A stretch of 64,000 bases of DNA from Prosthecobacter sp. (lineage in GTDB: Bacteria; Verrucomicrobiota; Verrucomicrobiia; Verrucomicrobiales; Verrucomicrobiaceae): NCBI GenBank assembly GCA_021733925.1, contig JAIPJY010000027.1, positions 23,581-87,580 on the forward strand, read 5' to 3'. Shown in pieces: positions 1 through 64,000 of the stretch. Under the pieces are notes generated by a model that was not told where the DNA came from, did no database searches, and saw nothing but the letters and a program-made list of their open reading frames with translations. Position 1 is the first letter of the stretch. Each line of letters opens with the position of its first letter. Made by a program: the position numbers and the translations under genes.

Positions 1-43
1 CCCTGTTGCCGTTATGCCAGTTGTGCATACCCTCGGCGGCATG

Positions 44-934
44 ATGGACCGCATCAGAGCCCTGCTCACCGTGATCGAAGAAGGCAGCGTCAACCGCGCT
101 GCGGTACGGCTGCGCATCACCCAGCCTGCGCTGAGCCGCCAGATGCAGGCGCTGGAAAACGAACTCGGCGGCAAGCTGCTGGAGCGCGAAACAAGCGGTG
201 TCAAGCCCACGGGTCTCGGCCATGCGCTCGTCAAGGCCATGCGTCCGCTGGTGGAAGGCTATGATACTGCATTGGCGGAACTTCGCCGTCAGGCACGTGG
301 CGAGCGCTCCGAACTGCGCGTGGGCTACCTGCTTTCCGCTGCGCAGAGCATGCTCACTCCGGCTCTGGCAAAGCTGCGCAAGTCTCAGCCGGAGGTGAAG
401 CTCAAACTCCATGACATGTCCCCGCGTGAACAGATCGACGGACTGCGTGCCGGAGAGCTCGATCTCGCTCTCATCGGCCAGGAGGGCGTGACTGCGGCAA
501 GTGAGTTTCACAGTGCGAAACTCTGCTCTCTCCGTGTCTGCATAGCTGTGTCAGACAACGATCCGATCGCAGCGCAAAAAAACATCACACTCAAAGAGCT
601 GAAGGGCCGCGACTTCATCGGCGTGGATGAAGATCAGGTGCCGGGACGCAATCGCTGGGCGACTGCCCTGTGCAAGTCAGCCGGGTTCAAGCCGCGCTTC
701 GTCGTCGTCGTGGACGGCATCACCAATGTGTTCTCCCAAGTCGTCTCTGAGTCAGGCGTAACGTTGCTCCCCGGCTACTTTGAAAAATTGCAGCATCCCG
801 GCGTGACCTTTGTGCCGGTCAGCGATGAAAAGGCCCGCTGGGACTTCATCGTCCTCTGGCAGAAAGGCCTCGCATCCACTGCCACGCGCGCCTTGGTCGA
901 GGCACTGAAGCAGGTGGCAGTGACACTGCGCTGA
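44..934 (+). CDS. LysR-family transcriptional regulator
   Basis: This is a LysR-type DNA-binding regulator of about 296 residues. An N-terminal winged helix-turn-helix covers residues 1-60, with the family signature ITQPALSRQMQALE in the recognition helix. A periplasmic-binding-like effector domain follows (about 90-290). An in-frame ATG at 14 would add ten residues, but the second ATG of the adjacent pair at 41/44 puts MDRIRALL at the position where LysR proteins normally begin. The reading frame is open to the window edge, so upstream context is unknown. It is convergent with, and directly abuts, the GH25-like gene on the other strand, so its target cannot be read from a divergent neighbour. 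Confidence 0.9.
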   Translation: MDRIRALLTVIEEGSVNRAAVRLRITQPALSRQMQALENELGGKLLERETSGVKPTGLGHALVKAMRPLVEGYDTALAELRRQARGERSELRVGYLLSAAQSMLTPALAKLRKSQPEVKLKLHDMSPREQIDGLRAGELDLALIGQEGVTAASEFHSAKLCSLRVCIAVSDNDPIAAQKNITLKELKGRDFIGVDEDQVPGRNRWATALCKSAGFKPRFVVVVDGITNVFSQVVSESGVTLLPGYFEKLQHPGVTFVPVSDEKARWDFIVLWQKGLASTATRALVEALKQVAVTLR

Positions 935-1813
935 TCAATGCAGCCGCAGGCCATGCTGCTGCCAGAACGACTGCAGCGCCGCCTGCGAACCGTTGAACAC
1001 ATTGCGCTCCACCGGTCGGTCGAGATTACCAAAGTAGAGGCTGTTGTGGTGCATGCCATGATTGTAAACCTTCGGCTGTGAGCGGCCATGCCCCCAGTCC
1101 ACGCCCCCATACTGCCACAGCGTCCAGTCTGACCACACCTGGTATTGATGGAGCAGCCCACGCGGACTGCCCGGTGCTGGGTACACCGGCCCCGCTCCGC
1201 TGTCGTGCGCATAAAGCGCCAGCCAGTAGGGCATGCGGCGAAGTTTGGCTTTCGTGGCCGGATCAGCGCTGCTGAAGAGCTGTTTCAAATGCGTGCTGTT
1301 TTCCAGATACGCCACTGGCACCACGCCCGTGCGTGATTCCACACGATCCATGAAACGCAGGATGTCCGAGAGCCGCGAGTTCGCATCAAAGTCAGCGCAC
1401 AGCAGCAGAGCGGGCGCATTCCATGCCCGCCCACGAGCCAGCGACTGAGCACGTGAGCAGAATTGATCCGCCTGCGCCACGGCATCCACATGGTTTTGCA
1501 GCCGATAGTAAACCCCGGGCAGCATCCCCGCACGATCCGCCGCCGCGAGGAAGTTCCCGCACTTCTCATCCAAGTTCCCACCCTTGCCCGCCCGCGCGAT
1601 CAATCCACTCGCCCCATTCGCGCGCAGCGCAGACACATCATGCTCCGAGTAGCTCTGTCCTGCGCGCTGCTTCTCTTTCGGATCATAGGCCGAAACATTG
1701 ATGATCTGCGGCATGCCCCACGATGACGACGGCAGACTCCCCGCCGTACCGCCGGACTGCGGTGTGGTACAACTGGCAAGCGCGAAAAGAAGAGGCAGCA
1801 GCAAATGTTTCAT
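935..1813 (-). CDS. GH25-like (lysozyme-fold) lipoprotein
   Basis: This 292-residue secreted protein starts with a lipoprotein signal (hydrophobic stretch ending LASC, lipidated Cys at about residue 15). The rest resembles the TIM-barrel fold of GH25 muramidases. It begins with INVSAYDPKE, has the acidic strand CADFDANS where the family carries its DxE catalytic residues, then the WTLWQYGG strand and a terminal VERNVFNGS that matches the usual D-x-N-x-F ending. The second catalytic acid is not in the canonical place, so activity on peptidoglycan is uncertain. Role inferred: cell-wall or glycan hydrolysis at the outer membrane. It reads away from the ACP-like gene start, with an 88-bp gap. Confidence 0.7.
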   Translation of the reverse strand: MKHLLLPLLFALASCTTPQSGGTAGSLPSSSWGMPQIINVSAYDPKEKQRAGQSYSEHDVSALRANGASGLIARAGKGGNLDEKCGNFLAAADRAGMLPGVYYRLQNHVDAVAQADQFCSRAQSLARGRAWNAPALLLCADFDANSRLSDILRFMDRVESRTGVVPVAYLENSTHLKQLFSSADPATKAKLRRMPYWLALYAHDSGAGPVYPAPGSPRGLLHQYQVWSDWTLWQYGGVDWGHGRSQPKVYNHGMHHNSLYFGNLDRPVERNVFNGSQAALQSFWQQHGLRLH

Positions 1814-1901
1814 TGAAGAGAATGATTCACTTCAGCAGCCTATGCGCAAGGAGCCGTTTCAGAGCGCGATGCTGCTTTTACATGGATGGCTGACACAAAA
1901 T

Positions 1902-2471
1902 TTAATCCAACCCCAAGTCTTCGATAAACCGCTTGTCTTCACCGTACTTTTCTTCCGGCAGGCCAAGCTGGTCGAGAATGATGTGTTTGACGATCAAAGC
2001 AATGTCTCCCCGGGTTAAAGCCTGTCGCTCGTCATCGGTGAGATGCTGAAGTTGATTCTCAGACATCCAGTCAGACAGGTCCCCGAGCGTTTTGAGTTGA
2101 GAGGGAAAGTCCGTGCTGAGCCCGAACCATCGCAGGCGCGGCCAAGTTTTGACATCGAGGTCCTCTTTGAGCTGCCGCCACTGCTGACGGCGTAAACCAA
2201 GATCAGCGAAAAACTCATCAAGTTTTTGATCTCTCATCACTGCATCATCAACCATGCCCGCATTCTGCAAAGCATGGGTCAGTTGCACCCAGGCAGTCTC
2301 TTCTTTAGCCCGAATGACGTCGGCATGGCCCTCCACTTTCGCATCCAGCTTGGCGACGATGCAGTCAATGACATCACGAGGTGTGCGCATCTTTTCAGCT
2401 TCCTGATCCAAGATCGAAATCTGAAATACTTCCTCAAATGCCATAACAAGTTCAACGCTATCGAGGCCCAT
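1902..2471 (-). CDS. permuted/tandem acyl-carrier-protein-like protein
   Basis: This 189-residue protein is built from acyl carrier protein pieces in the wrong order. It begins at the phosphopantetheine site (MGLDSVELVMAFEEVF; attachment Ser at residue 5) and runs through the rest of an ACP (IKT-like helix MRTPRDVIDCIVAKL). Next is a middle block with ACP-like features but no serine (FFADLGLRRQQW, then KTLGDLSDWM). It ends with what should be the first helix of an ACP (VKHIILDQLGLPEEKY, then FIEDLGLD) and stops exactly where the serine would follow. There is no in-frame start between the ATG and the upstream TGA, so the N-terminal half is truly absent. It lies 43 bp downstream of a sulfatase operon. 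Function unknown; holo-ACP formation is doubtful. Confidence 0.7.
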   Translation of the reverse strand: MGLDSVELVMAFEEVFQISILDQEAEKMRTPRDVIDCIVAKLDAKVEGHADVIRAKEETAWVQLTHALQNAGMVDDAVMRDQKLDEFFADLGLRRQQWRQLKEDLDVKTWPRLRWFGLSTDFPSQLKTLGDLSDWMSENQLQHLTDDERQALTRGDIALIVKHIILDQLGLPEEKYGEDKRFIEDLGLD

Positions 2472-2514
2472 GTCGTGTTTTGGCCTTTGAGCGGGGAAGA
2501 GGCAAGCTCTTCAT

Positions 2515-4395
2515 TCAAAACTCCGTCCGCGTCACCTTGCCACCGTCCGTAGAACGAAGCTCAATCCAGTCGATCTCGACAGGCTGCTCCTGCATGGGGA
2601 GATAAAGACGCACGATGCCGAGCGGACCGGTGGCGGGGAGTTGCACGGTGACCTCCTGCCAGTCGTCGCCTTTCAGTGTGAAGGGCACACGCTGGGCTTT
2701 GCCGCCACTGGGCAACCAGTCGAAATGCGAGGTGCCGACTTTGGCCTTGATGCGGAAGGTGGCGGTGCTCGGGCCGCTGTGCTTGCCGGCGGCGAATCCA
2801 AAATAGCATTCAAAGCCGATGTTCGTCACACGCACGATGCTGCCTTTGACCGTCGCTTTGCAGTCGCGCGCCTTCCAGCCTTGCAGAGCGGGATCGCTGA
2901 CGTCTTTCACAGGCGCTTTCGCCTTGACCTTCGGCTGCTGCTTGCCCTCGAGTTCGGGGTGGTACTGCTTGGGATCAAAGGCCGGATTCACCACCGGCAC
3001 CACGGCATGCGTGTCCTTGAGAAAGGCTTCAATCAGCGCGTCCAGTTCCGCCACCAGCGCAGGCTGCTGAGTAGCGAGGCTTGTTTTCTCGCCGGGATCG
3101 TCCTTCAGATTGAACAGCAGGTAACGATGCGCGCCCTTCTCTCCGCCGTGAAAAATGCGGATGAGCTTCCAGTCATCGCGATGCACGGACACCGCTGGCG
3201 GCAGCCAGTCGGGCACGACCGTATAATGCGGGAAGTACTGGAAGATGGCCTTGCCGGGGAGATCGCCGCCTTTCAGCGCAGGCATAATGCTGCTGCCATC
3301 AAAGCGCTGCTCCGGCGCGGGCTTGATCGCCAGCCCGTCGAGCAGTGTGGGGTAGAAGTCCTCGCTCTGCACCAGAGCTTGGCTGCGGCTGCCAGCGGTG
3401 GTGATTCCCGGCCAGACGATGATCTCAGGCACCCGCGTGCCGCCTTCGAACAGGCATGCCTTGCCACCACGCAGCGGCGCGTTGCTGGTGGGCGTGGTGT
3501 CATCCACCTTGTCATACATGTTGCCGCCGTTGTCGGAAGTGAAGAGGATGATCGTGTTGTCGGCGATCTTGAGCCGGTCGAGTGTGTCCAGCAGCGTGCC
3601 CACGGCGTCATCCATGCTCTCGACCATCGCGGCATACGTCGGGCTGCGCTGCGGATCGGCAGGATTCACGCGGGCACGGTGCTTTTCGATGAGCGCCTTC
3701 TTCGCATCAAACGGCGCATGCACGCTGAACATCCAGTAGTTCAGATAGAACGGCCCATCCCGATGCTTCTCCATGAAGGCCACGGCTTCCTTGGCCATGC
3801 GGTCCTCGATGTGCTGATCCGGCACGTCGGGGTCCGCATCAAAATCCGCAAACTTCCACGGCGCGATGTAGCTGCCCGCCGGACCCGGGCCTGGATGATG
3901 CGGCACATCGACATCAAAACCCTGCTGCAAAGGCGAAAAGGGTTCCGGGCCGAGGTGCCATTTGCCAAAATGCCCCGTGGCATAGCCAGCATCGTGCAGC
4001 GTCTCCGCCAGCGTGCGGTACTCAGTCTTCAATCGCGTCGGCGGCGTGGGTTGAATCGCCTTCTGATTTGGAGCCGCTTTTTTGGGAAGAGTCGCCTCCA
4101 GCACCACCTGCGGCATGTGGCAGTTGGGAATGGTGATGCCCGTGCGTGCCGGACTCAGTCCGGTGAGAAGCGCCGAACGCGTGGGCGAGCACAGCGGACT
4201 GGCCGCATACGCCCGCGTGAAGGTCATGCCGCGTTTCGCCAGACGCTCGACATTCGGTGTCTGGTAAAACTTCGTCGTGCCGTAGAGCGTCGTGTCACTC
4301 CAGCCGAGATCATCGGCAAAAATGATGACGACGTTCGGCTGCGTTGCAAAGAGCGCAGGGCCAAGAGCAAGGAAGCAGAGCAAAAATCGTTTCAT
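2515..4395 (-). CDS. type I sulfatase with C-terminal beta-sandwich-like domain
   Basis: This secreted arylsulfatase-family enzyme has 626 residues. It has a signal peptide (1-17), the metal-binding [14 protein letters not shown] near residues 21-34, and the formylglycine motif C-S-P-T-R with Cys69, so it should need maturation by FGE or an anaerobic SME. Further sulfatase motifs are GKWHLGP and FTSDNGG. Residues from about 505 form an extra domain that closely resembles the C-terminal domain of the next gene upstream (shared VPF...DDWQ...VQLP pattern). Substrate cannot be told; other members of this family act on sulfated polysaccharides. Its ATG overlaps the stop of the upstream sulfatase (ATGA), so translation is coupled. 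Confidence 0.93.
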
Positions 4396-6143
4396 CGTGA
4401 AGCAGATTTGAAATCAAGCGTGCGAAACTGGGCGGGGCCAGTTGGAAGATGCACACGCACATGAATGACACGGCCTTTGACGGGTATCTGTACTTCGTGC
4501 GTCTGCCAGTCGTCATTGGCCTTCACTTCAAACGGGACGCGATTCGCAGGGAGGAAGTCTTTGTCTCCGTCCATGCGCCAGGCGACAGCCCCCTGACCAG
4601 ATGCAGCGGTTTTGAAGGTGACTTTGGCAGTAACAGGGCCCGCGAGTTTGAGCTGGCTGCGCGTGATGAACATACCTTTGCCGCCTTTGTCCGGTGTGAG
4701 CACAAGAACGCCCTCTTTGTCGATCAAGCTGCCGCCACGCGCGAGCCAGCCGCTCGTGCCGGTGCCTTCGGGTTCGGGCTTCGGTGCGGGTTTGCCTTCG
4801 AGGTAGTAGTCGAAGTAGTCATTCCAAACCTTTGCCATCGGTCCAAGAGCAAGGCCGGGTGGATTGAGCTCCGCGCACCACGCCGTGAGCTTCGTGCGCA
4901 GACGTGCGGCGACATCAGGATGCTGCGAGGCGAGGTTGTGCTTCTCCTCCAGATCCGTGGAGAGGTCGTAGAGATACTCGCGCTCACCACCGCGCAGAAG
5001 TTTCCAGTTTCCCTCGCGGATGGCGCTCTGAGCCATCCAGCGCCACATCAGCGCCTCATGCGGCGCAGTGGTGATCTCGCCTTTGAGATAAGGAACCAGA
5101 TTCACCCCGTCGAGGTCTCCGGGCTTCACGGAAATGCCCGCCAAAGAAGCAGCCGTGGCGGCGACATCAAGCGCGCTCACGGGATGCTCGTACGTCTGGC
5201 CACCGCGAATCGTGCCGGGCCACGAGATGAGAAACGGCACATGCATGCCGCCTTCGGCCAGCATGCCTTTTTCACCATTGAGCGGTGTGTTCAGGCTGCC
5301 ATCCCAGCCACCGGCGTCGCCATCCAGTGGCGAGTCGGTCTTGAGGATCTTCAGCGGCGCGCCGTTGTCACCGATGACGAAGATGAGCGTCTTCTCAGTG
5401 AGGCCGTTTGTTTTCAGCGTGCTCGTGATGAGCCTCACCCCATCATCCACAGCGGCCAGCATGCCCAGCGCGGCGCGGCGGCGCTCAGGCATCGCTCCGG
5501 GAAAGCGTTCCTTGTACGACTGGGGCGCATCCAGCGGTGTGTGCGGGGCACGGAAGGCAATGTAAAGAAAGAAGGGCTGCTCCTTGTAGCGCTCGATGAT
5601 CGATGCCGCCGCCTTTGCGCAACCATCCACATGATACATCGTCGGCGGCAGATCTCCCATTGGCTTGTCCTTGCCCTCAAGCGTGATGTTGGCGGAAAAC
5701 CTCTGCTGGCCGTGTTGCGCAAAGGAATGCGTGAAACCGTGCATCGGGATCTCCGCCATGGGGCCCAGGTGCCATTTGCCAAACTGCGCCGTCACATACC
5801 CTGAACGCTGCAGGCGCGTGGCGATGGTGGTTTCCTTGTCGAAGCCCTCCAGCGAGGAGTTGTTGCTGTCTAGATTGAAGCGCCCTTGGAACTTCCCCGT
5901 CATCAATCCACCACGCGAAGGCACGCACTGCGGCGCGCTGCTGTAACCATGTTTGGCAACGACGCCGCTGCGGGCCAGCGCATCGAGATGCGGCGTTTTC
6001 ACATCCGGCTCCACGCCACGGATGCCAAGATCGGCAAAGCCGTGGTCATCCGTGTAAATGACGATGATGTTGGGTTTCTCGGCGGAGTTGGCTGAAACAA
6101 CCAAGCTGCTGAACGATAAAAAATAGACGAGGAGGCGCTTCAT
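4392..6143 (-). CDS. type I sulfatase (CVPSR) with C-terminal beta-sandwich-like domain
   Basis: This secreted sulfatase has 583 residues: signal peptide 1-20, [17 protein letters not shown] at 24-40, and a formylglycine motif C-V-P-S-R with Cys73, the serine-proline variant that FGE accepts. GKWHLGPM and IGDNGAP mark the remaining metal and substrate sites. The last roughly 120 residues form an accessory domain homologous to that of the downstream sulfatase, probably a carbohydrate-contact or structural sandwich. Start and stop overlap its two sulfatase neighbours by four bases each (ATGA at 6140-6143 and 4392-4395), indicating one transcript with coupled translation. Confidence 0.92.
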
Positions 6144-7549
6144 GGGCGATTTTTCTTCTTGGGCGGCATCAGTGCGTTGGCTTCATTGTCCACATGGCCG
6201 GGCACCACGGCGTCTTTGAGGAACTCGGCCAGCCTGGCGCGCATAACGGCGGTGCGTTCAGGCTCTTGAGCAGCGAGGTTTTCTTTCTCGCCGATGTCCG
6301 TGGCAAGGTTGTAGAGTGCGAGAGTTTCACCGGATTCAGCGGCCTTCGCTTTGCCCTTTTTGCCTCTCGCCTTGGGAGCTCCTTCGCTGTCGGTAGTGCC
6401 GCCGTTCATGACGAGCTTCCAGTCACCCATGCGCAAGGCGGCGACGGTGAGGGATTGAACACACAGGATGGCGTCGTGCGGAGACGGTGCGCCTTGCGTG
6501 AGCATGGGCCATACGTCCTTGCCATCCAACTCGGTCTTCTGCTCCAGCGATCCTCCGGCGAGTTTTACCAGCGTGGGATACCAGTCCACCGTGTGCATGG
6601 GCTCCTTGATGCGCTTGCCTGCCGGAATGTGTCCGGGCCAGTTCGCAAAGGCACAGCCGCGCACGCCGCCTTCATAGATGCTGCCCTTGAAGCCGCGCAG
6701 CGGGGTGTTGTCACCTGGAGGCGGGCCGCCGTTGTCGGTAGAGAAGATGATGAGCGTGTTGTCACGCTGGCCGGTGCTTTCCAAAGCGGCGACGATTTGC
6801 CCGATGGCCTCGTCTACGGCCGCCAGCATGCCGGCGAGTTTTTGCCGGTTGCCCTTCAGCTCACCATAGGGCTTGAGATATTCATCCGGTGTCTGAAAGG
6901 GTGAGTGCACAGCATTGAACGGCACGTAGATAAAGAGTGGTTTTGCTTTGTCTTTTTCCGTGATGATGCGGCAGGCCTCACGCGCGATGAGGTGCGTGGT
7001 GTAGCCTTCCTCCTTGAGCAGCTCGCCTTCCTGGTACCAGTCGAGATCCTCGCCGCGCAGGTGGGTGAAGTAGTCGAGCATGCCAAAATAATGACCGTAT
7101 TGGTGGTCAAAACCGCGTGCCTTGGGCAGGTAGGCGGGCTCAAACTCACCGAGGTGCCACTTGCCAGTGATGGCGGTGGCGTAGCCCGCATCATGCAGCG
7201 CATTGGCCAGCGTGCGTTCGGTAAGCGGCAGACCCCACGACGCATGCGGGCGCACGATGGTATAAACACCCGTGTGCGTGGCGTAGCGGCCGGTCATCAG
7301 CGTCGCACGCGTGGGCGAGCACACCGGCTGCACGTAGAGCGAATCCAGCACGGTGCCCTCAGCCGCCAGTTTGTCGATGCTGGGCGTGTGGATTTCCTTG
7401 CCGCCATTGAAGCCGCAGTCCGCATAGCCGAGATCGTCAATGAGCAGAAAGACGATGTTGGGTTGTTTCTCGGCAGCGAATGATGCCGCCGGAGTGAAGA
7501 CTGAGGCAAGCAGCAGGGCGAGTGCGAAGGCGCAGCGGTGGGATTTCAT
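6140..7549 (-). CDS. type I sulfatase (arylsulfatase B-like)
   Basis: This sulfatase has 469 residues. The start chosen is the ATG at 7549, which gives a clean signal peptide (MKSHRCAFALALLLASVF, cleavage after ASFA); a longer frame upstream has no secretion signal. It carries PNIVFLLIDDLGYAD, the formylglycine motif C-S-P-T-R (Cys77), GKWHLGEF and FSTDNGGPP. It resembles the arylsulfatase A/B group. It is the second gene of the four-sulfatase minus-strand cluster, 37 bp after the preceding stop, and overlaps the next gene by ATGA. A low-complexity Lys/Ala/Gly insert (ARGKKGKAKAAES) sits at about residue 415. Confidence 0.92.
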   Translation of the reverse strand: MKSHRCAFALALLLASVFTPAASFAAEKQPNIVFLLIDDLGYADCGFNGGKEIHTPSIDKLAAEGTVLDSLYVQPVCSPTRATLMTGRYATHTGVYTIVRPHASWGLPLTERTLANALHDAGYATAITGKWHLGEFEPAYLPKARGFDHQYGHYFGMLDYFTHLRGEDLDWYQEGELLKEEGYTTHLIAREACRIITEKDKAKPLFIYVPFNAVHSPFQTPDEYLKPYGELKGNRQKLAGMLAAVDEAIGQIVAALESTGQRDNTLIIFSTDNGGPPPGDNTPLRGFKGSIYEGGVRGCAFANWPGHIPAGKRIKEPMHTVDWYPTLVKLAGGSLEQKTELDGKDVWPMLTQGAPSPHDAILCVQSLTVAALRMGDWKLVMNGGTTDSEGAPKARGKKGKAKAAESGETLALYNLATDIGEKENLAAQEPERTAVMRARLAEFLKDAVVPGHVDNEANALMPPKKKNRP

Positions 7550-7586
7550 GAGATGGGTTGGATGGAGAGAGAGCAGGCAGGTCTGG

Positions 7587-9011
7587 TTATTTCTTGCCGC
7601 CGTCTTTCGGTTTCTTCTGTTTGTCTGCACCGGGATCAAGCATCGTGACAGGCTGGCCGATCAGCAGAGGCGTACCGAAGACAGTTTGCTGGTCGCCTTG
7701 CTGCTGCATCCACGCATCCACTTCGCCACGCAACAGCGTGAGGCGCTCGGTTTGCGCAGGGCCACCCGCAAGGTTGTTCAGTTCGAAAGGGTCGCTCTTG
7801 AGGTCGTAGAGCTCCTCCGACGGACGTTCGGCGCAGCGTTTCACCACGGCGGCAGCGGCGGGGCTGGTTTTTGCCGCGGTGAGCCAGCTCTGCCAGTAGG
7901 CAAACCCGCTCGTACTCTTGCTGGAGCGTGAGATGTGGGATTGATGCTGAAACTCGGGGTGCAGGTTGCGAATGTACTTCCAGTCACGCGTGCGGACGCT
8001 GCGGATGGGATACACATTGAAGTCACCATCGCCGCTATGCGTGGTGAAGATGCGGTCCCGATGTGTCATAACCGTGCCGCGCAGGACACCGGCGAAAGAC
8101 TTGCCGTCGATGCCCTCAGGCACCGTGCCGCCGCCGAGTTCGATGAAGGTGGGCAGCAGGTCCGGCCATGAAATCATGGCGTCGCTGGTGGAAGCCGCTT
8201 TCAAATGGCCCGGCCACGCCGCGATGAACGGGATGCGGATGCCCGCATCATAGAGATTCCATTTCCCAAACGGCCACTGCCCGCCGTGGTCGGCGGTGTA
8301 GATGAAGAGCGTGTCTCCCGGCACCTTGTCCTTGGCCAGCGCACGCAGTTCACCGAGCAGGATGTCCGCACGCGTGATGTCCGAGGTGTAGCGCGTTCGC
8401 TGCTCTCGCGTTTCCGCCGTGACCAAATGCGTGGGCGGCAGTTGGAGTGCGGCCGCGTCATAGCCTGCGTTTTCACCCCAGGGCACATGCGGATGCCGCG
8501 TGCCGAAGAACAGGCACAGCGGCTTGGACGCATCGCGATTGGCGAGGAACTTCGCGACTTCGACCGTGTCGGTGTCACCGATCTGATTGCCCCCCAGGAC
8601 ATCGAACCCATGGTCCTTGCCGTAGTTTCCATGCGCGACTTTGCCAAACGCCGCGACCTCGTACCCCAGCGCATGCAGTGCAGGCGGCAGCGAGGGCACC
8701 CCGGGGTTTTTCGCCTTGTGATTCGGCTCCGCCCCATTGCGTGCCGGCCACAGGCCCGTGCACAGCGTCGTGCGGCTGGGACCACAGGCTGGTGAGGCGA
8801 CAAAGGCATGTGTGAACTTCATGCCTTCCGCAGCAAGCCTGGCCATGTTCGGCGTGCGAATATCCGTGGCCCCATAAGGCTCCGAATCCAGCATGCTGTG
8901 ATCATCCGAGATGAACACGACAATGTTCGGCAGCGCCGAGGTTTTCTCGGCGGCGAACAGCGGCAGGCTCAGAAAGAAGGCAGCAAGGAGCGCATAGGGC
9001 TGGATGGACAT
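7587..9011 (-). CDS. type I sulfatase (sulfamidase/SGSH-like, CGPSR)
   Basis: This secreted sulfatase has 474 residues counted from ATG 9011, which yields a good signal peptide (MSIQPYALLAAFFLSLPLFA); the frame opens further upstream without one. The pattern ISDDHSMLD, then YGATDIRTPNMARLAAEG, the formylglycine motif C-G-P-S-R (Cys76), and TADHGGQWPFGKWNLYDAG resembles N-sulfoglucosamine sulfohydrolases and related heparan-type sulfatases, so an N- or O-sulfate of an amino sugar is a reasonable but unproven substrate. It is the first gene of the four-sulfatase operon, divergent from the TPR gene starting at 9116, so the promoter probably lies in 9012-9115. Confidence 0.9.
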   Translation of the reverse strand: MSIQPYALLAAFFLSLPLFAAEKTSALPNIVVFISDDHSMLDSEPYGATDIRTPNMARLAAEGMKFTHAFVASPACGPSRTTLCTGLWPARNGAEPNHKAKNPGVPSLPPALHALGYEVAAFGKVAHGNYGKDHGFDVLGGNQIGDTDTVEVAKFLANRDASKPLCLFFGTRHPHVPWGENAGYDAAALQLPPTHLVTAETREQRTRYTSDITRADILLGELRALAKDKVPGDTLFIYTADHGGQWPFGKWNLYDAGIRIPFIAAWPGHLKAASTSDAMISWPDLLPTFIELGGGTVPEGIDGKSFAGVLRGTVMTHRDRIFTTHSGDGDFNVYPIRSVRTRDWKYIRNLHPEFQHQSHISRSSKSTSGFAYWQSWLTAAKTSPAAAAVVKRCAERPSEELYDLKSDPFELNNLAGGPAQTERLTLLRGEVDAWMQQQGDQQTVFGTPLLIGQPVTMLDPGADKQKKPKDGGKK

Positions 9012-9115
9012 TCGCCAGTAACGAACGGTCTTGCCGCAACATCTCAGCAAATGCATGCCCGATGCGGAAAGCACAGTCCGGCTGGACTCCTCCCAATGGC
9101 CGTTCACATTGAATC

Positions 9116-10168
9116 ATGGCCATAGCTATCGAAGCATTTACTGTCGTGGTTAGAAATGAGGCAGTTCAACACCGGTATCCTGGAGGGGCGGAGGCGTTTC
9201 TAATGAATGTACCGAACAATACATTCTGTGCAGATGACTCACTTTCCCGTGTCGACTTTATGGTCGAAAGCGATGCCAAAATGTTCTTTGATGAATTGGA
9301 GTCACTTGGGCTTGATATGAGTGGCGGGAAAGACGCGGTCATCTGCGATGCTTTCCATCAGGAAATCAGGCCCGATTGTGACTGGCTTCAAATGGGCAAA
9401 TACAAACAAGGAACTATTGCCTGGATTGAAGGGGAGGAAGTTAAGACCATCATCGGGCCGCCGGGATGGGACCCAGAGGTCCAGCGATTGAACTATGCCA
9501 CTATCGAAGAAGCGGCCAAACGTCTCAAATATCTCCGCAATGACGACAATGTGCAGGTTTTCTGGGATACCGTGGCGGAGAGAGAAGTTTTCGTCGGCAG
9601 GACGCAGGTGCCTTTGGACATGCTGTTTCAACAAGCGGGAGCCATCGTGACGGCAAATTTAAGAAATCCGGGTTCATCACCTGCCCCCGCTGAAGCTGCG
9701 ATCGAACTTCAACGAGCCATCGAAATGCTGGAGACCGTCGTGGAGCGCGCCCCTGACAGTTGGCGTGCGCACTGGATGCTAGGCAAAGCATGGCATGCAC
9801 TTGGAAAGTCAGAGCTGGCATTTGTGTCGCTCAGCAAAGCGTTTGAACTCGAAAAGCAGGAATCCGTGATTCCAAGAGAGCTCTGTGGCATTTGTCTGGA
9901 ACTCGGGCGCGGAAATGAGGCCGTACGTGTTTCAGAACATGCGATTGGCTTGGAGCCGCAAAATCCGGAATTGCTCGGCAACCTTGCCATCGCTCATCTA
10001 ATTGATGGAAAGCACAAGGAGGCGGAAACAACAATCGATGCCGCATTGAAACAAAATCAAAATGACCCCGTCAACCAAGCACTGCGGCGAATCATCACCG
10101 AAGTCGTGAAAGGCAGGCGAACCCAGCCACGAAATTTGTTTGATCTAACTGGAGCACGGAAAAGCTAA
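9116..10168 (+). CDS. TPR-repeat protein with an uncharacterised N-terminal domain
   Basis: This 350-residue cytosolic-looking protein has no signal peptide. Residues 1-155 form a domain I do not recognise (it includes CDWLQMGKYKQGTIAWIEGEE and a FVGRTQVPLDMLFQQ segment). Residues about 190-325 contain tetratricopeptide repeats, visible as SWRAHWMLGKAWHALGKSE, then a second helix pair ending ALEPQNPE-like, then LLGNLAIAHLIDGKHKEAE. A role as a protein-interaction scaffold is inferred from the TPRs only. The base composition is lower in GC than in the flanking sulfatases, which may indicate separate ancestry. It is divergent from the sulfatase operon. Confidence 0.75.
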   Translation: MAIAIEAFTVVVRNEAVQHRYPGGAEAFLMNVPNNTFCADDSLSRVDFMVESDAKMFFDELESLGLDMSGGKDAVICDAFHQEIRPDCDWLQMGKYKQGTIAWIEGEEVKTIIGPPGWDPEVQRLNYATIEEAAKRLKYLRNDDNVQVFWDTVAEREVFVGRTQVPLDMLFQQAGAIVTANLRNPGSSPAPAEAAIELQRAIEMLETVVERAPDSWRAHWMLGKAWHALGKSELAFVSLSKAFELEKQESVIPRELCGICLELGRGNEAVRVSEHAIGLEPQNPELLGNLAIAHLIDGKHKEAETTIDAALKQNQNDPVNQALRRIITEVVKGRRTQPRNLFDLTGARKS

Positions 10169-10240
10169 GGGCAGCTAGAGTAGGCGGTTCAAGTCGTTGT
10201 GCGGCACTCTCGAATAATTATCTTCAGGAGCGGCAACTGC

Positions 10241-10290
10241 GCCACTGGCGAGTCGTAGCCGAGCATGGTGTCGAACTTGGCTTGCCTTTC
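10241..10290 (-). pseudogene. decayed C-terminal fragment of a cytochrome P450
   Basis: On the minus strand this stretch translates as ERQAKFDTMLGYDSPVA, which lines up with the extreme C-terminus of the intact P450 further right (EHEAKFDRTLGYNSLVV). About 41 of 57 aligned bases are identical and many differences fall at third positions, so the copy came from a coding paralog rather than by a recent exact duplication. No heme-binding region or other P450 part is present upstream of it; the Whirly-like gene lies there instead. It is too short to be functional. Confidence 0.65.
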
Positions 10291-10317
10291 ACAGGGCGGC
10301 ATTTTAATTTTTCCGCC

Positions 10318-10791
10318 ATGAATTCGAAATCGACCGCCAGCTCCTCGTCTTCCGCCACCCCCAAGCAGTCCGCCGAATACGCCATCTACAAGCCCAACGG
10401 CCGTGGCACCGGCGGTGTGATCCGTCTGGAGTTCAACCGCACCAAAGGCGCTGTCTTTGTGGACGCGGCCTCCCAGAGCGGGGAGAAGCAGTTCGACTGG
10501 GAGCAGAAGATCACCATGAAATGGGGTCTCTCAGATCTCGGCACCGTGCTGGCCACGCTGCAAGGCCGCCAGGAGCAGGCGAAGCTCTTCCACCAGTCTG
10601 AAAAGGCCAACAGCGCCTTCGAACTGACCTTTCGCGATGATCCGCAGAAGGCGCCGTACTTCATGAGCATGTCACGCCAGGACGCGGCGTCGAAAAGCGT
10701 GAAGAAGGTCACGATTCCCGTCACGCATTCCGAGGCCGTGATCCTCGAAACCGCGCTGCGGGCGGCGATCACACGGCTGATCGGGTGGTGA
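10318..10791 (+). CDS. Whirly-like single-stranded DNA-binding protein
   Basis: This is a 157-residue protein. The ATG at 10318 is preferred over an upstream in-frame start at 10282 because the first part of that longer frame overlaps a P450 remnant. After a Ser/Ala-rich lead, residues about 22-157 match the layout of the plant Whirly ssDNA-binding fold: AIYKPNGRGTGGVIRLEF, then KQFDWEQKITMKWGLSDLGTVLATL (written here in two parts: KQFDWEQK and LSDLGTVLATL), LFHQSE, YFMSMSRQD, and a closing IPVTHSEAVILETAL ending RLIGW, as in Whirly proteins that end LMGW/LLGW. Assignment rests on motif order seen by eye. Possible roles, all inferred, are nucleoid organisation, DNA repair or transcription. 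It is convergent with the P450 gene. Confidence 0.6.
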   Translation: MNSKSTASSSSSATPKQSAEYAIYKPNGRGTGGVIRLEFNRTKGAVFVDAASQSGEKQFDWEQKITMKWGLSDLGTVLATLQGRQEQAKLFHQSEKANSAFELTFRDDPQKAPYFMSMSRQDAASKSVKKVTIPVTHSEAVILETALRAAITRLIGW

Positions 10792-10795
10792 GGGT

Positions 10796-11959
10796 TCAGA
10801 GTGCCTCAAGCTTCACCACCAGCGAGTTATAGCCAAGCGTGCGGTCGAACTTGGCTTCATGTTCGACACGCTCTTCGGCTTTAAGAATGGTGATGTTCTT
10901 GACACGCTCACAGCAAAGCCGCAGCAGCGTACGCAGGATGAGCCGTGCGTGCGGAGCACCGAGGCAGAGATGCGTGCCGAAGCCAAAGGAGAGATGCGGG
11001 TTCGGTTTGCGGTCGAGGCGGACCTCCTCGGGCTGCGGGAAAGCGCTGGCGTCAAAATTTGCAGAGGCCCAGGCGAGGGAGATGCGCTCACCGGCTTTCA
11101 CGTTGGTGCCATGGACATCCGTATCTGCCGGACAGACACGCCCAATGTGCGTGAGCGGCATGAAGACGCGGAAAAACTCCTCGCTGGCCAGCGAGATGCG
11201 TTTGGGGTCTTCGCGCAGAAACTCCAGCGCCTCGGGATGCTCGGCCAGATAACCCAAGGCGCAGGAAATCGTATGGATGATCGTGTCACGCCCGCCAGCG
11301 AAGGCGAGATTGGCAAAGCCCATCATCTCCTCGCGCGTGAGTTTGCGTCCGCGATACTCCGCCTGCGTGAGAGCGCTGAAAAAATCCACGCCGGGATTCG
11401 CCTCGGCACGGTCGAACTGAGCGTGCAGGTAGTCTTCCAGCACATTGCCCTTTTTAAACTCGCCGCCAGTGACTTTGAACACATGAATGCCCCAGCCAAT
11501 CCAGGTTTCCCCTTCAGACGCCGGCACATTGAGCAGGTAGGTCAGAGCGCGTGACTGCACGGGCAGCGCGAACTCGTTCACAATTTCGATGGCCTCACGG
11601 TTCAGCGCCTGCGTGACCATGCCGTCAATCAGCGCCTCAACCTGCGCGATCATCGCAGGGTCTTTGGCACGCTGGAAAAACGGTTCCACAATGGCGCGGT
11701 ACTCGGTGTGCTCCGGCGGATTCGTCTCGATGGGAAGCTGGCGCATCGTGCGCACGGCTTCCTCCGAAGGGATCGGTACACGGAAGGGCGCGTCAGAGCT
11801 GAAGGTCTGCCAGTCCTTCGCCGCCTTGCGCACGTCCTCGTGGCGCAGGATCATGGTGATGTCTTCGCCATGAAAGGGGCACTGCAGCACGCCAGTGGTG
11901 GTGCGGACTTCGCGGAAGGGGTCGGAGAAAGCGGGCATAGGAGGGGAATGACGAATCAT
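10796..11959 (-). CDS. cytochrome P450
   Basis: This soluble bacterial-type P450 has about 387 residues. The I-helix oxygen-activation motif FAGGRDTIIHT is near residue 230, the ExxR motif lies in SEEFFRVF, and the heme-binding loop FGFGTHLCLG at about 325-334 carries the axial Cys. It is a mono-oxygenase needing a ferredoxin and reductase, neither of which is encoded nearby, so redox partners must lie elsewhere. The start is the ATG at 11959; an ATG at 11938 (MPAFSDPF) is also possible. It lies 81 bp downstream of a sulfatase on the same strand. Its substrate is unknown. A diverged copy of its last 17 codons lies near 10241-10290. Confidence 0.93.
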   Translation of the reverse strand: MIRHSPPMPAFSDPFREVRTTTGVLQCPFHGEDITMILRHEDVRKAAKDWQTFSSDAPFRVPIPSEEAVRTMRQLPIETNPPEHTEYRAIVEPFFQRAKDPAMIAQVEALIDGMVTQALNREAIEIVNEFALPVQSRALTYLLNVPASEGETWIGWGIHVFKVTGGEFKKGNVLEDYLHAQFDRAEANPGVDFFSALTQAEYRGRKLTREEMMGFANLAFAGGRDTIIHTISCALGYLAEHPEALEFLREDPKRISLASEEFFRVFMPLTHIGRVCPADTDVHGTNVKAGERISLAWASANFDASAFPQPEEVRLDRKPNPHLSFGFGTHLCLGAPHARLILRTLLRLCCERVKNITILKAEERVEHEAKFDRTLGYNSLVVKLEAL

Positions 11960-12040
11960 CAACGCTGAACGCGGGACGCTTTCAGTGCAATGTTTGCTCT
12001 TTGTAGAATGATGCCTGCGGCCTGTGCTAAGGCCGTTTGC

Positions 12041-13438
12041 TCACTTCTTTTTCGCCTTGCCTGCTTTTGCTGCGGGCTTCGGAGGTGCGGTGGGGTCTTC
12101 GCTTGGGCTGCCATGCCACTGCGGCGCGATGTTTTTGGCATTCCACTCGTCCCAGGCCTTGGAGAGTTGAGTGACGAGCTCGGGCTTGGCAGCGGCGAGG
12201 TCGTGCTGCTCGCCGATGTCGGTGCTCAGATCGTAAAGCTGCCAGCCGGACTCGGTTTTGGCGTCCATGTCGCGCACATCGACGAGTTTCCAGTTCCCCT
12301 GGCGGATGGCTTTCTGGGGGCCGAAACGCCAGGCGAGAGTGTTGTGCGGTGCGGTGGTGATTTCACCTTTGAGATACGGCAGGAGATTCACGCCTTCGAC
12401 GCCATCGGGCTGAGGTGCGCCGGTGACGGCGCAGGCGGTGGGCAGGATGTCCATGGCGCTCACCGGTTGATCATAAGTGGTCCCTGCAGCCAGCTTGCCG
12501 GGCCAGCTCACGAAAAACGGCACGCGAATGCCGCCTTCGAGCGTCTGGCCTTTGTCGCCACGCAGTGGAGTGTTGAGACCCGTGTTGTAGGCAAAGAAGG
12601 GCTTCCTGCCGGAGCCGCCGTTGTCGCCGAAGAAAAACACGAGGGTGTTTGGGTGCTTGGCCTTCAGTTCGGCGGTGATGCGACCTACGTCATCGTCCAG
12701 CCCCAGAAGCAGCGAAAGGTAACCGCGACGATTTGGATCGGTGACATCGGCAGGAATGCGGTCCTTGAGCTTGTCGGCAATCTCCAGCGGTGTGTGGACG
12801 GCGTTGTAGGCAAGGTAAATGAACCAAGGCTTGGCCGCGTTGCGGCTCATGAAGCTGAGAGACTCATCAGTGAACAGATCCGTCGTATAACCATCGATAT
12901 GCTGCAGCTCGCGACCACGGTAGATCATGTTGTGCGAATGGGCGGAGCCGAACTCGGGATCCGCATCCTTGTGAAGCAGGAAGTTGTGCCCGCCGACGAG
13001 AAAGCCGGTGAACTCGTCGAACCCACGTGACTGCGGATGATGCGCCGCATCGAAGCCCTGATGCCATTTGCCGAAGAGCGCCGTCGCGTAGCCCGCATCG
13101 TGCATCACGTTGGCGATCGTGCGCTGATCCAACGGCAGTCCCAGCGTGGCCTCATCACCGACATGCGGATTGAACTCATGCCCAAACCGCGTCTGCGATT
13201 TGCCCGTGAGAAACCCCGCCCGCGAAGGGCTGCAATATGGCGCGGTGACATAGCCATTCGTACACCGCACACTGTTGGCGGCCAGCGCGTCAATATTCGG
13301 CGTGGGCACTGCCTTGCCCCCCTGCACGCCAATGTCCGCGTAGCCAAGATCGTCGGCGACGATGACGAGAATGTTCGGCTGCGAAGCAGCAGAGATCGAA
13401 GTGCAAGCGGCGAAGAGGAGCAGAGCGAGACGTTTCAT
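12041..13438 (-). CDS. type I sulfatase (CSPSR)
   Basis: This secreted sulfatase has 465 residues counted from ATG 13438, which opens a signal peptide (MKRLALLLFAACTSISA); the frame continues upstream without a plausible leader and would overlap the divergent antitoxin gene. Motifs are PNILVIVADDLGYADIG, the formylglycine site C-S-P-S-R (Cys69), GKWHQGF and FFGDNGGSG. The C-terminus is a Lys/Ala/Pro-rich tail (PKPAAKAGKAKKK), as in several other sulfatases here, which may help it adhere to anionic surfaces. It is likely the first gene of a two-gene unit with the P450 and is divergent from the AbiEii-type module. Confidence 0.92.
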   Translation of the reverse strand: MKRLALLLFAACTSISAASQPNILVIVADDLGYADIGVQGGKAVPTPNIDALAANSVRCTNGYVTAPYCSPSRAGFLTGKSQTRFGHEFNPHVGDEATLGLPLDQRTIANVMHDAGYATALFGKWHQGFDAAHHPQSRGFDEFTGFLVGGHNFLLHKDADPEFGSAHSHNMIYRGRELQHIDGYTTDLFTDESLSFMSRNAAKPWFIYLAYNAVHTPLEIADKLKDRIPADVTDPNRRGYLSLLLGLDDDVGRITAELKAKHPNTLVFFFGDNGGSGRKPFFAYNTGLNTPLRGDKGQTLEGGIRVPFFVSWPGKLAAGTTYDQPVSAMDILPTACAVTGAPQPDGVEGVNLLPYLKGEITTAPHNTLAWRFGPQKAIRQGNWKLVDVRDMDAKTESGWQLYDLSTDIGEQHDLAAAKPELVTQLSKAWDEWNAKNIAPQWHGSPSEDPTAPPKPAAKAGKAKKK

Positions 13439-13518
13439 GGGCGAGAGATAACGATGCAGAGAAGCAGTTCTGGCAGAGGAGAGTTGAGCTTTGGAGAGAG
13501 GCGTGTAGCCTTTACAAA

Positions 13519-13845
13519 ATGAAATCAGCAGCCCCAACCGCCCAAAAAGCGCGGACGCCTCTTGGGCTTCCGGCAGAATGGTTTTGGGATGTGAATCCTG
13601 CTCGGCTTAATCCTGACAAGCACGCAGCACAAATCATTGAGCGTGTGCTGGTCGTTGGTGCGATGGAAGGCTGGCGTGCCATTCGTCGGCACTATGGCGA
13701 TGAAAAACTTAGTGCGGTAGTAACTGGGCTGCGCTCGCTCAGTCCGCAGAATGTTGCCCTGCTCTGTCTGGCGCTGAACTTAAAAAAGGAGGATTTTAGA
13801 TGCTGCACAGCGAAGCCGTTCCCCCAGGCGCCCTGGCATTACTGA
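13519..13845 (+). CDS. DUF6922-like antitoxin partner of AbiEii toxin
   Basis: This small protein of 108 residues has the pattern WFWDVNPARLNPDKHAAQII, ERVL, GWRAIRRHYGDEKL and LSPQNVALLCLAL. That matches the DUF6922 proteins which precede AbiEii/AbiGii-type nucleotidyltransferase toxins. It probably neutralises or represses the downstream toxin. Its last 46 bases overlap the toxin start, and the tail after residue 90 (CCTAKPFPQ...) is outside the usual family length, so the stop may be displaced relative to close homologues. The promoter should be in the 80-bp gap to the divergent sulfatase. Confidence 0.7.
   Translation: MKSAAPTAQKARTPLGLPAEWFWDVNPARLNPDKHAAQIIERVLVVGAMEGWRAIRRHYGDEKLSAVVTGLRSLSPQNVALLCLALNLKKEDFRCCTAKPFPQAPWHY
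13787..13792 (+). promoter_or_regulatory. strong Shine-Dalgarno deciding the toxin start
   Basis: A perfect AGGAGG lies seven bases before the ATG at 13800 and inside the end of the antitoxin frame. Good Shine-Dalgarno sites are uncommon in this window, so this one fixes the start of the AbiEii-type gene and indicates independent ribosome loading despite the overlap. Confidence 0.8.
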
Positions 13846-14414
13846 AGAACCTGTGTGCGCACCAGGCCTTGGATGGTTTCGCCTTGGTGGGCGGGACCTC
13901 TCTGGCGCTGCGCTTCGGGCATCGCATGTCGGTGGATCTCGACTTTTTCCGGCCGGAGAAGTTCGACAACAAAGCCATTGCTGCGGCTCTCGCGGCAGAT
14001 TTCCCTTCATTCCAGCTCACCAACGACAACAGCAATGGCATGATGGCCTTTATTGAAAAGGTGAAGGTGGACTTTGTCACTTATCGCTACCCCCTGCTAC
14101 ATCCTTACGAAACCATTGAGGGCGTGCGAATGATGAGTCTGCAGGATGTGGTGGCCATGAAGCTGGGGGCCATCAGCAATCGTGGTGCGAAGAAGGACTT
14201 TTACGATCTGCACACGCTGCTCAAGGAAATCGGTCTGGATGAAATCCTGCGCTGCTATGCGCTCAAGTTTCCCAACCACGATTCCATGATTCCGCTGCGC
14301 AGCATGATCTACTTTGAAGACGCGGAGGAAACCGAGACTCCGAAGAGTCTCGGCAAAACCACCTGGGCCAAAGTCAAAGCGGACATTCTCAAGGCCGTGC
14401 GTCCGATGCTGTGA
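13800..14414 (+). CDS. nucleotidyltransferase AbiEii/AbiGii-type toxin
   Basis: This protein of 204 residues belongs to the AbiEii toxin family of nucleotidyltransferase-fold proteins, members of which add nucleotides to tRNA or other targets and cause abortive infection. The signature is intact: LVGGTSLALRFGHRMSVDLDFF (in two parts: GGTSLALRFGHR and SVDLDFF), the second acidic strand VKVDFVTY, and the conserved DVVAMKLGAISNRGAKKDFYDL helix region (AMKLGAI, RGAKKDFYDL). Together with the preceding DUF6922-like gene it forms a type IV-like toxin-antitoxin or phage-defence pair. It ends eight bases from the stop of the convergent large cytochrome gene. Confidence 0.88.
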   Translation: MLHSEAVPPGALALLKNLCAHQALDGFALVGGTSLALRFGHRMSVDLDFFRPEKFDNKAIAAALAADFPSFQLTNDNSNGMMAFIEKVKVDFVTYRYPLLHPYETIEGVRMMSLQDVVAMKLGAISNRGAKKDFYDLHTLLKEIGLDEILRCYALKFPNHDSMIPLRSMIYFEDAEETETPKSLGKTTWAKVKADILKAVRPML

Positions 14415-14421
14415 ACTCAGC

Positions 14422-17400
14422 TCACTTCCCAAACATCGCGTTCGCCTTGTCGCCGCCGCTGAGGACGTAGGCGAGGAGGTCGAGGATTTCGTCTTTCTTG
14501 AGCATGGCGAGGAGCATCGGTGGCATGGGGGAGACCGTGCTGAGTTCGATGCTTTTCACTTCTTTGCGATCCACGTTCACGCGCTGATTCGGATCGGTGA
14601 GGTCGGTGTTGAGGGTGACTCCGTCGCCGCTGAGATTCACCACGACGCCGCTCATGAGGGTGCCGTCGTTTTTGGTGACGATGATGGGGACGAACTGCTC
14701 GTTGATGACCTTGCTGGGGTTGATGATGTTGTCGAGCAAGTCATGCGGGCTGTATCGACCGCCAGCACCGGTGAGGTCCGGGCCGGTCATCCCGCCAGCG
14801 TTGCCGAAGCGGTGGCAGGTGTAGCAGGCGGCGGCGGTGAACATTTTGCGGCCATTTTCGAAGCTACGTTTCTTCATGCCGGTGCTGGTGGCGGCGCTGA
14901 GCTCATCAAGCGTCCACATCGTCGGCGTGCGGCCCACGAACATGGTGCCGACGTTTTCGATGGCGCTCTTCACCTCGGGCTTCCTCGCGATGAGTTCGGC
15001 AAGCTGCGCGTTTTCCTCAGGTGTGAAGGTGGCGAGCGAGTCTTTGCGGATGAATTCGATGAAGATGGCGAAACTGCTGCCGCCTTTGTAGTTAGCCGCC
15101 TTGAGGAAGAACTCGAGTTGTTGCGTGCGCAGCTCCTTGGTCCAGCCAGTCTTCAGGAAGCGCAGGCTGCGGGCATATTCGACCTGCGGCTCCTGGCTTT
15201 CAGCGGCGGCAATGAGGGCCATGCCCTTGGCGGCGGTGTTCGGTGCCTGGAGATAGGCCAGGGTTTCGGTGAGCAGCCAGTTGAGCTCAAAGTTGTCCGC
15301 CGGATATGACGGATCAAGCTTGGCAATGATCGCAGCCACCGTGGCGTCATCCGGATTGCCAAAGCGGTGCAGCACGATCTCGATGAGACGCACGTAGGCC
15401 ATGCGTTGCTCGTTCGTGAGCTTCTTGAAGTCGCGCTTCAGCAGCGCGGCGAGGATTTCATCACGCTTGGCCGTGCTCACCACGTAGCCTTCGGTGCGGT
15501 GCGTGGGGCACGCGCCGGTCATACGCGTCAGCGCCAGCAGGGCTTCGAGCTGTGCGGTGGCATTCTTTTCATTGAGCGCCTTGCTCTCCCATTCGGCGAT
15601 GGGATTGTGCTCCAATGCCGTCCGAGCTGCGCTGCGGATGAAGCGATCCTTGTCACTGAGATAGGGCCAGACGGTTTCGACGGCTTTCGGATCTGCTTTG
15701 CCGTGAAAACTTTCGATGAAGCGGCGGATACCTTGCGGCCCCTGAGGTGTCCCAGCCATCCCGGCGATTCGAATGTTCTCAGGGTTGCGCACAGTGGTAT
15801 TTTCACTGCCGGCATAAGTCACCCGATACAGACCGCTCTGCACTCTGCGGCCGCCGATGGTGAAGTACATCGCGCCGTCTTTGCCAATGATGGCATCGCT
15901 CACTGGCAGCGGACCACCAGTTACGAATTCCTCCTTCGTGGCGGTGTAGCTCGCGCCCTGAGGCTTGAGATGCACGGCGTAGATTTTACCCCAGCTCCAG
16001 TCGAGCACGTAGAAAGCCTCCTGGTATTTGGCAGGGAACTTCGCGCCATAGCCAAAGGTGGTGCCCGTGGGCGATCCTGGGCCGATGTTCAACGTGGCGG
16101 GCAGGTTGTCATAGTAGAACTCGGGATACTTGCCCGCGCCATTGCGCCAGCCGAACTCCGCACCGCTCACGACGTGATTGATGCGGGTGGGGCGATACCA
16201 TGAAGTGTTGAAGTCATACTCCATGTCGGCGTCATAGACGAAGAGTTCGCCGGCGCGGTTCACGCCGCCGTCGAAGATGTTGCGGAAGCCGTTGGCGAAC
16301 TGGATGAATTCTTTGCCATCAGGTGAGACGCGATAAACATTCCCGCCTGGAGCCATGACGCTGCGGTTGTGACCGCGACCATCTGGCATGCGTGGCAGCA
16401 GATGGTCATCACCCCAAAGCTTCTGCACGGGTGAGGTCGGGACGGTTTCCGTGAGCACGGCGTTGTTGCCGGTGATGAGATACAGGCCTTTGCCGTCGGG
16501 CGTGAGAAGCACCGCGTGCACGCCGTGGTCGCCGCCGGAATCAATCGCGCGCAGCAGTTCCACCTTGTCGGGCATGTCGTCGTTGTCGCTGTCAGTGATT
16601 CGGTACAAGCCGCTGGGGATCTTCTTTTCGTAGTCGTTCACGCCAACGTAGAGCGCGCCAAAGGCAAACAGCATGCCGTTCACCGCGCGGATGTCGGCGG
16701 GAACTTTTTGCACGTCGCCCGGGCTCAGCGTCTTGCCGGGGGCGGGCATCTTGAAGCGATAGAGACCGCCATACTGATCGCTGGCGTAGATGCGGCCTTT
16801 GTCGTCCGTGCAAAGGTTCACCCAGGAGCCCTCTTCGCCACCAGGCACGGAGTAGAGCAGCTCCACCTTGAAATCAGGCAGCGTTTTGATGTTCGTGACC
16901 GGCGTAGCCACGTTCGCACCGATGGCCGGACCCACGGCATCCGGGCGCTTCGGCTTCACTTTGGCAGCCTTGCCTTTCGCATTGCCTTTGGCCGGAGCAG
17001 GTGGTTGAGCTTTGCCTTTGGCAGCGCCTTTGCCCTTCGCAGGCCCTTTGGCCTCGATGATCTGCGCATCACTTGGGATGGCCGACTTCTCAAACGAGAT
17101 CACGCCGCCGTCCGGCAGTTCCTTGAGCATCACGTCCTTGATCTGCACGTTCATGGCCGGGCCGCGATGAATCTGGAAGGCCAGCAGGCCTTCGAGTGAG
17201 CGCTTCGATTCATCGAAGTCCAGCAGGTCGATGGTCACCTTGCCGTCGATCTTGTGAATGAGGTGATTGCCCTGCGCGATGACGGTGTACTCATGCCATT
17301 CGGCGATGTCCACCTTCACCGGTTCATGCTCGGAGGCGAGCCAACGCTTGCCCTCGGGATCAATCACCACGCCCTGTCCGTTTTGCACGATGATGCCACG

Positions 17401-17775
17401 GCCCTTCTCCTCATAGACCATCGCGTTGTTCGGCGTGGCCGGATGAATGTCGCACTGATAACCACCGATGGACCACTTGCCATTCTCCGGCAGTTCCTTG
17501 CTGCGATACTGAATCCCTGTGTTGTTGCCAGTTTCCTTGATCTTCGCGTGCAGCTCAAAGTTCTTCACCTTGCCGCCGCGCCAGATCAGAAACTGATTGT
17601 ACGCCAGCTGCTCCGGCCCGGTGGTCTTGCCGGTGATGCAGCCATCTTCGACGCTCCAGAGTTCCGGATTGCCATCCCAGCCCGTGAGGTCTTTGCCGTT
17701 GAAGAGCGGTTTGAAGCCATCCTGCGCGGAGGCAAGGGAGGTGAACAGGAGGGAGAGTAAAAGGAGACGATTCAT
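14422..17775 (-). CDS. DUF1080 / PVC beta-propeller / HEAT / cytochrome c fusion
   Basis: This secreted multidomain protein has about 1117 residues, with the start at ATG 17775 (MNRLLLLSLLFTSLASA signal peptide). Order of parts: a DUF1080 concanavalin-like domain (about 20-215, FKPLFNGKDLTGWDG), a Lys/Gly/Ala/Pro-rich linker (about 235-275), a PVC-type six-bladed propeller resembling soluble glucose/sorbosone dehydrogenases (about 290-640), alpha-helical repeats (about 660-950), and a cytochrome c domain with C-Y-T-C-H near residue 984 and a distal Met probably in AMLKKDEILDLL. Such fusions are typical of Planctomycetes and Verrucomicrobia and are thought to oxidise sugars or polysaccharide ends in the periplasm. 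It is divergent from the vapB-like gene. Confidence 0.88.
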   Translation of the reverse strand: MNRLLLLSLLFTSLASAQDGFKPLFNGKDLTGWDGNPELWSVEDGCITGKTTGPEQLAYNQFLIWRGGKVKNFELHAKIKETGNNTGIQYRSKELPENGKWSIGGYQCDIHPATPNNAMVYEEKGRGIIVQNGQGVVIDPEGKRWLASEHEPVKVDIAEWHEYTVIAQGNHLIHKIDGKVTIDLLDFDESKRSLEGLLAFQIHRGPAMNVQIKDVMLKELPDGGVISFEKSAIPSDAQIIEAKGPAKGKGAAKGKAQPPAPAKGNAKGKAAKVKPKRPDAVGPAIGANVATPVTNIKTLPDFKVELLYSVPGGEEGSWVNLCTDDKGRIYASDQYGGLYRFKMPAPGKTLSPGDVQKVPADIRAVNGMLFAFGALYVGVNDYEKKIPSGLYRITDSDNDDMPDKVELLRAIDSGGDHGVHAVLLTPDGKGLYLITGNNAVLTETVPTSPVQKLWGDDHLLPRMPDGRGHNRSVMAPGGNVYRVSPDGKEFIQFANGFRNIFDGGVNRAGELFVYDADMEYDFNTSWYRPTRINHVVSGAEFGWRNGAGKYPEFYYDNLPATLNIGPGSPTGTTFGYGAKFPAKYQEAFYVLDWSWGKIYAVHLKPQGASYTATKEEFVTGGPLPVSDAIIGKDGAMYFTIGGRRVQSGLYRVTYAGSENTTVRNPENIRIAGMAGTPQGPQGIRRFIESFHGKADPKAVETVWPYLSDKDRFIRSAARTALEHNPIAEWESKALNEKNATAQLEALLALTRMTGACPTHRTEGYVVSTAKRDEILAALLKRDFKKLTNEQRMAYVRLIEIVLHRFGNPDDATVAAIIAKLDPSYPADNFELNWLLTETLAYLQAPNTAAKGMALIAAAESQEPQVEYARSLRFLKTGWTKELRTQQLEFFLKAANYKGGSSFAIFIEFIRKDSLATFTPEENAQLAELIARKPEVKSAIENVGTMFVGRTPTMWTLDELSAATSTGMKKRSFENGRKMFTAAACYTCHRFGNAGGMTGPDLTGAGGRYSPHDLLDNIINPSKVINEQFVPIIVTKNDGTLMSGVVVNLSGDGVTLNTDLTDPNQRVNVDRKEVKSIELSTVSPMPPMLLAMLKKDEILDLLAYVLSGGDKANAMFGK

Positions 17776-17984
17776 GGTTGGGCGCGTGGTTAAACGCGAC
17801 CAACTATCCAAAATTACCAGCAAAGGATGTGTCGGATTCGGCAAATGGAGCTGGGATTGTCCATTTCAGGCCAGGAACCGCATGTCTTTATGGCAGAAAG
17901 TTGTGCCAACTCCGACGCTCGGTAGGACCGAATGGTATCACGAATGCCATTGAAAATGGCATGGCTTATGCCAATATCATTCCC

Positions 17985-18260
17985 ATGACTGCTACCGTCA
18001 CCCTCGACAAAGCCGGGCGGCTCGTGCTTCCGAAGCCCGTGCGCGATCAACTGCACCTTCGTGCGGGTTCCAAACTGCGGCTTGATGTTATGGGCGATCA
18101 CATGGAACTCACGCAGGAAGTTCCTGAGGTGAAAATTGTCCAGAAGAAAGACGGACTGCCCGTAGTGGTGGGATGGAAGGGTTTCGATGCCGCCAAGGCT
18201 GTACGTGAAATGCGTGAGGATCAGGTGGCAAGACTGGACGCACCGTTCCGCAAGAAATGA
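17985..18260 (+). CDS. AbrB/MazE-type antitoxin (VapB)
   Basis: This is a 91-residue antitoxin with a swapped-hairpin AbrB DNA-binding domain at its N-terminus (TATVTLDKAGRLVLPKPVRD, then LHLRAGSKLRLDV). The ATG at 17985 is preferred because the AbrB fold starts directly there; an ATG at 17961 would add eight residues. The C-terminal tail (VVVGWKGFDAAKAVREMRED) should wrap and inhibit the toxin. Its stop overlaps the toxin start by ATGA, so the two are translationally coupled. These antitoxins usually repress their own promoter, which here would lie in the gap to the divergent cytochrome gene. Confidence 0.85.
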   Translation: MTATVTLDKAGRLVLPKPVRDQLHLRAGSKLRLDVMGDHMELTQEVPEVKIVQKKDGLPVVVGWKGFDAAKAVREMREDQVARLDAPFRKK

Positions 18261-18676
18261 ACGCATTCATCGACACTTCCATTCTGGTCGCTGCGATGAT
18301 CGAGAGCGAGGACTTTCATGGCCGTTGTCGTGCCGTGGTGGCGCAAGGTGATGCAGGCATGTATGCGCACGGTATTACCGAGACGTTCAGCACGCTCACC
18401 GGTGGCAAGAAAACCTTTCGGCTGAGTGCTGCCGTCGCAGCAGAATTTCTCGATGACCACTTTGTTCCACGTCTCACCATCACCGCACTGACTCCCACGG
18501 AGATGCTGCGTGCCATGCGCGAGGCAGAGGCTCGCGGTGTAAGAGGCGGAGCCATCTTCGACTTTCTGCATCTCGTCGCCGCCCGAAAGGTCAAGGCCGA
18601 CCGGTTTTACACGCTGAATATCTCGAACTTCCGCGCCTTCCATCGCGCGGACGATCCAGAAATTGTGCATCCATAA
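18257..18676 (+). CDS. PIN-domain toxin (VapC)
   Basis: This 139-residue PIN-fold ribonuclease has the conserved acidic residues: Asp6 in NAFIDTSIL, Glu in ITETFSTL, and the later acidic pair around FDFLHLVAARK. VapC toxins cut tRNA or rRNA loops in a Mg-dependent manner. With the preceding AbrB-type gene it makes a standard VapBC module. It is followed by a strong hairpin at 18682-18702 that separates it from the convergent 1396-residue gene. Confidence 0.88.
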   Translation: MNAFIDTSILVAAMIESEDFHGRCRAVVAQGDAGMYAHGITETFSTLTGGKKTFRLSAAVAAEFLDDHFVPRLTITALTPTEMLRAMREAEARGVRGGAIFDFLHLVAARKVKADRFYTLNISNFRAFHRADDPEIVHP

Positions 18677-18681
18677 ATGAA

Positions 18682-18702
18682 AGGGTGGCAACCTGCCACC
18701 CT
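18682..18702. terminator. hairpin between convergent genes
   Basis: A perfect nine-base-pair stem (AGGGTGGCA with its complement) around a three-base loop lies between the stop of the VapC gene and the stop of the convergent ThuA-fusion gene. No T-tract follows on either side, so it would be a rho-independent terminator only in a loose sense, but its placement suits a bidirectional terminator. Confidence 0.55.
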
Positions 18703-18713
18703 CCATATGAGTC

Positions 18714-21700
18714 CTACTTCATCGGATGCAGCTTCAGCAGCTCATCCGTCGTGAAGAGCATCATGCGGCCGGGGTTGGCGTCGCGGACGGCTTTGACTTC
18801 GGCGGCGGTGACAGGCTCCGCTTTGTTGCCGAAGTGGTTGCGGACGAAGGTGAGGACGCTGGCGATTTCTTCGTCTTTGAGCATGCCGCCGAAGGGGGTC
18901 ATGGGGACCTGGCCGTTGTATTCCTTGTCGCCGACTTTGAGGGGGCCCATGAGGCCGTACATGGCGATCTTGATGAGGCGGTCGCGGTCGGTGGTCACCC
19001 AGGGGCTCTTCACGATGCTTGGAAAGGCGGGATCAATGCCAGCGCCGTTGGGCTGATGGCAGGTGACGCAGTGGCCTTCGCGGAAATAGACATCCTGGCC
19101 GAGCTTGAACTGCTTTTTCGCGGAGTCGCTGAGATAGGCAGGCGGCGGGATCACGGGGTGTTCTGGGCGCACGACTTCGATGACTCCGGCGAGGCGATCC
19201 GCAGCGGTTTGGGCGGCGGCTTTGCTCCAGTCATCCAGCGGGAGCTTCGAGGCGATGGCGACGATGTTTTTCGCGGCGGGAATATTCGGCAGCCAGGAAG
19301 CGGCGACGATGGCTTCGAGACGCACGCGGCCGTGTTCGTCGGCGGCTGCTTTTTCAAGCAGGGCGACGTGATCGGCGATGCGATAGGTGTTGTAGCGCAG
19401 CACGCGCACGGCGGCGGCACGGGCGTGGAAGTCGGGGGAGGCGAGCATCTCACGCAGCAGGCCTTCATCGGCCTCGTTCAGACCCCAGGTGACCCAGAGG
19501 GCTTCGAGCTTGGCGTGGGTGTCCTTTTGTTCTGCGGCCCAGGCCTTGATGGCAGGCAGCACTTCCTTGGGATCGTGCGCACGCAGTTCGCGGCGGGCGC
19601 GGTAGCGGACGCGGAGTTCGGGCTCCTTGAGGTCTTCAAAGAGCGTGGCAAGCGGCGCACCGGCGACAGGCGCGGGCTTCACGAGCGGACGGCCCGCGTA
19701 GGTGATGCGGTAGATGCGGCCATGAACGTGGTCGCGCAGGGGATCGCGTGCGTTGTGCTGCATGTGACCGATGAGGACGTTGTGCCAGTCGATGACGTAG
19801 AGCGAGCCATCCGGTGCGAATTCGAGATCCACAGGGCGGAAGTTGCCGTCCGTGCTGACGAGCAGGTCGTGTCGATGCGAGGTCTTCCAACCCGTGCCGT
19901 CGTCTTCGATTTTCACCTGCTTGATGCCGAGGAAGCCGATGGCGTTGCAGTAAATGAGATCGCCCTGCACTTCGTCGGGGAAATTGCGTGAGGAGACGAC
20001 CTCCAGGCCGCTGGTGGGGCGCACCTTGTGGTCTTTCGGGACGAGATCCGCCGCAGAAGGGGTCTTGCTGCCAAAGGCGGGCTTCACCTCGACGGGCAGC
20101 GCCCAGTTCATGGTGGTGCCGGAGGTGTGCAGGAGGAAATCCTGGCCCCACTGGTCAAAGACGAAGCCCCAGGGATTGGGGATGCTCATCTGGATGGTGC
20201 GCTCCAGCATGCCGCGCTGCGGGCTGTAGCGGTAGAAGCCGCCATCGACGCAGCGCACAGGGCCGTAGGGTGTCTCGATGTTGGAGTGGAGGAACACGCC
20301 CTCGCACATCATGAAGGCACCGCTGGGATCGGCCGTGTAGGCGCTGATGGCGTGGTGCGTGTCATGCGTGTCGAAGCCGCCGAGGATGATCTCCATGCTG
20401 TCCGCGTGGTCGTCGCCGTCTGTGTCGCGGATGAGCATGAGATTCGGCTCCTGGCTCACATAGACGCCCTCCGGGGCCAGCTCGAAGCCGATGGGCAGGT
20501 GCAGCTTGTCAGCGAAGACGATTTCCTTGTCCGCCTTGCCGTCGCCGTCCGTGTCTTCGTAGATGAGGATTTTGTCATCCGGCATCGGATCGCCGGGCTT
20601 GTAGTGCGGGTAGGTCGGCATCGTGGCGACCCACAGGCGGCCCTTGTTGTCGAAGGACATCTGCATCGGGTTCGCGAGGTTTGGGAACTCTTTTTCGGAG
20701 GCAAACATCTCCACCTTGTAGCCTTCGGGCACCTTGAGGGACTTCAGCGCGTCCTCGCCGTACAGGTACTTCTCGCTGCCGTTCTTGACGCTCGGCACGT
20801 AGTTCGTCGGCACGGGCGGGAGCACATGCGTCTTGCTGTCATCGACTTTCAAATTGGTGGTTTTGCCGGTGGCGACGGCGTGGATCAGGTTGTCACGCAG
20901 CGCGGTCATCTCGCGCGTCTTCTGCACTTCATCCGGGTAGTTTTGCGGGCCGTAGGGATTGTAGCGCCGGCCGTGGGCGTGGACGCCGTTGAGGATGTTG
21001 TAGTCATTGTTCCAGAACCAGTCCTTCTCCTTCACCGCCTCATGCACCAGCTTGGGATCCGCCTTCGACTCGTAGCTCGCATGGCCATACAGGCCGGTGG
21101 CGAGCATCTTGGCGACTTCCGCATAACCCTTGTCCGTCGGGATGAAACCGCCCGTGGTGAAGAACTCGCCGCCCTTGGACTCAAGTTCCTGCGTCGGGCT
21201 GAAGAGGTCAATGTAGGTCAGGCCGTGTTTTTTGGCGACTTTCTCAATGGCGCTCGCATACAGCAGCAGGTTTGAGTTTTCGACATCTCCCTTGGGCAGT
21301 TCGCGTTTCGCGCTCTGGTTTTCGTAGGCGATGGGGCTCACCAGCACGACGCGTGGAGCGGTCTTGCCGTTGTAGGCCTTGCTCAGGGTGTGCACGACCC
21401 AAGCGTCGAGTTCGGCCTCGAAATTGCCGACCTTGCCGGGGCCGTCGAAGGACTCATTGTAGCCGAAAAAGCCAACGACCGTGTCCGCCTGCAGATGCGT
21501 GAGCCACTGGTCCGGCGTGGCGTAGAAGCCCTGGCCGTTGTGGATGGGCTTGTCAGGATGAAACTTCTCCGCGCCGGGGAAGGCCCACTGCGAGGCGCGT
21601 GACGGATGCGGACGGAAGCCGGGGGTGTCGCCCACGTGGCCCATGTTGCGGAAGAAGAGATCGCGGTCAGGGTAGCGGAGCTCCAGCTCGGTCTCGATGC

Positions 21701-22904
21701 GGCTGTACCAGGTGTCACGCTCGGCCAGACCATTGCCCACAAGCACAATGTGCTCTCCCTTGCTCGGTGGTGCGACGGCCTGTGGGCGCGCGGAGGTGGC
21801 TGCGGTGGGTTCCACGCTGGGCTGATGCGGTGGCTTGACTTCCTCAGGCTTTTTCGCGTCCGCCTTCTTGCCTGCCACCTTCTTTGATTTGTCTTCGGGC
21901 AGTCCCATGGACGGGCTGCTGCCGGTGCCAAAGTCGCCGGGCTTGAGATTGCGCTGCTTGAAGTAGCCCGAGTCCTTGATGAAGCCGAAGGCGGTGGGGT
22001 TGAAGGGGTCGATGAAGGCGACATCTGCCTTGGCCGCCACGGGCAGCTTCAGCAGCGAGTACACCGCATTGACGATGAGACGGCGCAGGTTCTCGTCCGT
22101 GTAGTCCAGGGACGCACCCATTGTGGTGCAGAAGGAGCGGCCCTTGGTGGTGCCGTCGGGGGCGGTGTAGTCGTGCAGCCAGGCGATCGGCTGCATCGGT
22201 TCGTTCTTCGCACCTGCCACGTTCTTGGATTTGGGATCGAGCGTCTCGGTGACCGCACCGCGCAGCAGGATCGTTTCGTTCTCCGGCTTCACATCCGGGG
22301 CACCATAGACATCGGTGGTGCAGAAGATCTCCCCGACACCGCGAAGGATTTCGTTCTTGCTGTTCGCTTCCACGACGACGCTGCGGGTGCCTTCCTTTTT
22401 GTGCGAGCCGTGATGGCTGACCCATTTCTCCCCGAGGATTTTCAGACCGAATTCGGCCCACTTGAAGTCGCCCGTTTTGGCGCTGCCGGTGAAGGCATGC
22501 GTGGCCGTGCGGAAGCCGATCACTGGTTTGCCGGCGTTCAGAAACTTGGCAAAATGAGCCAGGCTCGCGTCGGGCAACTGACGGAAACGGGTGCCGATGA
22601 TGAGCAGGTCCGCGTCATCCAGCATCTCGGTGCCACGGATGTTCTTCTGGTTGTTCGGGTCGATGAAACCCGCCTTTTCGTCCGTGGAGAAGAGCACGAT
22701 GCAGTTGAAACCATGCTTCTTGGCCAGGATCTTCGCCAGCATGGGCATGCTCTCTTCGGTGTGGTACTCCTCGTCACCGGCCACAAGGACGATCCTTTTG
22801 CCGCCTCCAGCACCGCCCGGATTGGCTGAGATTTCGAGGTAGTCCTGCGCGTGCGCGGATGCGACCGAGCCAAGCAGGGCGAGGGTGAATAGAAGATGCT
22901 TCAT
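18714..22904 (-). CDS. ThuA / SGNH hydrolase / PVC propeller / cytochrome c fusion
   Basis: This is a giant secreted protein of 1396 residues with signal peptide MKHLLFTLALLGSVASA. Residues about 35-300 form a ThuA-like glutamine-amidotransferase fold (KRIVLVAGDEEYHTEESMP, later GFRTATHAF and HHGSH). After a Lys/Pro-rich linker, about 385-625 is an SGNH/GDSL esterase-like domain (IVLVGNGLAERDTW, GFFGYNESFDG). About 720-1080 is a PVC-type propeller (YKVEMFASEKEFPNLANP, RPVDLEFAPDGSLYVIDW), then helical repeats, then a cytochrome c with C-V-T-C-H near residue 1277. The parts suggest coupled deacylation and oxidation of a carbohydrate, an inference. The SGNH catalytic Ser looks replaced (GNGLAERD instead of GDS), which may abolish esterase action. 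Confidence 0.85.
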   Translation of the reverse strand: MKHLLFTLALLGSVASAHAQDYLEISANPGGAGGGKRIVLVAGDEEYHTEESMPMLAKILAKKHGFNCIVLFSTDEKAGFIDPNNQKNIRGTEMLDDADLLIIGTRFRQLPDASLAHFAKFLNAGKPVIGFRTATHAFTGSAKTGDFKWAEFGLKILGEKWVSHHGSHKKEGTRSVVVEANSKNEILRGVGEIFCTTDVYGAPDVKPENETILLRGAVTETLDPKSKNVAGAKNEPMQPIAWLHDYTAPDGTTKGRSFCTTMGASLDYTDENLRRLIVNAVYSLLKLPVAAKADVAFIDPFNPTAFGFIKDSGYFKQRNLKPGDFGTGSSPSMGLPEDKSKKVAGKKADAKKPEEVKPPHQPSVEPTAATSARPQAVAPPSKGEHIVLVGNGLAERDTWYSRIETELELRYPDRDLFFRNMGHVGDTPGFRPHPSRASQWAFPGAEKFHPDKPIHNGQGFYATPDQWLTHLQADTVVGFFGYNESFDGPGKVGNFEAELDAWVVHTLSKAYNGKTAPRVVLVSPIAYENQSAKRELPKGDVENSNLLLYASAIEKVAKKHGLTYIDLFSPTQELESKGGEFFTTGGFIPTDKGYAEVAKMLATGLYGHASYESKADPKLVHEAVKEKDWFWNNDYNILNGVHAHGRRYNPYGPQNYPDEVQKTREMTALRDNLIHAVATGKTTNLKVDDSKTHVLPPVPTNYVPSVKNGSEKYLYGEDALKSLKVPEGYKVEMFASEKEFPNLANPMQMSFDNKGRLWVATMPTYPHYKPGDPMPDDKILIYEDTDGDGKADKEIVFADKLHLPIGFELAPEGVYVSQEPNLMLIRDTDGDDHADSMEIILGGFDTHDTHHAISAYTADPSGAFMMCEGVFLHSNIETPYGPVRCVDGGFYRYSPQRGMLERTIQMSIPNPWGFVFDQWGQDFLLHTSGTTMNWALPVEVKPAFGSKTPSAADLVPKDHKVRPTSGLEVVSSRNFPDEVQGDLIYCNAIGFLGIKQVKIEDDGTGWKTSHRHDLLVSTDGNFRPVDLEFAPDGSLYVIDWHNVLIGHMQHNARDPLRDHVHGRIYRITYAGRPLVKPAPVAGAPLATLFEDLKEPELRVRYRARRELRAHDPKEVLPAIKAWAAEQKDTHAKLEALWVTWGLNEADEGLLREMLASPDFHARAAAVRVLRYNTYRIADHVALLEKAAADEHGRVRLEAIVAASWLPNIPAAKNIVAIASKLPLDDWSKAAAQTAADRLAGVIEVVRPEHPVIPPPAYLSDSAKKQFKLGQDVYFREGHCVTCHQPNGAGIDPAFPSIVKSPWVTTDRDRLIKIAMYGLMGPLKVGDKEYNGQVPMTPFGGMLKDEEIASVLTFVRNHFGNKAEPVTAAEVKAVRDANPGRMMLFTTDELLKLHPMK

Positions 22905-23314
22905 GGTTGGGAAAAAACGGACGGGAGATGCTTATACCGCATGAGGCGGTGAAACCGGACAATAAAAATGCGGGTTGGGTGGGAGAAATGAGCAGGGAAT
23001 GATTCTTGCCAGAGACATGCGAGACACCCGCCGATGGTGGTGAAAGGGTGCGGTGCGCCGGGCAAGATCAATCAGTGTGGCGTGTCAAAGACCTTCGGTC
23101 CACAACAGGCATAATCTACTGTGATCCAGTTATTTGCGTCATATGGCCGCTTAGGCCATCTGGTGCGCGGCCCTCAATTTCGCGAGGTCTGCCAGGGTGA
23201 TCCATAATATTGGGCACACAAGATCCAATACCCGTAGATCGGGCAGATCAAGTCGGCTCGATTCATTGCATTCAACTGGCTGATACTTCACGTGGCCGTC
23301 TAAGCCCGGGCAGC
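22905..23314. other. gene-poor stretch, nothing recognised
   Basis: About 410 bases upstream of the ThuA-fusion gene carry no convincing coding sequence on either strand; short open frames here lack start context and resemble nothing I know. The promoter of the ThuA-fusion gene must lie at its left end. I see no clear hairpin or repeat in it. Confidence 0.4.
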
Positions 23315-23701
23315 TTAGTTTGCTCCGTGGGTGCGGCGCCACCCTTCCTGGAAGGCATTGCCATAGTCTTCGGCACCGGCACCAATGACTTTGCCGTCCG
23401 CTCCGAAGCGCACGACATGCTCTTCAACCTTTGCCCAGGTGCCATAGACCGGCACATGACGTTTCCAGCCCTGCTGCGCCCAGCGCCAGAGTTCGCCACT
23501 GGCGATGGTTTTCTTTTCATCGGGTTCTCCCCATGCTGCGACGACTTGGGCCTTGGTCATGCCGGGCTTGATCGTTCCATCACTGGAAGCAGACCCCGTA
23601 GGCGTAGAAGCGCTTCCGTCATTGCTGGCTGGAGCCACACATTGGCAAAGGCTGAGTGTGAGGGCGGCGAGTGAAAGGAGAGGGATGAATTTGAATGTCA
23701 T
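23315..23701 (-). CDS. small SmpA/BamE-like lipoprotein
   Basis: This lipoprotein has about 128 residues from ATG 23701, with a signal peptide ending LSLCQC so that a Cys near residue 19-21 is lipidated. A Ser/Thr/Gly-rich spacer follows, then a compact domain beginning IKPGMTKAQVVAAWGEPDEKK. This is the helix-turn pattern of the SmpA/BamE/OmlA superfamily (GMTKxxVxxxxGxP). The rest (WRWAQQGWKRHVPVYGTW) would form the following beta strands. It may assist outer-membrane assembly or be a general envelope lipoprotein. No operon partner is evident. Confidence 0.7.
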   Translation of the reverse strand: MTFKFIPLLSLAALTLSLCQCVAPASNDGSASTPTGSASSDGTIKPGMTKAQVVAAWGEPDEKKTIASGELWRWAQQGWKRHVPVYGTWAKVEEHVVRFGADGKVIGAGAEDYGNAFQEGWRRTHGAN

Positions 23702-23880
23702 AAGCGGCCTTTTTATCCAGAGCGGCTTCATTCGTCAAGCTTGAGTGCAAGGCTGGTAAATGCGCAGTTTCGGTCCCGCTTGCTGCCAGACTACGCTTGA
23801 AAGCCTGCCCATTGTCCACACCGCGCTATGGCGGCCGAAGGGAGCCGGAAATGAACATAGGCCATGAATTTTGTGGGCCA

Positions 23881-24276
23881 CTACGACACCAGATCGCGCA
23901 GCCTTTGGGTCACCTCATCGCGGTTTAGGACACCAGCAGCGGTTTCGAGGGTGAGGTTTTCCCAGGCGTCTGCATTGAGGTCTTCGGTTTTCAACAAGCC
24001 ATTCTCACTCAGGAAGACCAGGCAGGTGGCCAAGGCGACGGGTTTGCCGCCATCGATGAAGGCGTCATTGCGACAAAGGTAGAACAAATAGGCCGCTGCG
24101 ATTTCGATGGGGTCCGAGATCACGGGAGTTCCCAGCAGCGCGGCTTGGGGAGTTGCCAGGGCGGATTCGAGGAGTTCTCGGGAACGCAGGCCGGGACTGC
24201 CTTCATGCTCGGCGAGGACTGCGGCATGGATGGCGATTGTCCCTTCGAGGGTCGGATGGAGAATCGGGGGGCTCAT
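23881..24276 (-). CDS. Doc/death-on-curing-like protein with degenerate Fic motif
   Basis: This 131-residue protein has the fold and order of the death-on-curing toxin family (HPTLEGTIAIHAAVLAEHEG, SRELLESALATPQAAL, AAAYLFYLCRN). The catalytic loop, normally HPFVDGNKR, reads DAFIDGGKP. The Fic histidine, the Asn and the Arg are all replaced, so phosphotransfer is probably lost. It overlaps the antitoxin gene upstream by ATGA. It may be a defused toxin that still binds the antitoxin and conditions operon expression, or a toxin with changed chemistry. Confidence 0.75.
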   Translation of the reverse strand: MSPPILHPTLEGTIAIHAAVLAEHEGSPGLRSRELLESALATPQAALLGTPVISDPIEIAAAYLFYLCRNDAFIDGGKPVALATCLVFLSENGLLKTEDLNADAWENLTLETAAGVLNRDEVTQRLRDLVS

Positions 24277-24503
24277 GAGAGGCGGCGGAAGAGCTCGCTG
24301 TTTTTTTGGATCAGGCGTTTGACAGTTTCAGCGGCTTTGGCGGCCTCGATGACTGCGGGGTACAGGGGGGTGATGGTGATCGTGCCGCCAGCGTGCACCT
24401 CGACGTTCACCTCATCTCCGACCTTGAGTCGGGCAAGCTGGAGCAGGGCGGAATCGAAAATGAGGCCCTGAGAGTTGCCGATTTTGCTGATGGTCTTGAT
24501 CAT
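24273..24503 (-). CDS. AbrB/MazE-type antitoxin
   Basis: This 76-residue protein with an AbrB swapped-hairpin DNA-binding domain (MIKTISKIGNSQGLIFDSAL, LKVGDEVNVEV) and a short C-terminal helix is the presumed antitoxin for the Doc-like gene that overlaps its stop by four bases. No Shine-Dalgarno is visible; the bases immediately before the ATG belong to a 19-bp sequence that recurs at 24927-24945 and could be an operator bound by this protein. Confidence 0.8.
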   Translation of the reverse strand: MIKTISKIGNSQGLIFDSALLQLARLKVGDEVNVEVHAGGTITITPLYPAVIEAAKAAETVKRLIQKNSELFRRLS

Positions 24504-24504
24504 G

Positions 24505-24523
24505 GGTTAAACTATGTATTACG
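24505..24523. repeat. 19-bp direct repeat, copy 1
   Basis: The sequence GGTTAAACTATGTATTACG adjoins the antitoxin start. A copy with one mismatch (T for A) lies about 420 bases away at 24927-24945 in the same orientation. It is AT-rich compared with its surroundings, and its complement contains TAATACATA-like promoter sequence reading into the antitoxin gene. Confidence 0.6.
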
Positions 24524-24700
24524 TGGTGAGTTGTCAATTGTGAGAGTGGCCCTAGTTCATGCCCTGGGTTGGTGGACCTAGTATGAGCTACCGTAGTTCC
24601 AGAGGGTGCTGGCATGGTGCGAGGCCTTGGGAGTGCGGCTGCGATTAGCCCGCATTTATCAGACTCAGAGGGAATCTGAAAACAGCGTGTCGCACGCGTA

Positions 24701-24762
24701 ATGTAGCTCGGAATTCCGATTCCGAGTGGCACCCTTCGCGGAATCGGAATTCCGCGCTACAT
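24701..24762. repeat. REP-like palindrome (GTAGCTCGG family)
   Basis: Two arms of 24 bases (24701-24724 and 24739-24762) are inverted with one mismatch and a 14-base spacer. The left arm starts ATGTAGCTCGGAATTCCGAT. The same consensus, GTAGCTCGGWWTTCCGAWWC, recurs as a shorter hairpin near 40882-40909. It is non-coding, and no RAYT-type transposase is present in the window. Confidence 0.75.
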
Positions 24763-24802
24763 CCCCGCATGTCAATGTTGGGAGTGTGAGAGGTGCGGGT
24801 TA

Positions 24803-24862
24803 GCTGCCGCTTTCGAGCGTCTCGTGGTGTTCGAGAGCTGACCAGCCTGCGAAAGCGGTAGC
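24803..24862. repeat. second inverted repeat in the same intergenic region
   Basis: The 13-base arms GCTGCCGCTTTCG (24803-24815) and CGAAAGCGGTAGC (24850-24862) are inverted with one mismatch. With the palindrome at 24701 they fill most of the 460-base gene-free stretch 24504-24963, where I see no coding sequence. Confidence 0.55.
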
Positions 24863-24926
24863 TGCGCTCGTGCCTCGCTACGCAACCGCAGTCCAAACGG
24901 GGTGCGGTTCGAATCGGTATTTATCA

Positions 24927-24945
24927 GGTTAAACTATGTTTTACG
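24927..24945. repeat. 19-bp direct repeat, copy 2
   Basis: GGTTAAACTATGTTTTACG, one base different from the copy beside the antitoxin start at 24505-24523. It lies just past the stop of the FecR-LamG gene. The two copies bracket the REP-containing segment. Confidence 0.6.
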
Positions 24946-24963
24946 CCTCAAGCTTAGAGACGT

Positions 24964-26484
24964 TCACTTTGCGAGCACCGCGATCTCTGCATCGCTCAGG
25001 GCACGGTCCCAGAGGGCGAATTCGTCCATGGCGCCGCTGAGATGGCGGATGGCGACGCCGCCGGAACTGCGACGGTCGTTCCAGTTGCCGAGTTCGGCGA
25101 TGCCGATCTTCAGGGCCTCGGTGTCATTCAGAGCGGAGCGTGTCAGCAGTTCGCCATTGGCGTAGTGGCGCACTTCCTTGGTGGCGGGATCAAAGACGAC
25201 GGCCAGATGGGTCCAGCGGCCAAAGCGTTCCGGGGTAAAGAGGACGGGGGTGTCGTGGTCGGCATGGTGGGCACCGTGACTGCCGGCGATGCCGAGCCGC
25301 ACTTTGCCTTCCCGGGTGATCTGCCAGTGGACTTTGCGGTCGCCCCAGCTTTCGGACATGAAGAGTGAGTTGAAGGTGCGGTCGAGGCCGTTGACGCGCA
25401 CCCAGACGGCAATCGTCAGGGTTTTCGTTTCGCCGGGAATGTTCAGCCGCACGCGGTCGCTCACGTTGCGGAATTCGAGAGCGCGCTTACCCGGCCAGCG
25501 GCCCGTCGTCCAGGAAGCGCCGACGATGCTGCCGTCAGAGATCTGGGTGCCGTTCATCGCGTGATTGCGCAGCGAGCGCGAGCCTTCGTCGTCCTGGAAA
25601 TCAAAGCGCAGGAGCAGTCCGGCATCGGCGTTCAGCTTGGAGCTAAAGCCCAGCCATTTTTCGAACTGGAAACGTTGGGAGATCGCGCTGCGCGCGTCCA
25701 GCTCGTTGAGCGAGGCAAAGCTGGATGCATTCGCGGAAAGCATGGCGGTGTTGCCTGCGATCGCCATGGCCTGGCCTTCCTTGAGGGACTTCATGGTCAC
25801 ATCAGGCTGATGCAGCTCCACCTCGCCTTTGAACACATGCACCTCCTCATTCGCAGCGCTCACATCCAGTCCGAACTCCGTGCCGAGATCGACGATGGTG
25901 CCTTTGGGCGTGTTGATGCGGAAGCCTTTCGCCTGCGGTGGCACCTGAGCACTGAGTTTGCCATGCGTGCAGGTCGCTTCGCCGGAAGACACGAGCTGCA
26001 ATTCGGCGGGGCCTTCGATCAAGACGCGAGCACCTTGATAAAACTCGATCTGGGCGATGCCCGATTTCAGTTTGAGCCAGCCCGGCGAGAGCGGCGTGCC
26101 GGGGGTGATGGTGGCAGATTCCCATTCCAGATTCACCCCGCGCGTCAGCACGGCCACGGAGGCCGTCGTTTCCTCGGTCTCGGGCCGCAGGTCCAGTGCG
26201 GCATTCATCAACCAAGTACCCAGCAGGGTGATGCAGGCGGCCATGGCCGCCACGCTGGTGACGGTGGCGAAGGTGAAGCGGCGCTTGGGCAGAAGCGCGG
26301 GACGGATGATGTTGTCTGCCACCAGTGGCTTCGTGGCGCGCAGCATGGCATCCATGTCGAACTGCTGGAGCAGGCGCTCGCCCAGCTCCGGTTGCGCTTG
26401 CAGCAGCTCGTGCAACTCCTCCGCCTCGGCGGTGGTGAGCGTGCCTTCGAGGTAGTGCTGGATCAAAGTGTCGGTGTCAGGCAT
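24964..26484 (-). CDS. FecR-domain, LamG-domain anti-sigma-like membrane protein
   Basis: This 506-residue protein starts at ATG 26484 (MPDTDTLIQHYLEGTL). Residues 1-65 are cytoplasmic with an EAEELHELLQAQPEL helix typical of anti-sigma partners. One membrane span follows (about 75-100, VAAMAACITLLGTWL), then a FecR domain (about 150-255, TPKGTIVDLGTEFGLDV), and a C-terminal LamG/concanavalin-like domain (about 345-500, FEKWLGFSSKL through MDEFALWDRALSDAEI). This architecture is common in Planctomycetes and Verrucomicrobia next to ECF sigma factors, where it is thought to sense extracellular glycan and control the sigma factor. The cognate sigma gene is 293 bp upstream, separated by an inverted-repeat element. 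Confidence 0.85.
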   Translation of the reverse strand: MPDTDTLIQHYLEGTLTTAEAEELHELLQAQPELGERLLQQFDMDAMLRATKPLVADNIIRPALLPKRRFTFATVTSVAAMAACITLLGTWLMNAALDLRPETEETTASVAVLTRGVNLEWESATITPGTPLSPGWLKLKSGIAQIEFYQGARVLIEGPAELQLVSSGEATCTHGKLSAQVPPQAKGFRINTPKGTIVDLGTEFGLDVSAANEEVHVFKGEVELHQPDVTMKSLKEGQAMAIAGNTAMLSANASSFASLNELDARSAISQRFQFEKWLGFSSKLNADAGLLLRFDFQDDEGSRSLRNHAMNGTQISDGSIVGASWTTGRWPGKRALEFRNVSDRVRLNIPGETKTLTIAVWVRVNGLDRTFNSLFMSESWGDRKVHWQITREGKVRLGIAGSHGAHHADHDTPVLFTPERFGRWTHLAVVFDPATKEVRHYANGELLTRSALNDTEALKIGIAELGNWNDRRSSGGVAIRHLSGAMDEFALWDRALSDAEIAVLAK

Positions 26485-26572
26485 GTGCGGGACGCTTAGT
26501 GAAAGCGGTGTTTCGTTCGTTGTTGGCACTCCACCCGCAAAGCCAGTGCGGCTCCGCTGAGGAAACCGCGCC

Positions 26573-26743
26573 AGGAGCGCGGACCTCCGAGTCCGCAGCG
26601 GGTCGCTTCCTCGAAGCGGGTGTCGTTGCATGTAGAAACACCGGAAGCACGAAGACTTCAGGGACGAGAGAGCTATTGCGGCAGGGAGGATTCGGAGCCG
26701 CGTGTTTTTGCGGTGTGCTGCGGACTCGGAGGTCCGCGCTCCT
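26573..26743. repeat. 171-bp MITE-like element with 27-bp terminal inverted repeats
   Basis: The 27-base left arm 26573-26599 (starting AGGAGCGCGGACCTCCGA) is perfectly complementary to the right arm 26717-26743. Each arm also has a small internal palindrome (CGGAC...GTCCG). The 117 bases between the arms show no coding sequence. The element sits between the ECF sigma gene and its FecR partner. No clear target-site duplication could be seen, so a mobile origin is inferred from the ends only. Confidence 0.75.
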
Positions 26744-26777
26744 CAAGCGCTGGGCGCTTAACCGACTGTCATTCTTC

Positions 26778-27311
26778 TCAAACATGTGCGGGACCTCCCT
26801 GGTTAGACGAGCGCTCGATGCACTCGCGCAGTTTTTCGCGCACGCGGGAGAGGGCGCGGCAGACGGTGTCCGCCTTCATGTTGATCTGATCGGCGATCTG
26901 CGGCGTGCCGATGTCGTTGTAATAGTAGAGCTCCACCAGTTCGCGGCTTTTCTCCGGCAGCTTTTGCAGGCAGGTGCGCAGCACGCTGATCTCCTCCTCA
27001 TAGCGTGGCGGTGCCTCGCGTTCCTCAGCCAGCAGGCGGATGTGATCTGCGAGTTTTTGCACCACCTCGGGCTGCTGCCGTGTGCGCTCGCGCCACTGCC
27101 GCATGGCGATATGCCGCGTCATCGTCGCCAGCAGCGGCCGTGCATCCGTGCTCAGGTCCCACTGAGACTCCTTCGCCATGAACTCCAAAAACACCTGCTG
27201 CGCGATGTCCTCCATCAGCCCCGGCCAGGGCGCATACTTCAGCGCTACGCCCCTCACAAAATCGTGATGGGCGAGGAAAACCTGCGCGGCCTGGGTCTCA
27301 TGCGTGTTCAT
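26778..27311 (-). CDS. ECF RNA polymerase sigma factor
   Basis: This 177-residue extracytoplasmic-function sigma factor resembles the group common in Planctomycetes and Verrucomicrobia. Region 2 spans about residues 10-80 (FVRGVALKYAPWPGLMEDIAQQ, given as two parts: FVRGVALKY and LMEDIAQQVF; then the -10-binding ATMTRHIAMRQWRER). Region 4 spans about 110-165 (CLQKLPEKSRELVELYYYND, then IADQINMKADTVCRALSRVR), the helix-turn-helix for the -35 element. The downstream FecR-LamG gene is the probable membrane regulator, although a repeat element now lies between them. Confidence 0.9.
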   Translation of the reverse strand: MNTHETQAAQVFLAHHDFVRGVALKYAPWPGLMEDIAQQVFLEFMAKESQWDLSTDARPLLATMTRHIAMRQWRERTRQQPEVVQKLADHIRLLAEEREAPPRYEEEISVLRTCLQKLPEKSRELVELYYYNDIGTPQIADQINMKADTVCRALSRVREKLRECIERSSNQGGPAHV

Positions 27312-27368
27312 GCGTCTGGCAGTATCTCACGCGGGAAGGGGAAACCGGACAGGGTTTTTCCGACTGCC

Positions 27369-27788
27369 TCAAGGATTCGCGGCGAGCCAGTCAGTCGGAG
27401 TGACGCCTCCCGCACGTTGCAGATGCTCGTTGTCCCACGAGATCAGCGGGCTCTGGCTTTGTTGGGCGACAGTGGCATAGAGCGCGTCGGCACCTCGGAG
27501 AAACTGGCGGGTGCCGATGCTCTCCGTTGCAGTCAAAAACGCAGTGTCCATGGCAACCTCCGAAGTAACCATTCGATTCATGAGCGAATGTGTCAATTGC
27601 TGTGCCAGCGTACCATCGCGCAGTCGACGAGCCAGCGCACACGCAACCTCGGTTTTGCCAAAGGCTGGTTGTATCACTGCGATACCATCCGCAACGACTT
27701 TACGCAGGAGATCACGGCTTTGCAGATGGAACTTGTCCGTCACATCTGCTGCGGCGATCCAAACGCTGGCATCAATCGTCAAGCTCAC
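27369..27788 (-). CDS. PIN-domain toxin (VapC-like)
   Basis: This 139-residue PIN nuclease has acidic residues at Asp6 (TIDASVWIA), Glu in FGKTEVACALA, and the later Asp in RGADALYATVA with Asp in ISWDNEH, so all four metal ligands appear present. It starts with GTG, which overlaps the antitoxin stop as GTGA; the weak start may keep toxin below antitoxin. Together with the next gene upstream it makes a second VapBC-type module in this window, unrelated in sequence to the one at 17985-18676. Confidence 0.85.
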   Translation of the reverse strand: MSLTIDASVWIAAADVTDKFHLQSRDLLRKVVADGIAVIQPAFGKTEVACALARRLRDGTLAQQLTHSLMNRMVTSEVAMDTAFLTATESIGTRQFLRGADALYATVAQQSQSPLISWDNEHLQRAGGVTPTDWLAANP

Positions 27789-28063
27789 GCGTTCTCAAGC
27801 CGGTTACGGTCTTGCATGAGAAGCTCCCGCGCCGATGGTCCTGCTGAAGCACGAGAGACCGCCTCGTCCGCCGAGCGGAACCAATCTTCCAGCCAATGCG
27901 CATCCGCAGGCTGTGCCGCTGTCGGAACGGATGCATCCTTTTCATCAACCAGCCAACGCTCGTAGAGTTCAACAGTCACTTCAGGCATGCGGCGCCCAAG
28001 CGAAGCGGCACGACCGGTCACTTTCTTGTAGAGATCATCTGGGATGTCGATCACGGCAGTCAT
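27785..28063 (-). CDS. VapB-type antitoxin
   Basis: This is a 92-residue antitoxin from ATG 28063 (MTAVIDIPDDLYKKVTGRAA). The N-terminal strand-helix-helix pattern (IDIPDDLYKKV, LGRRMPEVTVELYERWL) looks like a ribbon-helix-helix DNA-binding domain, followed by a disordered, Ala/Asp-rich toxin-binding tail. It overlaps the GTG start of the PIN gene. The frame continues upstream of 28063 without a family-like sequence, so the shorter start is used. It lies 57 bp downstream of the DhaL gene. Confidence 0.75.
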   Translation of the reverse strand: MTAVIDIPDDLYKKVTGRAASLGRRMPEVTVELYERWLVDEKDASVPTAAQPADAHWLEDWFRSADEAVSRASAGPSARELLMQDRNRLENA

Positions 28064-28120
28064 GGACCAAGTGTCCTTCACCGACGAACCCGTGTCAACC
28101 TTGCCCGGCGGCATAGCCCC

Positions 28121-28747
28121 CTACGCCAACACAAAATCCCGCATCGTGCTGAGCATGATGACGACGGAGCAGGCGCCGGCGTCGGGGAAGCCGAGGCAGG
28201 CTTCGCCGAGGGTTTTGGCGCGTCCGAATTGGGCGATCATGGCCTTGCTGGCTTCTTTGCCGGCTTCGGCTGCTGCGGCGACGGCGGTCAGTGCTGCGGT
28301 GAGTGAGAGGGCGACGGATTCGCGGGCTTTGGTAGCGGCGGGGGCGAGGGCGTCGATCATGGTTTTGTCGCCGGGCTTGGCACCACCGCGTTTCATGACG
28401 CCTTCGAGCGCGGCTTCGAGCAGGAGTGCGAGAGCTTCGGCATCGAAGGCCGGACGCCCGGCGAGGGCCTTGCCACCGGCGCGGTAAACGGTGCCGAAGA
28501 GGGCACCGGAAGCGCCGCCCATGCTGGTCATCATCGCGGTGCCGGTGGTGACGAAAACCTGCTCCACGCTGGCGGGATCCATGGGCTCAAGCTGGGCTTT
28601 GACGGCCTCCATGCCGCGCTTCATGCCGAGGCCGTGGTCGCCATCGCCGAGATCGCGGTCGGCTTGGGAGAGCATGGGTTCAGCGGCGATGATGGCATCG
28701 GCGACTTGCAGCATCATGAGCCGCACCTGGTTGGAGTTGAGTTGCAT
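28121..28747 (-). CDS. DhaL-type (DAK2) kinase subunit
   Basis: This 208-residue all-helical barrel protein is of the DAK2 domain type that carries the ADP/ATP in dihydroxyacetone kinases. The Asp-rich Mg-nucleotide loop DRDLGDGDHGLGMKRG is at about residues 30-45, GGASGALFGT near 90, and GAKPGDKTMIDAL near 130, all canonical. The substrate-binding partner DhaK, which supplies the covalent His, is not encoded here. The gene follows the LsrF-like aldolase by 73 bp on the same strand, so it may phosphorylate a compound that the aldolase then uses, with another protein providing the DhaK role. The start at ATG 28747 is chosen because the longer upstream frame is out of keeping with the family. 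Confidence 0.85.
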   Translation of the reverse strand: MQLNSNQVRLMMLQVADAIIAAEPMLSQADRDLGDGDHGLGMKRGMEAVKAQLEPMDPASVEQVFVTTGTAMMTSMGGASGALFGTVYRAGGKALAGRPAFDAEALALLLEAALEGVMKRGGAKPGDKTMIDALAPAATKARESVALSLTAALTAVAAAAEAGKEASKAMIAQFGRAKTLGEACLGFPDAGACSVVIMLSTMRDFVLA

Positions 28748-28820
28748 GGAAGGAGAAAAAGCGGAGGTGGATGGGGAAGGGGGATCTGGCTGATCCCCCT
28801 TCTTAGAATGACGTTTGGGA

Positions 28821-29789
28821 CTACTTCTTGCGCAGCTCCTTTTTCTTGAGGTCGTTGTACATTTCGAAGGCCTTGTTCGCATTGAGGCCGCCGTGGACGA
28901 CGCCTTGGACGGCCTGCATCATCGACACCGGAGCATCGCTCTGGAAGATATTGCGGCCCATGTCCACGCCGCTGGCACCCTGCTTGATGGCGTTGGCGCA
29001 CATCTTCAGCGCGTCGAGCTCAGGCAGCTTCTTGCCACCGGCGATCACGATCGGCACTGGGCAGCAGCTCGTCACCGTTTCGAATTCTTTTTCGGTGTAG
29101 TAGCACTTCACCACGTTCGCGCCGAGTTCCGCCATGATGCGGGTGGCCAGGCGGAAATACTGCGGGGTGCGTGCCATGGCACGGCCCACGGCGGTCACGC
29201 CCATGACGGCGATGCCGTAGCGGCTGGCGGCATCGACGAGGTCGGTGAGGTTTTTCAGGGACTGGCGCTCATAGGCGCTGCCGATGAAGACCTGCACGGC
29301 GAGGATGCTGGCGTTGAGGCGGATGGCTTCTTCGATGTTGAGGGCGGTGCTCTCGTTGGAGAGGGGCTCAAAGCCGGGGCGGGCAAATTTGGCCTTCTTG
29401 CCGTCGATCTCGCCTTCCCACTCTTCCATCGGGCTGATCATCGAGGTGCCGCCGGAGGCGCGCAGGGCGATGGCCTTGGTGGTAGATGCAGGAATCACGG
29501 AGCGCTGGATGCCGCGGGTGAGCATGAGGCAGTCTGCGTAGGGGGCGAGGGGGAGGATGGTCTGGTCCACGCGCTCCAGGCCGGTAGTCGGGCCCTGGAA
29601 GTAGCCGTGGTCAAAGGCGAGCATGACGGTGCGGCCATCCTTGGGATTGAACACTTTAGCGAGGCGGTTTTTGAGGCCCCAGTCGTACTGGTGGCAGCCC
29701 TTGAGGAAGAAGCCGGGGGCCTCCTGGGGGACGTCGGTGAAGAATTCCTTTTCCTTCTTGTCTGCTGCGCTGGTTTGGATGTCGGCCAT
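28821..29789 (-). CDS. LsrF-like class I aldolase/thiolase
   Basis: This 322-residue protein is closely similar to LsrF, the thiolase that degrades 3-hydroxy-5-phosphonooxypentane-2,4-dione in autoinducer-2 breakdown, and to the DhnA-type class I aldolases. Conserved stretches are [30 protein letters not shown], and [16 protein letters not shown]. Lys228 in [13 protein letters not shown] is at the Schiff-base position. An insert of about 25 residues ([14 protein letters not shown]) near 120-145 is absent from Escherichia coli LsrF, so substrate may differ. No other lsr genes (transporter, lsrK, lsrG) are nearby. The start is ATG 29789. It is divergent from an AraC regulator 91 bp away. Confidence 0.85.
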
Positions 29790-29880
29790 GGTAAGTATAA
29801 TTTTGGTTGAGGCTGAAGCCATAGGCAGTCGGTGCTTGCCGTCCATGGACATGCTCGCCAGATTTGTGTCGGATTTCGCA

Positions 29881-30717
29881 ATGGCCATGAAAAAGGACAG
29901 CATTCTCAGCCTCGTGCCCGCCGGCTCTGCGCATCGCGTGCAGGGTCAGCGGACTGTGGCGCTGCCGGGGGTGACGGTGGATATTTTGACCACGCGCAAG
30001 ATCGAACTGCAGCAGTGGGAGCTGAGGCGGCTGAATGATCCCTATTGGAGGCTGTACTGGCCGGTGAGTCCGGGAGGGGTGGTGGAAATTGGTGGTGAGA
30101 AGACGCAACTTGAGCCGGGCTTCATGTATCTGATTCCGCCACACACGACTTTCAGCACGACGACGAGCCGGCCGTTCAGCAAGTGGTATGCGCATTTCAA
30201 TCTGGGGCCGCTGGCGGACCGGGCGGCGCCGGGCATTCATTGTTTTCCCACCAACGCGCTGATGCAGAGTCTGATTCCCGGGCTGATCAAGATGAGCAAG
30301 GAGAAGGTGGCGGTGAGGTTTCCGTGGCCCACGATCCAGCTTGTTATTGCCGCGGTGGAATGCCTGCCGGAGAGCGTGTGGGAGAAGCAGCATCTGGATG
30401 CGCGGGTGCTGCGGGCGATGGAGTTCATGCACCAGCATCACGGGCTCAAACTGACTGCGGAGCAGGTGGCCAAGCATGCGGGGCTGAGCCTGCGGAATTT
30501 GAACCATCTCTTTCAGCAGGAACTGCAGCAGCCGCCGATGCGGGTGCTGCTGGACTACCGGCTGGATGAGGCCTGCCGCAAGCTGAGGCACACGAAGGAG
30601 AGCATCGAAACCATTTCCGAGCAATGCGGGCTGACGAACCGGTACTACTTCAGCCGCATGCTGAGGCAGTACCGGAATACCTCGCCGGCGACGTATCGGG
30701 AGGAGAGCTGGGCGTGA
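29881..30717 (+). CDS. AraC-family transcriptional regulator
   Basis: This regulator has about 278 residues. An N-terminal cupin-like sensing half (about 1-150, including [15 protein letters not shown]) precedes a double helix-turn-helix (about 175-275) with [20 protein letters not shown] and the signature [20 protein letters not shown] followed by FS-x-R/PATYR. The start is ATG 29881 (MAMKKDS) with an alternative at 29887. It faces the LsrF-like gene across 91 bp that should hold both promoters, so it is the likely regulator of the lsrF-dhaL unit and perhaps of itself. Confidence 0.9.
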
Positions 30718-32247
30718 TCAGGGAAGCTGGGGCTTCACTGGTGTGGTGGTGCCTTTTTCGACGGGATAAACGGCGTGCTGGGCTTCGAGTCCGGCGATGA
30801 GGCCCTGCATGAGGCGTTTGAGTTCAGCGGGGTTGGTTGTGGCGAGGTTCATTTGTTCGAAGGGGTCGTCCTTCAGGTTGTAGAGCTGGTAGTGGCTGCC
30901 TTCGGAGACTGCGGTGGGGAAGTAGTGGTAGATGACCTTCCATGCGCCATCGCGGTAGCTGGTGAAGTAGTTCGTGCGATGCGGGGAATGCGGGTAGTGC
31001 ATGAGGAATTTTTCATCGCGGTTGCTGTCGGCTTTGCCGGTGAGCAGGGTGTCGAGGGGGCTGCCGTCGAGAGCGTGCTGCGCGGGTGTTTTGACATCGA
31101 CGAGGCCGAGGACGGTCGGGAAGAGATCGTACACGGCGGCCTGCTGGCTCTGGATGGTGTTTGCGGCGATGGGCAGGCGCTGCTGATGAGGATTGGTGGC
31201 ATCTGCCCTGGCCCAGGCGGCGATGAAGGGGACGCGCATGCCGCCTTCGTAGTGAGAGCCTTTTTTGCCGCGCAAGGGGGCGGCGCAGGCGACGGCGTGT
31301 TCGTTGCCGAGGGGGGCGTCGCTGCCGTTGTCGCCGAGGAAGAGGATGAGGGTGTTGTCGGCGACGCCGAGGGTATCGAGATGATCCATGATGTCGCCGA
31401 GGGACTTGTCCATGCCTTCGATCAAGGTGGCAAAGGACTGGGCCGGAGCATCCTTGCCGCTGTCCTTGTAGTGGTCGGCGAAACGCGGGTCGGAATTGAA
31501 CGGGGCGTGCACGGCATACTGCGCGAAGTAGAGGAAGAAGGGTTTCTTTTCCTTCACGGCATCGCTGAGGTGTGACTTGGCTTCCAGGGTGAGGGCCTCG
31601 GTGAGGAAGATGTCCTGGCCGTGGTATTTTTCGAGACCGGGAACAGCGGAGCTGCCGCGTTTGGCCTTCGCCTTGCCTTTGGCGGGGCGGTCGAAGTTTT
31701 CCTTGCCGTAGTAGCTGCCGGGGGCGCCGATGGAGCCGCCCGCCACATTGATGTCGAAGCCGATCTTCGAGGGATCTGCACCGTCAAAGGCACGTGGCGC
31801 GAAGTGGCCTTTGCCGACGTGGATGGTGCGGTAGCCTGCGCCCTCCATCAGGCCGGCGAGTGTGACATCGCCAGGATTGAGACCCTTCCAGTTCCAGTCG
31901 GGCGGGCCTTGAGGGCCGGCGTTGTCGTTGTCTGGATTGATCCAGTTCGTGGTGCGATGGCGTGCGGCGTTTTGGCCGGTCATGATGCTGATGCGCGTGG
32001 GCGAGCACACGCTCATGGCGCAGAAGTTGTTGAAGCGAACGCCCTTGGCGGCGAGACGCTCCATGTTGGGCGTGCGGTAGTGGTCATTGAGCGGGTAGCG
32101 CTTGGGCTTGCCCTCGGCATCGGTCAGAAAGGGCAGCGATGTGTCCATCACGCCCATGTCATCGACCAGCATGATGACGATGTTGGGAGGCGGTGCGGCG
32201 AAGAGCTGCAACGCGAGGAACGGGAGTGTCAGTAGAAAGCGCTTCAT
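30718..32247 (-). CDS. type I sulfatase (CSPTR)
   Basis: This secreted sulfatase has about 509 residues from ATG 32247 (signal peptide MKRFLLTLPFLALQLFA). It carries PNIVIMLVDDMGVMDTS, an insert before the active site (FLTDAEGKPKRYPLNDHYRT), the formylglycine motif C-S-P-T-R (Cys81), GKGHFAPR in place of the usual GKWHLG, and FLGDNGSDAPLG. The change of Trp to Gly in the GKxH motif is a family-level variation also known elsewhere. Substrate unknown. It is convergent with the AraC gene end and divergent from the Tat-exported propeller gene. Confidence 0.9.
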   Translation of the reverse strand: MKRFLLTLPFLALQLFAAPPPNIVIMLVDDMGVMDTSLPFLTDAEGKPKRYPLNDHYRTPNMERLAAKGVRFNNFCAMSVCSPTRISIMTGQNAARHRTTNWINPDNDNAGPQGPPDWNWKGLNPGDVTLAGLMEGAGYRTIHVGKGHFAPRAFDGADPSKIGFDINVAGGSIGAPGSYYGKENFDRPAKGKAKAKRGSSAVPGLEKYHGQDIFLTEALTLEAKSHLSDAVKEKKPFFLYFAQYAVHAPFNSDPRFADHYKDSGKDAPAQSFATLIEGMDKSLGDIMDHLDTLGVADNTLILFLGDNGSDAPLGNEHAVACAAPLRGKKGSHYEGGMRVPFIAAWARADATNPHQQRLPIAANTIQSQQAAVYDLFPTVLGLVDVKTPAQHALDGSPLDTLLTGKADSNRDEKFLMHYPHSPHRTNYFTSYRDGAWKVIYHYFPTAVSEGSHYQLYNLKDDPFEQMNLATTNPAELKRLMQGLIAGLEAQHAVYPVEKGTTTPVKPQLP

Positions 32248-32307
32248 GGGACGATCCTTAACGAAGCGTGATGCCAGGTGTTGCAGACAAGAGAATCGCG
32301 CCAAGAT

Positions 32308-33521
32308 ATGAGCATGATGAACGGAATGACTCGCAGACAAGTCTTGAAGCAGTGGGGTGGTGCCGGAATGGGCGCGATGGCTGGAACACGTTTGTTTGGT
32401 GTTGAGGCACCCACGTTGATTGATGCTGCGGCTTGGAAAAAACAGGGGGAGATGTTTCGGCATTCGGGTGAACCGGCAGGCGGCTGGGTGCAGAATTTTA
32501 CGAGCACGGTGGAACCGCTGGAAGATGAGCGGTGGCGGGTGTGGTCGAGCGTTTCAGTGCCCAAGACGGAGCTGAAGCAGATCGGTTATCATACCGGGAA
32601 AGTGGGGGCGAGTGGAAGCATACGGTGGCGGTTTGCAGTGCGGGAGAGCCGGATCGCGACGCGGAGCTGGCGATTGGCGGACTGCCGGAAGGGTGGTTTC
32701 CTGTACAGCCGGTGACGCTGCGGCTGAAGGATGGAAGGACGCGGTTGTACTTCTGGGCGCATGGCAAGGGAGTCGTGCGTTACCTTGCGGCGGACAGTGA
32801 GGACGGGCGTGCGTTTAAGGTCGTGAATGCGCTGACACCGTGCCTTTATCATCCGGCGGACCGGGCGGTGGATGGCAAGGTGGCGGTGGAGGCTGGTCTG
32901 ACGCATTTCATGAAGCGCAAAGCGGCTCCGGTAGAGGGTGAGATGCTCGCGCCTGCGGGGTTGCTATCCAATGACGCGACGAATGTGTATCAACTGCCTG
33001 ACGGGAGTTTCGAAATGTATTCGGTGGGACTTGTTGAGGTGGGCAAGGATGACCGGCGGTATGCGGCGCAGGACAACGTTCCCGGACTCGTGCGGGTGAT
33101 CGAACGGTACACCAGCGCGGATGGGCTGAACTGGGGAGGACGCCAGCGGGTGATCATGCCGGATGAGAAGGATCCGCAGGATTTGCAGTTTTATTATTTG
33201 TCTGTGACGCACACGGAGAAGGGGCGTGTGGGATTGCTGGGGCGTTACCGGCTGGATGCGCAGACCATTGACATTGAAGGCTGCTTTTCTGCGGATGGTA
33301 TTACTTGGGAGCGTGCGCAGCGAGCGCCGTGGATTACGCGTGATGAGCCGGGGACCACGGCGGGGAGTTTTATTTTGCATGCGCCGCATGCGATGGTGCA
33401 GCGTGGTGTTTTATGGTATCTCTTTTATACCGGTGGAAATTTTGGGCACAATCATCGGGTGGCGCATGGAAAGGAGGATCGTGCGGTGATGCTGGCGACG
33501 TGTGAGGGGTTGTGGAAGTAG
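32308..33521 (+). pseudogene. Tat-exported propeller-fold protein broken by a one-base frameshift
   Basis: The N-terminal part (from ATG 32308 or 32326) has a Tat signal, MTRRQVLKQWGGAGMGAMAG, and runs in one frame to about base 32608. The rest, from GEWKHTVAVCSAGEPDRDAE onward to the stop at 33521, continues in another frame. The break falls in a run of five G at 32604-32608; a sixth G would join the halves as KVGGEWKHTV. The product would be about 403 residues with repeated strands like GH43/GH32-type five-bladed propellers (SFEMYSVGLVEV, YTSADGLNWGGRQRVI, GVLWYLFYTGGNFGH), hence a putative secreted glycosidase-like protein. This could be a sequencing error, a decayed gene or a phase-variable tract. 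Confidence 0.7.
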
Positions 33522-33866
33522 GCTGGCAGAGGGGTGCGGATTTGGCGGGTGGGGACGTGCTTGAGTTTTGGGTGGGGCGGAGCGGTGATCGACTGGCAGG
33601 AGTGCCCATCGTACTTTTTTGCTGCGTTCGAGATGGGATGGAAGAAGAATCAGCGGTCCAGGTAGAACCAGGCGGCGTTTTGTGTCACCGCTACGCGGTT
33701 CCACGAAATTGGGAGACATGGGTGATTCGGTTCCGTGGGTTGGCACCCACGGCTACGGTTGTGTCAGCGCTACGCGCTTTCGGAAGGAGAGGCTTGCGAC
33801 TTGAAGTATGCCATAAGATGCCATGAACTTGCCACGACCATTCGGCACAGGTTTTCAAACACCGCC
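33522..33866. other. gene-poor stretch with REP-like sequences
   Basis: I see no coding sequence here. It contains a perfect hairpin at 33733-33752 (CCGTGGGT, loop TGGC, ACCCACGG) and two near-copies of TGTGTCAnCGCTACGCGnTT at about 33681-33700 and 33759-33780. These look like short dispersed intergenic repeats rather than regulatory elements of a single gene. Confidence 0.55.
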
Positions 33867-33926
33867 TTGTTTAAGCTGTCGCGATGGATCGCGGCTTCGA
33901 TCTGGGTCAGATTGAGGCGAGGTGGT
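33867..33926 (-). pseudogene. decayed C-terminal fragment of an amidohydrolase
   Basis: On the minus strand this reads RLNLTQIEAAIHRDSLNKA, which matches the C-terminus of the intact amidohydrolase further right (RLDLAQIEAMIHRDSLNLL). Differences are mostly synonymous. Only the last 20 or so codons remain; upstream of it lies the alpha/beta hydrolase gene. The same arrangement is seen for the P450 fragment at 10241-10290. Confidence 0.65.
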
Positions 33927-33929
33927 GAA

Positions 33930-34796
33930 TCATTCTGCTTTGTCGGCGCTGGGGGCTGCCAGCACGCTCACGCTTTTGTCCTGCGCAGAATTTTTCAGTA
34001 CTTCGGCCGACGCGGCATCGCTGAAGAGGTGCTGCTTGAGCATGGCGAGGGCGTAGTTTTCATAGATGGCACGGCGTCTGGGGTCCGTTTTGCCACAGAC
34101 AAATTCGGCGAGAGGGCTGGAGGGGTTTTCTGCATCGCAGTGGGTGGAATGGTGAATTCGCAAGGCCGTGAGCGGAGCGGCGGCATGGTTCAACCAGGGT
34201 ACGGAGTTGGCCTGCCGGTTCCAGGCGCCAAGCTCGGCGAGCAGCATGAGACCGGGGCTGTGGACCGACGCTATCGCTTCCAGGGCATGATTGCCAAAAT
34301 CCACCGGATCGAGACCGATCCAGCAACGCAGGCGCTTTTCATGCGAAGCGGCGAGCACGGTGGCGTAACCGCCCGCCGAGTGACCCATGATCGCCACAGC
34401 GTTGTTGGGTTGCGGTTGAGTGAGATGGCCGGGCGTGCGGACCAGGGCGATCAAATCGCTGATCGCATGGGCATTGCGAGTGTGATTGGCGAGGAACGGA
34501 AGATTCGGGACCACGGCGATCATGCCGTTTTGCGCGAGCAGATTTCCCCAGCCGGCCATGACCCGGCGATGACGCGTGAAGCCATGCGCGACGATGACGA
34601 CCGGCGCGTTCCCGACGTTCTGCGGCAGATAAAAATCCACGGGCACCTCCCGGCCCTGAAGGACGAGTTTTTCGGTGCGTTTGACGACGCCCTTCGGCAC
34701 CGGCAACGATGGCACGCGGTTCGCGCAGCCGGCCACGATGATCAGTGCCGCGAAAGCGAGCACAGGAAATCGCAAATGGTGGAAGATCCGTTTCAT
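33930..34796 (-). CDS. alpha/beta-hydrolase lipoprotein (dienelactone-hydrolase/PET-hydrolase-like)
   Basis: This 288-residue lipoprotein has a signal peptide ending LIIVAGC (lipid on Cys24). The alpha/beta-hydrolase fold shows an oxyanion strand VVIVAHGFTRH at about 66-76, the nucleophile elbow MGHSAGGYAT (Ser near 147), a probable acid in LDPVDFG and a C-terminal His in HHSTHCD. It resembles chlorophyllase/dienelactone-type and cutinase-like esterases anchored to the envelope. The gene sits between an intact amidohydrolase and a remnant of a second amidohydrolase C-terminus, so it may have replaced most of a tandem copy. Confidence 0.85.
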   Translation of the reverse strand: MKRIFHHLRFPVLAFAALIIVAGCANRVPSLPVPKGVVKRTEKLVLQGREVPVDFYLPQNVGNAPVVIVAHGFTRHRRVMAGWGNLLAQNGMIAVVPNLPFLANHTRNAHAISDLIALVRTPGHLTQPQPNNAVAIMGHSAGGYATVLAASHEKRLRCWIGLDPVDFGNHALEAIASVHSPGLMLLAELGAWNRQANSVPWLNHAAAPLTALRIHHSTHCDAENPSSPLAEFVCGKTDPRRRAIYENYALAMLKQHLFSDAASAEVLKNSAQDKSVSVLAAPSADKAE

Positions 34797-34886
34797 GGTT
34801 TGTCGCGAGCCGTGTTGTTGGGTTCCGATGGCGGCGGCCTGATGACAGCCATACCTCGTTTGATGGCGGGCCGTCTGTGGGTTGGG

Positions 34887-35735
34887 TCAGCGATTCAACC
34901 CCAGCAGGTTCAAACTATCGCGATGGATCATGGCCTCGATCTGGGCCAGATCGAGACGGGGGAGCTTGGTGCCTTCGAGCATGTCGTTGAGTTTGCGGAT
35001 GCCGTCGATGGAGGCGTTGACGGTGGTGAAGGGGAAGTCGGTGCCGAAGAGGAGCTTGTGCCAGACGCCGTATTCCTGGGCGAGCATGAGGGAATTGTAG
35101 AGCTGCCAGGGGCGGTAGTGGAGGGCGCTGACGTCGGCGAAGACGTTGTCGTGCTTGCGGATGGTGACGAGGCATTCGCCTTCGTAGGGGTGTCCGAGGT
35201 GGGCGAGGATGATTTTTACGCCGGGATGTTTGAGGGCCACGGGCTCGATGAGGCGTGGCAGGGTGAAGGCGAGGGGGGCCTGGGCGATGAAGGTGGTGCC
35301 CATGTGCAGGAGCACGGGCAGGCTGTGCTTTTCTGCGTACTGCCAGAGGGGTTCGAGTGTGGGATCATCGGGGCTGAAGCCGGCGTACATGGGCAGCAGC
35401 TTGATGCCACGCAGGCCGAGAGTTTCGTGGCCGAACTGCATCTCGCGCTGCCAGTTTTCCTGAGTGGGATCGATGGAGAGGAAGCCGATCAAGCGTGCGG
35501 GATCGCGCGCCACGTAGTCTGCCACGGTCTGGTCATTGACCCAGAGGCCGCTGAGTTTGGCTTTGCCGCCGAAGACGAAGGTGCGGGTGTCTTCGGGAGC
35601 AGCGGCGCGATAGGCCTCATAGGTCGCGCTGATGTCCACCTTCACGCCGGGGCGGGCGCGACCGGCTTGATGGATGAAATCGTCGGAGAAATCAGAGGGG
35701 AAGTTCCAGGCGTGGGAGTGGACGTCGATGATCAT
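34887..35735 (-). CDS. amidohydrolase-family (TIM-barrel) metal-dependent hydrolase
   Basis: This 282-residue enzyme of the amidohydrolase-2 type begins with IIDVHSHAWNF, whose HxH pair binds the first metal. LLHMGTTF, ILAHLGHPYEGE and LLFGTDFPFT supply the later His and the catalytic Asp. The family hydrolyses or decarboxylates small aromatic and sugar-acid substrates; the substrate cannot be read here. The start is ATG 35735, directly at the HxH strand; the frame continues far upstream as an opposite-strand shadow of the next gene. It is divergent from the TPR lipoprotein gene. Confidence 0.88.
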   Translation of the reverse strand: MIIDVHSHAWNFPSDFSDDFIHQAGRARPGVKVDISATYEAYRAAAPEDTRTFVFGGKAKLSGLWVNDQTVADYVARDPARLIGFLSIDPTQENWQREMQFGHETLGLRGIKLLPMYAGFSPDDPTLEPLWQYAEKHSLPVLLHMGTTFIAQAPLAFTLPRLIEPVALKHPGVKIILAHLGHPYEGECLVTIRKHDNVFADVSALHYRPWQLYNSLMLAQEYGVWHKLLFGTDFPFTTVNASIDGIRKLNDMLEGTKLPRLDLAQIEAMIHRDSLNLLGLNR

Positions 35736-35810
35736 GGCGGGACCATGGCGTGAAAACGTGCCGAGAAAAGAGTATTGACGCGCGAGGGCCGAGTGGATTA
35801 CAAATCCGGC

Positions 35811-36695
35811 ATGGCACCCGAAAGTGTCATCGAAAGGCCCCGGCCGCGCAGGCATGCTACGTCTGCGTATAGTTTCTTTGTTGCCGGTTGTCTGGGCTTG
35901 ATGAGCGGCTGCAATGATAAAAAGTCGACGGCTGCGGACCCGACTCCAACTGCGCCTGCTGCTGCGGCGACGGCGGACATGGTTATCAACCTGCCCAAAG
36001 AGCTGCCGCCTGAGGTGGCCGGGGAGGTCGCGGTGTTGCTGGAGAAAGAGCAAACCTGGCTGGTTACGCCGCCGAAAGAACTCACACCGCTGCAGCTGGA
36101 CAAGGCTTTTGCGGATCTGCGCTGGGAAGTGGCGCAGAAGTTTGGGATGCATGATGTGGAGGGCGCGATCAGTTACGCGCGCGCATCGCTCAAGCTTGAC
36201 GAGGCGCAGCCGGCGCGCTGGGAGCGGCTGGGGGATTGGTACAATTTGTCTGGAGAGCTTACTTCGGCCCGTGATGCGGCCAACGCCTATGACAACGCGG
36301 TGTTTCTCAATCCGAAGTCGGTGGGGGCACGCAAAAAACTGGCGGCGGCCAGCCTGATGCTGGGGGATGCGAAGGAGGCGGTGCGAGAGCTCGAATTTTG
36401 CCTGTATCAGATGCCTGAGGCGGAAGCGGGGGAAGTCGTGCCGCTGTATGCGGCTGCGTGCGCGGATGCGGGGGAGTTCAAGCGGGGCATCGCCTTCTGC
36501 AAGATCATGGGGGCTGAGGGTGGGGCGGTGTACGGAGTGGTGCAGGCGATTCTGGAAAAGGCGGGAGGCAACCGAGAGGAGGCGCTGAAGCTGCTGACGG
36601 ACGTGGAAAAGAAGGAGGAGCCGGCCTCGCTGCTGAGCCAGTATGTGAAGACGCTGCGGCAGCGGTATGAGAAGGAGAAAGGAGGGAAGCCGTGA
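35811..36695 (+). CDS. TPR-like lipoprotein coupled to the PASTA protein
   Basis: This 294-residue lipoprotein has a signal with a long charged lead (MAPESVIERPRPRRH) and a lipobox LMSGC. A Thr/Pro/Ala-rich spacer precedes helical repeats resembling TPRs (ARWERLGDWYNLSGELTSAR, NAVFLNPKSVGARKKLAAAS, VVPLYAAACADAGEFKRGIA). It is probably an envelope scaffold. Its stop overlaps the GTG start of the 1048-residue gene, so the two are made together and likely work in one complex. I do not recognise a specific family. Confidence 0.8.
   Translation: MAPESVIERPRPRRHATSAYSFFVAGCLGLMSGCNDKKSTAADPTPTAPAAAATADMVINLPKELPPEVAGEVAVLLEKEQTWLVTPPKELTPLQLDKAFADLRWEVAQKFGMHDVEGAISYARASLKLDEAQPARWERLGDWYNLSGELTSARDAANAYDNAVFLNPKSVGARKKLAAASLMLGDAKEAVRELEFCLYQMPEAEAGEVVPLYAAACADAGEFKRGIAFCKIMGAEGGAVYGVVQAILEKAGGNREEALKLLTDVEKKEEPASLLSQYVKTLRQRYEKEKGGKP
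36679..36685 (+). promoter_or_regulatory. Shine-Dalgarno supporting a GTG start
   Basis: AAGGAGG lies six bases before the GTG at 36692 and inside the end of the TPR lipoprotein gene. It supports GTG, rather than the ATG at 36701, as the start of the PASTA gene. Confidence 0.7.
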
Positions 36696-39600
36696 GCAGG
36701 ATGCGCCATTCCTGGCTGATGGGCGTGCTGTTGCTCGGAGGCATGAACGCGATGGCGGATGATTTTCAACTCGCGCTCGATGAGGCGAAGGGCAAAATGT
36801 TCAAGTACCGGCTGGCCAAGGCCTCGGGTGATCCCACTGCGATTCGCGATGCCACGATGCGGCTGCAGGAGGATCCGCTGGCCATCCGGCGCGTGAACAG
36901 CGGCTCCACGGAAGCATTTAAGACCGAGCTCAACAAAGACATCGGCAATGTGCAGCAGCAGACGAAGGAGCTGATCAAGACGCGGCTGGCGGAAAGAGGG
37001 ATCGACCCGAAGCGGGTGACTTTCTTTGAGGCCACGAATCCAACGAAGCCGGGTGATCCGGTGAAGGTGGGGCAGGACTGGGACATGACTGTGCGGGTGG
37101 ATGGCCGGGATGTCCCCACACGTGTCTCACAACCGATCGCGCATGAGGCTTATTACGAAGTGGCGACCGGCGAAAAGCCGCCTGTCGAGTTTCTCAAAGA
37201 TAAGCAAGGCAATCTGACGAAGGCGCGGGATTACAGTGTCGTGAACAAGTTTGCCGAGCGGCAGTCGCTGGCCGTGACGGACTACCAGTACCGTGAGGCG
37301 TATGGCGGCAATCAAGCCGAGGGAGGCCGGATTATCGCAGGTCCCAAAGATGCGCGGCTGCGTGATCCGGTGCAGATGAGCGAGGTCATCGAATACAAGA
37401 GCAATGAAGCGCGCAATCTGGCGACGGAACTGCGGGAGAAGGGCAAGTTTGGGTCTGCCGTGGGGCGTGATATTGAGGAAATCCGGCAGTCCACGAAGCA
37501 GTTTGAGAAGCAGGTGAAGCCGCGGGTGGAGGCCATGGGCGGCGAGGTGCCGGAGTTCATCCAAAAAGGTCAGGAGATGATGAAGCAGATGGACTCCGGC
37601 AAACTGACGCCGGGGCAGGTGCGCGAGCAATTGCGAGGCATGGGGGAAACGCCGGAGACCTTCATCCGCAAGACGGCGCAGCTGGTGGAAGCCGCCCAGG
37701 TGCTGCAGCCTCCCGGCGAGCGCGGGGCACCGGCACCTGAAGTTTTCACCGAGAATGTGCTCAACCGGCTGCAGAACCGGCGGATGATGAAAATCCTGGA
37801 GCAAGTGGACAGAGGCGAACTGACGGTGGAGCAGGCGCGCGAACAAATCCAAAAGATGGGGACGCCTCCGGGAGTGGAGCCGCCGGCTGAAAGTACGTTG
37901 TCCATCACCAAACGTCAGGCGGGCAATGCGCTCACGGGTCTTTGGCTGACCTCCACCGCCTTCGACGGCGCGGCCGAAGAAGGCCAGCGTGCCGCCATGG
38001 CGGGCGAAGCCCCCAGCAAACTCAGAGCGGCGGGCAATGCCCTGGCGGAGGCGACGATGATTCCAGGCATGATCCAGGGAATCAAGCATGGAACGGAAAT
38101 CGGCGAGGAGGAGCTGGCCAAGGCGGACAAGGAAAAGCGCAGCGAGCTGAGCGCCACTCTCAACGGCTTTGGCCGCTATGGGAAAGAACTTTCCGGCTGG
38201 ACACTCGGCACGCAAGTGGCCGAGGAGGAGATCACCGATGAAGAAGCGCGTGCGGCGCAGGAGGGGCGAGAGCCCAACTACCTGGCGAGCTGGGCCAATG
38301 CGACGCTGCGTGGGCTGGGAGAGGTGCTGATGATCAACTCCATCGCGCGCTCCGCGAACAGCGTGACGGAGGAGGAGGTGACCCAGGTGGGCCAGGACCA
38401 GGTCTTTCGAGCCTGGGCGCAGGGCAAGCTGATCGAAGACACGAAAGCCTTTCAGGGCATCTCGCGGGACCTGGAGGAGTTCATGATGAAGGGCGATCTG
38501 AAAGACCCGGAATTCCGCAAAAAATTCGAGGAGCTGGCTGATCGCTACAACAACGCCCGTCTGGCCATGGCCAAGCTGACGGACGGCACCGTACGCCAAT
38601 TTGGCGACAAGGACCCCCTGGCACGCGCCATGCAGAGCAGGATCATTCACATGCTGGATCCTCCCAAGGTGGAGGCGGTCATTGAGGTGCGTGAGGCCGC
38701 CATGGTTCCGGTACCCTCCGTGGTGGGCCAGGACCCGGCGTCTGCGGGGCGCACCCTCACGAAAGCAGGGCTCAATCCCCAGGCCGCCGACACGGCGAAA
38801 AAGCCTGAGAATGTGAAGGCGATGGTCGTCTTTGGGCAGGACCCGGAGGCGGGAAAACGCGTGGAACCGGACTCCACGATCACGTTCCTTTACAGCAGCG
38901 GCAAAGCGGTCGCGAAGACCGTCAAAGTACCGGACGTGACCAAGCTGGCGCGCGCTGATGCAGAAAAGAAGCTGGCCGAACTGAAGTTCACTTTCATGGC
39001 GACTGCGGGCAAGGAGAAGCCGCCGCGGACTGCCAAGAAGCAGGAGGTGTACCTGCAGTCTCCCGAGAAGGACACGGAGGTGGCCGAGGGGAGCGATGTC
39101 GGCTTCACTTATTACGCGGGCATCATGGTGGGGGACTACCTGGCGCTCACCAAAAGTGAGGCGGAGGCGGCGATCACTTCGGACGGCTTCAAACCGAATG
39201 TCCATGAGGGCGACCTGATGGCGAAGACCGAGCCCGAGCGCTTCAAGGTCTATGAGCAGAAGACGCGGCCCGGGCAGTACCTGTGGTATGACGATGAGGT
39301 GGAGTGTCTCAACTACAAGACGGCGCTTGGCTTTCAGGATAAAGACGGCGAGCGAGTGGATCCACGCTTCGCAGAGGCCAAGGTGAGTGATGGTGACAAA
39401 ACGCTGCCGCCAGACGCGCAGAAGCCGTCCGCCGGGGAGCGGTCGGAGATAATGTTCAGCACCTCCAGCGGCAGCGGATTTGGGGCGCAGAGCCTTGGGT
39501 GGACGATCCGCAAATACACGGATGCCAGTGATGCGCGCGCCGTCCTCGCGCCCATGCACAAGGATGGATTCCTCACGGTTCAGGACATGAGTGCGGCCGG

Positions 39601-39838
39601 TACCACGATCACTTCGAAAGACCGGAAGATTGGGCCGGAGACGGCGATAGGAACCCTTTACACCTCAACAGCCCAGGGGAAGCTCAGCAGCCATGTGGCC
39701 ATGATCGTTTACCGGAAGGTGTTTTTGATCACCTTTACGCACCTCGAGCCGGTGTATGGATTCGATTTTTCGAAGGAGTCGGCAAAAATCCTGCAGTACA
39801 GCAAGGAGCTGATCAATGACCGGTTTCCGGAGGATTGA
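36692..39838 (+). CDS. large secreted PASTA-domain protein of unknown function
   Basis: This 1048-residue protein begins with GTG and has a signal peptide (LMGVLLLGGMNAMA). Residues about 25-430 are helical and charged, with two like-worded segments: KQMDSGKLTPGQVREQLRGM and LEQVDRGELTVEQAREQIQK. About 445-620 contains Gly/Ala-rich helices (ALTGLWLTSTAFDGAAEEGQ). Two clear PASTA repeats follow at about 672-742 (VPVPSVVGQDPASAGRTLTK) and 745-815, and a weaker third at about 818-880. The last 110 residues (SLGWTIRKYTDASDARAVLA onward) are an unrecognised domain. PASTA modules bind peptidoglycan or unlinked beta-lactam-like ligands in kinases and PBPs; here there is no kinase or transpeptidase. 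Role unknown, probably cell-wall associated. Confidence 0.85.
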   Translation: MSRMRHSWLMGVLLLGGMNAMADDFQLALDEAKGKMFKYRLAKASGDPTAIRDATMRLQEDPLAIRRVNSGSTEAFKTELNKDIGNVQQQTKELIKTRLAERGIDPKRVTFFEATNPTKPGDPVKVGQDWDMTVRVDGRDVPTRVSQPIAHEAYYEVATGEKPPVEFLKDKQGNLTKARDYSVVNKFAERQSLAVTDYQYREAYGGNQAEGGRIIAGPKDARLRDPVQMSEVIEYKSNEARNLATELREKGKFGSAVGRDIEEIRQSTKQFEKQVKPRVEAMGGEVPEFIQKGQEMMKQMDSGKLTPGQVREQLRGMGETPETFIRKTAQLVEAAQVLQPPGERGAPAPEVFTENVLNRLQNRRMMKILEQVDRGELTVEQAREQIQKMGTPPGVEPPAESTLSITKRQAGNALTGLWLTSTAFDGAAEEGQRAAMAGEAPSKLRAAGNALAEATMIPGMIQGIKHGTEIGEEELAKADKEKRSELSATLNGFGRYGKELSGWTLGTQVAEEEITDEEARAAQEGREPNYLASWANATLRGLGEVLMINSIARSANSVTEEEVTQVGQDQVFRAWAQGKLIEDTKAFQGISRDLEEFMMKGDLKDPEFRKKFEELADRYNNARLAMAKLTDGTVRQFGDKDPLARAMQSRIIHMLDPPKVEAVIEVREAAMVPVPSVVGQDPASAGRTLTKAGLNPQAADTAKKPENVKAMVVFGQDPEAGKRVEPDSTITFLYSSGKAVAKTVKVPDVTKLARADAEKKLAELKFTFMATAGKEKPPRTAKKQEVYLQSPEKDTEVAEGSDVGFTYYAGIMVGDYLALTKSEAEAAITSDGFKPNVHEGDLMAKTEPERFKVYEQKTRPGQYLWYDDEVECLNYKTALGFQDKDGERVDPRFAEAKVSDGDKTLPPDAQKPSAGERSEIMFSTSSGSGFGAQSLGWTIRKYTDASDARAVLAPMHKDGFLTVQDMSAAGTTITSKDRKIGPETAIGTLYTSTAQGKLSSHVAMIVYRKVFLITFTHLEPVYGFDFSKESAKILQYSKELINDRFPED

Positions 39839-39921
39839 TGAGGGGTGGGACGGTGTGACCGGGGGCGGACGTTGCGGGGATGAGGGCGCTGAGCTCATCT
39901 CGGCGGAGCGAGATGGCGACT

Positions 39922-40830
39922 TTATTCTGCGGCGGCGAGCATGCGGTCGAACTGGCGTTCCACTTCGCGTTTGGTTTCGTCATCCAGTGTGAAGCCGACG
40001 GGGCCACGGACGAGGGTGTTTTTGAAGATGCCCTGGCGGACGAGGAGGTGCTTTTCGACGGCGAGGAAGCCGTCGAGGCTGGTCTGCATGGAGATGAGGG
40101 CGGAGAGGGGGCCGTGGATGCGGTCGGCTTTTTCGGTGTCGCCGGCTTTGAGAGCGTTCCAAAGGGGGACGAGGCCGCGAATGAGGTCCGCGCCGGGCAT
40201 GGTGCCGACGACGCCGCGCTTGAAGGAATCCACGAGGGCGATGCCGCCGGTGCCTTCGAAGACTCGGGCGCGGCCCTGGGTGGCATCGCGAAGTTCTGAG
40301 AGCTTGGGGCCGATGGGGGAGGCTTCGGGTTTGTATTGAACGCGCTCGGGGCCGAACTCGGCGAGCAGTTTGGCCTGCATGGCGATGGGCATGGGCTTGC
40401 CGACGTAACCGCTGGCGTCCTGCACGATGACGGGAATCTGGATGGCGTGAATGATGCGCGTGTAGTAGGCGAGGAGTTCGCTTTCGCCGATGCCGATGGA
40501 GACGGGCGGAATGGCCATCACGGCATCGGCTCCGACGCTTTCGGCGTGTTTGGCGTAGCGTTCGGCGACCTTGGAGGACTCTGCGCCGACGCTGATGATG
40601 ACCGCGCCGCGTGATTTGCCAAACTTGCACGAAGCGGCGGCGAGTTGTTCGCGTTCTTCGCTGTCGAGGCGCAGGGTTTCGGAGACCATCGCCATGACGA
40701 TGCCGTGGGCGCCGCAGTCGTAGAGCCAGGCGATTTCGCGTTCGAGCGTGTCGAGGTCGAGGGATTCATCGTCGAGCCAAGGGGTTTGGAAGACGGGGAG
40801 GACGCCGTGGAGTGGGTGCTGGGATGGCAT
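39922..40830 (-). CDS. dihydrodipicolinate-synthase-family aldolase
   Basis: This 302-residue TIM-barrel class I aldolase belongs to the DapA/NanA family. It begins with LHGVLPVFQTPW, has the substrate-loop segment GAHGIVMAMVSE, a Tyr in DASGYVGKPM at the catalytic-triad region and a Schiff-base Lys in VQYKPEASP. A housekeeping DapA is unlikely because the sequence lacks the usual GTTGE motif (here AMVSETL). With the SDR upstream it probably handles sugar-acid or 2-keto-acid intermediates. The SDR gene lies 87 bp upstream on the same strand. Confidence 0.85.
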   Translation of the reverse strand: MPSQHPLHGVLPVFQTPWLDDESLDLDTLEREIAWLYDCGAHGIVMAMVSETLRLDSEEREQLAAASCKFGKSRGAVIISVGAESSKVAERYAKHAESVGADAVMAIPPVSIGIGESELLAYYTRIIHAIQIPVIVQDASGYVGKPMPIAMQAKLLAEFGPERVQYKPEASPIGPKLSELRDATQGRARVFEGTGGIALVDSFKRGVVGTMPGADLIRGLVPLWNALKAGDTEKADRIHGPLSALISMQTSLDGFLAVEKHLLVRQGIFKNTLVRGPVGFTLDDETKREVERQFDRMLAAAE

Positions 40831-40885
40831 GGGGTGATGTCGAGACTGGTAGTGGTGCGGAGTTTTGATTTTGCGGCGGGGCGAA

Positions 40886-40905
40886 CTCGGTATCGGAATA
40901 CCGAG
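40886..40905. repeat. REP-like hairpin (GTAGCTCGG family)
   Basis: A perfect eight-base stem (CTCGGTAT and ATACCGAG) with a four-base loop lies between the SDR and the aldolase genes. Read on the minus strand with its flank it is GTAGCTCGGTATTCCGATAC, the same consensus as the palindrome at 24701-24762. It is followed by an A/T tract that could also make it a weak terminator. Confidence 0.7.
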
Positions 40906-40917
40906 CTACAAAAAATA

Positions 40918-41697
40918 TCACCAGAGTAGCTTGCCGCCGTCGATGACGAGGACGCTGCCGGTCATGTAGCTGCTGGCGTCGCTGGCGAGGTAGAGGGCGA
41001 GGGGGCCGATTTCTTCGGGGCTGCCCCAGCGGCCCATGGGGATGCTGGTGGCGACTTCGCCTTCGAACTCGGGGCGCTCGCCGATCCAGCGCTTGTTGGC
41101 GTCGGTGAGGAAGGGGCCGGGGGCGATGGCGTTGACGGTGATGCCATGTGCGGCCCAGTCGGCGGCGACGGCTTTGGTGAACATGGTCAGCGCGGCTTTG
41201 GAAGTTTCGTAGCTGCGGCCACGCATCGCCTTGCCGGGCCAGAGGGCGTTGATGGAGGAAATGTTGATGATGCGGCCCCACTTTCGCGGAATCATCGCGC
41301 CGCCGATGCGCTTGGTGAGGATGAAGGCCTGGGTGAGATTGAGATCGAGGATGCGCTGCCAGTCTTCGAGTGGGAGGTCCTCGGTGGGGGTGTTGATGCG
41401 GCGACCGCCGACGTTGTTGATGAGGATGTCGATGGGCGGGTGATCGCGGAGGAGGGTGTCGCAGAGGCGTTCGGCTTCTTCTGGCTTGGAGAGATCGGCC
41501 TGGATGGAAGTGGCGTGCAGGTCTTCGCTGCAAAGCTCCGCACAAGCTTGGTGGAGATGTTCGGTGTTCGAGCCTGAGATGATGATCTCGGCTCCGGCTT
41601 CGCCGAGGGCACGCGCCATTTCCAGGCCGAGGCCGCGTGAGCCGCCGGTGATGAGGGCGCGGCGGCCGGTGAGATTGAAGCGGTCGAGTATGGGCAT
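40918..41697 (-). CDS. short-chain dehydrogenase/reductase (gluconate 5-dehydrogenase-like)
   Basis: This 259-residue SDR has the NAD(P)-binding motif ALITGGSRGLGLEMA at about 14-28, a structural NNVGG, the catalytic Ser in INISSINA, Tyr and Lys in YETSKAAL, and the closing YMTGSVLVIDGGKL. The sequence resembles gluconate-5-dehydrogenase and 2-deoxy-gluconate dehydrogenases. It is the first gene of a two-gene unit with the DapA-family aldolase, suggesting a sugar-acid catabolic step, an inference from context. It is divergent from the HEAT-repeat gene. Confidence 0.88.
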   Translation of the reverse strand: MPILDRFNLTGRRALITGGSRGLGLEMARALGEAGAEIIISGSNTEHLHQACAELCSEDLHATSIQADLSKPEEAERLCDTLLRDHPPIDILINNVGGRRINTPTEDLPLEDWQRILDLNLTQAFILTKRIGGAMIPRKWGRIINISSINALWPGKAMRGRSYETSKAALTMFTKAVAADWAAHGITVNAIAPGPFLTDANKRWIGERPEFEGEVATSIPMGRWGSPEEIGPLALYLASDASSYMTGSVLVIDGGKLLW

Positions 41698-41803
41698 GGA
41701 AGCAGATCGGTGTGATGCGGGGAGTCTTTCAAGGGTTCAAACGCGAAGAATGCAGAGCGCATGACGAACATTGACGCGGCACAGGCTCTCATCATTTTGA
41801 AAA

Positions 41804-43408
41804 ATGTTTCCAAAGCCAGATGCCGCACTCCAAGTTCTCCTCGATGAATTGATGGAGTGCCTGCGTCAAAAACCTGGATTCATGATGCCAAGTCCGGTTC
41901 CTGAGGTGTTGCACCGGATAGGTCAACATGGCGATCCGGCGGCTCTTCCGTGGCTCTTTGACCTCATTCATAGCAGTACGGAAAAGATTCGTTCCGCTGC
42001 TGAGCAGGCGGTTGAACCGTTGCTTTGCAAGCTGGATGCGCAGCAGATTATTGAATTGGAGCAGTATATTCGTGCGTCATGGACTCGGTTTTACTCGGAT
42101 GATCACTCCTACCGGGCGAAGACGGAGCCTGGGGCACGCCTTTCCACGCTCCACAGCAGTGGGTGGATTCGTGAAAAAGCAGTGACAGCCCTGACTCGTT
42201 CTGGCGATCCCGGAGCGCTGGCCTTTGTGCTGCTGCGAAGCAATGACTGGGTGGTGCAAGTCCGCAGAGCTGCGGACCAGTGGTTTTCCGCACACATCGC
42301 GACTGTCCCTACGCACCAACTGGTGGTCTGCCTGCCCATTTTAGCAGCTTTGACGGAGCGATCCTATGGCCGCGACTCAAACATTGTGTCAACGCAGCTT
42401 GCGCGTCTCACGCTGCCCACTGCTGCGCCTATGCTCCTGGAATGGCTGCCCCGATCCAATGCCAGGACACGCCGGTTGTTGTTCTCTCTGCTGGCATTGA
42501 GCGGAGCTTTGCAAGACGCAGACACTCAATCTGTGATGATGAATCATCCGGATCCGATTTTTGGGATTCTGCTATTGAAACACCTTCGACAGCAATCTGC
42601 GGAGATGCCGAAGGAACTTCTGGATCAGGCGATGTCTGCCAAAAGCGCCACCTTGCGGCGCTACGCCTTGTATTGTCTTTCGGAAGACCAGATCAGCCAG
42701 CTCACGCCACTCTTTTCGCAGGCCATTTTCGACTCTGCCCAAGGCGTGAGGAGTTTTGCCCAGTATCATTTTTTGAAGCAGTTCACGTCCGAGGAATTGC
42801 AGTCGAGGTACGCCGGAGTGTTGCAGGAAAAGCATGTGCGAAACGTGCGGTTCGCAGCCTGCATTTTGGGCTATCACGAAGCAGGGGGCAGATGGCCGGT
42901 CTCACAATATATGGAGCTTGCTCAACACAGCAGCATGCAGGTGCGTGTGGCGGTGCTGAGGACGTTTGCGGCAACCCATTTTGAAGATGCGCTGCCTTGG
43001 TTGAAGGTGGCGTTTGCGAGTTACGATGGATCGTCTTTGGCCAAGGTTGCCATGGCGGTTTTTCGCAAGCAGCCGCAAGCATGGACCCTGACGGAGATTC
43101 GGTATTTGCTAGGGCAGGAGCATGCCACGCCTGTTCGGATGCGGGCGTTTGCATTGCTTTGCAGGCGTGGGAAGTGGGAGCAGCTTCCGGTATTGTTTGA
43201 GTTGCTGCTCGATTCATCGGGCGTTTTCGAGCAACCTGTTTTGTCCCGGCTGTCGGCTTGGCTGAACCGATTCAATCAAGTGCAGACTCAGCCCACCCGC
43301 AGTCAACTGGAGCAGGCATTGGCCGCCCTTGATCGTGCGGGAGATCGAATGGGCTCAAGATTGGACGCAGAGTTCCGCGCCCTCCTGCGAACGGCTTCTC
43401 CTCGTTGA
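41804..43408 (+). CDS. HEAT-repeat protein
   Basis: This 534-residue, all-helical protein is without a signal peptide. Repeating helix pairs are visible (GDPAALPWLFDLIHSSTEKI, GDPGALAFVLLRSNDWVVQV, MQVRVAVLRTFAATHFEDAL), typical of HEAT/armadillo scaffolds; no enzyme motif is present. The gene lies 33 bp upstream of a sulfatase that starts at 43442 and may share its transcript. Codon usage here is less GC-biased than in the downstream sulfatase. Function unknown. Confidence 0.75.
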   Translation: MFPKPDAALQVLLDELMECLRQKPGFMMPSPVPEVLHRIGQHGDPAALPWLFDLIHSSTEKIRSAAEQAVEPLLCKLDAQQIIELEQYIRASWTRFYSDDHSYRAKTEPGARLSTLHSSGWIREKAVTALTRSGDPGALAFVLLRSNDWVVQVRRAADQWFSAHIATVPTHQLVVCLPILAALTERSYGRDSNIVSTQLARLTLPTAAPMLLEWLPRSNARTRRLLFSLLALSGALQDADTQSVMMNHPDPIFGILLLKHLRQQSAEMPKELLDQAMSAKSATLRRYALYCLSEDQISQLTPLFSQAIFDSAQGVRSFAQYHFLKQFTSEELQSRYAGVLQEKHVRNVRFAACILGYHEAGGRWPVSQYMELAQHSSMQVRVAVLRTFAATHFEDALPWLKVAFASYDGSSLAKVAMAVFRKQPQAWTLTEIRYLLGQEHATPVRMRAFALLCRRGKWEQLPVLFELLLDSSGVFEQPVLSRLSAWLNRFNQVQTQPTRSQLEQALAALDRAGDRMGSRLDAEFRALLRTASPR

Positions 43409-43441
43409 GTGAAACGACTCTTTCAGGCGTTTCCTCCCACT

Positions 43442-44896
43442 ATGATGCGATTCATTCTTTCGATGCTGTTTTTTGGCGTGACGTGCAGTCTGTACGCAAG
43501 GCAACCCAACATTCTCTGGCTGGTGGGAGAGAACATCTCGCACGATCTCGGGTGTTACGGGGCGAAGAATGTGCATACGCCGAATCTCGACGGGCTGGCG
43601 AAGGAGGGGGTGCGATTTACGAATGTGTTTGCGACGAATCCGGCGTGTGCGCCGAGCCGCAGCGCCTTTATGCTGGGCATGTATCAGACGACGACGGACA
43701 CGCAGCACATGCGTTCGCACCGCAGCGATGATTTCAAGCTGCCGCCGGGGGTGCGGCCGATGACGCAGCGGCTGCAGGATGTGGGCTACACGACGGCGAA
43801 CCTCAAAACGATCAGTGACAAGGCGGTGGGGACGGGGAAGCTGGATTTGAACTTTGTGAACGAGGGGCCGATTTATCAGACGGATGATTGGGGTGCGCTG
43901 AAATCGAAGCAGCCTTTTTTTGCGCAGATCAATTCGCATGAGGTGGAGTATGACATCTATGACCGGCAGAGCGCGAAGAAGGAACGGGTCGAGTGGGTGG
44001 GGGAGCGTGAGCATGTGAAGCATGCAACGCCGGAGAACGTGACGCCGCCGCCGTATTACCCGGATGCGCCGCTGGTGCGTGAGGAGTGGGCGCGCTATTT
44101 GAACTCGGTGTCTGGCATGGATGTGCGCATTGGGTGGGTGCTGGATCAGCTGCGCAAGGACGGGCTGGAGGACGACACCGTGGTCATTTTCTTTGCGGAC
44201 AATGGAAGATTGGAGCCGCGTGGCATTCACTGGTGCTATGACTGCGGACTGCGGGTGCCGATGATTGTTCGGTGGCCGAAGAATTTCCCAGCACCTGATG
44301 GATACGCTGCGGGTGGTGTGAATGAGCAGATCGTGAGTTTGATCGATGTGACAGCCACCACGCTGGATCTCGCGGGCATTGCGAAGCCGCCGCTGATGCA
44401 AGGACGTGTGATCTTTGGCCCGCATGCGGAGGAGCCGCGCACGTTTGCGTTTGCGGCGCGAGATCGCATTGATGAAACGGTGCAGCGCATTCGCTCGGTG
44501 CATGACGAACGGTTTCACTACATCCGGACGTTCACGAAGGGGCCGACGTTTGCCTCGCTGAACCGGTACAAGGAGAAGTGCTTTCCGATTGTGCCGCTGA
44601 TGCGTGAGATGCAGGCGGCGGGAACGCTCACTGGACCGCCGCTGGCGCTGATGCAACGCGAAGGACCGTGCGAGGAGCTGTATGACACGAAGGCGGATCC
44701 CGATGAGATTCACGACTTGATCGGTTCGACGAAACCGGAGCACCGGGAGGCGGTCACACGGCTGAGAGCGGCGCTGGACACGTGGATTGTTGAGACGGGG
44801 GATCGTGGAGTGATTCCGGAAGCGCCTGAGGTGTATGCGCCGTTTGAGAAGGAGATGGATGCGTGGTTTGGCACGCCGAAATGGTTCAAGAAGTGA
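43442..44896 (+). CDS. divergent type I sulfatase (GEN metal site, CAPSR)
   Basis: This secreted sulfatase-family protein has about 484 residues. ATG 43442 gives a signal peptide (MRFILSMLFFGVTCSLYA); a GTG at 43409 is less likely. The first metal-binding strand, usually DD, reads LVGENISHDLGCYGAK, so both aspartates are changed (Glu, Asn). The formylglycine motif C-A-P-S-R (Cys69) and FFADNGR are present. The overall look (LGCYG, NPACAPSRSAF) is that of the sulfamidase-like PVC group. It may still be active because this Glu-Asn pair recurs in that group. The ceramidase-like gene starts 13 bp downstream. Confidence 0.88.
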   Translation: MMRFILSMLFFGVTCSLYARQPNILWLVGENISHDLGCYGAKNVHTPNLDGLAKEGVRFTNVFATNPACAPSRSAFMLGMYQTTTDTQHMRSHRSDDFKLPPGVRPMTQRLQDVGYTTANLKTISDKAVGTGKLDLNFVNEGPIYQTDDWGALKSKQPFFAQINSHEVEYDIYDRQSAKKERVEWVGEREHVKHATPENVTPPPYYPDAPLVREEWARYLNSVSGMDVRIGWVLDQLRKDGLEDDTVVIFFADNGRLEPRGIHWCYDCGLRVPMIVRWPKNFPAPDGYAAGGVNEQIVSLIDVTATTLDLAGIAKPPLMQGRVIFGPHAEEPRTFAFAARDRIDETVQRIRSVHDERFHYIRTFTKGPTFASLNRYKEKCFPIVPLMREMQAAGTLTGPPLALMQREGPCEELYDTKADPDEIHDLIGSTKPEHREAVTRLRAALDTWIVETGDRGVIPEAPEVYAPFEKEMDAWFGTPKWFKK

Positions 44897-44909
44897 GCGT
44901 GGGGATCGT

Positions 44910-46286
44910 ATGGGTCCCATGATCACACGACTGCTGTTTGGCCTTTTCCTCATCGCGATTCAAATTCAAGCGGGCGACTTTCGCGTCGGTGCGGCGCAGG
45001 TGGACATCACGCCGAAGAACGGCACGCCGATGGCGGGGTACTACAAGTTTCGAGCCGTGGGCGGTGTGCTGGATCCGATTTATGCGAAAGCCATCGTGGT
45101 GGAGCAGGACGGCACGCATGCGGCGTTTGTGGTGATCGATCTTTCCGGAACGACGCGGCCCATCGTGGCGGCGGCGCGCAAGGCGGTGCAGGAGCAGTGC
45201 GGCATCGAGGGGGACCATGTGATGATCTCTGCCACGCACACGCATACCGGGCCGCAGCTCGCGCGCGGCTCGCTGATGGATGAACTCACAAAGGCGAACT
45301 CACCTCCCGGCATGGACTACATGCAGGCGCTGCCCGGATACATCGCGCAAGCGGTCAAGGAGGCGAAGGCCCGGCTGGCCCCGGCGCGGCCTTCGGTGGC
45401 GATGGGGAGGGCGGAGGGGATCAGCTTCAACCGTCGTGTGCTGCGCGATGGCGTGAAAGAGGCGATCTGGCAGCCGAAGACGCTCAATCCGGGCACCGAC
45501 AAGCCTGCGGGCCCGATTGATCCCGAGGTGGGCGTGCTGGTGTTTGAGTCGGATGGCAAGCCGGTGGCGAGCTATCTGAACTTCGCCATGCATCCGACCT
45601 CCGTCGGCGGTGGGTTGAAGATCTCGGCGGATTATCCCGGTGTGTTCTGCAAGCTCGTCAGCGAAAGGCATGGGCCCGGCATGATCTCGGTCTTTGCGAA
45701 TGGCTGCTGCGGCAACATCAACCATGGCGACTACCTTACGGGCAAACGCCGCACCACGCTCGAACTCGGAACCGCGCTGGCGGATGCTGCTGACGCCGCG
45801 TGGCCGGATTTGAAGCCGGTCACGACGTTCAAGCCGCGCATCCGTTCCGAGCAGGTGACGCTGCAGCGCCGCACGTTTACCGAGGTGGAGATCGCCAAGG
45901 CGAAGGACATCACCACGCGGATGTTCACCGAAAACCTCGGCACCGTGCCGATGGCGGAGGCCGTGTGCATCCTGGAGACGGTGGCGAAGCAGAACGAGCC
46001 GCTGCTCGCGGAGGTGCAGGTCATCGCGCTGAGTGATGAACTCGCCATCGTGTCGCTGCCGGGAGAGATTTTTGTTGAGCTGGGGCTGGCGCTCAAAAAG
46101 GCCTCGCCGTTCAAGCACACCTTCATCGCGGAGCTGGCGAACGGCAGCATCGGGTATGTGCCGAACCGAGAGGCATATCCGCAGGGAAACTATGAGGTCG
46201 TCAGCGCACGGAATGAGGTGGGCAGCGGTGAGAAGCTGGTGGAGGTGGCGCTGAAGCTGCTGGGTGAGGTGAAAGCGGCTAGGTGA
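44910..46286 (+). CDS. neutral/alkaline ceramidase-like hydrolase
   Basis: This secreted protein has about 458 residues from ATG 44910 (MGPMITRLLFGLFLIAIQIQ) and resembles the N-terminal domain of neutral ceramidases. It has VGAAQVDITPKNGTPMAGY near residue 25, the zinc-site motif ISATHTHTGPQ near 110, the nucleophile-type region NFAMHPTSVGG (about 230), and FANGCCGNINHGDY (about 265). Relatives are common in PVC bacteria beside sulfatases and may cleave other amides or esters instead of ceramide. It is likely co-transcribed with the preceding sulfatase. Its last eight bases overlap the convergent TOPRIM gene. Confidence 0.85.
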   Translation: MGPMITRLLFGLFLIAIQIQAGDFRVGAAQVDITPKNGTPMAGYYKFRAVGGVLDPIYAKAIVVEQDGTHAAFVVIDLSGTTRPIVAAARKAVQEQCGIEGDHVMISATHTHTGPQLARGSLMDELTKANSPPGMDYMQALPGYIAQAVKEAKARLAPARPSVAMGRAEGISFNRRVLRDGVKEAIWQPKTLNPGTDKPAGPIDPEVGVLVFESDGKPVASYLNFAMHPTSVGGGLKISADYPGVFCKLVSERHGPGMISVFANGCCGNINHGDYLTGKRRTTLELGTALADAADAAWPDLKPVTTFKPRIRSEQVTLQRRTFTEVEIAKAKDITTRMFTENLGTVPMAEAVCILETVAKQNEPLLAEVQVIALSDELAIVSLPGEIFVELGLALKKASPFKHTFIAELANGSIGYVPNREAYPQGNYEVVSARNEVGSGEKLVEVALKLLGEVKAAR

Positions 46287-46920
46287 ACGTGCTGAGCAGG
46301 AACGCCTTTAGTGATGCAAAACTGGGGTGATTGAAATCCACCCATTTTTCCTGCATCCAAGGCTTGTCCACGTCTTTTCGTCCATGCCAAGCGGCGAGGC
46401 CAAATCGCTCGTTTGGCACTTCTTTCGTGGCAATCCAAAGCTGGGCGCGCGCTTTGTCATTCTTGGCGAAAATGTCTGATGGTTTCCATCCTTTAGACTC
46501 AGCACAGCGAAAGAAATCCTCAACGCATGGCTCTACAGGACTTCCTTTCAGTGAAGCCAGCCAGAGTGATTCCAGCGCCCCAGGTTTTCCATCTCCGGGG
46601 AGTACAAAAATCGTCGGGTTAAGCTCCTGAAATTCTTCAGGAGCATGTGCCACGGCACCCTTCACACTTTCAAGTGCTGCGGAAGCATCCTCGTCAGCAT
46701 CACGGATGATGCTTGCGCGATTAAGGAGGTTAAAGCCTTTCAGTTTGACGACGTCGGCAAGGAATGTCCCCAGTCTTGCTTTTCCTTCATACGCAATGAC
46801 GTGGACATCGGTGATGTTGAGTTCGAAAAACCATGCGTTGAAAAACTTCACTTCATCTTCGCCTTCACAGAGCAAAAGACCGGGCTTTGAGATGGTCAGC
46901 GGCTTGCGGTTGGCGGACAT
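46279..46920 (-). CDS. TOPRIM-fold protein (DUF3226-like), partner of AAA ATPase
   Basis: This 213-residue protein has a TOPRIM-like core: LLLCEGEDEVKFF (acidic residue at the end of strand 1) and ASIIRDADEDAS (the DxD pair at about residues 73-75), as in DUF3226 and the nuclease half of OLD proteins. A third acidic site, expected for Mg-dependent cleavage, may be in FVLPGDGKPGA or near the C-terminus. The ATG overlaps the ATPase stop by one base (TGATG), so they are translated together. With the ATPase it would correspond to a split OLD-type nuclease, a layout found among anti-phage systems; function here is inferred. Confidence 0.8.
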   Translation of the reverse strand: MSANRKPLTISKPGLLLCEGEDEVKFFNAWFFELNITDVHVIAYEGKARLGTFLADVVKLKGFNLLNRASIIRDADEDASAALESVKGAVAHAPEEFQELNPTIFVLPGDGKPGALESLWLASLKGSPVEPCVEDFFRCAESKGWKPSDIFAKNDKARAQLWIATKEVPNERFGLAAWHGRKDVDKPWMQEKWVDFNHPSFASLKAFLLSTFT

Positions 46921-47882
46921 CAGCGCACCTCCCAGTCGCGTTCCAGCATGCGCTCCAGTTCTTCTTCATTCATTGTAACACAGCGGATGTCGCCATTTTC
47001 CATGCGTTCCAGACGATGGACGGCCAGATCGTTTTTTGGCTCGCCCTTGAAGACTTCAGCAGCAGCGGAAATGCACTCCAATGAGTGAGTGGTGGCGAAA
47101 ATCTGAACTTCTTCCTTGTTCACCGCTTCACGGATGCCCGTCCAGATTTGAGGCAGAGCACTCCAATGAAGACCGTTTTCGATTTCGTCGATGAGAACGA
47201 TGTCTGCTCCTTCACCAATGATAGCGCCATAAATCTGCACCAGCCGGTTAAAACCCTCACCGAGCAATGGAAGAGCGATTCGCTCTGGAAGACGGACATC
47301 GGCATAGAGCATGCGTTGTCCGGTATGCTCCATGGCACGCAGAGACTTTACACGCTGGTCAACGGATTGGAGAAACCCGACAAACCTGTCATCATTCTCT
47401 GCTCGCAGCGTCCAACGATCATAATTACGGGCGAGTTCGGCGGCGGCCAGTTTGCTTGTAGTCACCACACCGATCTTACGATTTGGTTTGCGGGGGACAA
47501 ACCGCACAAATATTGGAGGGCTGCACTTTAATGAAAAATCAGATCCTATGGCTGGATCTGTTAGCCAAGACAGGACGGTTTGTGTTTCACGTGGATTCTC
47601 ATCTCTGGATGCTGATATGATTATCTCGAACTCAAGCGAATCATGAAAAAGCCATTTGGCATACTCATCGTTCACAACTGGATCCGAAGTTCCATTGCGG
47701 AAAAGCATCAGGTTAATATCCCCTTTTGGATGTGCTCCACTACCAGGCAACATCGATACAGCTTCAAGCACTGCCGTTTTACCTGAGTTGCTCGTGCCGA
47801 CAAACAAATTGACCTTGGCCAACGGATTGATTTTCAGCCGGCGGAAGCATTTGAAGTTTTCGATCTCGAGGGAGGTCAGCAT
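46920..47882 (-). CDS. OLD-like AAA/ABC-type ATPase
   Basis: This 320-residue ATPase has SMC/OLD layout without a coiled coil. Walker A is GTSNSGKTAVLE at about 29-40 after SLEIENFKCF, Walker B is ADIVLIDEIENGLHW near 225, and a switch His is in IFATTHSLECI near 263. It resembles the AAA_21 group that senses and gates a nuclease partner. The downstream overlapping gene is a TOPRIM-type protein, so the pair probably forms one complex. No methyltransferase, helicase or reverse transcriptase is linked. The base composition of both is lower in GC than neighbouring genes, consistent with transfer. Confidence 0.85.
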   Translation of the reverse strand: MLTSLEIENFKCFRRLKINPLAKVNLFVGTSNSGKTAVLEAVSMLPGSGAHPKGDINLMLFRNGTSDPVVNDEYAKWLFHDSLEFEIIISASRDENPRETQTVLSWLTDPAIGSDFSLKCSPPIFVRFVPRKPNRKIGVVTTSKLAAAELARNYDRWTLRAENDDRFVGFLQSVDQRVKSLRAMEHTGQRMLYADVRLPERIALPLLGEGFNRLVQIYGAIIGEGADIVLIDEIENGLHWSALPQIWTGIREAVNKEEVQIFATTHSLECISAAAEVFKGEPKNDLAVHRLERMENGDIRCVTMNEEELERMLERDWEVR

Positions 47883-47966
47883 GGGGACACTTGATTATGA
47901 CGGTCAGGCAAGATGATGCAACCGTTCAAGTAAAACTGAAAGCAATCTGAGGTCAGAATCACTCGT

Positions 47967-48125
47967 TCACGCCGCCTGTGGGGCGCGGATGTGGGCCCAG
48001 CAGTGGACGTGGGGGGCGCCGCGGAAGAACCAGACCCTGTTGGGGCCTTCGATCTGCCAGACGTCCCAGACGCCGTCTTTGCCGACGTCCTGGCTATTGA
48101 GGAAGGCCATGTGGAGCGTGTTCAT
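47967..48125 (-). CDS. 52-residue orphan fragment (C-terminal piece of a larger enzyme family?)
   Basis: This short frame encodes 52 residues, MNTLHMAFLNSQDV followed by WDVWQIEGPNRVWFFRGAPH and VHCWAHI. It is rich in Trp, His and aromatic residues and looks like the end strand-turn of a secreted enzyme (a PHVH motif near the terminus, as in some DUF3500-like proteins), but no such domain precedes it. An in-frame stop lies six codons before the ATG. It may be a decayed remnant or a genuine small protein. I cannot decide from the sequence. Confidence 0.35.
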   Translation of the reverse strand: MNTLHMAFLNSQDVGKDGVWDVWQIEGPNRVWFFRGAPHVHCWAHIRAPQAA

Positions 48126-48365
48126 GGCTGGGTTGTATCAAACGAGGGCCGGAGTGGAAAGATTTGTTTTAACGGCCGATGTTGGCTGAGAGTGCAGGTC
48201 CATAGCGAGCCGGCATGAAAGTGATGCTGAATGGGTATTTTAGATATGGAGCCATTCGGCGTTAATGAGGGTGTGAAACTTGCAGACGGGCCATTCCACT
48301 TCGGCACGACCCAGGCGGGCGATTTGAAGTGACCTATTAAATCTTGGAAACCTACCCAACCCTTT

Positions 48366-49622
48366 ATGAACAGCAGCTACGAAGTCATCATCATTGGCGG
48401 AGGTCCGGCGGGAACCAGCACGGCGGCCATTCTCGCGGAATACGGGCACAAGGTGCTGGTGATCGAGCGCGAGAAGTTTCCGCGCTATCATGTGGGGGAA
48501 TCGTTGATTCCTTTCACGTTTGGACCGCTGGAGAGGCTGGGGCTGATCCCGACGATGAAGAAGTCGCACTTCATGAAGAAGTTCAGCGTGAGCTTTGTGC
48601 AGCCGGATGGACGGCGCTCGCAGCCTTTTTACTTTTATAATCGGTATGACCGCGAGACGGTCGCGCAGACATGGCAGGTGATGCGGTCGGAGTTTGACCA
48701 GATGCTGATGGAGCATGCACGTGGCAAAGGGGCGGTGGTGCGCGAGGAGACGACGGTGACGCAATTGCTCAAGGACGACAGCGGCCGGGTGGTGGGTGTG
48801 GCGGTGAAGAACAATGATGGCACGGAGGAGCATCTGCTGGCGAAGCTGGTGATCGATGCCTCGGGCAAGGAGGCGTTTGCCTCGGTGCGTGAGGGCTGGC
48901 GCGTGGGTGATCCTTATTTAAACAAGGTGGCGGTGTGGACGTACTACAAGGGATCGAAGCGTGAAACGGGCATTGATGAAGGTGCGACGACGATTGCGTT
49001 TGTGCCGGACAAGGGGTGGTTCTGGCACATCCCGATGCATGACGACATGGTGAGCATTGGCGTTGTGGCTGAAGGCAAGTACTTGAGCCGTGATGGGGTG
49101 AAGGATCCGAAGGCGATGTTTGAGCGCGAGATCTGCGAGAACAAATGGATCGAGGACCATCTTTCCTGCGGCACCTCGACAGGGGAGTACTGGATCACGA
49201 GCGAATACACACGGCATTCGAAGTTCGGCGCGTCGCCGGGCCTGCTGCTGGTTGGTGATGCGTATGCGTTTCTGGATCCGGTGTTCAGCAGCGGCGTGCT
49301 GCTGGCGCTGAAGAGCGGTGTCGTCGCGGCGGATGCGGTGCATGAGGCACTGGTGGCGGGCGATGTCTCGCCGCAGAGTTTTACGGCCTACACGGAGATG
49401 ATGCGGCAGGGGCTCGATAACATGCGCAAGCTGGTGTACGCCTTCTACAATCCGAACTTCTCCTTCAAGGATGTGGTGATGAAGTATCCTGAGGCCGGGG
49501 GTGAGATTACGGACTGTCTGTCTGGGGATGTGAACAAGGACTACTCGTCGCTGTGGACGAAGATCCGTGAGTTTGCGCCGATCCCGGATGAGCTGCCCTA
49601 TGGGGTGCCGATGGCGGCGTGA
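48366..49622 (+). CDS. FAD-dependent halogenase-like / geranylgeranyl-reductase-family oxidoreductase
   Basis: This 418-residue flavoprotein has the Rossmann FAD motif VIIIGGGPAGTSTAA at 7-21, the second FAD motif GDAYAFLDPVFSSGVLLA (about 297-314), and the segment GWFWHIPMHDD that corresponds to the WxWxIP motif of flavin-dependent halogenases. A lysine pair near residues 71-72 (FMKKFSVSF) is in the position of the catalytic Lys of some halogenases. A geranylgeranyl-reductase-type role is an alternative. No carrier protein or flavin reductase is next to it. Substrate unknown. Confidence 0.8.
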   Translation: MNSSYEVIIIGGGPAGTSTAAILAEYGHKVLVIEREKFPRYHVGESLIPFTFGPLERLGLIPTMKKSHFMKKFSVSFVQPDGRRSQPFYFYNRYDRETVAQTWQVMRSEFDQMLMEHARGKGAVVREETTVTQLLKDDSGRVVGVAVKNNDGTEEHLLAKLVIDASGKEAFASVREGWRVGDPYLNKVAVWTYYKGSKRETGIDEGATTIAFVPDKGWFWHIPMHDDMVSIGVVAEGKYLSRDGVKDPKAMFEREICENKWIEDHLSCGTSTGEYWITSEYTRHSKFGASPGLLLVGDAYAFLDPVFSSGVLLALKSGVVAADAVHEALVAGDVSPQSFTAYTEMMRQGLDNMRKLVYAFYNPNFSFKDVVMKYPEAGGEITDCLSGDVNKDYSSLWTKIREFAPIPDELPYGVPMAA

Positions 49623-49689
49623 GTGGAGGAAGATGAAGTGATTTTAATTATCGTGGCGGGCGAGGACGGGCAACCTTGCTCGCATCGTC

Positions 49690-50313
49690 ATGAAAACGCT
49701 CCTGCTTCACACCAGCCTGGCTTTATGTGCCTTGTCGAGTCTTCAGTCCCGCACCTGGACGGAGGCGCAGACGGGGCGAACTTTGGAGGGTGATTTTGTG
49801 AGTGTGCAAGGAAGTGCGGTGGTGGTGCGCACGGGGAACGGGGGCACGCTGCAGCTGCCGCTGGCAAGGCTGAGCGAGGCCGACCAGACATTTGTCAAAG
49901 AGCAGGCGACGGCCAGCACTAAGCCTGCGGCGACCAGGACGGAGGAGAAAGAAGCAGGCAAAGACGATGTGAAGAAACAGCTCATCGGCACCTGGGATGG
50001 CTTCATGGCAGACAGTGATGGCTCAAAGCATGGGGATATCCGGCTGGTCATCACGGCAGATAAAATCACCGCCTCCAATCCGCAGGGCGACCGCGCGATG
50101 GGCGCAGGGACTTACAAGATCACGGGCAAGCGGATTGATGCCACGGGGACGGAAGGGCAGTTTGCCGGTAAAAAGTATGAGGGCATTTTTGACCTCGACA
50201 GCAAGACCTTGAAATGGTGCTCGGCGAACGACAACCCGAACTCCACCCGCCCCACCAAGCTGCAAACGAATCCGCAGGCCGGGCAGTTCCTCATGGTGCT
50301 GGAGAAGAAATAA
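49690..50313 (+). CDS. SHD1-domain secreted protein
   Basis: This 207-residue protein has a signal peptide (MKTLLLHTSLALCALSSLQS). Residues about 22-72 form an SHD1-type domain (TWTEAQTGRTLEGDFVSVQG, LQLPLARLSEADQTF), a beta-rich module widespread in PVC bacteria. After a Lys/Glu-rich linker, residues about 95-205 form a lipocalin-like beta-barrel of the type found in planctomycete TIGR03067 proteins (LIGTWDGFMADSDG, YEGIFDLDSKTLKWC). Role unknown; probably binds a ligand or proteins at the cell surface. It precedes the two-component system by 39 bp. Confidence 0.75.
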   Translation: MKTLLLHTSLALCALSSLQSRTWTEAQTGRTLEGDFVSVQGSAVVVRTGNGGTLQLPLARLSEADQTFVKEQATASTKPAATRTEEKEAGKDDVKKQLIGTWDGFMADSDGSKHGDIRLVITADKITASNPQGDRAMGAGTYKITGKRIDATGTEGQFAGKKYEGIFDLDSKTLKWCSANDNPNSTRPTKLQTNPQAGQFLMVLEKK

Positions 50314-50352
50314 CGGGTTTCACGATCGGCATCGCCGCGTTTCTTGGTCTGC

Positions 50353-51024
50353 ATGCGCCTCCTCGTCATTGAAGATGAAATCAAGGTGGCCCGCTTCATT
50401 GAACGCGGGCTGCGCGAGGAGGGATTTGCGGTGGAAACCGCCCTGGATGGTGAGGCAGGGCTGGCCAAGGCGAGGGACGGGAGTTTTGACCTGATCATCC
50501 TCGATGTGATGCTGCCGCTGCGGGATGGTTTTTCGGTGCTGCGTGCGCTGAGGGCTGCAGGTGTGTCCACGCGGGTGCTGATGCTGACTGCGCGAGATGG
50601 CGTGGGGGATCGGGTGCAGGGGCTGGATCTTGGCGCGGATGATTATCTGGTGAAACCGTTCGCCTTTGCGGAACTGCTGGCGCGCGTGCGTGCGCTGCTG
50701 CGGCGGAGCATTGCTGAGGAGTCTGCGCTGCTGCATGCGGCGGATGTGCAGGTGGATCTGCGTGCGCGGCGTGTGACGCGGGGCGGGAAACTGGTGACGC
50801 TCTCCTCCAAGGAGTTCGGTGTGCTGGCGCATCTGCTGCGGCGTGCGGGGAATGTGGTGACGCGAGCCGAACTGGCGGAAACGGTGTGGGAAGATCTGCC
50901 GAACACGCCCAGCAATGTGATCGAAGTCACGGTTTACCATTTGCGGGAGAAGATCGACCGTGGCTTTTCACCGGCGCTGATCCAAACCGTCCGTGGTGCG
51001 GGCTACCTGCTGCAAACATCATGA
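50353..51024 (+). CDS. OmpR/PhoB-type response regulator
   Basis: This response regulator has about 223 residues from ATG 50353 (MRLLVIEDEIKVAR). The receiver domain (1-118) has the acidic pocket near IEDE, phosphorylatable Asp51 in LIILDVMLPL, a Thr in MLTARD and Lys in VKPFAFAE. The winged-helix domain (about 130-222) includes LSSKEFGVLAHLLRR and TVYHLREKID. It resembles the CusR/CopR subgroup that responds to heavy metals, but sensor ligands cannot be seen from sequence. Its stop overlaps the kinase start (ATGA). Confidence 0.93.
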   Translation: MRLLVIEDEIKVARFIERGLREEGFAVETALDGEAGLAKARDGSFDLIILDVMLPLRDGFSVLRALRAAGVSTRVLMLTARDGVGDRVQGLDLGADDYLVKPFAFAELLARVRALLRRSIAEESALLHAADVQVDLRARRVTRGGKLVTLSSKEFGVLAHLLRRAGNVVTRAELAETVWEDLPNTPSNVIEVTVYHLREKIDRGFSPALIQTVRGAGYLLQTS

Positions 51025-52415
51025 AATCACTCCGCGCACGACTCTGCATCAGTTTCACGGCGCTGCTGGCGGCGGCGCTGCTGATGTTTGGTGTCATTGC
51101 GTGGCTGGTGGCGCGTGAGGCGATGACGAACGATCTGGATGATTTTCTGCGGTCGAAAGCGACGCTGCTTGGAAGGCTGGTGTCGCCGATGCGGAACCGG
51201 ATTGAGCCATGGATCGAGCAGGAGCTGCAGGTGCAGGAGCGGCATTTCATGCTGCAGGTTTTTGCGGCGGACGGCAGCGTGGCAGGCAAGTCGAGCAATC
51301 TCGCGCATGCCATTCCGCTGAGCGATGAAGTGCGCCGCTCGGAGCATCCGGCAGGGAATGCGGTGATCGAGACGCTGCATGCCGCTGGCCGCGCCTACCG
51401 CGTGGCGACACATCCACGGCGGGAATTGTGGGGCGATCCGGTGGTGCTGTATGCGCAGGCCTTGATGCCGCTGGAGGAGGTGCATGCGCGTGAACGGCGG
51501 CTGCTGGTGTGGCTGGTGGGCTGCGGTGTGGCCATGCTGGCTGCAGGTGGTGTGGCGGCCTGGCATCTGAGCCGGCAGTGGCTGCGCTCGGTGGCCAATC
51601 TGGAGGAAGCGGCACGGGGACTGAGCAGTGCGGAGCTGGGACTGCGGCGTTTGTTTGTGCCTGCGGATGACGAGGAGCTGGCGGCACTGGCGGCTTCGTT
51701 TAATTTGCTGCTGGACCGCCTGGAATCTGCGCATGCGACACAGCAGCGGTTCACGGCGGATGCCTCGCATGAACTGCGTACGCCATTGACGGTATTGCGT
51801 GGGGAGATTGAGGTGGCGCTGAGAAAGCCGCGCAGTGCGGAGGACTACCGCGAAGTGCTTGTCAGCAACAAGGAGGAGATCGAGCGGCTCTCCCGGCTCA
51901 CGGAAAACATGCTCGCGCTGGCGCAGGTGGATGTGGGGGATGGCATCGCGCAGCGGGAGCTGGTGAACGTGAGCGAACTTTGTGCCGGAGTGGTCGCGCG
52001 ACTACAGGGACTCGCGAATGAGAAGCGCATCATGCTGCAGCATGAGGACGGCACGAATGAACCGCTCAGTGTGAACGGAGACCGGATTGCGCTGGAGCGG
52101 GTGGTGGCGAACCTTGTCGAAAATGCCGTGAGGTACTCGCCGGCGGGAGAACAGGTGACGGTGCGAGTCTGCAAAGTGCCGCCGTGGATTGAGGTGCAGG
52201 TTATTGATACGGGCGGTGGAATTGCGCCGGAGCATCTGCCGCATTTGTTTGAGCGATTTTACCGCGTGGACAAGGCGCGCTCACGTGTGCATGACGGCAG
52301 CGGCCTGGGATTGTCGATTGTGAAGGCGCTGGCGGAAGCGCACGGCGGCGGCGTGAGTGTGACGAGCGTGGTGGGGCAGGGGAGCGTCTTCACGGTGCGG
52401 CTGCCGGCGGCGTGA
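51021..52415 (+). CDS. membrane sensor histidine kinase
   Basis: This 464-residue kinase has two membrane spans (about 11-30 and 160-182), a periplasmic sensor loop of about 125 residues, a HAMP linker (LRSVANLEEAARGLSSAELG), a dimerisation/phosphoacceptor helix with His250 (ASHELRTPLTVL), and an ATPase core with the N, G1 and G2 boxes (VANLVENAVRYSP, IDTGGGIAPEHL, DGSGLGLSIVK). Its partner is the preceding response regulator. The last bases overlap the convergent membrane-protein gene by 26 bp. Confidence 0.93.
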   Translation: MKSLRARLCISFTALLAAALLMFGVIAWLVAREAMTNDLDDFLRSKATLLGRLVSPMRNRIEPWIEQELQVQERHFMLQVFAADGSVAGKSSNLAHAIPLSDEVRRSEHPAGNAVIETLHAAGRAYRVATHPRRELWGDPVVLYAQALMPLEEVHARERRLLVWLVGCGVAMLAAGGVAAWHLSRQWLRSVANLEEAARGLSSAELGLRRLFVPADDEELAALAASFNLLLDRLESAHATQQRFTADASHELRTPLTVLRGEIEVALRKPRSAEDYREVLVSNKEEIERLSRLTENMLALAQVDVGDGIAQRELVNVSELCAGVVARLQGLANEKRIMLQHEDGTNEPLSVNGDRIALERVVANLVENAVRYSPAGEQVTVRVCKVPPWIEVQVIDTGGGIAPEHLPHLFERFYRVDKARSRVHDGSGLGLSIVKALAEAHGGGVSVTSVVGQGSVFTVRLPAA

Positions 52416-52788
52416 GCTTTTTCACGCTCAGCACAGTGAGGAGGAAGGCAGCGATCAAACTGATGCCGATGGCGTTTTCTTTGAGGGATGGAGGGAAGAC
52501 CAGAAGGTAGCCTGCGTCTTTCACCAAGGCGGCGAAGCTGGAGACGCAGAATGGCATGAGAAAGAGGCGGAAGAGAACCCAGGGATCAGTCTTGGTGATG
52601 GTGCCGGAGGATGGACGTGTGCTGAGGATCAGCGCGGCGCCGATGATGCCGCTGAGACCGAGGGAGGTAAGCCAGATGCGCGGAGTGGGATCGAAATGAT
52701 GGATGATGCTGAGCACCCACCAGATGAAGTAGCACCAGAGGATGGTGCGGCCGGTGGAGAGGTTTTGGAGGTAGCGGATCAGGGGCAT
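52390..52788 (-). CDS. small four-helix integral membrane protein
   Basis: This 132-residue protein is mostly hydrophobic, with four probable membrane helices (about 16-33, 38-56, 70-88 and 105-122) and a basic N-terminus. I do not recognise the family. It is convergent with the histidine kinase, overlapping its end by 26 bp, and divergent from the photolyase gene across a 99-bp gap. It might be co-regulated with the photolyase, which is speculation. Confidence 0.6.
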   Translation of the reverse strand: MPLIRYLQNLSTGRTILWCYFIWWVLSIIHHFDPTPRIWLTSLGLSGIIGAALILSTRPSSGTITKTDPWVLFRLFLMPFCVSSFAALVKDAGYLLVFPPSLKENAIGISLIAAFLLTVLSVKKLTPPAAAP

Positions 52789-52887
52789 GGCGGGTGAGGA
52801 TGGATGAAGCGCATCTGTGATGGAGCAAACACGAAGGTCATCCCGGTTGCGGCCTCGGCATCGCGTGGGGCGTAATGCGCATGCGCC

Positions 52888-54429
52888 ATGCCATCCCGAC
52901 CCCGACTTGTGCTAGTGCTGGGAGACCAGCTTGATCTTCAATCCGCCGCTTTTGACGGCTTTGATCCGTTGCGGGATGTGGTGTGGATGGCCGAGGTGGC
53001 GGCGGAGTCGACCAAGGTGTGGAGCGTGAAGGCGCGCATCGCGGTCTTTCTGGCAGCCATGCGGCATTTCCGCGAGGCGCTGAGGGAGAAAGGATGGAGG
53101 GTGGTTTATCATGAGATGGGTGCGCATGAGAGCTTTGTGGATGCGCTGCGCGCCAGTGTGCTGGAACTGCGCCCTTCTGCGCTGGTGATGGTGCAGGCGG
53201 GAGAATGGGGCGTGCAGCGTGATCTGGAGGCTGTGGCGGTGGAGCTGGGGGTGCCGCTGGAGGTAAGGGAGGACCGCCACTTTCTCTGCACACAGGCGGA
53301 GTTTGCGGGGCATGCCAAGGGGCGCAAACAGCTGCGGATGGAGTTCTTTTATCGGGAGATGCGGCAGCGCACGGGGGTGCTGATGGAGAAGGGTGGGCCC
53401 GTGGGCGGGCAGTGGAACTTTGATCACGACAATCGCGGTTCTTTTGGCAAAGCGGGGCCGGATTTGTTGCGGGTGCCGCCGAGGAGGTTTGTGCCGGATG
53501 AGATCACGCGGGAGGTCATCGCGCTGGTGGAGGAGCGTTTTGCGAAGCATCCGGGCACGCTAAGGGATTTCGACTGGCCAGTGACGGCGGCTCAGAGTGT
53601 GGAGGCGCTGGAGGATTTCATCGCGCATCGACTGCCGGAGTTTGGGCAGTATCAGGATGCGATGTGGGTGAATGAGCCGTGGCTGTATCATTCACGGCTG
53701 AGCGCGGCGATGAATCTGAAGCTGTTGGATCCGAGGGTGGTCATCGCGGCGGCGGAGAAGGCGTGGCGCTCTGGGCATGCGCCTTTGGCTGCGGTGGAGG
53801 GTTTCATCCGGCAGATTCTTGGCTGGCGGGAGTATGTGCGGGGCATCTACTGGCTGAAGATGCCGGACTATGTGCGGCTGAATGCCATGGAAGCGCACGA
53901 GGCGCTGCCGGGTTTTTACTGGACGGCGGAGACGGAGATGAACTGCATGCGGGATGCTCTTTCGCAGACGCTGCGCTACGGGTATGCGCACCACATTCAG
54001 CGGCTGATGGTGACGGGTTTGTTTGCGCTGCTCTACGGCGTGGACCCGCATCAGGTGCATGAGTGGTATCTGGCAGTGTATGTGGACGCGGTGGAGTGGG
54101 TGGAACTGCCCAACACGCTGGGCATGTCCCAGTATGGGGACGGCGGCCTGATGGCCAGCAAGCCTTACGTGGCCAGCGGTAAATACATCCAGCGGATGAG
54201 CAACTACTGCACGGGCTGCAAGTATGATCCTGCGCAGGCGACAGGGGCGAAGGCGTGTCCTTTTACGACGCTGTATTGGGACTATCTGCTGCAGCATGAG
54301 GTGAGGCTGCGGGGGAATCAGAGGATGGCGATGCAGCTCAAGAATCTGGGGCGACTGAGCGTGGAGCAGAGAAGCGCGATTCAGGAGCAGGCGCGGCGGG
54401 TGCGGGAGGGGGGCGCTGGGGTGGGGTGA
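52888..54429 (+). CDS. phrB: Fe-S (6-4) photolyase / FeS-BCP cryptochrome (PhrB type)
   Basis: This 513-residue flavoprotein is of the iron-sulfur bacterial cryptochrome and photolyase group, which repairs (6-4) photoproducts with light. The N-terminal Rossmann part starts LVLVLGDQLDLQSAAFDGFD and ends near 130. The FAD-binding helical part includes GWREYVRGIYW (about 310) and NTLGMSQYGDGGLMASKPYV (about 410). The four cluster cysteines are at 353, 441, 444 and 457 (NYCTGCKYD and KACPF); known PhrB proteins have them at 350, 438, 441 and 454, the same spacing. Chromophores are FAD and probably a lumazine. It is divergent from a small membrane protein gene. Confidence 0.92.
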   Translation: MPSRPRLVLVLGDQLDLQSAAFDGFDPLRDVVWMAEVAAESTKVWSVKARIAVFLAAMRHFREALREKGWRVVYHEMGAHESFVDALRASVLELRPSALVMVQAGEWGVQRDLEAVAVELGVPLEVREDRHFLCTQAEFAGHAKGRKQLRMEFFYREMRQRTGVLMEKGGPVGGQWNFDHDNRGSFGKAGPDLLRVPPRRFVPDEITREVIALVEERFAKHPGTLRDFDWPVTAAQSVEALEDFIAHRLPEFGQYQDAMWVNEPWLYHSRLSAAMNLKLLDPRVVIAAAEKAWRSGHAPLAAVEGFIRQILGWREYVRGIYWLKMPDYVRLNAMEAHEALPGFYWTAETEMNCMRDALSQTLRYGYAHHIQRLMVTGLFALLYGVDPHQVHEWYLAVYVDAVEWVELPNTLGMSQYGDGGLMASKPYVASGKYIQRMSNYCTGCKYDPAQATGAKACPFTTLYWDYLLQHEVRLRGNQRMAMQLKNLGRLSVEQRSAIQEQARRVREGGAGVG

Positions 54430-54450
54430 AAGGCTTTCTTCTGCTGAAAA

Positions 54451-54474
54451 GCGACTCGGGCGAGGTCGAATCGC
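54451..54474. terminator. possible hairpin in a convergent gap
   Basis: An eight-base stem with one mismatch (GCGACTCG against CGAATCGC) and an eight-base loop lies between the photolyase stop and the DUF1501 stop. No T-tract follows. The gap also has short GGAGGA/AAGAGG purine repeats. Confidence 0.25.
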
Positions 54475-54521
54475 GCCGGAAAGGGAGGAGGAGTATGAGT
54501 AAGAGGAGGAGGAAGATTTGG

Positions 54522-55943
54522 CTATACCAGGATGTCCTTCACGACCTTGGCGGGCTCGACGCCGGTGAGGCGGAAGTCGAGGCCTTGGGCGCGGAAGGTG
54601 AAGCGTTCGTGGTCGATGCCGAGCTGGTGCATGACGGTGGCGTGGAGATCGTGGACGTGGACGGGGTTTTCGGCGACGTTGTAGCTGAAGTCGTCGGTCG
54701 CGCCATGGGTGATGCCGGGTTTGACGCCACCGCCGGCCATCCACATGGTGAAACAGCGGGGGTGGTGATCGCGTCCGGCTTCGGGGCTGTCCCATTTGCC
54801 CTGACCGGCGACGCCGCGGCCGAATTCGCCGCCCCAGATGACGAGGGTGTCATCGAGGAGGCCGCGTTGTTTGAGGTCTTTGATGAGGGCGGCGCTGGGC
54901 TGGTCGGTGTCGCGACAGCGGGCGGTGCACCAGCTGGGGAGGCGGCTGTGGTGGTCCCAGTCGGGGTGGAAGAGCTGGGTGAAGCGCACGCCGCGCTCGG
55001 CGAGGCGGCGGGCGAGGATGCAGTTGGCGGCGTAGCTGCCGGGGCGGCGGGAGTCGGGGCCGTACATCTCGAAGACGTGGTCGGGTTCGTCGCTGAGGTC
55101 GGTCAGTTCGGGGACGCTGGCCTGCATGCGGTAGGCCATTTCGTACTGGCGGATGCGGGTGGTGATTTCGGGGTCCTGGGTTTGCTCGAAACGCATTTGA
55201 TTGAGCTCGGCGAGGCCGTCGAGCATGCCACGGCGGAGGTGGCGGGGGAGGCCGTCGGGATCGGTGAGGTAGAGGACGGGGTCTTTGGAATTGCGGAGCT
55301 TGACGCCTTGGTAGCGGGAGGGGAGGAAGCCGCTGCCCCAGTAGTGGTCGTAGAGGGGCTGGTCGCTGGGGCGCTGCATCTTGGAGATGAGGACGAGGTA
55401 ATCGGGCAGGTTGCGGTTCAGGCTGCCGAGGCCGTAGCTGATCCACGCGCCCATGCTGGGGCGGCCGGGGAGCTGATGGCCGGTGAGGAACTGGGTCATC
55501 GCGGGGGCGTGGTTGATCTGATCTGTGGTCATCGACTTGATGAAGCAGAGGTCGTCGGCCACGCCTTGGAGATGGGGGAGCCATTCGCTGATGGTGGCGC
55601 CGCTCTGGCCGCAGCGGGAGAACTTGGTGAGGCCGGGCAGGATGAGCTGCTTTTGATTGGCCGTCATGGTGGTGAGGCGCTGGCCTTGGCGGACGGACTC
55701 GGGGAGCTCTTTGCCTGCCCAGTCCATGAGGCCGGGCTTGTGGTCGAAGAGTTCGAGCTGTGAGGGGCCGCCGGATTGGGTGAGGAAGATAACGCGTTTC
55801 GCTTTGGGCGCGAAATGGGGGAGTTGGGGGAGGCCGGTCAATTCTTCCTGGGCCATCGAGTTGAGAGCCATCGCGCCGAGGGAGACGCCGGTGCATTGGC
55901 CGAGGAAGTAGCGGCGGGTGGTGTTGAGGGAGGACTCACTCAT
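54522..55943 (-). CDS. DUF1501 protein (Tat-exported, sulfatase-fold)
   Basis: This 473-residue DUF1501 protein has a Tat signal near the start (TTRRYFLGQCTGVSLGAMAL). The fold of this family is related to alkaline phosphatases and sulfatases: FLTQSGGPSQLELFDHKPGL, DDTLVIWGGEFGRG and GRDHHPRCFTMWMAGGG are the conserved stretches, but there is no formylglycine or Ser nucleophile. PVC genomes nearly always pair it with a DUF1549/DUF1553 cytochrome, and here the pair overlaps by eight bases. Biochemical role is unproven, though it is assumed to be linked to periplasmic carbohydrate or phosphate-ester metabolism. Confidence 0.9.
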   Translation of the reverse strand: MSESSLNTTRRYFLGQCTGVSLGAMALNSMAQEELTGLPQLPHFAPKAKRVIFLTQSGGPSQLELFDHKPGLMDWAGKELPESVRQGQRLTTMTANQKQLILPGLTKFSRCGQSGATISEWLPHLQGVADDLCFIKSMTTDQINHAPAMTQFLTGHQLPGRPSMGAWISYGLGSLNRNLPDYLVLISKMQRPSDQPLYDHYWGSGFLPSRYQGVKLRNSKDPVLYLTDPDGLPRHLRRGMLDGLAELNQMRFEQTQDPEITTRIRQYEMAYRMQASVPELTDLSDEPDHVFEMYGPDSRRPGSYAANCILARRLAERGVRFTQLFHPDWDHHSRLPSWCTARCRDTDQPSAALIKDLKQRGLLDDTLVIWGGEFGRGVAGQGKWDSPEAGRDHHPRCFTMWMAGGGVKPGITHGATDDFSYNVAENPVHVHDLHATVMHQLGIDHERFTFRAQGLDFRLTGVEPAKVVKDILV

Positions 55944-58863
55944 GGGTGATGGCTTCGTCGAGGTTGAGGACCAGGCTGGCGACGAGGGTGTGCGCGGCGA
56001 GTTCGGGGGTGGTTTGCAGTTTGCGGGCGTCTTCGGGATGGGCGCGGTAGTGGGCGAGAGCGCGGTCGAGTTCGCGCTGGAGGACGGTGAGTTCTTTGGG
56101 GGTGGGATCGCGGGTCAAGACGGAGTGGAAGAGGAGGGGGAGGCGGTCAGTAGCAGGTGAGGCCAGCATGCGTTTGGCGAGGGCGCGGGAGGCTTCCATC
56201 ATGGTCTCGTCGTTGAGGAGGGTGAGGGCTTGGAGCGGGGTGTTGGTGCGTGCCATGGCGACTTCGCAGACACGGCGCTGGGCGCTGTCGAAAAGGAAGG
56301 TGGGGGCGATGCTGCGACGCCAGAAGGCGTACAGGCTGCGGCGGTGCTGGGCGGGGCCCTGGCTGGGCTCATAGGTGAAGCGGCCCATGAAGATCTCCTC
56401 CCACACGCCTTCGGGCTGGTGGGGGCGGACGGGTGGGCCGCCGAGGGCGGGATTGAGCAGGCCGGAGGAGGCGAGGGCGGCGTCGCGGATCATCCAAGCG
56501 GGGAGACGGAAGCGGGGGCCGCGGGAGAGGAGGAGGTTCTGAGGATCGGATGGGCTGGTATGTTCTGAGGATTGCTGGTAGGTGTCGCTGGTGACGATAA
56601 GTTTGACGAGTTTTTTGACGTCCCAGCCGTTTTCCATGAAATCGACGGCGAGCCAGTCGAGGAGTTCGGGGTGGGTGGGGCGCTGGCCTTGGAGGCCGAA
56701 GTCGTCGGGGGTGCGAACGAGGCCTGCACCGAAGAGCATCTGCCAGATTTGATTGACGAAGACGCGGGCGGTGAGGGGATTTTCTTTGGAGGTGATCCAT
56801 TTGGCGAGGCCGATGCGGTCGCGTGCTGTGTCTGCGGGCCAGGGGGCGATGGCGGCGGGGACATCGCGCTGGACGACATCGCCTTTTTTGTCCCAGACAC
56901 CGCGAATGAGGACGTGGGTGTCGCGGGGCTCTTTGCGCTCAGCGAGGACCATGACGTTGAGTTTGCCGGCAGCAGATTGGACTTCTTTGAGCTGGGCATT
57001 GGCGCGGTCGAGGGATGCCTTGGCGAGCTGGTAGGGTGCGTGGTCTTCCAAGAACTGCGCGAGAAGGCGTTCGTGTTCGGGTTTGCCAGCGGCGAGTTGT
57101 TCGAGGGGCGTGGGGCCGAGTTCGCGCACGGCGGGGCCGGGCTGGTCGGTGGCGGAAACGCGGAAGCTGGCGATGTTGGCGTCGCCGTTGGTGGAGCGGT
57201 GGAGGAGTTCGAAAATGAGCTCTTCATCGCTTTCGAGGATGAGGGGTTCGGCGAGGCCGTAGAGGGCGGTGTGTGGCTGGTCTTTGGGGAAGCCTTTGGT
57301 GGTCCAGCCGTTGCGGGGATCATCGTCGAGGGTGCCTTTCACATCGCCGTATTCGCGGGCCTTGGCATCGACCTTGGTGTCGGCGATGGCGTATTTGACG
57401 AGGATGTCGCGGATCTGGGAACTGCCCTTGCGGCGCACCTGCAGCTTGATGTCGGTGAGGATGAATTCGCCGTCTTTGCCGCGGGAGAGAGCGCCGTTTT
57501 TGGGAAGCACTTCGAGCTTGATGCCGGTGAGGCGGGGAAGTGCGATGGCGGAGATGAGGCGGTAGTCGTCCTGCTTGGGGTTCGGGCCGCTGGCGGTGAC
57601 GGTGCCGTCTTTGGACTGAGTGAGTTTTGAGCCTTCCTGGGATTCCAGTGTGCCATGGAGGATGTGCCAGGCTTGGAAGCCGCCTTTCACGGCGGTCTGG
57701 CGCTCCGTGAGCCATTGCTCAAAGGGTTTGACGGCGGCTGCTTTTGCTTGGGCTTCGATGGGTTTGCGGGCATCGACGAGCTTTTGGGTTTCGTCCACGG
57801 CGCGTTTGGCGTGGGGAGATTGGTAGCTGAGGTAGGGCTGGGCTTTGGAGCCAGCGGAGCCGTCTTCGTCGATGCTGTTGAAGAAGGCGTGGAGGCTGTA
57901 GTAGTCGTGCTGGGAGATGGGATCGAACTTGTGGGAGTGGCACTGGGTGCAGCCGAGGGTGAGGCCGAGCCAGACGGTGCCCATGGTGTTCACGCGGTCG
58001 ATGACGTAGTCGATGCGGGATTCCTCCTTGTCGCGGCCGCCTTCGCCGTTGGTCATGTGATTGCGGTGGAAGCAGGTGGCGAGTTTTTGCTCCGGCGTGG
58101 CGTTGGGGAGGAGATCGCCGGCGAATTGTTCCAGAGTGAACTGATCGAAGGGTTTGTTGGCGTTGAAGGACTCGATGACGTAGTCGCGCCAGGGCCAGTT
58201 GGTGCGGGAGGCGTCGGACTGGAAGCCGTCGGTGTCGGCGTAGCGGGCGGCATCGAGCCAGATCATGGCCATGCGCTCGCCGAAGTGGGGGGAGGAGACT
58301 AGATGCTCGATGCTGGATGCTAGATGCTGGATGCTCGATGAAGGATCCTTGATGATGGATGTTGGAGGGAGGCCGGTGAGATCGAAGGAGAGGCGGCGGA
58401 GGAGGGTGTGAGGGGGGGCTTTGGGGGAAAGTTTGAGGCCTTCTTGGGCGAGGCGGGCTTTGACGAAGAAGTCGACGGGATGGCCTGTGACTTTTGCCTT
58501 CACCGGTTTTTCGAGGGACCAGTGTTTGCCCCACTTTGAGCCTTCGGCGATCCAGCGCTTGAGCATGGCGATCTGGTCAGCCTTGAGAGCGGGCTTGTGG
58601 GACTTGGGGGGAGGCATGATGTCCTCGGGGTCCGTGGTGACGATGCGCTGTATGAAATCGCCGGATTTGAGCACTTCGCGGGCGCCATCCGGGGTGTCGA
58701 GGCGGAGGTCGGCTTTGCGGTGGCCGGCGTCCTGGCCGTGGCAGGAAAGGCAGTTGTCCGAGAGCAGCGGCATGACCTCGCGGCTGAAGCTCACCGGGTC
58801 CGCGTGGGCGGACAGGGAGAGGGTGAGCAGGAGCAGCAGGTGTTTCGGCATGAGACGAGGCAT
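55936..58863 (-). CDS. planctomycete-type cytochrome c with DUF1549 and DUF1553
   Basis: This secreted protein has about 975 residues (start 58863, alternative 58851). It begins with signal peptide MPKHLLLLLTLSLSAHA, a PSCyt1 cytochrome domain (about 25-110, CLSCHGQ heme site), then DUF1549 (about 130-340, DLTGLPPT and the second CTQCHSHKFDPI heme-like motif), a large middle region, and DUF1553 (about 730-965, WQMLFGAGLVRTPDDFGLQG, NTPLQALTLLNDETMMEASR). The usual linker after GLPPT is replaced by a Ser/His/Leu-rich segment encoded by a 7-base tandem repeat at 58302-58364. The next gene, DUF1501, starts inside its end. Confidence 0.88.
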   Translation of the reverse strand: MPRLMPKHLLLLLTLSLSAHADPVSFSREVMPLLSDNCLSCHGQDAGHRKADLRLDTPDGAREVLKSGDFIQRIVTTDPEDIMPPPKSHKPALKADQIAMLKRWIAEGSKWGKHWSLEKPVKAKVTGHPVDFFVKARLAQEGLKLSPKAPPHTLLRRLSFDLTGLPPTSIIKDPSSSIQHLASSIEHLVSSPHFGERMAMIWLDAARYADTDGFQSDASRTNWPWRDYVIESFNANKPFDQFTLEQFAGDLLPNATPEQKLATCFHRNHMTNGEGGRDKEESRIDYVIDRVNTMGTVWLGLTLGCTQCHSHKFDPISQHDYYSLHAFFNSIDEDGSAGSKAQPYLSYQSPHAKRAVDETQKLVDARKPIEAQAKAAAVKPFEQWLTERQTAVKGGFQAWHILHGTLESQEGSKLTQSKDGTVTASGPNPKQDDYRLISAIALPRLTGIKLEVLPKNGALSRGKDGEFILTDIKLQVRRKGSSQIRDILVKYAIADTKVDAKAREYGDVKGTLDDDPRNGWTTKGFPKDQPHTALYGLAEPLILESDEELIFELLHRSTNGDANIASFRVSATDQPGPAVRELGPTPLEQLAAGKPEHERLLAQFLEDHAPYQLAKASLDRANAQLKEVQSAAGKLNVMVLAERKEPRDTHVLIRGVWDKKGDVVQRDVPAAIAPWPADTARDRIGLAKWITSKENPLTARVFVNQIWQMLFGAGLVRTPDDFGLQGQRPTHPELLDWLAVDFMENGWDVKKLVKLIVTSDTYQQSSEHTSPSDPQNLLLSRGPRFRLPAWMIRDAALASSGLLNPALGGPPVRPHQPEGVWEEIFMGRFTYEPSQGPAQHRRSLYAFWRRSIAPTFLFDSAQRRVCEVAMARTNTPLQALTLLNDETMMEASRALAKRMLASPATDRLPLLFHSVLTRDPTPKELTVLQRELDRALAHYRAHPEDARKLQTTPELAAHTLVASLVLNLDEAITHE
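58302..58364. repeat. heptanucleotide tandem repeat inside a coding sequence
   Basis: Nine consecutive seven-base units on the plus strand all begin GAT. The first five (58302-58336) are perfect GATGCTN, the last four (58337-58364) degenerate (GATGAAG, GATCCTT, GATGATG, GATGTTG). Total length 63 bases is a multiple of three, so the DUF1549 gene stays open, but gain or loss of a single unit would shift its frame. The encoded peptide includes SIQHLASSIEHLVSS. Confidence 0.8.
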
Positions 58864-58992
58864 GTTGAAACCAACGTGGCATGAACATGCAAGGTGCATG
58901 CATCTGCTATGGAGAATCCTGAGATTTTTGCGCGAGGGCAATCTCTGGAAAAGCAGACAATGCGGCCATGGGAGGCGTAATCGAAGGCATTC

Positions 58993-59472
58993 ATGAGCGC
59001 ATCTTCCTCCAAACAACCGCCCTACTTCGCGCTGATCGGGTTCATTCTCATCACCTTTGCTGCTCCGGCGATCAGTGCGTTTATCGAGATGCCCGGGGCC
59101 TGGTATGCGGCGCTGCAAAAGCCCTCCTGGAATCCTCCCGCATGGCTGTTTGGGCCGGTCTGGACGCTGCTTTACATGCTGATGTCGGTCGCGGCGTGGC
59201 TGGTGTGGAAGCGTGTCGGGTTTTCACGACCACTGGTACTTTACTTTGTGCAGCTGGCGCTGAATGCGGCGTGGACGCCCGTCTTCTTTGGCGCTCATGC
59301 GCTGGTCCCAGCGCTGATCGTGATCGTGGCGATGTGGATCGCGATACTGGCGACGCTGCTGAGTTTTCGGCGAGTGAACCCGGCGGCCGGATGGTTGTTT
59401 GTGCCATATTTGGCGTGGGTGTCGTTTGCGACGGTCTTGAATTTTACCTTATGGAGACTGAATCCCGCATGA
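58993..59472 (+). CDS. tspO: TspO/MBR-family membrane protein
   Basis: This 159-residue five-helix membrane protein of the TspO/peripheral-type benzodiazepine receptor family has the conserved WYAALQKPSWNPPAWLFGPV region, then WTLLYMLMSVAAW, LALNAAWTPVFF and AWVSFATVLNFTLW. TspO proteins bind tetrapyrroles and respond to light or oxygen in several bacteria. Its stop overlaps the SDR start (ATGA at 59469-59472). It is the first gene of an operon TspO-SDR-SRPBCC, which is divergent from the DUF1549 cytochrome across 129 bp. Confidence 0.93.
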   Translation: MSASSSKQPPYFALIGFILITFAAPAISAFIEMPGAWYAALQKPSWNPPAWLFGPVWTLLYMLMSVAAWLVWKRVGFSRPLVLYFVQLALNAAWTPVFFGAHALVPALIVIVAMWIAILATLLSFRRVNPAAGWLFVPYLAWVSFATVLNFTLWRLNPA

Positions 59473-60287
59473 ATCAAAAGAATTGGCTGATCACAGGATG
59501 TTCGAGTGGCTTTGGCCGTGCGATTGCGGAGGCGGCGCTGGAGGCGGGGCAGCGTGTCATCGCCACGGCGCGGGATGTGAGGAGCATTGTTGATCTGGAG
59601 CGGGCGGGAAGCTGCGAGGTGATGGCGCTGGACATCACGGATGCGGACAACATTCGCGAGGTGATGGCGGCGGCGGGAGCGCTGGATGTGATCGTGAACA
59701 ACGCGGGGTATGGGCTGATTGGCGCGGTGGAGGAGTGCAGTGATGAGCAGATCCGCCGCAGCATGGAGACGAATTTCTACGGGCCGTTGAATGTGATCCG
59801 TGCGGCGCTGCCGATGCTGCGCGCGCAGAAGAGCGGGCACCTGGTGAACATCAGTGCAGCGGCGGCGATTTCCAACTACCCGGGCTTTGGGATTTATGGT
59901 GGAGCGAAGGCGGCGCTGGAGATGATGAGTGAGAGCCTGCGGCTGGAACTGGCGCCGCTGGGTATCCAGGTCACGCTGGTGCAGCCGGGGCCGTTTCGGA
60001 CGGATTTTATTGCCCGGGGTTTGGAGAAGGCGGCGGATGAGATTGCGGACTATGCGGGGAGTGCGCGGAAGTTTGCCACGTTTTTGGAAACGGTGAATGG
60101 GAAGCAGCCGGGGGACCCGGTGCGTGCGGCGGAGGCCATCGTGAAGATGGTGCTGGATGGCGAAGCACCCATCAGGCTGCCGCTGGGCAAGTATGTGGTG
60201 AAGAAGATGCGGGACAAAGCGGCGGCGCTGACGCGTGAGGTGGAGCAGTGGGGAGAGGTGGCGGTGAACACGGACTTTCCAAACTGA
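59469..60287 (+). CDS. short-chain dehydrogenase/reductase
   Basis: This 272-residue classical SDR from ATG 59469 has nucleotide-binding WLITGCSSGFGRAIAEAALE, NNAGYGLIG near 80, catalytic Ser in VNISAAAA, and Tyr-Lys in IYGGAKAAL. Residues about 178-260 are a helical C-terminal extension (GPFRTDFIARGLEKAADEIA). SDRs of this kind are frequent with TspO and SRPBCC genes in light-stress gene sets. Translational coupling to TspO by ATGA and a 2-bp gap to the SRPBCC start show one operon. Substrate unknown. Confidence 0.9.
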   Translation: MNQKNWLITGCSSGFGRAIAEAALEAGQRVIATARDVRSIVDLERAGSCEVMALDITDADNIREVMAAAGALDVIVNNAGYGLIGAVEECSDEQIRRSMETNFYGPLNVIRAALPMLRAQKSGHLVNISAAAAISNYPGFGIYGGAKAALEMMSESLRLELAPLGIQVTLVQPGPFRTDFIARGLEKAADEIADYAGSARKFATFLETVNGKQPGDPVRAAEAIVKMVLDGEAPIRLPLGKYVVKKMRDKAAALTREVEQWGEVAVNTDFPN

Positions 60288-60289
60288 CC

Positions 60290-60769
60290 ATGGCTGTTCA
60301 CACTTTGCACACGAAGCAGATCATCCGGGCCACGCGGCAGGAGGCGTGGGATTTTTTCTCGAATCCGCGCAATCTGGCGAAGATCACGCCGCCGGAGCTG
60401 GGGTTTGAAATCATTTCGCCGGATCTGCCACCAAGCATGCGGGAGGGGATGATGATCGCGTATCGCGTGAGGCCGCTGCTGGGACTGCCGATGACGTGGC
60501 TGTCGGAGATCACGCTGGTGGAACCTGGGGTGCGGTTCATCGACGAGCAGCGAGTGGGGCCGTATGCGGTGTGGCATCATGAGCATGAATTTCATGATCT
60601 GGGGGATGGGCGCATCGAGATGGAGGACAAGGCGACGTATGTGCTGCCCTTTGCACCGCTGGGGGATCTGGCGCATGCGTGGCTGGTGGAGCCGCAGCTG
60701 AAGCGCATCTTTGCGTACCGAGAGAAGGCGGTGCGGGAGTTGTTTGACCCTAGCCTGAGCAAGGGATGA
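60290..60769 (+). CDS. SRPBCC-fold ligand-binding protein
   Basis: This 159-residue protein of the START/SRPBCC superfamily (polyketide-cyclase/CoxG-like) starts at ATG 60290 (MAVHTLHTKQIIRATRQEAW). The pattern WDFFSNPRNLAKITPPELGF, GLPMTWLSEITLVEPGVRFI and YVLPFAPLGDLAHAWLVEPQ with the terminal long helix fits the group that binds hydrophobic ligands and is often coded next to SDR and photolyase genes. It may deliver or protect a pigment or lipid. A longer frame begins at 60248 but the short one starts right after the SDR stop. Confidence 0.85.
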   Translation: MAVHTLHTKQIIRATRQEAWDFFSNPRNLAKITPPELGFEIISPDLPPSMREGMMIAYRVRPLLGLPMTWLSEITLVEPGVRFIDEQRVGPYAVWHHEHEFHDLGDGRIEMEDKATYVLPFAPLGDLAHAWLVEPQLKRIFAYREKAVRELFDPSLSKG

Positions 60770-60830
60770 GCGAGTGTTCGACTTGAGTGTGGTTGCCGTT
60801 TTAAGGCCCCCAAAAAAATCATCTCCCGGC

Positions 60831-60853
60831 AGCCGCCGACTTGGCGGGCTTTT
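60831..60853 (+). terminator. possible rho-independent terminator
   Basis: A GC-rich stem (AGCCGCC with GGCGGGCT, one bulged base) around GACTT is followed by four T. It is 62 bp past the SRPBCC stop and in the right orientation to end the TspO operon. Confidence 0.45.
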
Positions 60854-60917
60854 GCCTGAGGCGTCCATTCTGTCGTTTGAGAATCGCAGGAATTGAAGGA
60901 TTCTTGCGCCCTTTTCC

Positions 60918-63900
60918 ATGCGAAGACCTCATCTTTCCCGCAGCGCCCTGCGAAGGCTCGCGCTCGCGCTGCCCTTGGTTGTTCTCGTTCTCGTCATCTT
61001 GTTGACGTCGCGTCAGCATGACCGCCCTAGCGGGACCTCACCTGAAACGGTGGCATCGGTTGTTTCGTCTGCCCGTGGCATCCCGGCATCCGGGCACCCA
61101 TCCACAACAGACAAAGCGGCAGTGGATGCACAGACTCTGGGCGCGTTTCAAACGTGGCTGCAGCAGGTCCCCCCAGCCATGACGGAGCAGGAGCGTTCTC
61201 AGTGGATCGCGCAGGGGGTGGCGGCAGCGCAGGCGCGCAGACTGCGCATGGCCCGGCTGATCCGCGAAAACCCGCAGGAGGCCATCGCTCAATCCCTCAG
61301 TTTTGCCGCATGGGCCGCACTGCCGGATGAGGTGAGAGCAGTGGTGGAAAAGCCTTTCAGTGCGGTGGCGAATTATGAATACTACCCTGTTTGCAGTCCG
61401 CCTGGGGGCCAGCGCCCGGCAGGTGCGCCCGAGTACGTCGCCGCTCTGACCCTCAGCGATGGCCAGCGGCTGGAGGCCTTTGTTTATGGACAGAACCTTG
61501 CCCTGATGAGCAAGAAGAGCCTGCCGGTTCAGGGCATCGTGCTGGATGGCGCGGCGGCGGTCAGGGACGGCGTGCTGCAGCGCGTGGACAGCAGCGAGCT
61601 GGAGCTTTTCACCCCCGGGCAGGCGGTGTCTGGCCGCAGCGTGGTGACCGGAAAGCCCGTGGGGGCGGAGGCTGTGCAGGCCGTTGCTGGAGGCAAGACC
61701 TATGTGTTTGCCAGTGAGGCCGAGCTGGCACGTTTCTCCGCAGAACTGGCGCGGCTGGATGCGCTGCCCGGCAAGGTGGCCGCCTCATCAGTGCTGGTCC
61801 TGCCAGACAGCATAGACCCCAACGGCCAGATCGACATGAATGCTCTGCAGAACTTTGCGACTGAGCAGGCCTCCGCCTGGACGGAGACGAAAAAAACGCT
61901 GTTTCTTATCCGGGTGAACTTCACGGACAACACTGCCGAGCCCGTGACACAGGCGGCTGCCACTGCCGAGATCAACGGCCCCTCCAGTGACATGATCCGC
62001 GCCATGTCCTACGGCAAGACCTGGATCGAGGGCACGGTGAGCGCCAGTTTGTACACCATGCCCCATACCGCCGCTTACTATGCGAACGGTGGCAACGGCT
62101 TGAACAGCGAGCTGCTGCGCGACGCACGCAACACCTTCCGCAACTCGAAGAGCGGCGCAGATGCCGTCATCAACCTGGGCCCGGTGGACAACACCGGCAA
62201 TGGCGACGCCGGTGGCCTCGGCGACTACGACATTGTGGGCGTGTACTTCAGCAGCATCGGCATGGTCAGCGGCGGTGTCCTCTATGCTGGCCTAGCCGGC
62301 GGCGGCAATCTCTGGGTGCAGAACGCTAACTACACCAGCCTCTATACCCACGAGTTGGGCCACAACTACGGCCTCTCCCACGCCAGCTTCTGGAAGACCA
62401 GCGACGGTTCCGTGACTGGGACTGGCAGCAATGTGGAGTACGGTGATCCCTTTGACGTCATGGGCAGCGGCCCCGCGCCGCAGGGCCATTACCATCCGCA
62501 GGGCAAGTCCAAACTCAACTGGCTTACCAGCAGTCAGTGGTCGGACGCGACCGCGTCTGGCTCCGGCACCTATCGCATTTATCGCGAAGACGACAACGCC
62601 ACCACCGGCACACCGCGCGGCGTCCGTGTGACCAAGGCGGCCACCGTGGGCAGCGAGGAGTACTACTGGATCGGCTACAAGCCCGCCTTCACAAACAATG
62701 TGCATCTCCAGCGTGGCGCTTATCTGAACTGGCAGCAGGCGGGGCAGACGCGTAGCTGGCTGCTCGACACCACCCCCGCCACGAGTGGCGACACCTCGGA
62801 CGCGCCCGTCGATCTCGGGCGCACCTATGCGGACATGACTGCGGGCGTGTACATCACGCCGGTGGCCGTCGGCGGCTCCGGGGCGGACAGCTATCTGGAC
62901 GTCACCGTAAACATCGGCTCCTTCCCCGGCAATGCCGCGCCCACCGTCGGCAGCATCAGCGGGCCCGCGACTGTTGTGGCGCGCAGCAGCGCCACCTTCA
63001 CCATCAGCGCCAGTGACTCGAACGGTGACATGCTGGCCTACTCCTGGAATGCGCTGGATGGCAGCGTGAATGACAATGCCTCCAGCCACACGCACACCTG
63101 GACGGTCGGCGGCACCTACAACCTGACGGTGACCGTCAGCGACATGAAGGGCGGCAGCACCAGCGTGAGCACGACCGTGACCGTCACCGATCCGCTCGAC
63201 ACCTGGACGCAGTACAGCATCGGCACCACGCAGGACCTGCAGGACATCGTCTGGGGCAAGGGCCGCTTTGTCACCGCCGAATACTGGGGCAGCGTGTTTG
63301 AAAGCTGGGACGGGACCACATGGTCCGCCATCGGCGATCCTCCCAATTTCGACAACCAGCCTCGCCTCGCCTTCGGCAGCAACCTCTTCGTCATGGCGGG
63401 CAAAATCGTGAACGCTGCAGCCGCGCAAATTTGCTGGTCGTCCGATGGCCGCATCTGGAATCAGGCCGTGTTTCCGAATGGTGTGCCCCAGGTGCGGGAG
63501 GTGGCCTATGGCGGCGGCCAGTTCCTCGCCGTCGCGGACAGCGGCGTGGTCCTGCGTTCGAGCGACGGCAAGAATTGGTCTCTCACCACGGTGGGAACGG
63601 GACCGAACTTCCGGCACGTCACCTTCGATGGCAGCACCTGGATGGCCGTGGCCATGAATGCGGCGCAGTCTCGGCCGGAGGTGGTCTGGACATCGCTCGA
63701 TGGCATTACCTGGACGCAGCGTAATCTGCTTGGCGTGGACACGTACCGGGTCTTCGGGGCCGGTGGCGTCATGTATGCGCTTGGCTGGTATGCCGGCGTC
63801 ATGTATTCCACGGACCACGGCATCACCTGGCAGGACGCGGCTCTGCCCTCGGGCACACGCTGGACGGTTCGGACCGGGCACATGGGTGACAAGCTGACCG

Positions 63901-63986
63901 GGGACATGGGTTACACTGTATGGGTTGGTCTATGCCTTGGACCAACACCCCTACGACGGAGCAGCGACAGAAGTTTGTCACCTTAG
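60918..63986 (+). CDS. secreted HExxH metallopeptidase with PKD and BNR-like repeats
   Basis: This 1022-residue protein has an N-terminal signal anchor (about 12-32, LALALPLVVLVLVILL). A propeptide-like region (about 60-320) precedes a zinc peptidase domain with YTHELGHNYGLSHA: His478, Glu479, His482 and probably His488, the HExxHxxGxxH metzincin/M6-like site. PKD domain about 675-755 (VGSISGPATVVARSSATFTI), then BNR/sialidase-like repeats (SWDGTTWSAIGDP, SSDGRIWNQAVFP, SSDGKNWSLTT). It is probably exported to digest proteins. The last 25 residues (after GYTVW) look out of family, so the 3' end could be frameshifted; the stop at 63984-63986 is near the window edge. Confidence 0.8.
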   Translation: MRRPHLSRSALRRLALALPLVVLVLVILLTSRQHDRPSGTSPETVASVVSSARGIPASGHPSTTDKAAVDAQTLGAFQTWLQQVPPAMTEQERSQWIAQGVAAAQARRLRMARLIRENPQEAIAQSLSFAAWAALPDEVRAVVEKPFSAVANYEYYPVCSPPGGQRPAGAPEYVAALTLSDGQRLEAFVYGQNLALMSKKSLPVQGIVLDGAAAVRDGVLQRVDSSELELFTPGQAVSGRSVVTGKPVGAEAVQAVAGGKTYVFASEAELARFSAELARLDALPGKVAASSVLVLPDSIDPNGQIDMNALQNFATEQASAWTETKKTLFLIRVNFTDNTAEPVTQAAATAEINGPSSDMIRAMSYGKTWIEGTVSASLYTMPHTAAYYANGGNGLNSELLRDARNTFRNSKSGADAVINLGPVDNTGNGDAGGLGDYDIVGVYFSSIGMVSGGVLYAGLAGGGNLWVQNANYTSLYTHELGHNYGLSHASFWKTSDGSVTGTGSNVEYGDPFDVMGSGPAPQGHYHPQGKSKLNWLTSSQWSDATASGSGTYRIYREDDNATTGTPRGVRVTKAATVGSEEYYWIGYKPAFTNNVHLQRGAYLNWQQAGQTRSWLLDTTPATSGDTSDAPVDLGRTYADMTAGVYITPVAVGGSGADSYLDVTVNIGSFPGNAAPTVGSISGPATVVARSSATFTISASDSNGDMLAYSWNALDGSVNDNASSHTHTWTVGGTYNLTVTVSDMKGGSTSVSTTVTVTDPLDTWTQYSIGTTQDLQDIVWGKGRFVTAEYWGSVFESWDGTTWSAIGDPPNFDNQPRLAFGSNLFVMAGKIVNAAAAQICWSSDGRIWNQAVFPNGVPQVREVAYGGGQFLAVADSGVVLRSSDGKNWSLTTVGTGPNFRHVTFDGSTWMAVAMNAAQSRPEVVWTSLDGITWTQRNLLGVDTYRVFGAGGVMYALGWYAGVMYSTDHGITWQDAALPSGTRWTVRTGHMGDKLTGDMGYTVWVGLCLGPTPLRRSSDRSLSP

Positions 63987-64000
63987 CCAACAGCGGAAGG

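Follow-up and report, generated by a model that had tools for sequence, protein, structure and literature searches.

A chromosomal Whirly homologue from Prosthecobacter within a larger prokaryotic family

The window analyzed here, a stretch of 64,000 nucleotides from a Prosthecobacter genome, encodes a sequence homologue of the plant Whirly proteins. It represents a chromosomal bacterial Whirly branch within a larger prokaryotic family that is undescribed in the literature searched. In the passages cited, two reviews describe Whirlies as specific or unique to the plant kingdom (PMC9070903, PMC6963530), and our search of the open-licence PMC literature, with subscription papers outside its scope, returned no description of a bacterial or plasmid Whirly in the text available there. 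The family is larger than these accounts suggest: it has several branches in bacteria, on plasmids, and in viral contigs and is not confined to plants.

The Whirly gene of the window and its product

The chromosomal Whirly gene, here termed type A, occupies 10318..10791 on the plus strand and runs from ATG to TGA, encoding 157 amino acids plus stop. An alternative upstream start, TTG at 10282, gives a longer reading of the ORF; five of the 80 fetched relatives (L014–L018) align across residues 1–157 from the ATG at 10318. The gene is real and under purifying selection, with dN/dS values of 0.02–0.30 against relatives in 20 of 20 comparisons. Its GC content (61.6%, window 60.4%) and the pI of the product (9.65) are as expected of a native gene encoding a nucleic-acid-binding protein. 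The 80 bacterial loci, taken from 106 relatives found, encode proteins 59–97% identical to the window protein, the closest among these 80 (92–97%) belonging to Verrucomicrobia, Verrucomicrobiaceae, and Prosthecobacter. The low-complexity N terminus (residues 1–17, 10318..10368, plus strand) is variable in relatives, with pLDDT below 50 at residues 1–3 and 6–15 of the predicted structure.

The Pfam family PF08536 (Whirly) matches residues 42–145 with 42.3 bits (cut-off 23, E 8e-11), and the remaining Pfam families all score below their own cut-offs. A phmmer search of the PDB (E ≤ 10) returned six matches, every one a plant Whirly (best E 1e-8). The same six came first with a profile of 90 relatives (E 5e-9 to 3e-7), followed by three unrelated weak matches starting at E 0.21 (nine in all). 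With a profile made solely from four plant Whirlies, the window protein scored 48.6 bits; the best of 2000 shuffled versions reached 7.8 bits, and the best other of 510 stop-to-stop ORFs in the window reached 4.6 bits. NCBIfam gives the protein no name, its sole match lying far under the cut-off.

We modeled the window protein as a single chain with AlphaFold2 from 90 sequences (pLDDT 88.8, pTM 0.80). The model comprises β-strands at residues 20–25, 33–40, 45–55, and 65–69, an α-helix at residues 71–81, a second set of β-strands at residues 87–93, 97–105, 114–122, and 128–135, and a C-terminal α-helix at residues 137–155. This ββββ-α-ββββ-α order is the Whirly topology, and the predicted structure assumes the Whirly fold of two antiparallel four-stranded sheets and two helices. 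Foldseek against the PDB gave 25 matches at E ≤ 0.001, consisting of 16 plant Whirly, seven MRP1/MRP2, and two PURA chains; the plant Whirlies occupy ranks 1–15 and 17 (best E 3e-9), and everything beyond these 25 has an E of 0.01 or worse. Identity in the fold alignment is ∼20% over the plant Whirly domain. An earlier note on this DNA had proposed the Whirly assignment from the letters and suggested, among other checks, a PF08536 profile search and an AlphaFold model of the 24-mer. The profile search and the single-chain model bear the assignment out, as do the PDB matches and the plant-only profile with its shuffle control. Neither a model lacking the fold nor a better match to another family, the outcomes the note had set against its claim, was found: no other Pfam family passes, and MRP1/MRP2 and PURA stand behind the plant proteins by fold.

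The likeness to plant Whirlies (WHY1/2/3, p24/PBF-2) thus covers both sequence homology over the domain and the predicted fold. The kinetoplastid proteins MRP1/MRP2 (gBP21/gBP25), which bind guide RNA as a heterotetramer, have the same fold by Foldseek (E about 1e-7). They differ from the window protein in lacking a sequence match, no MRP chain appearing in the PDB search (E ≤ 10) or the profile search. PUR-alpha/PURA is a distant Whirly-like fold (E 6e-4) that differs further, with a TM-score of 0.41–0.46 of the query and no Pfam match. Work by Graebsch in 2009 reportedly placed bacterial Bpur in the PUR-alpha/Whirly-like fold class, so that bacterial examples of the broader fold had been known before. 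SSB has an OB fold unrelated to Whirly; its likeness to the window protein lies in a probable shared substrate and in being a gene neighbor of the second chromosomal type described below. An SSB/OB-fold identity was rejected, as PF00436 does not match the window protein in the Pfam scan (E ≤ 10), and a known defense or phage family was rejected for want of any PADLOC or PHROG match.

All seven motifs listed in the earlier note are present in the translation of 10318–10791, in the order known from plants (GER/GVR-x-YDW...K, ...FFH/LFH, ...IPVT...E..., ...GW). The block QFDWEQKI (residues 58–65, 10489..10512, plus strand) corresponds to plant YDW(E/S)(K/R)K, and the C-terminal W157 (10786..10788, plus strand), equivalent to the plant ...GW, is invariant in type A. 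In 81 type-A rows, K25, P26, N27, G32, R36, F59, D60, W61, K64, H92, E139, and W157 are conserved at 100% and R29 at 98%. Two elements of plant Whirlies are absent, KGKAAL and the C-terminal tail. KGKAAL is required for the 24-mer of plant Whirlies. The first two strands and their loop (residues 20–40, 10375..10437, plus strand), placed by alignments and the model strands, take the position of plant YSIYKGKAAL and include Y-A-I-Y-K-P-N-G-R-G-T-G-G-V-I-R. In the alignment, the higher-plant motif YSIYKGKAALTVEP stands opposite YAIYKPNGRGTGGVIRLE of the window protein, which has KPNGRGTGGV in place of KGKAAL. As far as the cited passages go, KGKAAL is likewise missing from the WHIRLY-like proteins of green algae and liverworts (PMC9070903), indicating that the motif defines the higher-plant group and not the family, and plant Whirlies carry an acidic/aromatic tail (PMC6963530), whereas the window protein stops at GW157. 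Unlike its plant counterparts, the window protein is encoded on a bacterial chromosome, and the organelle target peptide of plant Whirlies is not expected in it.

Distribution and relatives on chromosomes, plasmids, and viral contigs

Our genome search was centered on the phylum of the window, and type A comprises 80 of the 106 relatives found by the contig scan, 79 of them from Verrucomicrobia members and one from an uncultured bacterium. Of the 48 genomes in the genus, 19 carry the gene, as do 48 of 239 in the order; its absence from the other 29 genomes of the genus indicates that the window-type gene is dispensable. Eighteen of the 19 carriers have a single match. The remaining one has two, which overlap and contain one internal TGA (G425:C62:2909–3348), reflecting a pseudogene or an assembly error.

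Other families of this phylum harbor a second chromosomal type; of 387 genomes searched, 52 gave a match, and this type accounts for 46 of them. Its two seeds, L012 and L013, carry FYHPN-(S/G)-KG-(S/T)-GSA(L/M)R(L/I)EPR at the place of KGKAAL, and PF08536 scores them just over (24.6 bits) and just under (22.5 bits) its cut-off, respectively.

IMG/VR contigs yielded nine loci of a viral-contig type, whose proteins share about 30% identity with the window protein. PF08536 recognizes L126 (25.1 bits, over the cut-off) and gives no Whirly match for L125 and L132. The L125 model (pLDDT 85.1) has the topology of the window protein, and its 23 Foldseek matches at E ≤ 0.001 comprise 16 plant Whirly and seven MRP chains, with the MRP chains first. 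In L127–L132, a conserved gene lies two positions upstream of Whirly; in L132 it matches HNH endonucleases. In the viral model library BFVD, the best Foldseek match of the window protein is the phage protein A0A6J5NR37 (E 2.4e-7, 141 amino acids, 20% identity), which bears the UniProt name “Whirly transcription factor.” Automatic annotation has already attached the Whirly name to a protein of a prokaryotic virus. The BFVD matches also include Gp208, Gp212, and Gp230 of Bacillus phage W.Ph., proteins of unknown function with a Whirly-like predicted fold. Plasmid-type relatives were not found in viral contigs, and searches of phage records with four queries likewise came back empty.

The plasmid type is more distant. 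Searched directly, the window protein gives weak plasmid matches (E 0.02–0.9), and the plasmid family was reached by iteration, with L136 as query (1178 records) and then a Methylibium protein (112 records). The proteins are longer at the N terminus (163–405 amino acids among those fetched). Five of 14 rows (Methylibium, Geoalkalibacter, Methylophaga, Polaromonas, and Acidithiobacillus) have an exact KAAL, and the remaining rows have variants such as RAAL, KAAV, and SAAL. The resemblance to KGKAAL extends beyond these four residues, as in IYGGKAALCF of Methylibium and IYGLKAALTVE of Polaromonas next to IYKGKAALTVE of plant Why1. PF08536 scores one of 11 plasmid proteins over its cut-off (L136, 24.2 bits) and nine under it (13–22.9 bits), and a profile of plant, type-A, and second-type rows gives 25–34 bits for the first four plasmid-type proteins. 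The plasmid type is thus linked to Whirly by iteration, motif, and combined profile and not by a direct strong match. A 163-residue hypothetical protein of the Escherichia coli IncC plasmid pSCEC2 (L157, 6935–7426), encoded between a 3′-5′ exonuclease and a Tus-like gene, has no PF08536 match and looks like a distant, weak plasmid-type relative on the evidence of one record. Many of the 1178 plasmid matches of L136 are probably this IncC-type protein.

Gene neighborhoods and proposed function

We consider it probable that the chromosomal bacterial Whirly is an accessory ssDNA-binding protein that protects the genome. The protein is homologous to plant Whirlies, has the predicted Whirly fold, is strongly conserved, and is single-copy where present. 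The window genome has one SSB gene, located on another contig, so that Whirly would be an addition to SSB. By analogy with its plant relatives, the window protein would form Whirly-type oligomers, tetramers at least, and bind ssDNA across its two β-sheets. Next to the ordinary SSB it may serve as a second ssDNA-binding protein with an accessory role, coating single strands that are laid open when forks stall or when DNA is repaired or recombined. Like plant Whirlies in organelles, it might in this way limit rearrangements mediated by short repeats.

The case for a role in DNA maintenance is drawn from the relatives (ssb, priA, gyrA, and the plasmid neighborhoods) and not from the window itself, in which the Whirly gene is a single-gene unit with no DNA-maintenance genes as neighbors. 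Upstream lies a TPR-repeat gene (9116–10168, plus strand; GC3 0.52 versus 0.73–0.83 in three neighbors), and a P450 gene on the other strand ends 4 bases away. The TPR-repeat gene recurs near Whirly in only two of 81 type-A loci (the window and L018) and the P450 gene in 15. Three sulfatase-like genes, recognized by eye, surround the locus on the minus strand (6140–7639, 7587–9107, and 12041–13537). Farther along is an overlapping gene pair on the plus strand (13519–13845 and 13800–14414) with no NCBIfam match, the second member of which resembles a toxin-antitoxin nucleotidyltransferase by eye.

Type A as a whole has no conserved partner operon, and no ssb gene was found near Whirly in 80 of 80 fetched loci. 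Three neighbors were singled out after inspection, in related genomes that are not independent: priA in 17 of 81 loci, 16 times on the opposite strand and in 13 of these within 300 bases in divergent orientation; gyrA on the same strand in six; and an RmuC-like gene in four, with an NCBIfam score of 136.9 against a cut-off of 810. The name PriA was checked on two loci and GyrA on one.

In 23 of 46 loci of the second chromosomal type, an ssb gene precedes Whirly on the same strand, no more than about 500 bases upstream; L189 has no upstream sequence. The pairing spans 13 family codes. It was seen in 18 of the first 20 loci and in five of the other 26; the first count is biased, because these 20 were mostly the best-scoring loci and the seeds L012 and L013 are themselves ssb-linked. 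The view of the second type as generally an ssb–whirly operon is weakened accordingly. Six of six linked ssb genes tested are PF00436 members, and PF00436 recovered all 18 of the first set. The 18 ssb-linked genomes have two or three SSB genes and the two unlinked genomes of that set have one, which makes the linked gene an additional SSB copy. Two conserved genes that belong to no known family precede ssb–whirly in seven and six of 29 loci (20 second-type and nine viral); in L154 they lie at 7477–8475 and 8472–9290 on the minus strand and match nothing in Pfam, PADLOC, or PHROG.

Of 15 fetched plasmid-type regions, 13 contain one or more genes annotated as replication initiator, ParA/ParB, helicase, exonuclease, or Tus-like, which are common genes on plasmids in general. 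The ssb profile found none in these 15 loci, a zero that is unsafe, as L135 is annotated with an SSB gene at a distance of 4.3 kb.

Several observations count against the proposed role: the fold is common to RNA binders (MRP1/2) and PURA, KGKAAL is missing, the gene is dispensable in the genus, the neighbors in the window are not DNA-maintenance genes, and the ssb link holds in only half of the second-type loci and in none of the 80 type-A loci fetched. Several other explanations were weighed. There is a small chance that the gene came from a mobile element (plasmid, ICE, or phage) and performs an element-like task on the chromosome, such as shielding incoming ssDNA. Its patchy presence in genus and order, its varying neighborhoods among type-A genomes, and the relatives on plasmids and in IMG/VR contigs would suit such an origin. 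Against this, its composition is native, purifying selection on it is strong across the genus, the window ORFs listed show neither an integrase nor a phage gene beside it, and the plasmid type is distant, with a best direct match of E 0.02.

It is unlikely, and a little more so, that the protein works mainly in transcription, as a regulator that binds single strands and so melts or marks promoters, instead of protecting DNA. A promoter-regulator role was first proposed for plant Whirly1 (PBF-2). PBF-2 shares the fold family (1l3a is among the PDB and Foldseek matches), and a single-gene unit without DNA-repair neighbors in the window would be in keeping with a regulator. The absence of a conserved partner operon across type A and the clustering of relatives with replication and ssDNA genes argue against it. 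An RNA binder like the MRP1/MRP2 guide-RNA annealing proteins seems slightly less probable still: MRP chains make up seven of the 25 fold matches of the window model and come first for L125, but plant Whirlies are the only sequence matches, and the ssb, priA, and gyrA neighborhoods point to DNA. Plant or algal contamination, or a recent transfer from such a source, for which the description of Whirlies as plant proteins in the cited passages (PMC9070903, PMC6963530) might speak, is extremely improbable given ∼20% identity over the plant domain versus 59–97% among the 80 bacterial loci, bacterial GC, a single open frame, and deep bacterial branches; plant contamination was rejected on the GC and on presence in 19 of 48 genus genomes.

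Placement of the plant proteins and implications

The earlier note expected a free-standing bacterial Whirly to bear on the origin of the plant family. The bacterial gene exists, but it belongs with others to a larger family, and the window gene does not by itself hold the key to that origin. Our trees, built without green-alga sequences, separate plants, type A, the second type, and the plasmid type well. In the first tree (63 rows), plants group with the plasmid type (95/93), with long branches flagged. The second tree (52 rows) contained 15 of 27 type-A, 14 of 20 second-type, five of six viral, and 14 plasmid rows, with the IncC row left out; it gave a plant plus plasmid-type split at 94/90, not starred, and in its AU test plants grouped with type A were not rejected (p 0.344). 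The four-plant profile scores type A highest (31–56 bits in 27 rows) and the plasmid type at 22 bits at most. As judged from these comparisons, profile scores would favor type A as nearest to plants, and the motif and the first tree would favor the plasmid type.

An endosymbiont route shows no sign among 14 control genomes, which are very few. PF08536 matched none of these 14 (ten named), which apparently include Synechococcus elongatus and Caulobacter vibrioides. The cited passage of another study reports no Whirly homologue in the cyanobacterium examined (PMC10909546).

A tentative scenario, which we regard as possible but doubtful, is that the Whirly family is bacterial in origin and diversified on chromosomes, conjugative plasmids, and phages as an ssDNA helper, and that an ancestor of green plants took a copy for its organelle DNA. 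The family would then have assisted ssDNA handling together with a second SSB, PriA, and plasmid replication, and the copy would have come from a bacterium or its mobile element. A bacterial origin would make KGKAAL older than plants.

With relatives from bacteria, plasmids, and viral contigs, the origin of plant Whirlies becomes testable by phylogeny. Being small and easy to handle, these proteins also lend themselves to comparisons of ssDNA binding in the presence and absence of KGKAAL. The ssb–whirly gene pairs offer a concrete hypothesis, namely that Whirly-fold proteins cooperate with SSB. If the DNA-protection role is true, the genome guarding known from plant organelles would also operate in free-living bacteria and on widespread plasmids.
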